Below are positions 1 through 36,429 of a DNA stretch of 36,429 nt, piece by piece. Where the stretch lies: IMG/VR virus record IMGVR_UViG_3300037847_002356, positions 1 through 36,429 of that record. The stretch is one strand, 5' to 3'. Position numbers and translations under genes: made by a program. The notes below the pieces were generated by a model. That model was not told the DNA's origin, searched no databases, and was given only the letters and a program-made list of their open reading frames with translations. The DNA is from a virus. The stretch's first letter is position 1; each line of letters opens with the position of its first letter.

Positions 1-1134
1 CGCTTTGTTGTAGAACGAGATGGTAACGGCAACGTACTAGAAATCGTCACCAAAGAACGTATCGCTAAAAAGCTTATCGAAGATGAACTACCTACTGACC
101 TGAAGGTCGAATCGGTAGTAGATGAAAGCACAATGGGTAAAGAAGAGTGTGATGTATACACACACGTCAAACGTGAGAATAATCGAGTCGTTTGGCATCA
201 AGAAGTGTATGGTCACATCCTTCCTAAGTCTGTAAGTAAAGCACCAATCGATGCTAATCCATGGTTGCCTCTCCGTTTCAACGTTGTTGACGGTGAAGCT
301 TATGGACGTGGACGTGTTGGTCAATTCATTGGTGACCTCAAGTCACTCGAAGCGCTTTCTCAGGCACTCGTAGAAGGCTCTGCAGCAGCCGCTAAAGTTG
401 TATTTGTTGTATCACCCTCAAGTACAACTAAACCCGCCACGCTGGCTGCAGCTGGCAACGGTGCAATCGTCGCTGGACGACCCGATGACATCGGTGTTAT
501 CCAAGTTGGTAAAACTGCTGACTTTAAGACTGCGTTTGATATGACGCAGATTTATGAACGTCGTCTTGCAGAAGCTTTTCTTGTTCTAAATCCACGGAAT
601 GCAGAACGAGTGACTGCTGAAGAGGTCAGGATGACACAACTTGAACTTGAGCAACAGCTTGGAGGATTGTTCTCCCTGTTGACTACTGAGTTCCTTGTGC
701 CTTACCTGAATCGTAAACTGTCCGTAGCACAGAAGACTGGTGACATCCCACGTATTCCTAAGGGAATTGTCAAACCGACAATCGTGGCTGGTATCAATAG
801 TCTTGGTCGCGGTCAGGATGCTGTAAGTCTGGCACAGTTCCTGCAAACCATTGCACAGACAATGGGTCCAGAAGCTATTGCTCAATACATCAACCCCACT
901 GAAGTTGTTAAGCGTCTTGCTGCAGCTCAGGGTATTGATGTTCTTAACCTTGTGAAGTCCGTACAGGAGATCCAAGGTGAGCAGCAAGCTGCACAACAGA
1001 TGCAGCAGCAAGCAATGCAGGCAGAACAACAGACAGCAATGTTGAAGACACCAATGATGGATCCTACAAAGAATCCTGAACTGGCTGCAGGTCTTCAAGC
1101 ACAAGCACAAGCACAAGTTGAACAACAACAATAA
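1..1134 (+). CDS. Portal (head-tail connector) protein, 5' end missing
   Basis: T7 gp8-type portal protein, the dodecameric ring at the capsid vertex through which DNA is packaged and ejected. The reading frame is open from base 1 with no start codon, so the N-terminus lies outside the window. About 377 codons remain. The visible part includes a GRGRVGQF-type segment followed by a helical region typical of podovirus portals. The C-terminus is very rich in Gln and Ala (about residues 315-377 of this fragment), as is common in cyanopodovirus portals. It is followed after 14 bases by the scaffold gene, the usual T7 order (gp8-gp9). An internal ATG at 133 is not the true start, because the frame is open and protein-like upstream of it. 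Confidence 0.9.
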   Translation, partial: RFVVERDGNGNVLEIVTKERIAKKLIEDELPTDLKVESVVDESTMGKEECDVYTHVKRENNRVVWHQEVYGHILPKSVSKAPIDANPWLPLRFNVVDGEAYGRGRVGQFIGDLKSLEALSQALVEGSAAAAKVVFVVSPSSTTKPATLAAAGNGAIVAGRPDDIGVIQVGKTADFKTAFDMTQIYERRLAEAFLVLNPRNAERVTAEEVRMTQLELEQQLGGLFSLLTTEFLVPYLNRKLSVAQKTGDIPRIPKGIVKPTIVAGINSLGRGQDAVSLAQFLQTIAQTMGPEAIAQYINPTEVVKRLAAAQGIDVLNLVKSVQEIQGEQQAAQQMQQQAMQAEQQTAMLKTPMMDPTKNPELAAGLQAQAQAQVEQQQ

Positions 1135-1148
1135 ACAACACACCACCT

Positions 1149-1901
1149 ATGACAACACTTACAGTTGACGGTGCTCCAGAAGAGTCTGGAGAACTGTCCT
1201 CAGAAGAACAAGACTCACTTGCTGTTGGTGAACAGATGCAGCAAGATCAGGAGCAGCTTCTGGCAGGCAAGTACAAGAATACTGAAGACCTTGAGTCAGC
1301 TTATCTTGAACTACAAAAAAAGCTCGGTTCATCTGATAACGAATCTGGAGAACAAGCTGAGCCTGAAAATGCTCCTGAAGACACCACATCTTTTCTAGAT
1401 GAGATTTGGGAGCAATCCCAATCAGAATACAAAGAAGAAACGTTGGAGAAACTGCGTGGGATGGATCCTACGGAGCTTGCCAACATGTACTTGGAGTACA
1501 GAAATCAGGCGTCTAAGCAGGCACCTCAACCACGACAGATGTCCGAACAAGTTGTAAATCAACTCAAGGGTATCGTTGGTGGTGATGCCAACTACAAGAA
1601 CATGACCACTTGGGCAGCATCAAACCTTTCCCAAGAGGAGGTTTCTATGTTTGATCGGGTCATGGATAGTGGCGATCCTAATGCTGCTTTCTTTGCCATC
1701 AACTCTCTTGCTCAGCGTTATCAAGATGCTGTTGGATTTGACGGTAAGATGCTCACTGGTAAAGCTTCCTCTAATAGTAAGCCTGGTTTTAAATCACAGG
1801 CTGAAGTGATTGAAGCTATGCAGGATCCTCGCTATGACCGTGACCCTGCTTACCGGCAAGAGATCATCAACAAACTTGAACTTTCTGACGTTGATTTTTA
1901 A
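1149..1901 (+). CDS. Capsid assembly (scaffolding) protein
   Basis: T7 gp9-type scaffold, which directs procapsid assembly around the portal and then leaves the head. The 250-residue protein is acidic and rich in Glu, Gln and Ser, with a low-complexity N-terminal half and predicted helices, ending in a short C-terminal segment containing the acidic ELSDVDF. Low complexity, acidity and position between portal and capsid are the main grounds for the call, since scaffold sequences diverge quickly. It begins 14 bases after the portal stop. In this phage the capsid gene is separated from it by the psbA insert rather than following directly. Confidence 0.85.
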   Translation: MTTLTVDGAPEESGELSSEEQDSLAVGEQMQQDQEQLLAGKYKNTEDLESAYLELQKKLGSSDNESGEQAEPENAPEDTTSFLDEIWEQSQSEYKEETLEKLRGMDPTELANMYLEYRNQASKQAPQPRQMSEQVVNQLKGIVGGDANYKNMTTWAASNLSQEEVSMFDRVMDSGDPNAAFFAINSLAQRYQDAVGFDGKMLTGKASSNSKPGFKSQAEVIEAMQDPRYDRDPAYRQEIINKLELSDVDF

Positions 1902-1931
1902 CACTAATCACTAAAAATTTGGGAGTCTATT

Positions 1932-2042
1932 ATGCCAATGGTTAATGGTAAAAAGTATCCTTATACCAAAGCTGGTATGAAGGCTGCTGCTACAGCTAAG
2001 AAAAAGAAAACTACTAAAAAACCTGCAGGTAAAAAATACTGA
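1932..2042 (+). CDS. Tiny lysine-rich protein (36 aa)
   Basis: A 36-residue protein beginning MPMVNGKKYPYTKAGM and continuing into an Ala/Lys-rich tail (AKKKKTTKKPAGKKY). Such 'PMVxGKKYPYTxAGM' mini-proteins recur at this site in T7-like marine phages; I know of no proven function. The composition suggests nucleic-acid or capsid-interior binding, which is inference. A GGGAG sequence at 1921-1925 is a plausible ribosome binding site. Its stop codon overlaps the start of the next gene (TGATG), indicating translational coupling in a three-gene run of basic mini-proteins. Confidence 0.75.
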   Translation: MPMVNGKKYPYTKAGMKAAATAKKKKTTKKPAGKKY

Positions 2043-2233
2043 TGGCAAAGAAAAAAAGAGTCGATCAAAAAGCTTTTAACAGTAATTTTGTATCGCAATC
2101 CTTTGACATCGGACCTGGACATAAAGGTGCTCAGAAGGGTGCGAAAATTTACAAGAAAGGAACTAGCACAAACAACCCTCACGAAAAGGATGCGTTCCTG
2201 AAAAGGACGGGTCCACAACTACCTAAGGTTTAA
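2042..2233 (+). CDS. Small basic hypothetical protein (63 aa)
   Basis: A 63-residue Lys-rich protein starting MAKKKRVDQKAF and containing GPGHKGAQKGAKIYKKG. No enzymatic motif is visible. It starts on the last base of the upstream 36-aa gene and is the middle member of three consecutive highly basic mini-genes between scaffold and the psbA cassette. High positive charge would fit a DNA-associated or minor virion protein, but that is only inference. The start is the first ATG of the frame and is fixed by the 1-base overlap. Confidence 0.75.
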   Translation: MAKKKRVDQKAFNSNFVSQSFDIGPGHKGAQKGAKIYKKGTSTNNPHEKDAFLKRTGPQLPKV

Positions 2234-2241
2234 AAAAGATC

Positions 2242-2391
2242 ATGGCAAAACGTGGGCTTTATGCCAACATTCATGCAAAACGAAAAAGGATCGCTGCTGG
2301 TAGTGGCGAAAAAATGAGGAAGCCTGGGTCTAAAGGAGCACCCACGGCTGCCAACTTCAGACGCTCCGCAAAAACTGCTAAAAAAAAGTAA
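2242..2391 (+). CDS. Small basic protein conserved in cyanophages (49 aa)
   Basis: A 49-residue very basic protein, MAKRGLYANIHAKRKRIAAG at the start and Lys-rich at the end. The 'MAKRGLYANIHAKRKRIAAGSGEKMRKPG' pattern is, from memory, widespread in cyanophages and other marine phages as a hypothetical protein. Its function is unknown; the abundance of Lys/Arg suggests nucleic-acid binding. It lies 8 bases after the preceding gene and 10 bases before the secreted beta-protein gene, so it probably shares their transcript. It is short but well supported by family resemblance. Confidence 0.8.
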   Translation: MAKRGLYANIHAKRKRIAAGSGEKMRKPGSKGAPTAANFRRSAKTAKKK

Positions 2392-2401
2392 CTACTTAAT
2401 C

Positions 2402-2746
2402 ATGAAATCTATTATCGCTTCCGGTCTCCTCCTCGGTATGGCACATGGTGCCGCTATTGCCGGTACCTACGTGAATATCGAAGCCAACTCTGGTTGGTCT
2501 GGTACTGACTACGGTGGTTCTGTTATTGATAACCACGTTGGTTTTGAAGGTGACGGTTGGTATTTGCAGGGCGGACCTAGCATTGTCTCGCCTGATGGTG
2601 GCGACAGCACTGTGGAACTGTCTGGCAAAGCTGGCGGTTCTGTTGGTCTCTCTGAAGACCTGTCTCTCTACGGTGAAGTTTCGTTCATCACTGGTGAAGA
2701 TAATAACAACTATGGAACTAAAGTAGGCGTTAAGTACACCTTCTAA
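2402..2746 (+). CDS. Secreted outer-membrane-type beta protein
   Basis: A 114-residue protein with a clear signal peptide: charged start MKS, hydrophobic core about residues 4-18, and likely cleavage after AIA (about residue 21). The mature part of about 94 residues alternates polar and hydrophobic residues in roughly six strands separated by Gly/Asp-rich turns, and ends GVKYTF. The final Phe after an alternating strand is the classic C-terminal signature of outer-membrane beta-barrels. This suggests a protein exported to the host periplasm or outer membrane. It stands just upstream of a terminator and psbA, in the host-takeover gene slot. Exact family is not recognised. Confidence 0.8.
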   Translation: MKSIIASGLLLGMAHGAAIAGTYVNIEANSGWSGTDYGGSVIDNHVGFEGDGWYLQGGPSIVSPDGGDSTVELSGKAGGSVGLSEDLSLYGEVSFITGEDNNNYGTKVGVKYTF

Positions 2747-2758
2747 TGTAATCTATCC

Positions 2759-2795
2759 AGCCCTCCACTGGATGTGAGCCTTGGGAGGGCTTCAT
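2759..2795 (+). terminator. Terminator-like hairpin before psbA
   Basis: AGCCCTCC (2759-2766) pairs with GGAGGGCT (2784-2791), an 8-bp GC-rich stem with a 17-base loop. The following sequence is only weakly T-rich, so termination may be partial or the hairpin may protect or process the mRNA. Confidence 0.6.
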
Positions 2796-2796
2796 T

Positions 2797-2841
2797 AAAG
2801 TGCTCAAATACATACCTCTGGAAACGAATACCCCGCACTTT
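2797..2841 (+). promoter_or_regulatory. 5'-UTR stem-loop closing at the psbA start
   Basis: AAAGTGC (2797-2803) is perfectly complementary to GCACTTT (2835-2841), leaving a 31-base loop; the stem ends two bases before the psbA ATG at 2844. The only purine-rich sequence that could bind ribosomes (TGGAAACGAA, about 2819-2828) lies in the loop. Folding would place the start codon at the foot of a helix, which could modulate psbA translation. Function is inferred. Confidence 0.45.
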
Positions 2842-2843
2842 TA

Positions 2844-3917
2844 ATGACTACTGTACTTGAACAACAGACGTCTACTTGGGAGGAGTTTTGCTCCTGGGTG
2901 ACTTCTACTAATAACCGACTTTATGTTGGCTGGTTTGGGATTCTTATGATCCCTTGTTTGCTGGCTGCTACAATTTGTTTTATCACTGCATTTATTGCAG
3001 CTCCCCCCGTGGACATCGATGGAATCCGTGAACCCGTATCAGGCTCCCTCCTCTATGGAAACAACATTATTTCGGGAGCCGTCGTTCCGAGCAGCAATGC
3101 CATCGGACTACACTTCTACCCAATTTGGGAAGCTAATACACTTGATGAATGGTTGTACAACGGGGGGCCGTACCAGCTCGTCGTTTTCCACTTCCTCATT
3201 GGTGTCTTTGCTTACATGGGACGAGAGTGGGAACTTAGCTATCGACTAGGGATGAGGCCTTGGATCTTTGTTGCTTACTCTGCTCCGGTTGCTGCGGCGA
3301 CTGCTGTCTTCCTTGTTTATCCTTTTGGACAAGGTAGCTTTTCAGACGGTATGCCTCTTGGCATTTCCGGTACTTTTAATTACATGCTTGTTTTCCAAGC
3401 GGAACATAACATCCTCATGCACCCCTTCCACATGTTGGGAGTTGCTGGTGTATTTGGTGGTGCTTTGTTCTCGGCTATGCATGGAAGTCTTGTCACCTCT
3501 TCTCTTATTCGTGAAACGACTGAGGAGGTTAGTCAAAGCTACGGCTACAAGTTTGGTCAGGAAGAAGAGACCTACAACATTGTTGCCGCACATGGCTACT
3601 TCGGACGACTGATCTTCCAATATGCATCTTTTAACAATTCTCGGTCGTTGCATTTCTTCCTCGCAGCTTGGCCGGTCGTGGGCATCTGGTTTACCGCCCT
3701 CGGCGTCAGCACCATGGCTTTCAACCTCAATGGATTCAACTTCAATCAATCCATTACTGAAAGTCAAGGTCATGTGATTAACACATGGGCTGACATTCTC
3801 AACCGTGCCAACCTCGGTTTTGAGGTGATGCATGAGCGGAATGCACATAACTTCCCGCTTGACCTTGCATCCGTGGAGTCAACTCCCGTGGCACTTAAGT
3901 CACCACCAATCGGTTAA
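2844..3917 (+). CDS. psbA: Photosystem II reaction-centre protein D1
   Basis: Phage copy of the D1 protein, which turns over quickly in the host thylakoid; phages express it to keep photosynthesis running during infection. The 357 residues match cyanobacterial D1 throughout: [35 protein letters not shown], the chlorophyll/quinone region [34 protein letters not shown], and the manganese-cluster C-terminus [12 protein letters not shown] followed by a short processed tail. The N-terminus is about two residues shorter than usual. Glu128 (GREWELS) aligns with position 130, where Glu rather than Gln marks the high-light D1 form. There is no intron. The gene is bounded by terminators and inserted between scaffold and capsid. 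Confidence 0.98.
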
Positions 3918-3935
3918 TTATTCGTACGTTCATCT

Positions 3936-4100
3936 ATGTTTGACATTCGAGTCTGTGATGATGGTGCCCGCGTTATTCGCGATGCACTTCGGCTGTATAA
4001 AAAACAGTGGCCTGGTGGTCACCCTCAAGAGCAACAGGACATTGAGTTTTTAGAAACGCAGTTCACTAAAATGGTACTTGAGTCAACTATAGACGCATGA
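3936..4100 (+). CDS. Small hypothetical protein downstream of psbA (54 aa)
   Basis: A 54-residue protein starting MFDIRVCDDGARVIRDALRL, with RLYKKQWPGGHPQEQQDIEFLE in the middle (shown in parts: RLYKKQWPGG then HPQEQQDIEFLE). The pattern of a short alpha-helical protein with a conserved WPGG turn resembles small proteins of cyanophages. It has no membrane segment or catalytic motif. It starts 18 bases after psbA and is followed immediately by a strong terminator, so psbA and this gene probably form one short transcription unit. Function is unknown. Confidence 0.75.
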   Translation: MFDIRVCDDGARVIRDALRLYKKQWPGGHPQEQQDIEFLETQFTKMVLESTIDA

Positions 4101-4103
4101 CCG

Positions 4104-4132
4104 CCTAAGCATGGAACGGGGCTTAGGTTTTT
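4104..4132 (+). terminator. Rho-independent terminator after psbA unit
   Basis: CCTAAGC (4104-4110) pairs with GCTTAGG (4121-4127) around a 10-base loop, followed by TTTTT. A textbook intrinsic terminator 4 bases after the stop of the 54-aa gene. Confidence 0.85.
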
Positions 4133-4147
4133 AATAGGTACGAACTA

Positions 4148-4258
4148 ATGTCTAACATCGTTATCCGCTACATCGCAAACGCTAAGAAGAAAGCTGAAAA
4201 CTACAAGGTTGATGCTCTTCGTTATCGCGGTGTAGTTTACAAGCAACTGGTTAAGTGA
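4148..4258 (+). CDS. Tiny protein, DUF4278-like C-terminus (36 aa)
   Basis: A 36-residue basic protein, MSNIVIRYIANAKKKAENYK followed by VDALRYRGVVYKQLVK. The 'LxYRGVxY' ending resembles the short cyanobacterial DUF4278 proteins; this is a by-eye resemblance over about ten residues and is tentative. It lies between two terminators, upstream of the capsid gene, so it may be transcribed separately. Its last codons overlap the 5' strand of a compact RNA-like structure (4246-4290). Confidence 0.6.
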   Translation: MSNIVIRYIANAKKKAENYKVDALRYRGVVYKQLVK

Positions 4259-4290
4259 GCTTACAGGGGGGTGCGAGTCCCCCCGCCAGT
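4246..4290 (+). other. tRNA-like three-way RNA structure
   Basis: ACTGG (4246-4250) pairs with CCAGT (4286-4290). Between them lie two adjacent hairpins: TAAG/CTTA with loop TGAG (4252-4263), and GGGGGG/CCCCCC with loop TGCGAGT (4266-4284). The second hairpin looks like a tRNA T-arm; the loop matches the T-loop consensus TTCRANY except at position 55. No D-arm or anticodon arm of proper size exists, so this is not a functional canonical tRNA. It may be a tRNA remnant, an RNA processing signal, or an mRNA stabiliser. Confidence 0.45.
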
Positions 4291-4334
4291 ATTTGGCATT
4301 GGCCCGTACGCGGACACCCTTTGCCGAACCGGTT

Positions 4335-4373
4335 TGGTAAAGACCTTAAATTTTTACCACAAAATTTTTTTTT
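4335..4373 (+). terminator. Rho-independent terminator upstream of capsid gene
   Basis: TGGTAAA (4335-4341) pairs with TTTACCA (4353-4359), followed by a run of nine T (4365-4373). The stem is AT-rich, so it may work together with the GC-rich structure just upstream. Confidence 0.7.
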
Positions 4374-4404
4374 CAAACGTTTGAAGCTTGTCTAAATAAT
4401 CTTT
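4374..4404 (+). promoter_or_regulatory. Possible capsid promoter with palindrome
   Basis: The perfect palindrome CAAACGTTTG (4374-4383) directly follows a terminator T-run and lies 30 bases before the capsid ATG. Its core CAAACGTTT recurs at 30679-30687, again after a terminator and before a gene block. This placement suits a late phage promoter or operator. The call is inference from position and repetition; the phage polymerase promoter is not known to me. Confidence 0.35.
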
Positions 4405-4413
4405 ATTTTTTAA

Positions 4414-5580
4414 ATGCAATCTTCTGATATGCCCGCGCAACTTTCGCGCCCGGGTCAACTAAACGGTACGGGTGATGCCCGTGCCCTGTATCTTAAACTC
4501 TTCTCTGGAGAGATGTTCAAAGGCTTCCAGAATAATGCGATTGCTCGCGATCTGGTTATGCGCCGTACTCTTAAGAACGGCCGCAGTCTTCAGTTCATCT
4601 ACACAGGTCGTACCACGGCGGAATATCACACACCGGGTAATAGCATCCTTGGTGATTCCGATGGTCGTCCTCCCGTGGCGGAGAAGACCATTACGGTTGA
4701 TGATCTTCTGATCTCCAGTGCATTTTTGTATGATCTCGATGAAGTTCTGTCGCATTATGATATGCGTTCGGAAATTTCTCGCAAGATCGGTTATGCACTT
4801 GCCGAAAAATACGATCGCCTGATCTTCCGTGCTATTGCTAAAGGTGCACGTCAAGCATCTGCCGTCCAATCCGTTGGTAATCCTGCTGTGAGCATGGAAG
4901 AACCCGGTGGTACTCAAATCCAAGTTGGTACCGGTACTGGTACTACTGCTGATGCTTACAATGCTCAGCACCTTGTGTCTGCATTCTTCGATGCAGCTGC
5001 TGCCCTTGACGAAAAAGGAGTCAGCCAAGACGGACGTGTGGGGGTCCTCAACCCACGTCAGTACTACTCCCTGATCCAAGAAGTTGGCAACAACGGACTG
5101 ATCAATCGTGACGAGCAAGGCGCAGGTCTGCAGTCCGGTAAGGGTGTTGTTGAGATCGCTGGTATCAAGATCTACAAGTCCATGAACATTCCGTTCTTGG
5201 GTCAGTACGGCACTGCTTACGGTGGTGACACTGGTGTTACTTCTCCTGGCAACACTGGCGATTTCGTCAGCCCTGACATCGAAGCTGCCCGTAACGAAGA
5301 CACTGGTATTAACAACCACTACGGTAACTCTGACCACTTCGATACCTCCTGCGGTCTGATCTTCCAGCGCGAAGCAGCTGGTTGTGTGGAAGCTATTGCC
5401 CCTCAGGTGCAAGTCACCAGCGGCGATATCCGCACCATCTACCAGGGTGATGTGATCCTGGGTCGTCTCGCCATGGGCGCAGACTTCCTGAACCCTGCTT
5501 GTTGTGTTGAACTGCACGCTACCAACACCGCTGGTTCGGCGTTCGGTACTACCTATCCTGCCAACACTGCTGGCACCTGA
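4414..5580 (+). CDS. Major capsid protein
   Basis: T7 gp10-type capsid protein with the HK97 fold, the icosahedral shell subunit. The 388-residue protein has the family features: an N-terminal GDARALYLKLFSGEM segment, FQNNAIARDLVMRRTLKNGRS, the central DEVLSHYDMRSEISRKIGYALAEKYDR helix region (in parts: DEVLSHYDMRSEISRK, IGYALAEKYDR), and VGVLNPRQYYSLIQ. There is a Gly/Thr-rich insertion at about residues 165-185 and a GDTGVTSPGNTGD loop near residue 270. The codon use is GC-richer and more regular than that of neighbours, as expected of a highly expressed gene. It has a candidate promoter upstream and a terminator directly after it, as T7 gene 10 does. Confidence 0.97.
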   Translation: MQSSDMPAQLSRPGQLNGTGDARALYLKLFSGEMFKGFQNNAIARDLVMRRTLKNGRSLQFIYTGRTTAEYHTPGNSILGDSDGRPPVAEKTITVDDLLISSAFLYDLDEVLSHYDMRSEISRKIGYALAEKYDRLIFRAIAKGARQASAVQSVGNPAVSMEEPGGTQIQVGTGTGTTADAYNAQHLVSAFFDAAAALDEKGVSQDGRVGVLNPRQYYSLIQEVGNNGLINRDEQGAGLQSGKGVVEIAGIKIYKSMNIPFLGQYGTAYGGDTGVTSPGNTGDFVSPDIEAARNEDTGINNHYGNSDHFDTSCGLIFQREAAGCVEAIAPQVQVTSGDIRTIYQGDVILGRLAMGADFLNPACCVELHATNTAGSAFGTTYPANTAGT

Positions 5581-5596
5581 TAGGTCTAATCATACG

Positions 5597-5624
5597 GGAG
5601 TCTCTTCGGAGGCTCCTTTTTTTT
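5597..5624 (+). terminator. Strong Rho-independent terminator after capsid
   Basis: GGAGTCTC (5597-5604) and GAGGCTCC (5609-5616) form an 8-bp stem with one G-T pair, capped by a stable TTCG tetraloop and followed by eight T. It corresponds in position to the T7 terminator after gene 10 and would set the capsid mRNA level above that of the tail genes. Confidence 0.92.
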
Positions 5625-5637
5625 ATCTATGTAAAGA

Positions 5638-6261
5638 ATGACATTTCCAACCACTAACGCTACACAAGAACTACAAGCTATTAACGAAATTCTGGCGTCA
5701 GTCGGTCAAGCGCCTGTTACCACCCTCGATCAAACCAACCCGGACGTTGCGATTGCATATAACACACTTAAACAAGTGTCACGAGAGGTGCAGGCTGAGG
5801 GATGGACATTTAATCAAGAATATCACTACAAGTTTACGCCCAACACTGATGATGAAATTGAGATTCCAAACAATGTACTGCATCTAGATGCCAGTGAAAA
5901 TTCATCTAATGTTGATATTGATACTGTGATTCGTGATGGGAAACTGTACGACCGACATAATCACACTTACAAGTTTACTAATGGTAGTGTTGAATGTGAT
6001 GTGATTTGGTTGTTTGATTGGGTTGATGTACCCAAACCCATTCAGGCATTTATCACAGCACGTGCATCAGCAATTGTTTCTAGTAGGATTGTAGGCGATA
6101 ACACTCAGTACAAAATCCTCCAACAGAACGAAGCTTACACACGAGCTTTGGCAATGGAGTACGACACATCTCAAGCTGATCTGAGCTTCTTTGGTAAACC
6201 TTCTGGAACTGCCAAGAGCACATACAACAGTTTCCAACCATTCCATGCTCTTTATCGATAA
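5638..6261 (+). CDS. Tail tubular protein A (gp11-like adaptor)
   Basis: T7 gp11-type adaptor that forms the ring joining portal to nozzle. The 207-residue length is close to T7 gp11 (196). Family features include the N-terminal helix ELQAINEILASVGQAPV, the VSREVQAEGWTFN segment, and the helical FITARASAIVSSRIVGD stretch, a pattern typical of gp11 homologues. It starts 13 bases after the capsid terminator, and its stop overlaps the gp12-type start by one base (TAATG), so the two tail-tube proteins are translationally coupled. Confidence 0.93.
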   Translation: MTFPTTNATQELQAINEILASVGQAPVTTLDQTNPDVAIAYNTLKQVSREVQAEGWTFNQEYHYKFTPNTDDEIEIPNNVLHLDASENSSNVDIDTVIRDGKLYDRHNHTYKFTNGSVECDVIWLFDWVDVPKPIQAFITARASAIVSSRIVGDNTQYKILQQNEAYTRALAMEYDTSQADLSFFGKPSGTAKSTYNSFQPFHALYR

Positions 6262-8882
6262 TGGCAGCAGTAACACAACGCATCCCCAATTACTTGGGTG
6301 GTGTATCTAGACAACCTGACGACAAAAAACTACCTGGACAAGTCGTTGATGTTATTAACGGTTACCCTGATGTTGCGTTGGGTCTGACCAAACGTCCAGG
6401 TATTCAACATATCACTAACCTCGGTACAGGTACTACCTATGACAACTGTAAGTGGTTCTACATTCACAGAGATAATGATGAGCGGTACATTGGTTGTATT
6501 ACTCCTGCCTCTGGAGGTAATCCTGGTGATATTGACATTTGGAATGCCGTAACTGGTGTTGCTTGTACAGTTAACTACGGTACTGGTGCACAAGCATATC
6601 TCTCCGGCACACGGAATGACTATGACGTACTGACTGTACAAGACACTTCTATTATTACTAATAAGACTGTCACTGTTGGTACACAGACTGCAGTAGCTCA
6701 TACAGCGGATCTTAAGGCAACTGTCGTTCTTGTCGATGTTGCTTATAGTGCTGAGTACAAAGTTGAAGTAACTGTTAGTGGTACTACCTATACGGCTACT
6801 TACACGTCACCTGCTAATGCTAGCTCTGCTGCTAATACCACTTTAGGTGTTACTGCAGATGAGATCTTGTCAGGTATTCAGTCTGCATTAACAGGTCAAA
6901 GCATTCCCAACCTGACGATAACTAAGTTAGGCACTGTTCTTGAGTTGGCTAATACGTCAGCTATGGAGATCACTGCTACTGGTGGTGCGGCTACTAATAA
7001 ACTTACTGCCTTTGTCGAAACTGTAGACAATGTCAGTGAGTTGGCTAATGAAGCTAACCACGGTCGTGTTGCAAAAATTGTTAACACAACCAGTGCTTTC
7101 GATACCTATTATGCAAAGTTCGTTGCTTATAACGGTTCATCGGGCAAAGGTTATTGGGAAGAAACCTTAGGCTTTGGCGCTTCTCCTGGTCTTGATAATG
7201 CAACAATGCCACATGAGCTGGTTAACTCAGCTACCAATACCTTCACCTTTCAAAGAATTGATTACACCGATCGACTTGTAGGTGATGATGACACCAACTC
7301 TCATCCTAGTTTTGTCGGTAACACGATTCAACAGGCTTTCTTGAATGCAAATAGACTTGGATTCTTAACTGCAGATAATGTGTCGATGAGTCAGGCAGGT
7401 GACTTTTATAACTTCTACCACGTCTCTGCTCAAACTGTGATCGACTCTGATCCTGTTGACATCAGTTGTTCTTCAATCCGACCTGCAGTGTTGCATGGTG
7501 TCATCTCAACTACACAAGGTCTTGTGCTGTTTAGCCGTAGTCAGCAGTTCTTGTTGACTGCCGTTGACAACATCATGACACCACGTACAGCGACCATTAG
7601 GACTATCTCTGCTTATGAGATGGATACTAATGTAGATCCAGTAGACGTTGGTACAAACATAAACTTTATTAGTAAGACGAGTAGCTTTACACGTGTCTTT
7701 TCAATGGTCACCCGTGGTCAGCAAGACAACCCCCAGGTGCTGGACCTAAGCAAGATTGTTAACGAGTACATTCCTAGCAACATAGATACGTTGATTGCCA
7801 GCCCTCAGAACCAATTTATTGCTATGAGTAGCCAGTCATCTGACAAGATGTATCTATTTAGTTTCTACAATAATGGCGAAAAGAACTTACTTGAATCGTG
7901 GTACAGCTGGGAAATGCCAGGCAATGTTCAGACATGTGCTGTTGACCAAGATGATATGTATGTCATCACTAAACAAGCGGATCAATTTACACTTGGTAAA
8001 GCGGCTATTAACCAAAGTCCTGACACAGCAATCATTGTCAATAGCAATGGTGCCCGTGTTAATCCAAGCGTGGATCTTTATGCTACCGCTAGCAGTGTCG
8101 TCTACGACTCAACAGACGAACTCAGTAAGTGCTACCTACCCTACAACGATGTGCCTGGCTTGAAGCCGGTCCTTCTTATTGCTGGGAGTACCCAACAGGG
8201 TAGCTTTGTTGAATCTGGCTTTACGATTACACCTGAACGTGACAGCGATAGTACTGGTGACTATTTCATTGTTCCAAAGAAAAATCTGACTTCACAGGCA
8301 TCTGATGTCATTGTTGGATTTAAATATGACTTTGAAGTAGAACTTCCTACTACCTTCTATGCACGTACACCTGACGGCAAGAATGTTGACTTTACTGCAC
8401 GTCTGACTATTGCACGTTACACCTTCTCTGTCGGTTTGTCTGGTGTCATGTCATTCAAGCTTAAGTCCAATGGATCACATCCCCAGTCTGTCTCCTTTAC
8501 TGGTGATGGATCAACAACTAACTTTGAATTCCAACTGGACTATCAAGACCGTGAACAGATCAAGGTCAAAGTAAATGGTGTGGAAGATACCTCCTTTACA
8601 TTTGTAGACGACAATGAAATTCAAATACCCTCTGCACCAGAAGATGGTCATGAGGTATTAATTTACCTTGATGAGTGGTATCAACTATCCCCCGTTACCA
8701 ACGCAAACTATTATTTGGCTAACGACATCCCCCTTACTGATCAGCAGTATGTGACGTTGCCTATCCATCAAAACAACAAGAACTTTACACTTAAACTTTT
8801 CAATGATTCCCCGTTCCCGGTTTCGGTTGGGTCGATGATGTGGGAAGGAAATTACTCACCTAGATACTATAGGAGATCTTAA
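6261..8882 (+). CDS. Tail tubular protein B (gp12-like nozzle)
   Basis: T7 gp12-type nozzle, the distal part of the tail tube. The 873 residues include the family's N-terminal signature RIPNYLGGVSRQPDDKK and KRPGIQHI, a beta-rich central propeller region, and a C-terminal GSMMWEGNYSPRYYRRS typical of gp12 proteins. Around residues 744-803 there is an inserted beta domain (FTGDGSTTNFEF...DREQIKVKVNG...TSFTF) that strongly resembles the N-terminal virion-anchoring domain of the tail fibre at 17000-18445. It overlaps the upstream gp11-type gene by one base and is followed two bases later by the gp14-type gene. Confidence 0.95.
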   Translation: MAAVTQRIPNYLGGVSRQPDDKKLPGQVVDVINGYPDVALGLTKRPGIQHITNLGTGTTYDNCKWFYIHRDNDERYIGCITPASGGNPGDIDIWNAVTGVACTVNYGTGAQAYLSGTRNDYDVLTVQDTSIITNKTVTVGTQTAVAHTADLKATVVLVDVAYSAEYKVEVTVSGTTYTATYTSPANASSAANTTLGVTADEILSGIQSALTGQSIPNLTITKLGTVLELANTSAMEITATGGAATNKLTAFVETVDNVSELANEANHGRVAKIVNTTSAFDTYYAKFVAYNGSSGKGYWEETLGFGASPGLDNATMPHELVNSATNTFTFQRIDYTDRLVGDDDTNSHPSFVGNTIQQAFLNANRLGFLTADNVSMSQAGDFYNFYHVSAQTVIDSDPVDISCSSIRPAVLHGVISTTQGLVLFSRSQQFLLTAVDNIMTPRTATIRTISAYEMDTNVDPVDVGTNINFISKTSSFTRVFSMVTRGQQDNPQVLDLSKIVNEYIPSNIDTLIASPQNQFIAMSSQSSDKMYLFSFYNNGEKNLLESWYSWEMPGNVQTCAVDQDDMYVITKQADQFTLGKAAINQSPDTAIIVNSNGARVNPSVDLYATASSVVYDSTDELSKCYLPYNDVPGLKPVLLIAGSTQQGSFVESGFTITPERDSDSTGDYFIVPKKNLTSQASDVIVGFKYDFEVELPTTFYARTPDGKNVDFTARLTIARYTFSVGLSGVMSFKLKSNGSHPQSVSFTGDGSTTNFEFQLDYQDREQIKVKVNGVEDTSFTFVDDNEIQIPSAPEDGHEVLIYLDEWYQLSPVTNANYYLANDIPLTDQQYVTLPIHQNNKNFTLKLFNDSPFPVSVGSMMWEGNYSPRYYRRS

Positions 8883-8884
8883 AT

Positions 8885-9958
8885 ATGGCATGGATTATCG
8901 GCGGAGCTGTACTAGGCTCCGCTGTACTAGGCGCTGTCGGTGCTAGTCAGTCTAATAAACGCTCTGATAAAGCAGTTGACCGTCAGTATGACTATGACGT
9001 CGAAGCTCATGAGATGAACATCGAAAAGATGGAAGCTGACTACGATTATCTCGTAGAAAGCATTCTTTCTCAGGAGCGTAACTTCGATACACAGCGTGCT
9101 TATAAAGATCAACTTGCAATCGATACGTACAACAGAGAGCTTCAGATTGCTCAAATTGAACGTCAAACAAATGCAAGAGCGTTTGCTAAGTCTGAACAAA
9201 TCTATGGCACTACATTAGGTTTGAATGCTGTTGAACGAAAGTATTCACAAGATGCAGCGTATCGACAACGTAAAGAAATTCAACAAGCTGCTGCCTTTGA
9301 CAATCAACAAGCAATTATTGAATCTCTTCAGGCACAGGGTACTGCACTAGCTAGAGGTCAGTCTGGTAGATCTGCTGCAAAGGTTCAACAAGCTGAACGC
9401 ATGAAGTTTGGTATGGATCAAGCTGTTCTTGCTGCATCCCTTTTAAGTGCAGACGAGAACCTTTCAGCCACTCTACGTGACATTGAGTTGGCTTACGACA
9501 CAGCTAACATGCAAGCTGATGCTAATCGGATGCTTCCGCCACCTCCTGTGTTGGATCCAATCGTTCCGATGGCTACTCCTGATATGGAGTTTCTTATGCC
9601 ACGTGAGCTTCAGGACTTTGACTTTGGTCCTGATCCGATTAAAGGTGTCGCTAATTACACGAATCCGTGGCTTACGTTTGCTCAGACAGCATTGAGTGGT
9701 GTTCCTGCTGTTGTGGGAGCAGTAAACAAAACAAATACAAGTTCAGATATTCGACTAAAAGAAAAGATTGAACGTGTTGGTACTTCACCTTCAGGTATTC
9801 CAATCTACGAGTTTAACTACAAAGGACAACCGTTTAGGTATAGAGGCGCTATGGCGCAAGATCTACTCGAAACGCATCCTGAAGCAGTTGGAACAAGAAA
9901 TGGTCACTACACAGTCGATTACAGCATAATCGATGTTGACATGGTTCAAATTAACTAA
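8885..9958 (+). CDS. Internal core protein (gp14-like) with S74-type C-terminal domain
   Basis: Position and composition match T7 gp14, the smallest internal core protein that forms the outer-membrane part of the DNA ejection conduit. The 357 residues comprise an N-terminal Gly/Ala hydrophobic segment (about 3-20, GGAVLGSAVLGAVGAS), a long Gln/Ala-rich helical region (30-215), a Pro-rich linker, and at 287-357 an S74-like intramolecular chaperone domain: SDIRLKEKIERVG, YEFNYKGQPFRYRGAMAQDL, VDYSIID. The Ser287-Asp pair corresponds to the self-cleavage site of S74 proteins; whether it cleaves here is unknown, and the domain is short. T7 gp14 lacks this extension. Confidence 0.85.
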   Translation: MAWIIGGAVLGSAVLGAVGASQSNKRSDKAVDRQYDYDVEAHEMNIEKMEADYDYLVESILSQERNFDTQRAYKDQLAIDTYNRELQIAQIERQTNARAFAKSEQIYGTTLGLNAVERKYSQDAAYRQRKEIQQAAAFDNQQAIIESLQAQGTALARGQSGRSAAKVQQAERMKFGMDQAVLAASLLSADENLSATLRDIELAYDTANMQADANRMLPPPPVLDPIVPMATPDMEFLMPRELQDFDFGPDPIKGVANYTNPWLTFAQTALSGVPAVVGAVNKTNTSSDIRLKEKIERVGTSPSGIPIYEFNYKGQPFRYRGAMAQDLLETHPEAVGTRNGHYTVDYSIIDVDMVQIN

Positions 9959-9965
9959 CTAACTA

Positions 9966-12683
9966 ATGGCAAGACAATTTCAAGGGTACGCCCGTGGAAG
10001 AGGTTTTACTAGTCGTAGCCCTGGTGCTGGTGCCGTAAGCCGAATTCAAGAACAAGGCAACAAGACCATTCAAGGTCTTAAGGAGCAGCTTCAGTCCAAA
10101 CGACAGAAAGACCAACAATATATTGCGGATCTGGACTCCAATTTTCGCAGAGATCAAGCTATCAAAGGAGAGATCAAACAGTTTGAAGACAAAGCGTTTG
10201 CTCTCAAGATGTCTAACATCAAACAAAACCAAGAGCGGTCACTTGAAAATATCAAAACTGAGGCATCCAACCAAGCTCGTGTGGCCGAGCAACTGTCTGA
10301 GTTCAGCACTACTTTAGGTAAATCTATTTATGAGGTAAAGGATGCTATTGAAACTGCTAAGTTTAAAGCAGACGTAACAACCTCTATTATGGGGCCTTTT
10401 CCTGAAAAACCTTCGGAAGCTGATAAAGCAGCTAAAGAAGCACTTCGTCAGGCAAATGCAACCACTCAAGCTGATCTACAAGACAGTGTAGTTAGAGATG
10501 GCTTATCTCAAGCTACTGCACAGAGGCAAAAAGCTGCATCACCTTTTGCTCATTTGCAAAGTGTAGACGCAAAAATTGCCCACATGCCTACCAGATTCCT
10601 TGAGTTGGCAACCCATGACAATCATGGCAATGATCTTGTCCATCAAATTATTGATGAGCTAGATTTATATGGTGTCAGACGTTCACGCTTTTACGATGCC
10701 GCTCTTGAAATTAAAAAAATAAGGGCTGGTTTTAAAGCTGATAACCGTAAAGTAGCTGCTATTAATCAATCTGCAGAGATAGTCAACACTGCTATGGCTC
10801 AGGTTCTTAGGAGCAAAAGTAGTGAAGATATGGAGGATTTTATTATTACACTTAAGAGCCATACAACAAATGGTGAAACTGCAATAACTAATCCAGATCA
10901 ACTCGACATTTTGATGGATCTATGGAAAAATCCTGCATTTTCTAATCAAGATCGGGAGCGGTTCATGGATCTTCAGATGCGTGATAAGAACGGTAAACCT
11001 CTCGGCAGGACTTATCGAGATCAGTTTAGCGACACCCGTTTACTTACTTTAAGGAATGAGGTAGAGAAGGAAAGGATTGATCGTGTTGATCGGCAAAACG
11101 ACATTGTAAAAGCTGAACAACTTGATAATTATCTCAAAACTAGAACAGAGATTTTTGCGCTCCGTGCTCAGGGTAAGATCGACTATGATACTTACAAGTC
11201 GTCACTCGAAAATTTAGACGTTTCCAAAGACCAGCGTACTAAATTGTATGAACTCTTATACAGTATTAGTAACGATAAGGTTAGTAATGATGCTTATGCT
11301 AAAGAAGCTGATCATCTTATGGATACTGGCCGCGACCCTACAGAAGTCATCAGCCGCATGACTGGCAAAACGTTGGCTACATATACTGATAAACTTAATA
11401 AATACCGAAAAGTTTTTACACAAGCTTCAGTTGACGACAAAAAAAACAAAGACCGAATTTTCGAAGCTGGTAAACTCCGTTTAGGCATTAGCAATATAGG
11501 AACAGTTAAGGACCCATCACTTGGCTTTGCTACTGATGATCGTCTTGCAAAAATGCAAGCGAGACGTGCGGAGCTGATGCGGACTCAAGGTATGGATATG
11601 GCTAATGCTAATAGAGTGGCAATGGGTGAAATGATTGATCTCATCCAAAGTTCAGAACTTCCCGAATACAAACCTTCAGGCACTGGTACAGGAAATCAAC
11701 GTGATATCCCAGCTGGAAGTCGTACAGGAGTCATGGGCAGAGGTACCCGTCGTAAGAGCACTTCTAATTATTACGCATACTATTCTCCAGGTGGTACATA
11801 TTTTGAAAATATTGTACAGGCAAACACACACCAAGCTTTGCAAGCTGTTAGGGCACGACCTGACTCACGTAAAGATGTATTCCTTGTTCCTACAACTAGC
11901 CTAGCTGGAATTTATAACGGAATTATATCTGGAAAAACTTACGAACTTCCTGAAACTATTAAACAACTGCAAAAAGCATATCCTGATACTCTGCAATTAC
12001 AGCTCAACAAATATGCTGATGAGTTTGAGCTACCAAAAATTACCGTACCGCTTACTTATCAACAGATTTTAAGTCAGGAACAAAATGACAGACGAGCACA
12101 ACAATTTATGCAACAAGTAGAAACTATTCAAGAGGAGAGGATTATACCGATTGTAGCTGATCCTTCTGCTAGATCTGATTCACGGTACAGATCTGACGTA
12201 GTAAATCAGCGTAGGTTGATTATGGAGATTCCAGCTGTAGAAGGTGGTATCCAAGGATTGACAGTACAAGATTATGACGAGCTTGCATTCATTGCATCTA
12301 AAGAAGCTGGACCTGGGGACGATCCCTATCTTGTAGCTGCTACTGCTTTGAATCGTTTGGCTTCAGGTAAGTATGGCAAATCTCTGTATGACATTGCACG
12401 TGCCCCAGGACAATATGAAGCTGTCTATACTGGCAAAGCTTATTATGATCCTGCACAAGCTAAAGAGTTTGCTTCACCTGCAGGTCAACGTAAGCTTCGT
12501 GGAATGCTGGTACTTTTAAATGGACGTACTGATTTTAAAGGTCAAGCTATGCTTCACAATAGACATGAATCTGACATAATGGTTCATCCCTTAGGTAATT
12601 TTGCAAGCTATGCAGGCGAAACACCTAACAGCGGTGCTTATACAGGACCAATTGATTACAGCTTTAGGAGGTTTTTTAACTAA
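9966..12683 (+). CDS. Internal core protein (gp15-like) with SleB-type hydrolase domain
   Basis: A 905-residue protein in the gp15 slot of the ejection-core operon. The first roughly 750 residues are helical, charged and Gln-rich, typical of gp15-type ejection proteins. The C-terminus (about 765-905) reads DELAFIASKEAGPGDDPYLV, AATALNRLASGKYGKSLYDI and APGQYEAVYTGK, the pattern of SleB-like cell-wall hydrolases (Hydrolase_2), with Glu780 as the likely catalytic acid. This would open peptidoglycan during DNA entry, a job done in T7 by the transglycosylase domain of gp16. The start follows the gp14-type stop by seven bases; the stop overlaps the next start by one base. Confidence 0.85.
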   Translation: MARQFQGYARGRGFTSRSPGAGAVSRIQEQGNKTIQGLKEQLQSKRQKDQQYIADLDSNFRRDQAIKGEIKQFEDKAFALKMSNIKQNQERSLENIKTEASNQARVAEQLSEFSTTLGKSIYEVKDAIETAKFKADVTTSIMGPFPEKPSEADKAAKEALRQANATTQADLQDSVVRDGLSQATAQRQKAASPFAHLQSVDAKIAHMPTRFLELATHDNHGNDLVHQIIDELDLYGVRRSRFYDAALEIKKIRAGFKADNRKVAAINQSAEIVNTAMAQVLRSKSSEDMEDFIITLKSHTTNGETAITNPDQLDILMDLWKNPAFSNQDRERFMDLQMRDKNGKPLGRTYRDQFSDTRLLTLRNEVEKERIDRVDRQNDIVKAEQLDNYLKTRTEIFALRAQGKIDYDTYKSSLENLDVSKDQRTKLYELLYSISNDKVSNDAYAKEADHLMDTGRDPTEVISRMTGKTLATYTDKLNKYRKVFTQASVDDKKNKDRIFEAGKLRLGISNIGTVKDPSLGFATDDRLAKMQARRAELMRTQGMDMANANRVAMGEMIDLIQSSELPEYKPSGTGTGNQRDIPAGSRTGVMGRGTRRKSTSNYYAYYSPGGTYFENIVQANTHQALQAVRARPDSRKDVFLVPTTSLAGIYNGIISGKTYELPETIKQLQKAYPDTLQLQLNKYADEFELPKITVPLTYQQILSQEQNDRRAQQFMQQVETIQEERIIPIVADPSARSDSRYRSDVVNQRRLIMEIPAVEGGIQGLTVQDYDELAFIASKEAGPGDDPYLVAATALNRLASGKYGKSLYDIARAPGQYEAVYTGKAYYDPAQAKEFASPAGQRKLRGMLVLLNGRTDFKGQAMLHNRHESDIMVHPLGNFASYAGETPNSGAYTGPIDYSFRRFFN

Positions 12684-15600
12684 TGGAATATCAACTTCCA
12701 GCTGACCCTAACTCTGATAATTCTGCAGATCTTGTCCCCCAACCCACTCCAGAAGAAATTCTCGATCAAAGCATTCGAGAAGCTGCTGAGGCACAGCAGA
12801 TGATGGACCTGCGTCAACAGCAGATGATGCAGGAGGAGCAGGCAATTAGAGCAGAGCAAGAACGCTACCAACAGGAACTGAGTGGTGAACTTCCGTCTTC
12901 TGCTCAACAACCCGAACCCCAACCCCAACCCCAACCCGAACCTGAACCCGAACCCGTAGTCCAACCTAAAGCTCCAACCATTCCTACCGACCAGAAAGGT
13001 GAATTTTGGAAGGGATTTAACGAAGCTTTGAAAGCAGGTCCGGAAGCTACTGAAGCCTGGTATCAAGAAAATACGGGCTTGAGTAAGGAAGAGTACATGC
13101 AATGGGTTGACAGTCAAAGTGGAGACCCAGCACCTAACCCCTTGGGAATGACAGCTTTGGCTGCAGGTGCGGGTATTGCTGACTTGCCAATCGACATTCT
13201 GTCTTTGCCCATGTTCGATCGTGGCGGGCTTATGGCGGAGTTCAATAAAAAGTGGGATAAAACCACACGTTTTCAGAACCCTGGCTGGCAATCTGCACGT
13301 AACATCCTCGGTGCCATCATTCCTATCGCTGCTTCCACTAGAGTAGCTACAGGACTTATTGGTGCCACAAGCTTGCCGCGTACTCAAAAAGCATTGGCTT
13401 TACTTGGTGCTGACATTGGTATTGATGCTGCCTTTATGGGTGTCAGCGATCAAGGTAAAGAAGATAACCTTTTCCGACAACTTGACGACGCATTTCCTTG
13501 GCTTAATATTTCTGACGATCTAAAAACGTTGGACGACGACAGTACTATAGTTCGTCGTATTAAGAACATTTACGCTAACACACCATTAGCTATTGTAGGT
13601 AACCTATTAGGTTCTTCTCTTGATCTTATTAATAAAGTTCCATCTTTTGGATGGTTCAAACCTAAGGACGAGACAGCTGCAATTACAAAAGAAATAATGC
13701 AGAGCACAAATACTGATGCTGATACTCTTTTGGAAATTGCTAGAATCAACGAGGCTATTGCCTCTAAAACTCTTAGTAAAGCTGATTTGAAAGACGTAAC
13801 TGCTCTCAAAGAAGCACTTGAACAACAACTGAAAACTAAAGGATTTAGTGATGCTACTAAAGAACCTTTGGAAACAGCTGTGACTAGAGAGATGGATCTT
13901 GACCAAGTTGAGATGGATGAAGCTGCCATTCGTGCTTTGGAAGCTGACCCATGGACTTCTGGATATAACCCTGTTATCACACCTAGTTTGGCAAAACCCG
14001 GAACAGTAGGACGCTCTGGTATTAAACCTGGCGCTGTTATCCGCAACGCTGGCGACTTTACTGCAATTAACCAAGGTGTTGTGTCTGGTGACCCTGCACC
14101 GATGGTCAGTGAAAACATGCTTACTAAGTTCCTCAAAGCAGGTGGGCGTTCTCGTAAAGCTGTCCTTGGTTTGATGGAAGCAGCACGTGATGCTGGTGAC
14201 TACGACGTTGTTGTCAATAAGTTTCGCTTTAGCAAGTCCCAGATGGCTGATGAGGCATACAAGTGGTACACCGAAATTATTGGTGCTAACGACGTTGAAG
14301 CACTTCGTCGCGCTTTTCCACGCGATACTAAGCGGGGTGGTCAAATCCAATATCTTGGCGAAGAGGCAACTCTTGGTGCTGCTTATGCCATGCGTGATTT
14401 GATTGACCGCTATTTGGGTCGTCCAATCGTTGAGCAGTCTGCACGTGTTATGGGGACTCTTGGTTCTGAGGTACGTTCGCTTTCTGAATCTGCTCAGATG
14501 TTTGAAGGTATTGTCGATGAGAATGTCGTTGCTGAAAAGGTGATCGACAAACTCACCATGCTTACTGAAGAGTTTGCTTTAAGTAAGTATGTTGCTGGCT
14601 GGCAGCTTCAAAACTATAACTTTTTTGATAGAGTGCGTACTGGAAGAACTGCCGGAGATGCAGTCGATATGACCATTGCCGAGTTTGATCAAGCTAGCAG
14701 TAAAGCGCATGAACAAGCAATGAATCTGCGCAAGATGCTTACTGAGCTGAAAGACAGCGATCCACGAATGATGAAACCGTTGATGGATGCTTTTGTGCTT
14801 TCTAACGGTAACGTTGACACTATCGATAAGTTGACGAAGTGGGCTTTTGATAACATTGACCCTCTAAATTATATCGCCAACAAAGATGGCATGAACCTGT
14901 GGAGTAAGAGTCTTACTTCAATTGTTTTGAATAATGTTCTTAGCGGTTTGTCCGCTGGACGTGCTGCTATTGCTAACGCAGTTGCGCTTGTGCAAAAGCC
15001 AATTAACAGTTTCCTTGGCACTGGACTTACTTCTATTTTTTCCAAAGACGCTGATGAATTGCGCCGCTTTGCTTACATCAATAGTGGTATTGCAGAAACC
15101 AACCGTCGTGCCTTGAATAATGCCTGGCAGACAATCAAATCAGTTCATAAAGATCCTTCCGCTAATATTGATTTAGTGCGCAAAGATCTGCAAATGTTTG
15201 ACAGTAAAACTTGGGATACTGTTGATGATGTAGCTGAGAAAGTCTGGAAAGAACAAAATAAAGGTGCGTACGCGATGTACACATGGGCAAAGCTCAACAA
15301 ACATGTTGCTGAGTGGCCTTGGATGCGTTTGAATACAACACTGATGGCTGGCGCTGACGGCTACGTCAACACCTCTATGGCAAGCATGGTTGCTCGTATC
15401 CGTGCTTATGACAACCTTGCTCAACAGGGTATTGAGCCTACTGCTAAGGCACTACGCAATGCAGAGAAGGAAGTCTACGCAACTATGTTTGACGAGTCTG
15501 GTCGTATGACTGATTGGGCTGCATCACACATGAGTGGTGAAATTGCACTAAACCTTGATAACGAAGCGGCTAGTGCTATTTCTGGTGTGATGGATAGAAT

Positions 15601-16990
15601 CCCTCTTCTGCGTCACCTCATCATGTTCCCCCGTACGGGACTGAACGCTTTGCAAGTTGCAGGTTCTTACACAATTCTTGCTGGTGAGACTGCTTTTGCA
15701 ACTCTAATGCGGCGGCAAGGTGCGAGTAGGTACGCCAAAGTCTTGACTGCCAAAACTCAAGATGAAATTGCTGCTGCACTTGGCATGCATGGTCTAAAGA
15801 ATATCAAGGATGACCCTAACGCTATGGCTATCTTTGAATACCTCAAGCGTGAATATCGTGGTCGTCTTGCATTCAGTGCATTACTTGTAGCTTCTCTTGG
15901 ATCATATGCTATGGCAGGTAACATCCGTGGCAATGGCGCTGTAAACCCTGCAGAACGGAAACTTCACCGTGACACTCTTGGATGGCGTCCTAAAGAAATT
16001 AAGATTGGTGGTAAATGGGTTTCTTATGCTGGACTTGACACTATTGAACCTGTCTTAACTTTGTTAGGTGATTATGCATTCCATGCAAATGATATTAGTC
16101 CTGAAAAATCAGGTGAGATTATGAATCAACTGACTTGGACTCTTTCCGCTACGTTCCTTGATAAAACTTACCTTAAAGGGCTAGAACCTTTGATTAAAAT
16201 TGTTAACGGTGATGAAACTGCACTTAATAGGGCAGGTGCAAACATTGCTCGTAGTTTTATTCCTCAGGCAGGTTTCTTAGGTGTAGGTGCCAATCTGATT
16301 AGCTCTAGCCAGAAAGACATTCACAAGGATATGATGGGTTACATTAAAAATCGTATTCCTGTTCTTAATACCACGCTTCCTGAGCAAATCGACTTCTGGA
16401 CCGGCAAGCCTTTGAACGATATTGACAATCCAATCCTTCGTGCTCTCAATGCCATCAGCCCTATCAAAGTCAGTAATGATCGAGAAGATTGGCGTCAATG
16501 GCTGTTTGAAACTGGTTGGGACGGACATGCAATGATTCGTCGTGACAGCACTGGTAAGCATGAGTACACCCCTGAACAACGTGAAGCCATCTATCGCTTA
16601 ATAGGTGAACAAAATCTTGCTGCTAGGATCGCTTCTAGTGAATTCATGCATAACGAAGAGTACAAAAGAATTATTGATGAAGTCAAAGCGTTGAAAAATA
16701 AGCGCGAATATGTTTACGATAGAGATGGTAACCCCATTGAATACCGTGTACAACTAACCTCTGTGCACAATGCTATCGAAACACTTATTCGTGAAGCTAA
16801 GGAAAAAGCTGAAGCGGAACTATTTTCCAGAGCTGAGTATGCAGACATTGCTGATAGTATCTACACCCAGCAAGCTGTTGACGAAGCAATGAAAAATGAC
16901 AATATTAAGCTTGCAGAACAGCTGGCACTAGAACGTAAGAAAAAACTATCCAAACCAGACAAGATTAAACAGTTCTCTCAATACAGGTAA
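12683..16990 (+). CDS. Internal core protein (gp16-like), large ejection protein
   Basis: A 1435-residue protein, the largest in the window, at the gp16 position; T7 gp16 is 1318 residues. It would be ejected into the host to form the inner-membrane part of the DNA translocation channel. The N-terminus is disordered, with a Gln/Met-rich stretch and a Pro-Glu/Pro-Gln repeat at about residues 76-93. Hydrophobic segments appear near residues 150-175, 210-240 and 1065-1085 (LAFSALLVASLGSYAMAGN). I see no lytic transglycosylase motif at the N-terminus where T7 gp16 has one; the SleB-type domain of the upstream protein may replace it. The C-terminal 100 residues are highly charged. Confidence 0.87.
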   Translation: MEYQLPADPNSDNSADLVPQPTPEEILDQSIREAAEAQQMMDLRQQQMMQEEQAIRAEQERYQQELSGELPSSAQQPEPQPQPQPEPEPEPVVQPKAPTIPTDQKGEFWKGFNEALKAGPEATEAWYQENTGLSKEEYMQWVDSQSGDPAPNPLGMTALAAGAGIADLPIDILSLPMFDRGGLMAEFNKKWDKTTRFQNPGWQSARNILGAIIPIAASTRVATGLIGATSLPRTQKALALLGADIGIDAAFMGVSDQGKEDNLFRQLDDAFPWLNISDDLKTLDDDSTIVRRIKNIYANTPLAIVGNLLGSSLDLINKVPSFGWFKPKDETAAITKEIMQSTNTDADTLLEIARINEAIASKTLSKADLKDVTALKEALEQQLKTKGFSDATKEPLETAVTREMDLDQVEMDEAAIRALEADPWTSGYNPVITPSLAKPGTVGRSGIKPGAVIRNAGDFTAINQGVVSGDPAPMVSENMLTKFLKAGGRSRKAVLGLMEAARDAGDYDVVVNKFRFSKSQMADEAYKWYTEIIGANDVEALRRAFPRDTKRGGQIQYLGEEATLGAAYAMRDLIDRYLGRPIVEQSARVMGTLGSEVRSLSESAQMFEGIVDENVVAEKVIDKLTMLTEEFALSKYVAGWQLQNYNFFDRVRTGRTAGDAVDMTIAEFDQASSKAHEQAMNLRKMLTELKDSDPRMMKPLMDAFVLSNGNVDTIDKLTKWAFDNIDPLNYIANKDGMNLWSKSLTSIVLNNVLSGLSAGRAAIANAVALVQKPINSFLGTGLTSIFSKDADELRRFAYINSGIAETNRRALNNAWQTIKSVHKDPSANIDLVRKDLQMFDSKTWDTVDDVAEKVWKEQNKGAYAMYTWAKLNKHVAEWPWMRLNTTLMAGADGYVNTSMASMVARIRAYDNLAQQGIEPTAKALRNAEKEVYATMFDESGRMTDWAASHMSGEIALNLDNEAASAISGVMDRIPLLRHLIMFPRTGLNALQVAGSYTILAGETAFATLMRRQGASRYAKVLTAKTQDEIAAALGMHGLKNIKDDPNAMAIFEYLKREYRGRLAFSALLVASLGSYAMAGNIRGNGAVNPAERKLHRDTLGWRPKEIKIGGKWVSYAGLDTIEPVLTLLGDYAFHANDISPEKSGEIMNQLTWTLSATFLDKTYLKGLEPLIKIVNGDETALNRAGANIARSFIPQAGFLGVGANLISSSQKDIHKDMMGYIKNRIPVLNTTLPEQIDFWTGKPLNDIDNPILRALNAISPIKVSNDREDWRQWLFETGWDGHAMIRRDSTGKHEYTPEQREAIYRLIGEQNLAARIASSEFMHNEEYKRIIDEVKALKNKREYVYDRDGNPIEYRVQLTSVHNAIETLIREAKEKAEAELFSRAEYADIADSIYTQQAVDEAMKNDNIKLAEQLALERKKKLSKPDKIKQFSQYR

Positions 16991-16999
16991 TCCTGCGTA

Positions 17000-18445
17000 A
17001 TGGCAACTACATCAAACTCATACACAGGAAATGGTTCAACTACGAACTATTCCATTACATTTGAATATCTAAAGCAGGACGATGTCAAGGCTTCACTTGA
17101 CGGTACTGCTACAACAGCATTTACTTTTGCCAACGCTACCACCCTTAGCTTCAATAGTGCGCCAGCTAGTGGTGCTGCTATTCGTATCTTTCGAGATACT
17201 GACATTGATTCACTCAAGGCTACGTTCTTTCCTGGCTCCGCTATTAAAGCTGAGGATCTGAATGACAACTTCACCCAAAACAACTTTGCTACTCAAGAAA
17301 GTGTAAACGAGGTTGCTGATGCGAACACTACTGCTGAGTCTGCTGTTACCACGGCTAACTCGGCAGTAACCACGGCTAATGCAGCTGACACCAAAGCCAC
17401 TACAGCCCTTGATAATAGCCGTGAAAGCGATGGTTCAGGTGGATTTAATTCTGCCATTGATATCGCAAACACTGCTTCTACAACAGCTAATACTGCATCG
17501 ACTAATGCTAGTAATGCAGTAACCACTGCTAATACTGCTTCTACAAACGCTACTACAGCACTTAATAATAGTCGTGAAGATGATGGTAGTGGTGGTTTCA
17601 ACACTGCAATTGATATCGCTAACGATGCGGCTACCGATGCAGCTACTGCAACAACCACTGCTAACAACGCTTCCACTACAGCAAATAGTGCGTCTACGAC
17701 TGTCACTACCTATGTACATGACGGTACAAACCCAGCCGGTGATGGTGTAGGAAGCAACCCACAGGGTCTTGCCTACGCTATTAACCAAGCAGAAGATGCT
17801 GTGGCTACTGCCAACGCCGCTTCTACTGCTGTTGCTAACGCTGCTTTCTACAGCCCTATTGCTGCACTTGCCAATCTGCCTTCGAGTCCTTCTGATGAGG
17901 ATCGTGTAGAGGTAACTAACTCTACTGGTGTTGAAAGTAGCAGTGATGTGTCTGGTGTACCTTCTGGTTTTACTGGTTCGTCTGACCTAACAGTACGGCT
18001 GCAGTATGACTCTTCGACATCAAAATGGGAATGGCAACAGTACTTTGCTGCTGATCCCGAAAACAGATATGTCACTAACTACCTTGCTGTAATTGAAGGC
18101 GATGGTACATCCAGCGGTCAAGTAGGTAAAATTACACTTAATTGTTCTAATAACAATCATGGTGTAGCTCTTCAATCGCCGCCTCATAGTGCAGCTGCGA
18201 GTTATACCCTTACATTGCCCACAGCTCTTCCTACAGTTGCTGGTCAAGCCCTGACAAGTTCCACTTCCGGTCAGCTTAGTTTTACAACTGTTGACGCTGC
18301 TTTTGTTGAAACTCCTCAAACTATCTCTACTAGTAAAACTATAGCTGCGAATATCAATGCAGGAATGATGGGACCGACAGTATCCCTTGATTCAGGTGTA
18401 ACTATTACTGTCGGATCTAATTCTATTCTTACTGTACTTTCTTAA
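17000..18445 (+). CDS. Tail fibre protein (gp17-like N-terminal anchor)
   Basis: Residues 1-100 match the T7 tail-fibre N-terminal domain, which binds the adaptor/nozzle: YTGNGSTTNYSITFEYLKQD, ASLDGTATTAFTF, IRIFRDTDIDSLKATF, AEDLNDNFTQ. Residues about 105-240 form an Ala/Thr/Asn-rich repeat (TANTASTTANTAS-like units, with two NSRE(S/D)DGSGGFN(S/T)AIDIAN segments) expected to fold as a trimeric coiled coil. The C-terminal half is beta-rich and lacks a recognisable receptor-binding module, so receptor binding may depend on the following two genes. It starts 10 bases after the gp16-type stop. Confidence 0.92.
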   Translation: MATTSNSYTGNGSTTNYSITFEYLKQDDVKASLDGTATTAFTFANATTLSFNSAPASGAAIRIFRDTDIDSLKATFFPGSAIKAEDLNDNFTQNNFATQESVNEVADANTTAESAVTTANSAVTTANAADTKATTALDNSRESDGSGGFNSAIDIANTASTTANTASTNASNAVTTANTASTNATTALNNSREDDGSGGFNTAIDIANDAATDAATATTTANNASTTANSASTTVTTYVHDGTNPAGDGVGSNPQGLAYAINQAEDAVATANAASTAVANAAFYSPIAALANLPSSPSDEDRVEVTNSTGVESSSDVSGVPSGFTGSSDLTVRLQYDSSTSKWEWQQYFAADPENRYVTNYLAVIEGDGTSSGQVGKITLNCSNNNHGVALQSPPHSAAASYTLTLPTALPTVAGQALTSSTSGQLSFTTVDAAFVETPQTISTSKTIAANINAGMMGPTVSLDSGVTITVGSNSILTVLS

Positions 18446-18447
18446 TC

Positions 18448-18993
18448 ATGGCATACGGAAAAATTAAAGCAGACGCAATTATCTACGATAACGGTGGTTC
18501 TGACGTAGAAAAAACTATTTCAAGTTTGGCAGCCGCTGCTCCTTTGGCAGATCCTACTTTTACAGGAACACCTGCAGCTCCCACTGCGGCATCTGGAACT
18601 AACACAACTCAACTCGCCACTACGGCTTTTGTTCAAGCTGCATTTGACTCAGGTTCTTTTAATAGTGGTCTTACCGTTGATGGTGCTTATGAGCAAACTG
18701 CAGAAGCTGTCAGTGCCTTGGATATTGATTTGAGTACTGGTAATTACTTTACTAAAACCATCAATGCAAACTCGACGTTTACTTTCTCCAATCCTCCCTC
18801 AAGCGGCACAGTCGGTTCTTTTACGCTTGAGCTGACACACACCTCTGGCACTGTTACTTGGCCGTCTAGTGTCAAATTTAATAGTGATACTGCACCCACA
18901 CTTACTGCTGGAAAGACCCACCTGTTCTTCTTTGTGACTGATGACGGTGGAACCCGCTATCGCGGTGCTGCTCTTGTCGACTACGTGAACTGA
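18448..18993 (+). CDS. Accessory tail fibre protein
   Basis: A 181-residue protein starting two bases after the fibre gene. It has a short N-terminal segment (MAYGKIKADAIIYDNGG), a phage tail repeat (PTFTGTPAAPTAASGTNTTQ, LATTAFVQAAF) at about residues 36-67, and a beta-rich C-terminal domain with STFTFSNPPSSGTVGSFTLE and WPSSVKFNSD, the form commonly found in marine phage fibres. It probably trimerises as part of the host-recognition apparatus, perhaps extending the gp17-type fibre. The precise partner is inferred from gene order. Confidence 0.8.
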   Translation: MAYGKIKADAIIYDNGGSDVEKTISSLAAAAPLADPTFTGTPAAPTAASGTNTTQLATTAFVQAAFDSGSFNSGLTVDGAYEQTAEAVSALDIDLSTGNYFTKTINANSTFTFSNPPSSGTVGSFTLELTHTSGTVTWPSSVKFNSDTAPTLTAGKTHLFFFVTDDGGTRYRGAALVDYVN

Positions 18994-18994
18994 T

Positions 18995-20941
18995 ATGGAT
19001 CCTATTTCTAATAAAGCAGCCCTGGCATCTGCCGGGGCAGCAGGGGGCGACTCCCTATACGTCGATGACGTATTTAGCATTGACTTGTATGAGGGTTCCG
19101 ATCCTACAGCAAAAACTATTACAAGCGGGATTGACTTATCCGGAGAAGGTGGACTTGTTTGGACAAAGAAACGTAATAATGTAACAACACATGCATTATT
19201 CGATACTGAAAGAGGGGATAGCAAATCCCTTGCTACAAACTCGGATGATGGAGAAATTAATGAAGGCGCTAATGCAATTACTTTTAACTCAGACGGACAT
19301 ACAGTACGTGGCAACTATGGCACTCTAAACGGTCAAAACCAAACTTATGTTTCTTGGACCTTTCGCAAAGCGCCGGGGTTCTTTGACATCGTAACTTGGA
19401 CGGGTAACGGCACTACTCGGACTATTTCTCACAATCTTGGTAGCACGCCTGGATTTATCATTATTAAAAGATACAGTAATACTGAGGATTGGACTTGCTG
19501 GCACAGATCCGTTGGAGCCACTAAATACCTACAGCTTAATGGTACTGGCGCGGCGGCGACTCTTGCCGGGTTTATGAACAATACAGAGCCAACATCTACC
19601 GAATTTACCGTAAGTACGCATGATCGCGTTAATACTAACGGTGAAACATATATTGCCTATTTGTTCGCCCACGACGATCAATCGTTTGGCACAGATAGCA
19701 ACGAGGCGATTATTAAGTGTGGGTCGTTTAGTGGGGGTAATTCCCCTAATAACTTTGTCGACCTTGGGTTTGAGCCTCAATTCATAATTTCAAAACGTCA
19801 TGACGGCACAGCTGACTGGGTGATGGCTGACATCATGCGTGGCGCTGGTTGTGAGTGGGGTGTTGATGATGGTAGAAGGCTATATGCAAACCTTACCTCT
19901 ACCGAATCAGGTTGGAACAGTTTTAGCCCAGCTCCGACGGGGTTTTACCAACACGCTAGTGGCGCAACTAGTGAAAACTATCTCTACATCGCAATTGGCC
20001 GTCCGAATAAGCCGATCGAGTCTGCAACAGAGGTGTTTGACGTTGACACCTTTACAGGAAATGGTAGTGCTCCAGTAATTAGTACTCCATTTACCGTCGA
20101 TATGAGTTTAACGGCTTGGAGAAATAGAGCCTACAATCCGACGTTGGTAGATAGGGTACGTGGTTCACGTCGAGAGTATTACACGACCTCTGCTGGTGAT
20201 GAATATGCAAGCCCCACCAGCACCATGGCTAAACTTGATTTGCAGACTGGCATCCAACTTTTCAGTTATGCAGGCGATGCTGGTGGATACAACCTTGCAA
20301 CTTACTCTTTTAAACGCGCTCCAGGATTTTTTGATATTACAACCCATACAGGGGATGATTCTTCAAGTAGAAACGTACCACACAATCTTGGTGCCGTTCC
20401 AGAATTAATTATTCTTAAGGGATCGAACAGTACTTATGCCAGAAATTGGACTGTTTGGTCCGATAGTTTGAGTAACAACCATATTTTGCAATTAAATGGA
20501 GATAGTGCTGAGATTTCTGTTGGAACTAGCTACATAAACTCCGCAACGAGTACGACTTTTAACGTCGGTAGTGATTATGATGTTAATAACAGTTCGACAA
20601 AATATACGGCTTACCTCTTTAGTAGCCTTGACGGAGTATCCAAGGTTGGAACGTATTCAGGCACAGGTAGTACTGTAAACGTCGATTGTGGGTTCAGTGC
20701 TGGTGCTCGTTTTGTACTTATTAAGCGTGTCGATAGCAGTGGTGATTGGATCTTGTTTGATTCAGGTCGTGGCATTGAAAGCGGAACTGAGCCGCATTTC
20801 ACACCAAATACAACTATTTCATCAGAATATACAAACAATGATTACATTGATCCTCTCAATTCTGGTTTTACAATAACCCAATCAGCGCCTGCCGACTTAA
20901 ACGCTAACGGCGGTACTTACTTGTTCCTTGCTATTGCTTAA
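18995..20941 (+). CDS. Large tail fibre / adhesin protein with duplicated beta domain
   Basis: A 648-residue Gly/Ser/Thr-rich beta protein that follows the accessory fibre by one base. The N-terminus has the cyanophage fibre pattern with DLYEGSDPTAKTITSGIDL and GEGGLVWTKKRN. Two copies of a domain are visible: FRKAPGFFDIVTWTGNGTTR from residue 123 and FKRAPGFFDITTHTGDDSSS from residue 439, each followed by HNLG(S/A)(T/V)P, a WT(C/V)W motif, LQLNG and a YTAYLF/YIAYLF strand. This resembles the DUF7483-type fibre proteins of cyanophages. It is a candidate receptor-binding protein; the target is unknown. Confidence 0.8.
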   Translation: MDPISNKAALASAGAAGGDSLYVDDVFSIDLYEGSDPTAKTITSGIDLSGEGGLVWTKKRNNVTTHALFDTERGDSKSLATNSDDGEINEGANAITFNSDGHTVRGNYGTLNGQNQTYVSWTFRKAPGFFDIVTWTGNGTTRTISHNLGSTPGFIIIKRYSNTEDWTCWHRSVGATKYLQLNGTGAAATLAGFMNNTEPTSTEFTVSTHDRVNTNGETYIAYLFAHDDQSFGTDSNEAIIKCGSFSGGNSPNNFVDLGFEPQFIISKRHDGTADWVMADIMRGAGCEWGVDDGRRLYANLTSTESGWNSFSPAPTGFYQHASGATSENYLYIAIGRPNKPIESATEVFDVDTFTGNGSAPVISTPFTVDMSLTAWRNRAYNPTLVDRVRGSRREYYTTSAGDEYASPTSTMAKLDLQTGIQLFSYAGDAGGYNLATYSFKRAPGFFDITTHTGDDSSSRNVPHNLGAVPELIILKGSNSTYARNWTVWSDSLSNNHILQLNGDSAEISVGTSYINSATSTTFNVGSDYDVNNSSTKYTAYLFSSLDGVSKVGTYSGTGSTVNVDCGFSAGARFVLIKRVDSSGDWILFDSGRGIESGTEPHFTPNTTISSEYTNNDYIDPLNSGFTITQSAPADLNANGGTYLFLAIA

Positions 20942-20951
20942 CTTATTTACT

Positions 20952-21434
20952 ATGGAAATTCGAAACCGTGAAACTGGTGCTGTAACCACCATTAGCCAAT
21001 TCAAGGCAAGTTACCCTAATACAAGCTTTCCAAAAAACATCACTATCGACATTTTGGACAGCTACGGTTATGACCCTGTGCTTAATGGTGCAGCGGCAAC
21101 CGTGACTGCTCCTTATGGTGTCAGCGTTCGTGATGGCGTTGAGCAAATTGATGGTCAGTGGTTTACTAAGTTTGTTGCTGGTCCGGTGTTTACCGATAAC
21201 GACCAAGCAACTGCTGAGGAGCAGGAAACTGCATACCGCGCTGGTATTGACTCTAAAGCTGCAGAAAGTGCTCGCACTAATCGCAACAAGAAATTAGCTG
21301 ATTCTGATTGGACCCAACTTGCTGATAGTTCTGCTGATGCAACTGAATGGGCTACCTATCGCGCAGCTCTTCGCAATCTTCCATCTACTGATGGGTTCCC
21401 TCACAACATTACTTGGCCGACTGAGCCTTCTTAA
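20952..21434 (+). CDS. Tail protein with assembly-chaperone-type C-terminus
   Basis: A 160-residue protein starting MEIRNRETGAVTTISQFKAS. The C-terminal 55 residues (RNKKLADSDWTQLADSS, WATYRAALRNLPSTDGFPHN, WPTEPS) match the Phage_tail_APC pattern, found at the end of many fibre-associated proteins. It probably assists fibre folding or attachment. An in-frame TTG upstream at 20928 would overlap the previous gene, so the ATG at 20952, 10 bases after the fibre stop, is preferred. Confidence 0.82.
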   Translation: MEIRNRETGAVTTISQFKASYPNTSFPKNITIDILDSYGYDPVLNGAAATVTAPYGVSVRDGVEQIDGQWFTKFVAGPVFTDNDQATAEEQETAYRAGIDSKAAESARTNRNKKLADSDWTQLADSSADATEWATYRAALRNLPSTDGFPHNITWPTEPS

Positions 21435-21436
21435 TC

Positions 21437-21604
21437 ATGATCACCCTTATCCGTCCAATCCTTTTTTCATTCCTCAACTCTGAAAAGGTTAAGCGTCTTA
21501 TCGTTGACCTTTTAAAGAAACTGGCTGAACAATCTGATAATACTGTGGATGATGAAGCAGTGAAGTTCATCGAACGCGGTTTGTTCGGTGCCAACGTGGA
21601 GTGA
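21437..21604 (+). CDS. Small hypothetical protein (55 aa)
   Basis: A 55-residue mostly helical protein, MITLIRPILFSFLNSEKVKR then LIVDLLKKLAEQSDNTVDDE and AVKFIERGLFGANVE. The hydrophobic N-terminus could be a weak membrane anchor. It starts two bases after the preceding stop, and the next gene begins inside its 3' end. It lies at the border of the fibre and lysis regions; small proteins of this kind are common there in cyanopodoviruses. Function is unknown. Confidence 0.7.
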   Translation: MITLIRPILFSFLNSEKVKRLIVDLLKKLAEQSDNTVDDEAVKFIERGLFGANVE

Positions 21605-22043
21605 GCCACCTCTTCTGCCTAGTTTATTTCTTCCAGAAGCCCCTGAGTTGCCCCAAGCGGTGTTGGAGGTACCTAGTGCACAGTTGCCTAGTTACAAGCC
21701 CCTTGTAGCGCCTCCTAACACCCTTAGACCGCCCCCTGGGGTTCAAGGTATAAACACAGAAGAGGAACCCTCTGAAGACACAGAGACAACTAAAACCAAA
21801 CCTAAACCTATTACACCTGCTCTCCCTGAAGAGGCACAGATAGTAGAGATTCCGTTTACGGATATAGAGGTTCCGATGCCTACAACTACTATCATGACAA
21901 CTGCAGCTACAACAGCGTTTATCTCTGTTGCTGCCACCCTAACTGCTACGTCTTTGTTCAAATACATCGTAATGGTGCTTAAACCAGTATTCAAGCAAAC
22001 ATGGAGCAAGTTAACCAAAAAGAAGGGACAAAAAGTTTCTTAG
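21588..22043 (+). CDS. Proline-rich protein with one membrane segment
   Basis: A 151-residue protein with a GTG start that overlaps the upstream gene by 17 bases; no ATG is available near the beginning. The first 60 residues are extremely Pro-rich (PPLLPSLFLPEAPELPQAVL), followed by an acidic/Thr-rich linker and a hydrophobic segment at about 103-133 (TTAFISVAATLTATSLFKYI), then a basic tail (KLTKKKGQKVS). The topology suggests a Pro-rich domain projecting from a membrane, as in spanin- or envelope-associated proteins, but no family is recognised. It overlaps the holin candidate by 43 bases. Confidence 0.72.
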   Translation: MPTWSEPPLLPSLFLPEAPELPQAVLEVPSAQLPSYKPLVAPPNTLRPPPGVQGINTEEEPSEDTETTKTKPKPITPALPEEAQIVEIPFTDIEVPMPTTTIMTTAATTAFISVAATLTATSLFKYIVMVLKPVFKQTWSKLTKKKGQKVS

Positions 22044-22297
22044 ATAAAGTAAAAGAAAATACTGAGGATGAATTGCAAATCCTTGGAACCTTTGTCCGTC
22101 TTGGTGTCGTCGTGTGGAGTGGTTTTATAATCACTCTTAACTATGTCGATCTTCCTATGATTAAAAAAGGACAAAGTGGCGGCGACATAACATTCGTAGC
22201 CAGCGTCTTCACTGGTGCGCTCGCGACGTTTGGACTAACGACATCAAATACTAAAACAAATCCTAAACCTCCTGATCCTAAAAAGAAAGAAGAATGA
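22001..22297 (+). CDS. Holin candidate (two membrane segments)
   Basis: A 98-residue protein with two predicted membrane segments: about 28-47 (LGTFVRLGVVVWSGFIITLN) and 63-80 (ITFVASVFTGALATFGL), joined by a short loop, with a Lys/Pro-rich cytoplasmic tail ending KPPDPKKKEE. Size and topology fit a class II holin like T7 gp17.5, which releases cell-wall enzymes at lysis, and its place between fibre and terminase genes is where T7 keeps its holin. No separate endolysin is visible in this window. Confidence 0.65.
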   Translation: MEQVNQKEGTKSFLDKVKENTEDELQILGTFVRLGVVVWSGFIITLNYVDLPMIKKGQSGGDITFVASVFTGALATFGLTTSNTKTNPKPPDPKKKEE

Positions 22298-22644
22298 AAC
22301 GTCTTATTCTGCTTTTGATGTTGGCTAGCCCTGCTGCAGCGCAACAGATTACACCAAATTTCACCCAGGGTAGTATGCAAGCCACCACGACTACCACTGT
22401 GGACATTGATCGCACGATCACAACAAATATCTATGGTGGTGATTACAAGTCATGGTCTGGAACCAACGTAACTCCCAGTGGGGATATTCAAAATTCATCT
22501 ACAACTTATTCAGTAACAACAGCAGGAGAACAGTTTCAGCTGGAAACCGTAGATCGTGCAGCCGGAGTAGTGGAGAACATCGTCATCGACGAGGTTATCG
22601 AACAGCAATCCGTAACTACCTCGCTGTCTGTCTTCTCTCAGTAA
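22294..22644 (+). CDS. Secreted hypothetical protein
   Basis: A 116-residue protein with a signal peptide, MKRLILLLMLASPAAAQQ, likely cleaved after AAA near residue 16. The mature part is Thr/Ser-rich and beta-like (MQATTTTTVDIDRTITTNIYG; SSTTYSVTTAGEQFQLETVD in shorter parts), without cysteines. It overlaps the holin candidate by 4 bases (ATGA) and precedes another exported protein, suggesting a pair that acts in the periplasm or virion. Proteins of this kind occur near the holin in cyanophages but have no established role. Confidence 0.78.
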   Translation: MKRLILLLMLASPAAAQQITPNFTQGSMQATTTTTVDIDRTITTNIYGGDYKSWSGTNVTPSGDIQNSSTTYSVTTAGEQFQLETVDRAAGVVENIVIDEVIEQQSVTTSLSVFSQ

Positions 22645-23102
22645 ATCCTGCTTTTGCTTACGAAGAACCTAAGGTTCAAAACACATCATCGCCCGTGGCA
22701 GCCGCTACGGGCAACGTGACTAACCAGGCGGTCCAGTTCCAGAACAATGGTGCTCCGTCTCGTCAATACTTTGCAAGTAACAATAGTTGCAACGGTATAA
22801 CGATGCAATTCAGTCCATTTTATATGGGCAACGATACAATTCCTTATCAAAATACTAGCTACGTTCGTAGTAATAACTACGGTGTGCAACTTAACTTTGC
22901 AGTACCGCTTGACGGTGGAATGATCGAAACTTGCAAAGCTATTGCACGTAAACACGAACAAAAAATGCGTCTCGACTACGAACTTGTTCGTGCTCTCAAA
23001 TGCACTGAAATCATGAAAACTGGGTTTACTTTTAGACCCGGATCTCGTGTTGAGGTGCTCTGCAACGACATAGTCCCTATTGTCTCTCTATCTAATGACT
23101 GA
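22608..23102 (+). CDS. Secreted cysteine-containing protein, start codon uncertain
   Basis: The frame encodes an exported protein: a hydrophobic segment NYLAVCLLSVNPAFA and a mature part with YEEPKVQNTSSPVAAATGN, four cysteines and a conserved-looking C-terminal helix (LDGGMIETCKAIARKHEQKM). The signal peptide lies over the 3' end of the previous gene and has no ATG, GTG or TTG just before it. The placed start is an ATC at 22608. The nearest in-frame ATG is 22452, which would add 52 Arg/Ser-rich residues, and the next one downstream (22803) would remove the signal peptide. The stop at 23102 is certain. It may work with the preceding secreted protein. Confidence 0.7.
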   Translation: MRNYLAVCLLSVNPAFAYEEPKVQNTSSPVAAATGNVTNQAVQFQNNGAPSRQYFASNNSCNGITMQFSPFYMGNDTIPYQNTSYVRSNNYGVQLNFAVPLDGGMIETCKAIARKHEQKMRLDYELVRALKCTEIMKTGFTFRPGSRVEVLCNDIVPIVSLSND

Positions 23103-23349
23103 AGCTTTGGTGACTTCTGTTGTGGCAGTAGTCACAGCCGGAGCTGCTCTAAACAACCGCCTACACAATCGAATAAACAGTGTGCATGAACGTATCAGTG
23201 CATTGGACAGACGACTAGACGGTATTGAGCTGACTGTGGCTTCTGACTACGTCAAGAAATCAGAGTTAACCGAACTTATCAGTCGTATGGAAGATCACAT
23301 GGTGCGTATCGAAAACAAACTAGACCAAATCGTTCTCAGAAATACATAA
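23095..23349 (+). CDS. Membrane-anchored coiled-coil protein (spanin-like?)
   Basis: An 84-residue protein with an N-terminal membrane segment (MTEALVTSVVAVVTAGAAL) and a coiled-coil remainder with regular hydrophobic spacing (RINSVHERISALDRRLDGIE; RMEDHMVRIENKLDQIV). This layout is that of an inner-membrane spanin (T7 gp18.5, Rz-like), and it sits just before the small terminase, close to the holin candidate; the role is inferred from layout. The ATG at 23095 is chosen over an in-frame TTG at 23080. It overlaps the upstream gene by 8 bases. Confidence 0.72.
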   Translation: MTEALVTSVVAVVTAGAALNNRLHNRINSVHERISALDRRLDGIELTVASDYVKKSELTELISRMEDHMVRIENKLDQIVLRNT

Positions 23350-23357
23350 AACTGCCG

Positions 23358-23600
23358 ATGTCAAAGAAGGCAACTGAAGACCAATTCAACGAGCTACACA
23401 ATCTTGTCACACAAGAATTCCTTGCCCGAGTTAAATCGGGTGAAGCCACTACTGCTGATCTAAAAGCAGCGTGCGATTGGCTTAAAACAAACGACATTAG
23501 TGGGATTGCTCTAGAGGGTAACCCGTTGGCACAACTTGCCAACATCATGCCTCAGGTCGATCCAGAACTTGTACAAACTCGACTGTATGGCAAAAGGTAA
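23358..23600 (+). CDS. Terminase small subunit (gp18-like)
   Basis: An 80-residue helical protein, close in length to T7 gp18 (89). The core EFLARVKSGEATTADLKAAC and DWLKTNDISGI follows the pattern of the phage DNA-packaging small subunit, with the acidic C-terminus IMPQVDPELVQTRLYG. It would bind the concatemer end and regulate the large subunit. In T7 gp18 and gp19 are near neighbours; here four genes intervene. The next gene starts inside its 3' end (overlap 14 bases). Confidence 0.82.
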   Translation: MSKKATEDQFNELHNLVTQEFLARVKSGEATTADLKAACDWLKTNDISGIALEGNPLAQLANIMPQVDPELVQTRLYGKR

Positions 23601-23844
23601 GACAGCTCAGTACTACGCTAGCAATCCCGAAGCTAGGCGTAAGCGGAATAAACAGCAAGCCGCATACAACAAAACAACAGAAGGGCTTAAAATTAGAACC
23701 CGAGCTAATAAATTAAATAGGCAACTACGTACTTACGGCAACGGTGATGGTAAAGACGCATCACATACAGGTCCAAACACCGGAAAGTTAGAAAAACCAT
23801 CTACTAACCGACGCCGACCTCGCCTAAATAAAAAGTACGCATGA
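23587..23844 (+). CDS. Basic hypothetical protein (85 aa)
   Basis: An 85-residue very basic protein starting MAKGKTAQYYASNPEARRKR and containing the motif YGNGDGKDASHT, followed by a basic tail rich in Arg/Asn. The 'AKGKTAQYYxxNPEAR...GDGKDxSHT' combination is familiar from many marine phages, where it is usually a hypothetical or virion-associated protein. Its charge and place between small terminase and HNH genes suggest DNA contact during packaging, which is inference. The ATG at 23587 is preferred over an upstream TTG, giving a 14-base overlap with the small terminase. Confidence 0.78.
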   Translation: MAKGKTAQYYASNPEARRKRNKQQAAYNKTTEGLKIRTRANKLNRQLRTYGNGDGKDASHTGPNTGKLEKPSTNRRRPRLNKKYA

Positions 23845-24170
23845 CGCCACTGCTTCCTACACCTGATCACTACATTTACAACCTAATAACCATGACGTCC
23901 TCTGAAGCAAAGCGCCTTTGGAGGCGCAGCATTAAAGAGCATTTTGGCTGCACATGTGTTTATTGCGGTTCTACCTATGAATTACATGAACTCACTCTTG
24001 ATCACGTTCATCCTCGCGTGTTTGGCGGGGAAGATATTACATCGAACATTGTTCCAGCTTGTTCCAGCTGTAATCAGGAAAAAGGAAGTACACATTGGCT
24101 CAACTTTATAAGAGCCGCACACGGTGAAAACCGTCTTAGAGAACACGTTATCCTTTCACATATTTCATAA
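23841..24170 (+). CDS. HNH endonuclease
   Basis: A 109-residue HNH nuclease. It shows the zinc pair CVYCG (about residues 39-43), the catalytic LDHVHPRVFGGED segment with the first His at about residue 54, IVPACSSCNQEKG (second Cys pair and the family Asn) and THW. HNH proteins beside terminase genes in many phages act together with the large subunit in cleaving packaged DNA; others are homing enzymes. The tight placing here (overlaps of 4 and 1 bases with both neighbours) favours a packaging function. A second ATG at 23892 is a possible start. Confidence 0.88.
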   Translation: MTPLLPTPDHYIYNLITMTSSEAKRLWRRSIKEHFGCTCVYCGSTYELHELTLDHVHPRVFGGEDITSNIVPACSSCNQEKGSTHWLNFIRAAHGENRLREHVILSHIS

Positions 24171-25015
24171 TGAATGAAGAGGATTTTATTCCAATTCCAG
24201 CACGTGTAGCGTTGCTACAAAAACTGGGTCAACCGGTAGGTGATTTACCGACAGCAGAAGCTGCGCGGGCTTTGAAAATTCTTCAAAGTTTGCAAGACAA
24301 TCCACCTCAAAATGCTCGTGCACGTCGTAAAGTAATTAAAAACCCTGTTACAAGAACACAAGGGTCTATGATACCTACTTCTAGTGGATATACTATCCAG
24401 TTTAAGGACATGGATAGTGGGTACAATAGACCTAAAAACCAAAAGCCGGTTGATACTTTAGGAACGCAAGCCACAATTAATCAACTTATTAACGAAATTC
24501 CTACAAGGGAAGAACGTAAAAGGGTTGGTAGTAGAGTAGAAAGTCGGTACACATTTAGTCCTTTGCGAGATGAACAGGACGCAAAAAAAGAAAGGTTGAC
24601 AGGCAAACCAACTAACCAGCGGGCATCAGCATATAAAAGAAATACTAAAGGTGCTTTTACTGCTTACCCTTCAGTAGAGGGTGACTACGACACTATGGTT
24701 GGTTACGGTGAACGTATTAAAGAGACAACCTGGCAACCGCGTGACGCCAAACGTCGGTTTGGTAAGCATGTCCAATTTGACACCACAGATGTTGTAAGAC
24801 AACTTGGAAAAATTGGTGCACGTAAAGCAGCTGCACGTGGTATTGCTTCAACGTTTGGTCCTAAAGCACAAGCTACTGTAGAAGTTGCTATGCTTGCTGA
24901 CGATTTCTTAGAAAATTTGTTAGGCACTGCCCCGTCTCAAATGTTTAAGAACTATCTAGATCAACAATTTGCTGAAGGTAAGATTCCAAAACCAATTACA
25001 CTTATAAAACCCTAA
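24170..25015 (+). CDS. Hypothetical basic protein in the packaging cluster
   Basis: A 281-residue protein without a recognised family. The N-terminus has a compact segment FIPIPARVALLQKLGQPVGD; the middle (about 45-200) is very basic, low in hydrophobics and probably disordered; the C-terminal 70 residues are helical (IGARKAAARGIASTFGPKAQ, ATVEVAMLADDFLENLLG). The arrangement suits a minor virion or DNA-binding protein. It overlaps the HNH stop by one base and the sulfotransferase-like start by one base, so it belongs to the packaging operon. Confidence 0.75.
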   Translation: MNEEDFIPIPARVALLQKLGQPVGDLPTAEAARALKILQSLQDNPPQNARARRKVIKNPVTRTQGSMIPTSSGYTIQFKDMDSGYNRPKNQKPVDTLGTQATINQLINEIPTREERKRVGSRVESRYTFSPLRDEQDAKKERLTGKPTNQRASAYKRNTKGAFTAYPSVEGDYDTMVGYGERIKETTWQPRDAKRRFGKHVQFDTTDVVRQLGKIGARKAAARGIASTFGPKAQATVEVAMLADDFLENLLGTAPSQMFKNYLDQQFAEGKIPKPITLIKP

Positions 25016-25569
25016 TGTGTACATGCCACCCAATCTTCGTTACAGGACCACAGAGGAGCGGTACAACAATTGCAGCTCGTATCTTAGCTAACGATCTCAA
25101 TCGTACCTATATAGACGAGTCTGAATACCACGCAGAGACGCTACCGTCTGATGCTGTTGTACAAGCTCCTTTCCTGTACAAGTTTGTACCTGAACTGTCC
25201 TTCAAACACCCAGGTGCACACTTCATCTTCATGCAGCGAGACAAGCTGCAGATAGTTAAAAGTATGGAACGCATCGAGTGGTACAAAGACTACATCGACG
25301 ATCCACACTTCTATTCCACCTACGTAGACACCGTATACAACACCATAGATGCATTTAAGTTGACGCTTACAGAAGATCGGTGGACAGATTTGGCATACGA
25401 CTCACTACGCACACACCCTTTATTTATAAATGACAGAAAGACGTTCACGGCGCGGCAGTGGGAAAAAGACAAACCCATCGGTCCAACAACCTGGAGAAGC
25501 GACGAATGCGCTAAGTCTTATTCAATCAGACTTCAAGATATTCCTCCAGGCTCTGTGGCAACAACTTGA
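25015..25569 (+). CDS. Sulfotransferase-like P-loop protein
   Basis: A 184-residue protein. The N-terminus reads IFVTGPQRSGTTIAARILAN (residues 7-26), the 5'-phosphosulfate-binding loop of PAPS-dependent sulfotransferases (PRSGTT type). AHFIFMQRDKLQIVKSM (about 64-80) corresponds to the family's 3'-phosphate-binding strand-helix (VxRDPxxxxxS). If active it would move sulfate from PAPS to a glycan or other acceptor. It is shorter than most sulfotransferases (usually 250 or more), and a P-loop kinase remains possible. The last 46 residues are overprinted by the large terminase start. It lies in the packaging operon, an odd place for a metabolic enzyme. Confidence 0.7.
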   Translation: MCTCHPIFVTGPQRSGTTIAARILANDLNRTYIDESEYHAETLPSDAVVQAPFLYKFVPELSFKHPGAHFIFMQRDKLQIVKSMERIEWYKDYIDDPHFYSTYVDTVYNTIDAFKLTLTEDRWTDLAYDSLRTHPLFINDRKTFTARQWEKDKPIGPTTWRSDECAKSYSIRLQDIPPGSVATT

Positions 25570-27241
25570 TTTGCCCTCCCCTACACGTGCTCAATATGCA
25601 ATTGCTGATTACCTCCAACACGGTCCGAAGCGTTTGCAGATCCAAGCATTTCGGGGAGTTGGTAAGAGTTGGATTACAGGTGCTTTTGTTCTTTGGGTTT
25701 TATTTAATAACCCCGAAAAGAAAATTATGATTATCTCTGCGTCTAAAGAACGTGCAGATAACATGTCAATCTTCCTACAAAAACTAATCATTGAAACACC
25801 ATGGCTTTCTCATTTACGTCCGAAGTCCGACGATGCAAGGTGGTCCAGGATAAGCTTCGATGTGAATTGCTCACCTCACCAAGCACCCAGCGTAAAAAGC
25901 GTGGGCATCACTGGACAGCTAACCGGAAGCCGCGCCGATTTAATGATTCTAGACGACATTGAAGTTCCTGGCAACTCAATGACAGAAATGATGAGGGAGA
26001 AACTCCTTCAACTGTGTACAGAAGCTGAATCTATCCTAACACCTAAAGATGACAGCCGCATTATGTACCTTGGTACTCCTCAAACAACTTTCACTATCTA
26101 TCGTAAGCTTGCCGAGCGCAATTACAGGCCCTTCGTCTGGCCTGCAAGAGTACCACGAAAGCTTAGTAATTACGAAGGACTCATTGCTCCCCAGTTGCAA
26201 GAAGATATCGACAATGGAGCAGAACCTTGGCAAGTAACAGACCCTAACCGCTTTTCTGATGACGATCTTATAGAACGTGAAGCTGCTATGGGTCGTAGCA
26301 ACTTTATGTTGCAGTTCATGTTAGACACCTCCCTTAGTGATGCTGAAAAATTCCCACTCAAAATGGCTGACCTCGTGGTTACTTCTGTTAACCCTGAAAC
26401 TTGCCCTGATTCCGTCGTCTGGTGCTCAGACCCCAAAAACGTCATCAAAGAACTACCGACAGTGGGTCTTCCTGGAGATTATTTCTACAGTCCAATGCAG
26501 CTCAAAGGAGAATGGCTCCCTTACTCCGAAAGAATCTGCTCGGTTGATCCGTCGGGTCGTGGAACAGATGAAACGACAGCAGCTTATATCTCCCAACGCA
26601 ACGGTTTCTTGTACTTGCACGAAATGCGAGCTTATAGAGACGGATACTCCGACACAACACTTTTGGATATTCTGAGGGGCTGTAAAAAATTTGGTGTAAA
26701 CAAACTTGTAGTAGAAACAAACTTTGGAGACGGAATCGTTGCTGAACTTTTTAGAAAGCACCTCCAACAAACTAAGCAAGGTATTGATATCGAAGAGGTC
26801 CGTGCCAACGTCCGAAAGGAGGATCGGATCATTGATACCCTTGAGCCTATACTTAATCAACACAGGCTTGTTGTAGATAAAGGGGTCATTGATTGGGATT
26901 ATAACTCCAACAAAGACGAAGCGCCTGAAAAACGACTCATGTACATGCTTTTTTACCAAATGAGTCGCATGTGTCGCGAAAAGGGAGCCGTTAAACACGA
27001 CGACCGTTTAGACGCACTTGCACAAGGTGTCAAGTATTTTACAGATGCTTTTGGTATTTCAGCACAGGAAGAGATCAACTCTCGTAAACGTGATGAGTGG
27101 AATCAAATGCTTGCTGAGTTCCTAGATGACCCACATGCAAGTGCTAATCACCTTGTATTGGGTATGGATTTAGAGCAAAGACAAGCTGCAAGCGGAAACC
27201 CCTCTTCTATCGTCCCAACATGGGTAGATCCAAGACAGTAA
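25430..27241 (+). CDS. Terminase large subunit (gp19-like)
   Basis: The packaging motor ATPase and nuclease, 603 residues (T7 gp19 is 586). Seen: Walker A FRGVGKSW (Lys79), Walker B LMILDDIE, the coupling motif YLGTPQTT, and the nuclease acidic residues in SVDPSGRGTDETTAAY, VVETNFGDG and HDDRLDALAQG. Homology to other T7-like terminases seems to begin near residue 28 (LSLIQSDFKIFLQALW). The preceding Arg/Ser/Lys-rich stretch (MTERRSRRGSGKKTN) is encoded within the overlapping sulfotransferase-like gene. No other in-frame ATG or GTG lies before the conserved part, so the 140-base overlap appears real. Confidence 0.96.
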   Translation: MTERRSRRGSGKKTNPSVQQPGEATNALSLIQSDFKIFLQALWQQLDLPSPTRAQYAIADYLQHGPKRLQIQAFRGVGKSWITGAFVLWVLFNNPEKKIMIISASKERADNMSIFLQKLIIETPWLSHLRPKSDDARWSRISFDVNCSPHQAPSVKSVGITGQLTGSRADLMILDDIEVPGNSMTEMMREKLLQLCTEAESILTPKDDSRIMYLGTPQTTFTIYRKLAERNYRPFVWPARVPRKLSNYEGLIAPQLQEDIDNGAEPWQVTDPNRFSDDDLIEREAAMGRSNFMLQFMLDTSLSDAEKFPLKMADLVVTSVNPETCPDSVVWCSDPKNVIKELPTVGLPGDYFYSPMQLKGEWLPYSERICSVDPSGRGTDETTAAYISQRNGFLYLHEMRAYRDGYSDTTLLDILRGCKKFGVNKLVVETNFGDGIVAELFRKHLQQTKQGIDIEEVRANVRKEDRIIDTLEPILNQHRLVVDKGVIDWDYNSNKDEAPEKRLMYMLFYQMSRMCREKGAVKHDDRLDALAQGVKYFTDAFGISAQEEINSRKRDEWNQMLAEFLDDPHASANHLVLGMDLEQRQAASGNPSSIVPTWVDPRQ

Positions 27242-27395
27242 CTGGTGTCTTAACATTAGACACACATATCTAAATGTTAAACGCCACTGTATACAGGGAA
27301 GTGAGAAGGGTGGACTCATTTCCTTGTACTGACAAGGGGGACTCGACAAGTTTGATGACCCCTTGTTCACTACTCAAGCCGTGTTCTTGAGTCCT
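27242..27395 (+). other. Structured non-coding block after terminase
   Basis: No convincing ORF. Several strong helices are possible: TTAACATTAGA with TCTAAATGTTAA (27250-27280, one bulge); CCTTGT/ACAAGG (27322-27337) competing with ACAAGGGG/CCCCTTGT (27332-27366); ACTCAAG/CTTGAGT (27372-27392); and a long-range GGACTC/GAGTCC (27312-27317 with 27389-27394). None is followed by a T-run. It may be a structured RNA or the terminase recognition/terminal repeat region between late and early genes. The 23-bp repeat lies at 27278-27300. Confidence 0.5.
27278..27300 (+). repeat. 23-bp perfect repeat, intergenic copy
   Basis: Identical in all 23 bases and in the same orientation to 32358-32380 inside the RNA polymerase gene. 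It begins TAAACGCCAC and ends ATACAGGGAA, and contains the perfect palindrome CTGTATACAG (27287-27296). Flanking bases differ on both sides, so the match is sharply bounded. Confidence 0.9.
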
Positions 27396-27466
27396 TACTA
27401 ACCGACAAACAATTAAATTACATGTAATAAATAACATTATTTAAATTACGTGTTTTACTTATTATC

Positions 27467-27495
27467 TTTTCAGGACTTGTTCCTGAACTTATAAT
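27467..27495 (+). promoter_or_regulatory. sigma70-type thyX promoter with palindromic operator
   Basis: The -10 box TATAAT (27490-27495) is a perfect consensus match; 17 bases upstream lies TTTTCA (27467-27472, 4 of 6 to TTGACA). The spacer holds a perfect inverted repeat TTCAGGA-CTTGT-TCCTGAA (27469-27487). It sits 20 bases before the thyX start in a very AT-rich stretch. It suggests transcription by the host polymerase with a repressor or hairpin acting at the promoter. Confidence 0.6.
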
Positions 27496-27514
27496 ATCTC
27501 ACTTAACTTATTAA

Positions 27515-28141
27515 ATGCACTCCGTACAACTTGTCCATTCCACTTCTAATGGTGATGATCTGATCTCTTTCATGGCACGTGTGTCAAATCCTAAAAATCA
27601 AAACAACACTGAGACCAGTGATAAATTGATTAAGTATTTGATTAAACATAAACATTGGTCACCTTTTGAAATGGTCAATATGTGTGTAGAAATTAAAACT
27701 ACACGCAGTATTAGTACTCAAATCTTGAGACATAGAAGCTTTAGTTTTCAAGAATTTAGTCAACGATATGCTGAAGTAACTGAACGTCCAATTGTTCCTA
27801 ATATTCGACGTCAAGATCTTATTAATCGACAGAATAGTACAGATGATATTGATCCAATTACTGTACAAGAGTTTCAGCTAAAATCTGATCTACTGTTTGA
27901 TCAGTCGTTGTATCTCTATAACGAAATGCTTAGTGCAGGTGTAGCTAAGGAATGTGCACGTGAAGTGTTGCCGTTGAGTTCACCAACTACGATGTATATG
28001 AATGGTACGTTGAGATCGTGGATTCATTACACAGATCTTCGTTGTGGTAATGGTACACAATATGAGCACAGAATTATTGCTGATCAATGTCGTGAATTGA
28101 TTCGAGAGTGTTTTCCTAAAGTGTACGCTGCTTTGTCCTGA
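27515..28141 (+). CDS. thyX: Flavin-dependent thymidylate synthase ThyX
   Basis: Makes dTMP from dUMP using FAD, NADPH and methylene-tetrahydrofolate, supplying thymidine for phage replication. The 208-residue protein has the ThyX motif RHRSFSFQEFS (RHR-X7-S; Arg72-His73-Arg74, Ser82) followed by QRY, an N-terminal HKHWSPFEMVNMCVEIKTTR (the substrate-site His-x-SPFEH/M region), and the C-terminal catalytic region ECAREVLPLSS with LRSWIHYTDLRC. It is complete. It has its own host-type promoter immediately upstream and is followed by tiny overlapping genes. Confidence 0.97.
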   Translation: MHSVQLVHSTSNGDDLISFMARVSNPKNQNNTETSDKLIKYLIKHKHWSPFEMVNMCVEIKTTRSISTQILRHRSFSFQEFSQRYAEVTERPIVPNIRRQDLINRQNSTDDIDPITVQEFQLKSDLLFDQSLYLYNEMLSAGVAKECAREVLPLSSPTTMYMNGTLRSWIHYTDLRCGNGTQYEHRIIADQCRELIRECFPKVYAALS

Positions 28142-28233
28142 TGGTTGTTTGGAGTGTCCTTTGGATGATTGCTATTCTGTTAGTAGCAGTCTCTTACATT
28201 ATTTATCTGGTTTTAAACTTTGATTCTACTTAA
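28141..28233 (+). CDS. Single-span membrane mini-protein (30 aa)
   Basis: A 30-residue protein that is almost entirely one membrane helix: MVVWSVLWMIAILLVAVSYI followed by IYLVLNFDST. Its start overlaps the thyX stop by one base (TGATG), which suggests coupled translation. Proteins this short are easily chance ORFs, but the uninterrupted hydrophobic stretch and tight coupling support it. Possible roles, all inferred, are membrane-targeted host inhibition or holin-like activity. Confidence 0.55.
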   Translation: MVVWSVLWMIAILLVAVSYIIYLVLNFDST

Positions 28234-28234
28234 T

Positions 28235-28348
28235 ATGCTTATTGTCGGGCTGGTAGAAATCGGTCCTGATGTATATCAACTGCAGTTGCTGTCTGAAACC
28301 GGTGAGATTGTAGAGTACATCCTCTCAAAAAATGACAAAAATCTCTGA
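28235..28348 (+). CDS. Small hypothetical protein (37 aa)
   Basis: A 37-residue acidic protein, MLIVGLVEIGPDVYQLQLLS followed by ETGEIVEYILSKNDKNL, with a beta-hairpin-like alternation. It begins one base after the preceding stop. No family is recognised. The sequence after its stop turns into the structured, GC-richer non-coding block, so it ends the thyX mini-operon. Confidence 0.55.
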   Translation: MLIVGLVEIGPDVYQLQLLSETGEIVEYILSKNDKNL

Positions 28349-28360
28349 AGTCTATTAACG

Positions 28361-28481
28361 ACTGGGATCCGCGCAGTTTCCCCCATAGGGGGGGTGGCCT
28401 TGGACGTGTGTCTGCGGCTGGACGGACGGCTGGACGCGGTAACATCCCAGTTATTGCAAGGGTTTTGGGCCTTGCGTAACT
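28361..28481 (+). other. Structured RNA/DNA element with alternative folds
   Basis: ACTGGGAT-CCGC (28361-28372) is complementary to GCGG (28436-28439) and ATCCCAGT (28444-28451). Inside is CCCCC-ATA-GGGGG (28380-28392). Downstream, AGTTA..GCAAGG pairs with CCTTGC.TAACT (28449-28481) and shares bases 28449-28451 with the first helix, so full forms of the two exclude each other. Confidence 0.5.
28415..28436 (+). repeat. Short direct repeats (CGGCTGGACG x2)
   Basis: CGGCTGGACG occurs at 28415-28424 and 28427-28436, a 12-base period; a third TGGACG lies at 28401-28406. The arrangement is iteron-like and sits in the loop region of the structured element. Confidence 0.6.
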
Positions 28482-28714
28482 GTGTGAATGGCAGGTACGC
28501 AGACAATGGACAGCAGCAATAGGGCAGCTGTGGTGCATGTGTCGTATGTATTTGGTGCGATCTGTCGCGACCGATTAGCTCAGCTAATGTTATTGATAAG
28601 TATTAGTAATGTTAAGCGTTACAACAAAACCAACGACCAAAAGCCAAAGACCTGCCACACTGTGTGCATCGAGCGAAACACCTTCCACTCACCTTCGTTC
28701 GATCACACCAACCC

Positions 28715-28897
28715 ATGACCACAACACTCGCTGTGTTGCTGGTTGTTCTCCTCCTCCCTTGCATTCTCCTTCTGTACATCACAGAAGAACCCAAGACCAA
28801 AGCAAAGAGGATGGTGAGCAACGGCCACAAACACAAAGCCATTGCCAAACGGTTCAACGTCTCGCATCAGCAGATCTCCGCATGGTGCAGAGCATGA
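28715..28897 (+). CDS. Membrane-anchored helix-turn-helix mini-protein (60 aa)
   Basis: A 60-residue protein with an N-terminal membrane segment (about 4-22, TLAVLLVVLLLPCILLLYI) and a C-terminal segment GHKHKAIAKRFNVSHQQISA, which reads as a helix-turn-helix (AxxFNVSxxxIxxW, as in transposase/Trp-repressor-like HTHs). A membrane-bound DNA-binding protein of this size is unusual. The ATG at 28715 is used; an earlier in-frame ATG at 28664 would put a hydrophilic stretch before the membrane segment. Its stop overlaps the next start (ATGA). It is the first clear gene after the structured block. Confidence 0.65.
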   Translation: MTTTLAVLLVVLLLPCILLLYITEEPKTKAKRMVSNGHKHKAIAKRFNVSHQQISAWCRA

Positions 28898-29070
28898 CCA
28901 CACCCACCTATGAGCTGAGGGATCGTGTCTTCGTTGGCAGTTCCATCGGCTACTACAAGTTCATCACGGTTGAGACCTTCTCTGATCGTGACCTGGCATA
29001 CAAAGAGCTGACCGCCTACAAGCGCAGCCCTGCTTCATACGACCCATTCATTGTGGAGACCCACACATGA
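28894..29070 (+). CDS. Small hypothetical protein, paralogue A (58 aa)
   Basis: A 58-residue protein containing IGYYKFITVETFSDRDLAYK followed by ELTAYKRSPASYDPFIVE. The pattern (Y/F)K(F/W)xTVExFxxxxxAxxxLxxxKxxxPxxY is shared with the 52-residue protein at 29839-29997, implying that the two are diverged duplicates. No function is known. It overlaps the HTH mini-gene by 4 bases. The start is fixed by that overlap although the frame is open further upstream. Confidence 0.7.
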   Translation: MTTPTYELRDRVFVGSSIGYYKFITVETFSDRDLAYKELTAYKRSPASYDPFIVETHT

Positions 29071-29192
29071 GGTTCTACATCACTTGCTTAGCTGTAACAC
29101 TGTTCAGCGTTGCACAGTATGTGGACCATCGCGCAGCGAAGCACTGCGAGCGGGTAACGTCCATGACTTACAACCAATGCCGTCAACACTAA
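29067..29192 (+). CDS. Exported mini-protein with two cysteines (41 aa)
   Basis: A 41-residue protein with a signal-like N-terminus (MRFYITCLAVTLFSVAQY) and a short polar tail with Cys27 and Cys38 that could form a disulfide. It overlaps the previous gene by 4 bases (ATGA). It has no recognised family. It may be a small membrane or periplasmic early protein. Confidence 0.55.
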   Translation: MRFYITCLAVTLFSVAQYVDHRAAKHCERVTSMTYNQCRQH

Positions 29193-29196
29193 ACAC

Positions 29197-29508
29197 ATGA
29201 ACGCCAACCAACCATTCACCGTTGCAGACCTCAAGCACTTCATCAGGTGCCAGTCCATTCGGGACAGTCGCAACTATGACGCCAATTCCTGGCGCATTGA
29301 GACTAACAGCATCAGACAGCAGCGTCGCCGTGTTCAGCGTGAATTCCCTGCACGTTACAACAACGACAATGCAGAGTTAATCCCTGGTGATTACTTTGGC
29401 ACGCGTTTACGTATTGAACGCTACAGCATCGAGTACATCCCTGGTCAATACTCACCCACAGAGATTTGGGATGCTGTCTACGATTACTTCTATCAAACCA
29501 ATTCATGA
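29197..29508 (+). CDS. Early hypothetical protein (103 aa)
   Basis: A 103-residue protein rich in Tyr, Arg and Asn. The N-terminal FTVADLKHFIRCQSIRDSRN looks helical and the C-terminus RLRIERYSIEYIPGQYSPTE, IWDAVYDYFYQTNS has beta then helix character. No family recognised. It is the longest of the early mini-genes between thyX and RNA polymerase. The start lies four bases after the preceding stop; the stop overlaps the next start by 4 bases. Confidence 0.72.
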   Translation: MNANQPFTVADLKHFIRCQSIRDSRNYDANSWRIETNSIRQQRRRVQREFPARYNNDNAELIPGDYFGTRLRIERYSIEYIPGQYSPTEIWDAVYDYFYQTNS

Positions 29509-29780
29509 CACTAACAGCCACACCAGCACGGATGTTATGTGTTCAGGAAAAATGGGGCATTGTTTGTGGATCTCAATCCGTGGACATTGCCTCTTTACCT
29601 GATAAACAGATTGACTCAATCCGTCGCCTTATTAAACAGTCACCCGATGGCGTGTTTATTGTCAAGAACTGGCTCGAATTGGCATTCCTTGCTAACAATG
29701 CGGGAGTCGATTTGTTGCCTGTTTCTATCTACAAACCACGCAAAGGCTGGCAACACATCACCATTAATACGAAACGTTAA
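29505..29780 (+). CDS. Early hypothetical protein (91 aa)
   Basis: A 91-residue protein, MTLTATPARMLCVQEKWGIV at the start, with helices SLPDKQIDSIRRLIKQSPDG and FIVKNWLELAFLANNAGVDL, and a basic C-terminal KPRKGWQHITINTKR. No known motif. It overlaps the upstream gene by 4 bases (ATGA), which sets the start, and is followed by a hairpin with a T-rich tail, suggesting the end of a transcription unit. Confidence 0.7.
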   Translation: MTLTATPARMLCVQEKWGIVCGSQSVDIASLPDKQIDSIRRLIKQSPDGVFIVKNWLELAFLANNAGVDLLPVSIYKPRKGWQHITINTKR

Positions 29781-29789
29781 GTTTTAATG

Positions 29790-29814
29790 ACTGGGCAAAT
29801 TGTCCAGTTATTTT
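29790..29814 (+). terminator. Terminator-like hairpin in the early region
   Basis: ACTGGGCA (29790-29797) pairs with TGTCCAGT (29801-29808), 8 bp with one G-T pair and a three-base loop, followed by TATTTT. It follows the 91-aa gene by nine bases. Confidence 0.55.
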
Positions 29815-29838
29815 ACTCAGTGTTCACACTCACAAATC

Positions 29839-29997
29839 ATGGACGCACAGCCGCCGTTCCTTGTTCAACTGCAACTAAAGCGGGGATACGGTTTCAAATG
29901 GTTAACCGTTGAAGAGTTTGACAGCAAACGCTTTGCATTGTCTCAACTGGCATTACTAAAGCAACAATTCCCCAACAACACTTACAGACTCATCTGA
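29839..29997 (+). CDS. Small hypothetical protein, paralogue B (52 aa)
   Basis: A 52-residue protein, MDAQPPFLVQLQLKRGYGFK then WLTVEEFDSKRFALSQLALL and KQQFPNNTYRLI. It shares the TVExF, Ala, Leu and Lys-x3-Pro positions with the protein at 28894-29070, so the pair look like an old duplication. The ATG at 29839 is preferred to an upstream in-frame TTG at 29800, which would overlap the terminator. Its stop overlaps the next start by one base (TGATG). Function unknown. Confidence 0.7.
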   Translation: MDAQPPFLVQLQLKRGYGFKWLTVEEFDSKRFALSQLALLKQQFPNNTYRLI

Positions 29998-30185
29998 TGG
30001 CATTTAACCGGACAACGATCACTGTCACACGTGCACAAGTGTTCACCATACTAGACGCATTAGAAGCTGCAGAGTATGGAGACGATTGGCCTGAAACCAA
30101 AGAATGTGCAAGCAAACTGTGTGCAAGGCTGCACAAACTTATAAACAAATCTGAATTTATTGGTTCATTCCCTGACAACAAATGA
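29997..30185 (+). CDS. Early hypothetical protein (62 aa)
   Basis: A 62-residue helical protein, MAFNRTTITVTRAQVFTILD then ALEAAEYGDDWPETKECASK and LCARLHKLINKSEF. It contains two Cys but no CxxC motif. It overlaps both neighbours (1 and 4 bases), so it is coupled within a four-gene run. No family recognised. Confidence 0.7.
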   Translation: MAFNRTTITVTRAQVFTILDALEAAEYGDDWPETKECASKLCARLHKLINKSEFIGSFPDNK

Positions 30186-30382
30186 TCGTAATCACCATCG
30201 ACACTGACAACCAAGCATTTGCTGATTCTGAACAGCTTGAGGTTGCACGCATTTTGAACACGCTAGCTGACAGGTTAGACAAGCATGGACTCCCATCACC
30301 TCAGCACACAATGCGTCTATTGGATATCAATGGCAACATTGTTGGTAGTGCTTCAAACATCGATACCGACGATGATGAATAA
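30182..30382 (+). CDS. Small acidic phage protein (66 aa)
   Basis: A 66-residue acidic protein starting MIVITIDTDNQAFADSEQLE with VARILNTLADRLDKHGLPSP and the ending LLDINGNIVGSASNIDTDDD. The 'IxIDTDNxAF...EVARIL..LA..L...DxNGNxVG' pattern is common in small hypothetical proteins of cyanophages and other phages. It probably forms a compact alpha-beta fold; no biochemical role is established. It overlaps the upstream gene by 4 bases. Confidence 0.78.
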   Translation: MIVITIDTDNQAFADSEQLEVARILNTLADRLDKHGLPSPQHTMRLLDINGNIVGSASNIDTDDDE

Positions 30383-30384
30383 AA

Positions 30385-30528
30385 GTGCAATGGTACACCA
30401 ACCCCGCGGAAAACATCCGCAAAGCAAAAGAGCGAGCCCGTGAAGCAATCAAAACTGGGAACAGTTCTGGATTGACTGCACTCGAACAAGCATTTTATCA
30501 ACGTTTTCTTCAAAACCAAAAGGTCTGA
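30385..30528 (+). CDS. Small hypothetical protein with GTG start (47 aa)
   Basis: A 47-residue basic helical protein, (M)QWYTNPAENIRKAKERAREA then IKTGNSSGLTALEQAFYQRF and LQNQKV. The only plausible start is GTG at 30385, two bases after the previous stop; an in-frame TGA lies just upstream. It ends the early mini-gene operon before a strong terminator. Confidence 0.55.
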   Translation: MQWYTNPAENIRKAKERAREAIKTGNSSGLTALEQAFYQRFLQNQKV

Positions 30529-30616
30529 GATTATGCGGAGCCTCACGCAAAATTGATCAAGGCAACATGTTGCACAAACCAATAGCTTAGCTAAACTGAT
30601 ATTGGAAGAGACATCG

Positions 30617-30647
30617 CCCCCTTGCTTAATCAGCAGGGGGTTTTTTT
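30617..30647 (+). terminator. Strong Rho-independent terminator
   Basis: CCCCCTTGCT (30617-30626) pairs with AGCAGGGGG (30632-30640) with one bulged T, followed by TTTTTTT. It is the strongest terminator in the early half and would separate the mini-gene operon from the RNA polymerase operon. Confidence 0.92.
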
Positions 30648-30678
30648 ATGTGTAAACTCTTGTCAAGTACATTTTTAA

Positions 30679-30729
30679 CAAACGTTTATATTATTTCGAT
30701 TTGACGATAAATCTTGATAAAACTGACAA
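30679..30729 (+). promoter_or_regulatory. Likely host-type promoter for the RNA polymerase operon
   Basis: TTGACG (30700-30705, 5 of 6 to the -35 consensus) is followed after an 18-base spacer by GACAAT (30724-30729, 4 of 6 to TATAAT). CAAACGTTT (30679-30687), also found before the capsid gene, lies about 12 bases upstream. A host-polymerase promoter is expected here, because the phage polymerase must first be made by the host enzyme. Confidence 0.45.
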
Positions 30730-30822
30730 TCCGTTGTTTACCGCTACATTGTTTGTGTCGGACGTAACAGACCGACAGAACCTGGAGACAATGGGTACAG
30801 CCCTAAATACTTTAACAACTAC

Positions 30823-31011
30823 ATGAGCACAACCGCGAAGGATGACGACTGGTTCATCCGCAACGCTATTCATTGCTGGCTTCATCATTTCAAAGATCAC
30901 CAATGGAGGTCTAAATATGAGGAACTGGCACAAAGAGACACTTATGTTACAAAGCCCACAAAGCCAGCCGCCAGACGAAAGTCTTCAACAGTACGCCGTT
31001 CGCCTAAGTGA
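30823..31011 (+). CDS. Small basic hypothetical protein (62 aa)
   Basis: A 62-residue protein, MSTTAKDDDWFIRNAIHCWL then HHFKDHQWRSKYEELAQRDT and a basic Pro/Arg/Lys tail (KPAARRKSSTVRRSPK). The His/Trp-rich helical middle is distinctive, but I recognise no family. It is the first gene after the promoter-like region. The next gene starts within it in another frame (95-base overlap); both frames look protein-like, so both are kept. Confidence 0.65.
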   Translation: MSTTAKDDDWFIRNAIHCWLHHFKDHQWRSKYEELAQRDTYVTKPTKPAARRKSSTVRRSPK

Positions 31012-31435
31012 CGGGACTCAATATATTCTCGCCGCCAGTGATGAGCACGCCGCATGGTGTGCTTTAGAACTGTCCAACAGGCAAGGTTTAGAACTTTACG
31101 ACGTACAGCCAATGAGTGGTAACAAAGGGTATTTTCCCAATAAATGGCGTAAAATTAAAGACATCGATAGTAGCTACTTTGAGCAAATTCCTTACGAAGA
31201 AGTAATGGAATGGAAGATCGCAGGTTGGGAACTTACACACAATGTGTGCTGCGTTATCAGAGCTACTAATTTACAAACAAATAAGGTTCGCGAATATGTC
31301 TACCAAAGACGACACGCAGCCGAATCTAAAATTCAAAAGTTTCTGAACGCAAGGACGCATGAGTTAGTGATTTGCGACGCTGAAGCTGTCTATTATGTCC
31401 ATCCTAAAATGCTGTCTGATGATTACAACGACTGA
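30917..31435 (+). CDS. Hypothetical protein upstream of RNA polymerase (172 aa)
   Basis: A 172-residue protein. The ATG at 30917 is chosen because GGAGG stands seven bases before it (30905-30909), the best Shine-Dalgarno sequence in this region; an in-frame ATG at 30842 has none. After a Ser/Pro/Gln-rich N-terminus comes YAVRLSDGTQYILAASDEHA, AWCALELSNRQGLELYDVQP, then a second beta-rich domain ending ELVICDAEAVYYVHPKML. The 'VxLxDGxxxILAASDEHAAWxALEL' part suggests a small interaction domain. No known family. It overlaps the preceding gene by 95 bases and the next by 17. Confidence 0.72.
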   Translation: MRNWHKETLMLQSPQSQPPDESLQQYAVRLSDGTQYILAASDEHAAWCALELSNRQGLELYDVQPMSGNKGYFPNKWRKIKDIDSSYFEQIPYEEVMEWKIAGWELTHNVCCVIRATNLQTNKVREYVYQRRHAAESKIQKFLNARTHELVICDAEAVYYVHPKMLSDDYND

Positions 31436-31586
31436 ATACGAAGCTCTGTGTTTGGAAATTCACACTCATCCGCACAAAGATGAGCTACTACAACTAATGT
31501 CTGACCAAATTGCAGACATGCATTCAACAAAGTACTTAGAAGACATTGCCAACACCAGCCGAGATCGACACGCAGATCAAGCTTGA
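31419..31586 (+). CDS. Small hypothetical protein (55 aa)
   Basis: A 55-residue helical protein, MITTTEYEALCLEIHTHPHK then DELLQLMSDQIADMHSTKYL and EDIANTSRDRHADQA. It overlaps the 3' end of the gene before it by 17 bases and the RNA polymerase start by 41 bases. An earlier in-frame ATG at 31395 is possible. Translation through this gene would bring ribosomes to the TTG start of RNA polymerase, so it may serve partly for coupling. Function unknown. Confidence 0.6.
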   Translation: MITTTEYEALCLEIHTHPHKDELLQLMSDQIADMHSTKYLEDIANTSRDRHADQA

Positions 31587-33885
31587 ACGGGAACAAATCC
31601 GTTTAGGTTTGCAACAGCTTCATGCCAACACTCAAAACCTGGAGGATCGTGACTATGCAAGTTCAAGCGTCTACGGGGTGGCTTCTATTGAGCAGCTTAT
31701 GCCTGCTGTGGCTAAGCGTATTGCAACTACTCGTGACTCACTGAAAAAGAGAAGAACGGGTGCGTACTTCAAGGACGTGTCCCGTTTCATCTTTGACATT
31801 GAGCCAGAAGCGGCAGCAAGTATCGCTTGCAAAGTCACATTTGACAAGGTGTTTAGCACTAAACCACGTGCAAATGCTGCTGTGAGCGTCACTGATGCCA
31901 TCGGTCAGGCTATCGAAAACGAATGTATGATGCGTCACTATGAGCGCAACGTGCCAGGTCTTCTACATTCGATAAAACAGAACTATTGGCACAAATCGAT
32001 AGGCACCCAGCAAAAGGTCACCGTCATACGCACTCTTATGAATCGATGTGACGTTGATCATTGGGAAACCTGGGGTAGATCAATTCGGGTTCGTTTGGGC
32101 GGTTGGTTGTTGGATTGCATTTGTCAGTCCAGCAACTGGTTCATGACTGAACCTCGCAGGGAGGGGCGCAAACTACAAAATTACGTAGTTCCTACTCCAG
32201 AATTTATCGAGATCAAAGATCATGTCATGGCAACGGCTGAGCTGTTCAGCCCCATTGCCTGGCCCATGCTGATCGAACCCAACGATTGGTCTAACGATCG
32301 GCAGGGTGGCTACCTCCTCAACGAGGTGATGAAAGGGTATGACATGGTGCGTCGTGGTAAACGCCACTGTATACAGGGAAAAGATTTCATAGCCTTTCTG
32401 AACAAGATTCAAAAGGTTGCCTATCGTCTAAACCCGTTCGTCATTGACGTTGCTGAAACGTTGATGAAACGGCAAATAAGCGTTGGCAAATTCATCCCTG
32501 TGGTTGAGATGCCTCTACCCCCTAAACCTGTAGACATTGCTGAAAACAAAATTTCTCGACAGGACTACAGACGACGGGCTGCTGAGGTATGCAACATAAA
32601 CGCGCAAGCGTTTCAAAAGTCATGCCGCACACGTATGACAATGAACGCTGTGTCCACCTTTAAACGATACAAACGGTTCTACGTGCCCTGGAGTGCGGAT
32701 TACCGCGGGAGAGTGTACCCAATTCCTTCATTCTTGACACCCCAAGATACAGATTTTGGCAAGTCACTCTTGGTTTATGATGAAAGCGCTCTGATCACAC
32801 CCGAATGCAAGCATTGGCTAGGGTTTGCGTGTGCTACAACCTATGGTCTTGACAAAGCTACAATTGAAGAGCGATTAAATTGGGTTGACGACAACCTTGA
32901 TTTAATTACTCGCGTAGCAACAGATCCAATTGGCAATCTTGCTGAATGGGAAGCTGCTGATGAGCCATGGCAATTTCTTGCTTCAGCAGAAGAATATTTT
33001 GCCACGATCATCACGGGATCAAGGACGCACACCAGATTGCCGGTTGCTACAGATGCCACATGCAGTGGATTGCAAATCTTGGCGGGTTTAGCCCGAGATG
33101 CATCAACTGCAAAACTTGTAAATGTATTGCCTTCTGACAAACCTCAGGATGCTTACAAAGTTGTAGCTGAAACAGCAAAGCCAAATGTCCCTGATGTGAT
33201 CAAACCACACATGGACAGAAAAACTGTCAAACGAGTAGTTATGACAGTACCATACAATGCTAAACCTTTTTCAAACCGATCGTACATACGTGAGGCGTTG
33301 AAAGAAAAGGGAATCGAAGTTGAAAAAGAAGATTTGACCGCAACAGTCGCCGCTGTGCGCGATGCCATGGACACAATTGTGCCAGGCCCTATGCGTGTCA
33401 TGAAATGGATAGAACAGGAAGTAGCTGCTGCCATTGATCGCGGAGCAAACGAACTTGAATGGGTAACACCATCTGGGTTTGTTGTCACTCAGCGTCTTAT
33501 GAAAAAACAGATGAAGCAAATTGAGCTTCAATTACTTGGTAGATGTCGTATAAATCTTGCGGAAGGAGATTCTAGCAAGGTCGATAGAACACACCATAAA
33601 AATGCAACTGCGCCAAATTTAATCCATTCATTAGATGCATCATTGTTGTGCCTATCTGCATTACGTTTCAACGCTCCGATTTCCCTCATACACGACTCGG
33701 TACTATGCCGTGCTTCTGACATGTCTGTTTTATCAGCCATTGTTCGTGAAACATACATGCACCTCTTTGCGGAGCATGACTACTTGACTACATTTGCCCA
33801 ACATATTGGGGCAGAAACTGATCCACCAATTATTGGTGACCTTCAACCGTCACGAGTAATTGATTCCACCTATTTCTTTTGCTAA
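31546..33885 (+). CDS. Phage single-subunit DNA-directed RNA polymerase
   Basis: T7-type RNA polymerase (779 residues; T7 gp1 has 883) that transcribes the later genes from phage promoters. Active-site residues are present: Asp503 in DATCSGLQILAG (T7 Asp537), Lys562 and Tyr570 in KRVVMTVPYNAK (T7 Lys631, Tyr639), APNLIHSLDASLL, and Asp717 in LIHDSVL (T7 Asp812). The start is TTG: a stop codon at 31537 leaves only AAG-ACA-TTG before PTPAEIDTQIKLEREQIRLG, the usual cyanophage N-terminus. A 23-bp stretch at residues 271-279 is repeated exactly in the terminase-thyX gap. The stop overlaps the SSB start by one base. Confidence 0.97.
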   Translation: MPTPAEIDTQIKLEREQIRLGLQQLHANTQNLEDRDYASSSVYGVASIEQLMPAVAKRIATTRDSLKKRRTGAYFKDVSRFIFDIEPEAAASIACKVTFDKVFSTKPRANAAVSVTDAIGQAIENECMMRHYERNVPGLLHSIKQNYWHKSIGTQQKVTVIRTLMNRCDVDHWETWGRSIRVRLGGWLLDCICQSSNWFMTEPRREGRKLQNYVVPTPEFIEIKDHVMATAELFSPIAWPMLIEPNDWSNDRQGGYLLNEVMKGYDMVRRGKRHCIQGKDFIAFLNKIQKVAYRLNPFVIDVAETLMKRQISVGKFIPVVEMPLPPKPVDIAENKISRQDYRRRAAEVCNINAQAFQKSCRTRMTMNAVSTFKRYKRFYVPWSADYRGRVYPIPSFLTPQDTDFGKSLLVYDESALITPECKHWLGFACATTYGLDKATIEERLNWVDDNLDLITRVATDPIGNLAEWEAADEPWQFLASAEEYFATIITGSRTHTRLPVATDATCSGLQILAGLARDASTAKLVNVLPSDKPQDAYKVVAETAKPNVPDVIKPHMDRKTVKRVVMTVPYNAKPFSNRSYIREALKEKGIEVEKEDLTATVAAVRDAMDTIVPGPMRVMKWIEQEVAAAIDRGANELEWVTPSGFVVTQRLMKKQMKQIELQLLGRCRINLAEGDSSKVDRTHHKNATAPNLIHSLDASLLCLSALRFNAPISLIHDSVLCRASDMSVLSAIVRETYMHLFAEHDYLTTFAQHIGAETDPPIIGDLQPSRVIDSTYFFC
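32358..32380 (+). repeat. 23-bp perfect repeat, copy inside RNA polymerase gene
   Basis: Encodes the KRHCIQG region (residues 271-279) of the polymerase and is identical to 27278-27300. It includes the palindrome CTGTATACAG at 32367-32376. Flanking sequence differs on both sides. Confidence 0.9.
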
Positions 33886-34457
33886 TGCAAACCCAACACA
33901 AAACAGATCCAGTTCTTCTGGAAGGCTTTCAAGCCATCCTCAAACCCGGTGAGTATGGTTACATCATGAGCATCGCAGTAGAAGATGCCGCACTGATTGA
34001 AAAACTTGAGGAAGAACGAGCCGATGAACTCAAATACCAAGAGTCAAAGCTCAAAAACCCCCGTCGTAAAACTGTCAACCCAGAACCTTGGGAACAAGTA
34101 GCCGACGGTAAGTTCATCCTGAAGTTCCGTTGGGATGACAAGAAAAAGCCGGGAATTGTCGATACAGAAGGGACGCCGATTACTGATGAAAACATCCCGT
34201 TGTACAGCGGTAGTAAAGTTCGCGTCGCATTTGTCCACGGTGGTTATACCCTTCCGAGCGGCACCACTATTGGCACTAAACTCTATTGTCAAGGTATTCA
34301 GGTTATTTCACTGAAAAGTGGAGCCGGTGTTGACATTGGCGATCTTGATGAAAAGGACGTTGCCGAACTGTTTGGGTCGACAAAAGGCTACAAAACTTCA
34401 GCACCTAATGTTCAAACAGAAGAAACCGAAACAGCTACTGAAGAGGTGACATTCTAA
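33885..34457 (+). CDS. Single-stranded DNA-binding protein (gp2.5-like)
   Basis: A 190-residue protein of the T7 gp2.5 type, which coats single-stranded DNA and coordinates polymerase and helicase. It has a beta-rich (OB-fold) core (DGKFILKFRWDDKKKPGIVD, SGSKVRVAFVHGGYTLPSGT, LYCQGIQVISL) and an acidic C-terminal tail ending with Phe (EETETATEEVTF), the hallmark by which gp2.5 contacts its partners. Position between RNA polymerase and endonuclease is as in T7. The ATG at 33885 is used; the TTG at 33879 would extend it by two residues. Confidence 0.92.
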   Translation: MQTQHKTDPVLLEGFQAILKPGEYGYIMSIAVEDAALIEKLEEERADELKYQESKLKNPRRKTVNPEPWEQVADGKFILKFRWDDKKKPGIVDTEGTPITDENIPLYSGSKVRVAFVHGGYTLPSGTTIGTKLYCQGIQVISLKSGAGVDIGDLDEKDVAELFGSTKGYKTSAPNVQTEETETATEEVTF

Positions 34458-34642
34458 TGATTGAAATTAGTATTTCTAAAAACGAAGACCTCAATCTTCA
34501 TGAATGCACTATGAAAGTTGAGCTTCCTGCAATCACAGTGGTCCGTCACAAAGCAGATCGCAGTGATTTTAAATACGAAATGCAGCGTGCTGTCACAGAA
34601 ATTGTAGAGCAGTACATTGAAAAGCACATGGATGATTTTTGA
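34457..34642 (+). CDS. Small hypothetical protein in replication operon (61 aa)
   Basis: A 61-residue protein, MIEISISKNEDLNLHECTMK then VELPAITVVRHKADRSDFKY and EMQRAVTEIVEQYIEKHMDD. It has a beta segment followed by a C-terminal helix. It overlaps the SSB stop by one base and the endonuclease start by one base, so it is translated within the replication operon. No family recognised. Confidence 0.72.
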   Translation: MIEISISKNEDLNLHECTMKVELPAITVVRHKADRSDFKYEMQRAVTEIVEQYIEKHMDDF

Positions 34643-35010
34643 TGGCTTTTCGTTCCAAATTGGAAGAGAAAGTTGCTGACTTGCTGGTCGACCTTGACGT
34701 CAAGTATGAGTACGAAACTGTCAAGGTTGACTACACCATTTCCCATAAATACTGTCCAGATTTTATTCTGCCGAACGGTGTGCATCTTGAATGCAAAGGG
34801 TATTGGGATGCAGCAGATCGGCGCAAGATCAAAGCAGTTAAGGAACAAAATCCTGACATTGACTTGCGGATGGTGTTTCAATCACCATTCAATACGATCT
34901 CAAAAAAATCCAAGACAACTTATGCCCAGTATTGCGAACGACTTGGCATTCCTTGGACATCTTACGCAAACATTCCTCTGAAATGGTTGATTCAGATTCC
35001 GAGTTCGTAA
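34642..35010 (+). CDS. T7 endonuclease I-type Holliday junction resolvase (gp3-like)
   Basis: A 122-residue nuclease of the T7 gp3 family, which resolves branched DNA and degrades host DNA. The catalytic motif PDFILPNGVHLECKGYWDAA (about residues 39-58) contains the Asp, Glu and Lys equivalent to T7 Asp55, Glu65 and Lys67, followed by DRRKIKAVKEQNPDIDLRMV. The N-terminal helix SKLEEKVADLL includes the equivalent of T7 Glu20. The start overlaps the upstream stop by one base (TGATG); the primase/helicase starts 28 bases before its stop. Confidence 0.93.
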   Translation: MAFRSKLEEKVADLLVDLDVKYEYETVKVDYTISHKYCPDFILPNGVHLECKGYWDAADRRKIKAVKEQNPDIDLRMVFQSPFNTISKKSKTTYAQYCERLGIPWTSYANIPLKWLIQIPSS

Positions 35011-36429
35011 GGCACATGGCGTGCCCTCAGTGTGGCTCGTCGGATGCAAACAGCTTGTATTCCGATGGGCATACACACTGTTTCCGCTGTGGACATCACA
35101 CAAATAACAGTATTGACGTTGTTCACACTCACAAAATGCCCAACTCAATTCAACTTTCCGGTGAACCAGTCCGCATTGCTTCCCGAAAAATCAGTCAAAA
35201 AACGGCTGAATTCTTCAAGACCTACAAGGATGGATCAATTTTACGCCACTATTATTTCAACGTGGATGGATCTTTGCTTGGGGCTAAAGTAAGGACTAAA
35301 GACAAAGAGTTTCGTGTTGAAGGTGTAGTCAATACACTGTACGGCATGCAAAACTTTCGTCATAAAACTACGACCAAGATTAAAAAACTTGTAATCGTGG
35401 AAGGTGAAATGGATGCAATGAGCGTCTGGGAAGCCCAACCAAATTGGGATGTAGTCTCAATTAGCAACGGTGCGGCCGCGGCCAAAAAATGTGTTCAAAA
35501 TAATTATGAATGGGTCAACTATTACGACAAAGTTGTAATTGTAATGGACGATGATGCTGCCGGTAGAGCGGCTGCAAAAGAAATTGCCGGTGTGTTACCA
35601 CCTGGCAAGGCTTACATCGGCTTCCTAGACGGTTATAAGGATGCTTCAGAGGCTTTGATAGCTGATGATACTGAAGCAATCCGTGCTGTTTGTAATTATG
35701 ACCATGAACAATACAAACCTGATGGCATCGTTGATGCAAAATCCCTACTTGACGTTGTAACTACACCTGCTCCTCCAGCTGATCATGACTACCCATTTCA
35801 AGGATTACAATCAAAGCTTCACGGGATCAGATATGGAGAGCTTACAACGATCACTAGTGGATCTGGTATCGGCAAATCCAGCCTGTGTCGTTACCTTGCA
35901 ACTCACCTTCTTAACAAGGGGGAACGGGTCGGTTATTTGGCGTTGGAAGAATCCAACCGTCGTACAGCCTTAGGTTTGATGTCAGTTCACGCTGGCAAAT
36001 CATTACACATTGGTGAACACAAACGCAAAGACCTTGTAGAAATTTTTGAAGACAGCATTGCTAAATGGAATTTGCATCTCTTCGATGGGTTCGGGTCATA
36101 CGATCCAGACATCATCTACCAAAGAGTTGAATATTTAGCTAGCGGTCTTGAAACCCGTATTATTTTCCTTGATCACCTGTCTATTTTGCTCAGTGGTCTT
36201 GACGGAGATGAGCGGAAAATGATTGATACAACTATGACCAGACTTCGCTCACTTGTAGAGCGGACTGGCATATCTTTGTTTCTTGTAAGCCACTTACGTC
36301 GTACAACACAATCAGATGTAAATCATGAAGAAGGAGCACGCGTCCGACTCGGCCAGTTACGTGGATCAGCTTCAATCGCTCAGCTATCAGATTCAGTCAT
36401 CGCACTGGAACGAGATCAGCAGAGCGGAC
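34983..36429 (+). CDS. DNA primase/helicase (gp4-like), 3' end missing
   Basis: Bifunctional T7 gp4-type replication protein; the frame is open to the window end (482 codons). In order: a zinc finger (CPQCG at 14-18, HCFRCG at 32-37), a primase TOPRIM core with VIVEGEMDAMS and VIVMDDDAAGR, then the hexameric helicase with Walker A GSGIGKSS (293-300), LALEES (H1a), Walker B RIIFLDHLS, H3 LFLVSHLRR and H4 LRGSASIAQLSDSVIALERD. Only the last part of the helicase and the C-terminal tail are cut off. It starts inside the endonuclease gene (28-base overlap); a second in-frame ATG is at 35016. Confidence 0.95.
   Translation, partial: MVDSDSEFVRHMACPQCGSSDANSLYSDGHTHCFRCGHHTNNSIDVVHTHKMPNSIQLSGEPVRIASRKISQKTAEFFKTYKDGSILRHYYFNVDGSLLGAKVRTKDKEFRVEGVVNTLYGMQNFRHKTTTKIKKLVIVEGEMDAMSVWEAQPNWDVVSISNGAAAAKKCVQNNYEWVNYYDKVVIVMDDDAAGRAAAKEIAGVLPPGKAYIGFLDGYKDASEALIADDTEAIRAVCNYDHEQYKPDGIVDAKSLLDVVTTPAPPADHDYPFQGLQSKLHGIRYGELTTITSGSGIGKSSLCRYLATHLLNKGERVGYLALEESNRRTALGLMSVHAGKSLHIGEHKRKDLVEIFEDSIAKWNLHLFDGFGSYDPDIIYQRVEYLASGLETRIIFLDHLSILLSGLDGDERKMIDTTMTRLRSLVERTGISLFLVSHLRRTTQSDVNHEEGARVRLGQLRGSASIAQLSDSVIALERDQQSG

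Follow-up and report, generated by a model that had tools for sequence, protein, structure and literature searches.

A 23-bp repeat in a cyanopodovirus genome fragment as a probable two-copy promoter of the phage's own RNA polymerase

Promoters of T7-like RNA polymerases in phages

T7 promoters comprise 23 bp (−17 to +6), and to our knowledge none of them lies inside the polymerase gene. The RNA polymerase (RNAP) promoters of Synechococcus phage Syn5 were reportedly the subject of a 2013 JBC paper. T7 has 15 promoters; the Syn5 genome contains only two phage-RNAP promoters, ATTGGGCACCCGTAA, one of them inside the RNAP gene, and Syn5 RNAP begins transcription at its own promoter copy in vitro (Zhu et al., PMC3950665, 2013 NAR paper). 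For comparison, this paper was used together with the genome sequence EF372997, in which the two promoters were localized by us at 4929 (809 nt into the RNAP gene) and 44797 (6 nt past the terminase gene, ahead of thyX). Together they make up an exact repeat of 20 bp; in this genome only the 237-bp terminal repeat is longer.

The cognate promoters of other cyanophage RNAPs were the aim, shared with the present work, of a 2024 screen that predicted AAAATTCTTCAAGTTTACAA for P-SSP7 and CACTTCCACTCAACCAACCG for S-CBP42 (PMC11475235). All 16 low-similarity enzyme/promoter pairs of that study, a figure for the whole set and not for P-SSP7 or S-CBP42 singly, were non-functional, and wrong promoters were suspected (PMC11475235). 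Neither AAAATTCTTCAAGTTTACAA nor CACTTCCACTCAACCAACCG occurred exactly in the phage genomes searched, which included those of P-SSP7 and S-CBP42. The paired repeats that we predict to be the promoters differ from these sequences; they are AACCCCTACGTATACAGGGG in P-SSP7 and CATCTGGCCCATGTAAGCAGGGAGA in S-CBP42, with exactly two occurrences each at the expected places. In the literature found, the promoter of Syn5 was the only cyanophage promoter backed by an assay, the others having been guessed differently or never; among the relatives, Syn5 alone had its polymerase examined there as purified enzyme.

The repeat and its surroundings

The window is the whole stretch of 36,429 bases that was analysed. 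The sequence TAAACGCCACTGTATACAGGGAA was found at 27278–27300 and at 32358–32380, both on the + strand and between unlike flanks, as an earlier note on this DNA had described, and is the longest exact repeat of the window (23 bp; next in length are a tandem run of 17 bp and a pair of 16 bp). From the base composition, 1.3e-5 same-strand exact pairs of at least 23 bp are expected in 36,429 bases, which bears out the note's view that a chance origin is very unlikely. No third copy of the 23-mer was found in the window, where the next-best 23-mer matched at 15/23 bases; the 16-base core had no further window site with up to three mismatches, and CTGTATACAG was present in the two repeat copies only. 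An exact search of IMG/VR with the 23-mer gave no match, as is expected because every phage bears its own version of the repeat.

The first copy lies in the 273-bp gap between terminase (ORF end 27241) and thyX (start 27515), beginning 37 nt past the terminase gene; the second lies 812 nt into the RNA polymerase ORF (31546–33885). Judged by the gene order in Syn5, the window, a fragment from a virus record, would span the junction of right-end and early genes; a terminal repeat was not located within it. Two other sequence features of the window were recorded: a 16-bp exact repeat, TGTTCACACTCACAAA, at 29821 and 35120 (∼0.2 such pairs expected by chance) and a perfect 14-bp palindrome, TTCAAACGTTTGAA, at 4372–4385, non-coding and between two ORFs.

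The repeat is very probably a two-copy promoter (P1 in the gene, P2 in the gap) of the phage's own T7-type RNAP, a reading that rests on positional homology to Syn5, pairing in relatives, constraint at the DNA level and covariation between residues and bases. In each copy, ∼15 bp (−15 to −1) would be recognized by the enzyme, and eight further shared bases would be transcribed. The features are as follows.

25430–27241, + strand: terminase large-subunit gene, directly upstream of P2 (Pfam PF22530; present in 26/26 relatives searched).
27278–27292, + strand: P2, putative right-end phage RNAP promoter, −15 to −1 (same sequence as P1; after-terminase position as in Syn5; pairing in 62/64 phages).
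27293–27300, + strand: predicted initially transcribed bases of P2; the putative +1, give or take one or two bases, is the A at 27293 (aligned by codons with the start site of Syn5; the 5' hairpin starts there in many relatives).
27293–27327, + strand: predicted 5'-terminal hairpin of the P2 transcript, with a 13-bp stem and the loop AAGGGTGGA at 27306–27314 (conservation in relatives and compensatory pairs).
27330–27369, + strand: predicted second hairpin, terminator-like in relatives, with a weak T-run in the window (fold; 49/63 phages).
27515–28141, + strand: thyX, the first gene 3' of P2, with its ATG 222 nt past the putative start site (Pfam PF02511, E 1.2e-48).
31546–33885, + strand: gene for a single-subunit T7-like RNA polymerase, the cognate enzyme, which hosts P1 (Pfam PF00940, E 7.8e-68, and PF14700; T7 RNAP in the PDB, E 4.6e-59).
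32358–32372, + strand: P1, putative promoter within the RNAP gene (codons ∼271–276), −15 to −1 (offset 812 versus 809 in Syn5; codon constraint at the DNA level; covariation with recognition residues).
32373–32380, + strand: predicted initially transcribed bases of P1, putative +1 at 32373 (alignment with the Syn5 start site).
33523–33549, + strand: specificity-loop codons 660 to 668, in which E660, R666 and R668 correspond to T7 N748, Q754 and R756 (covariation with −11/−10, −9 and −8, z 10.4 to 14.7).

The RNAPs of the window and of Syn5 are 36% identical (E 4e-139), and when the two genes are aligned by codons, the repeat of the window covers the codons that hold the Syn5 promoter, each repeat starting at −15. 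By sequence, the window thus resembles Syn5 in having a T7-like RNAP and two same-strand copies of a putative promoter, one on homologous RNAP codons and one after terminase and before thyX, with the same repeat boundary. Exactly two copies, on the gene strand, were found within the 36.4-kb window, which is a fragment, so that the missing part of the genome could hold a third. The differences from Syn5 lie in the promoter itself (putative TAAACGCCACTGTAT in the window versus ATTGGGCACCCGTAA), in the start region and in the recognition residues of the window RNAP, which differ to match the promoter sequence. With T7 the locus shares the enzyme family and the reading of upstream bases by aligned contact residues, and many cyanophage P2 copies end in TATA-GGGG (compare TATAGGG in T7). 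The many intergenic copies of the canonical T7, T3 and SP6 systems were not found in the window; in contrast to T7, it has two copies, one of them coding.

Pairing, constraint and covariation in relatives

The comparison covered 26 cyanopodovirus genomes, the window counted in; with IMG/VR contigs added, both sites were readable in 64 phages. Each of the 26 genomes had its own repeat at an RNAP offset of ∼805–865 and just after the terminase gene. When every 20-mer of the RNAP gene was compared with the gap, the best match fell at the promoter position in 25/26 genomes, with one tie. In 62 of the 64 phages P1 and P2 had at least 12 of the 15 bases in common (control segments ∼9); mismatches were found mainly at −15 to −11 and were absent at −9, −5 and −4. 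Since the repeat sequences differ widely between phages yet match within each, the two copies co-vary, and the test named in the earlier note, whether the gap copy follows each phage's own polymerase sequence, came out very strongly positive. In 7B11-B, S-B28 and DSL-LC07 the exact repeat is lacking and inexact pairs are present; no convincing P2 (9/15) was found in the phage L318.

Two outgroups, Vibrio phage 526E57-1 and Rhizobium phage Pasto, showed no such repeat inside the RNAP gene; as far as these two can indicate, the copy within the gene may be peculiar to the cyanophage clade. The Vibrio phage carries repeats of the ATTAATGCCAGTCCTTAGA type at 5293, 16547, 25939, 30133 and 40641, apparently at gene borders; from their sequence they look like promoters of its own RNAP, and none lies inside its RNAP gene. 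In the deposited sequences of S-TIP37, NATL1A-7, P-SSP2, P-GSP1 and NATL2A-133, the translation of the RNAP region contains internal stops, which perhaps reflect sequencing errors, frameshifts or assumed gene starts.

Codon constraint at P1 was evaluated in 68 non-redundant polymerases, with the expectation taken from each gene's own codon use. Ile276 is encoded by ATA in 61/61 polymerases, and the third base of codon 276 is A in 64/68 (13.6 expected). The third base of codon 275 is T in 65/68, although the residue varies between C, R, L, S, T and V, and of 66 Gln277 codons 63 are CAG. On these codon counts, the in-gene bases are conserved beyond the need of the protein, a constraint that a DNA site demands. 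The perfect palindrome within the repeat, to which the earlier note had drawn attention, is incidental: as a functional core it was rejected for want of conservation, being absent from Syn5, P-SSP7 and many others.

Covariation between polymerase residues and promoter bases was calculated for 205 distinct polymerases (effective number 111), each recognition position covarying with one or two residues. The z values were 14.7 for −8/668, 11.0 for −9/666, 12.0 for −10/660 and 10.4 for −11/660, and, outside this group of residues, 13.4 for −5/210, 12.4 for −4/178, 10.0 for −15/68 and 6.0 for −13/70. As controls, 88 sites of the same genes were taken, whose best z values had a 99% quantile of 6.8. 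With z above 9, seven promoter positions stand out, compared with a mean of 0.03 for each control site, and the three top matches among the controls point to the promoter codons themselves. Relatedness among the sequences, which enters these z values, is lessened and not removed by the weighting and the in-gene control sites.

In the alignment to T7 RNAP, residues 660, 666 and 668 lie in the specificity loop (T7 N748, Q754 and R756), and residue 178 corresponds to K206. Residues 67–71 correspond to K93–G97 in the AT-rich recognition loop of T7 (93–97), and residues 205 and 210 to N233 and G238 at its intercalating hairpin (233–238). In T7 RNAP, the exchange N748D confers T3 promoter specificity, and R756A is inactive (PMC11477551). 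A Q or N as residue 668 is matched by T at −8, a K by A, an R by C and an E by G; an E or D as residue 660 is matched by C at −10/−11, a K or R by G and an N or Q by A. Such pairing is ordinary amino-acid/base chemistry. The code persists when the non-coding P2 copies alone are used, and the assayed promoter of Syn5 fits it. The RNAP and promoter of the window fit at −8, −9, −11, −4 and −15; it departs from the commonest code in combining E660 with a −10 G, where C is usual, and L210 with a −5 T, a combination hardly found in any other phage.

Leader RNA, alternative readings and proposed use

The predicted P2 transcript would form a hairpin from +1, with ACAGGGAAGTGAG, the loop AAGGGTGGA and CTCATTTCCTTGT at 27293–27327. 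The loop is near-invariant, with AGTGGTGC in the Syn5 group, and the loop element AAGGGUGGA is conserved at the 5' end of the predicted gap-copy RNA (GGGTGGA in 53/63 phages, GTGGTGC in 9/63). A perfect or near-perfect stem of at least 7 bp starting at +1 to +3 was found in 39/63 phages (21% in shuffles), and several more fold with an internal loop; the stem varies in a compensatory manner, with one pair appearing as G–C, A–U, G–U or C–G and being paired in 41/41 sequences. A second GC-rich hairpin followed by a T-run stands at a like place in 49/63 phages, compared with 23/315 (7%) shuffled controls. A stricter local scan gave no terminator in the window gap, where the T-run of the second hairpin is weak, and a search of Rfam 15 with window 27200–28500 gave no match up to E 1. 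From its predicted fold, the tandem hairpin module (27293–27369) is a candidate for a short phage RNA or a protective leader; P2 may give a short RNA, a cargo-gene leader or the two together. The first gene past P2 varies: it is thyX in many phages, a transaldolase-like ORF (judged by its N-terminus) in NATL1A-7 and others elsewhere. A sigma-70-like promoter (TTTTCA, 17 nt, TATAAT) is seen at window 27467–27495, just 5' of thyX; since shuffles yield 0.9 per region, it gives no more than a hint that the host might transcribe thyX and the early genes.

The earlier note had thought of both copies serving as a site, or of an operator to which one of the phage's proteins binds. These two options came near to the promoter reading, the protein very probably being the phage RNAP and the site its promoter. 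That the copies bind another phage protein, or are chiefly replication or packaging signals and not promoters, is very improbable. P2 does lie near the right genetic end and is followed by a conserved hairpin, and a promoter may be able to prime replication as well; T7 has a right origin promoter at its right genetic end. The covariation, however, involves the promoter-contact residues of the polymerase itself, and initiation by Syn5 RNAP at its copy in vitro (PMC3950665) would leave an origin role as an addition at most.

The two remaining proposals of the note fared worse. If the minus strand of the gap were transcribed, an antisense or guide RNA from the gap could pair over 23 bp with the mRNA of the polymerase, but agreement between the copies is closest from −10 to −3, with frequent differences upstream and in the transcribed part (often past +1, e.g. 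ACAGGG at P1 versus AGGGGG at P2), which is the profile of a site read by a protein and makes such an RNA extremely unlikely. It is hardly credible, either, that the repeat is a recombination or homing-endonuclease target or a relic of gene conversion, in which the gap copy would stem from the gene and recombination would maintain its identity. The exact identity of the copies in the window and the HNH genes known in such genomes, for example in Syn5, would suit this idea; against it, identity ends abruptly at about −15, the silent sites in the gene are under constraint at the DNA level, and the copies of many phages show differences, mostly at weakly read positions, that conversion would erase. 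Both copies are in place and in the same order in all relatives (26/26 genomes), with no sign of rearrangement.

With the repeat taken as a two-copy promoter of the phage RNAP, host RNA polymerase would first make the phage polymerase mRNA, and the phage enzyme would then start at P1 and transcribe the replication and late genes up to terminase. Activity at P1 could not amplify polymerase synthesis, because transcripts from P1 would be without the first third of the polymerase gene. Transcription from P2 would cover the cargo gene at the right end as well as the terminal region and, on concatemers, could run on into the early genes; the P2 transcript would open with the conserved hairpin, and late transcripts may end at the second one.

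Tentatively, and with the balance slightly on the side of doubt, we propose that cyanopodovirus RNAP genes generally carry their own promoter, so that enzyme and site are inherited as a unit and co-diverge by a residue-to-base code, with hundreds of pairs readable from metagenomes, and that P2 in addition makes a structured RNA of ∼70 nt (a 5' hairpin with an invariant loop, and a terminator), an undescribed phage RNA. The clade-wide promoter pair and the recognition code appear to be unreported in the literature found, chiefly open-access papers, and priority is uncertain. Because the promoter sits in the polymerase gene, the cognate promoters of hundreds of marine polymerases would be readable directly, and the divergence of promoters and polymerases would expose the code by which amino acids of single-subunit RNA polymerases recognize bases. 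Through such a code, RNA synthesis would gain many orthogonal polymerase/promoter pairs, the transcription map of abundant ocean viruses would be fixed, and the co-evolution of an enzyme with its binding site could be followed where both are encoded by one gene. The hairpin module past P2 would be a new target for phage RNA biology.
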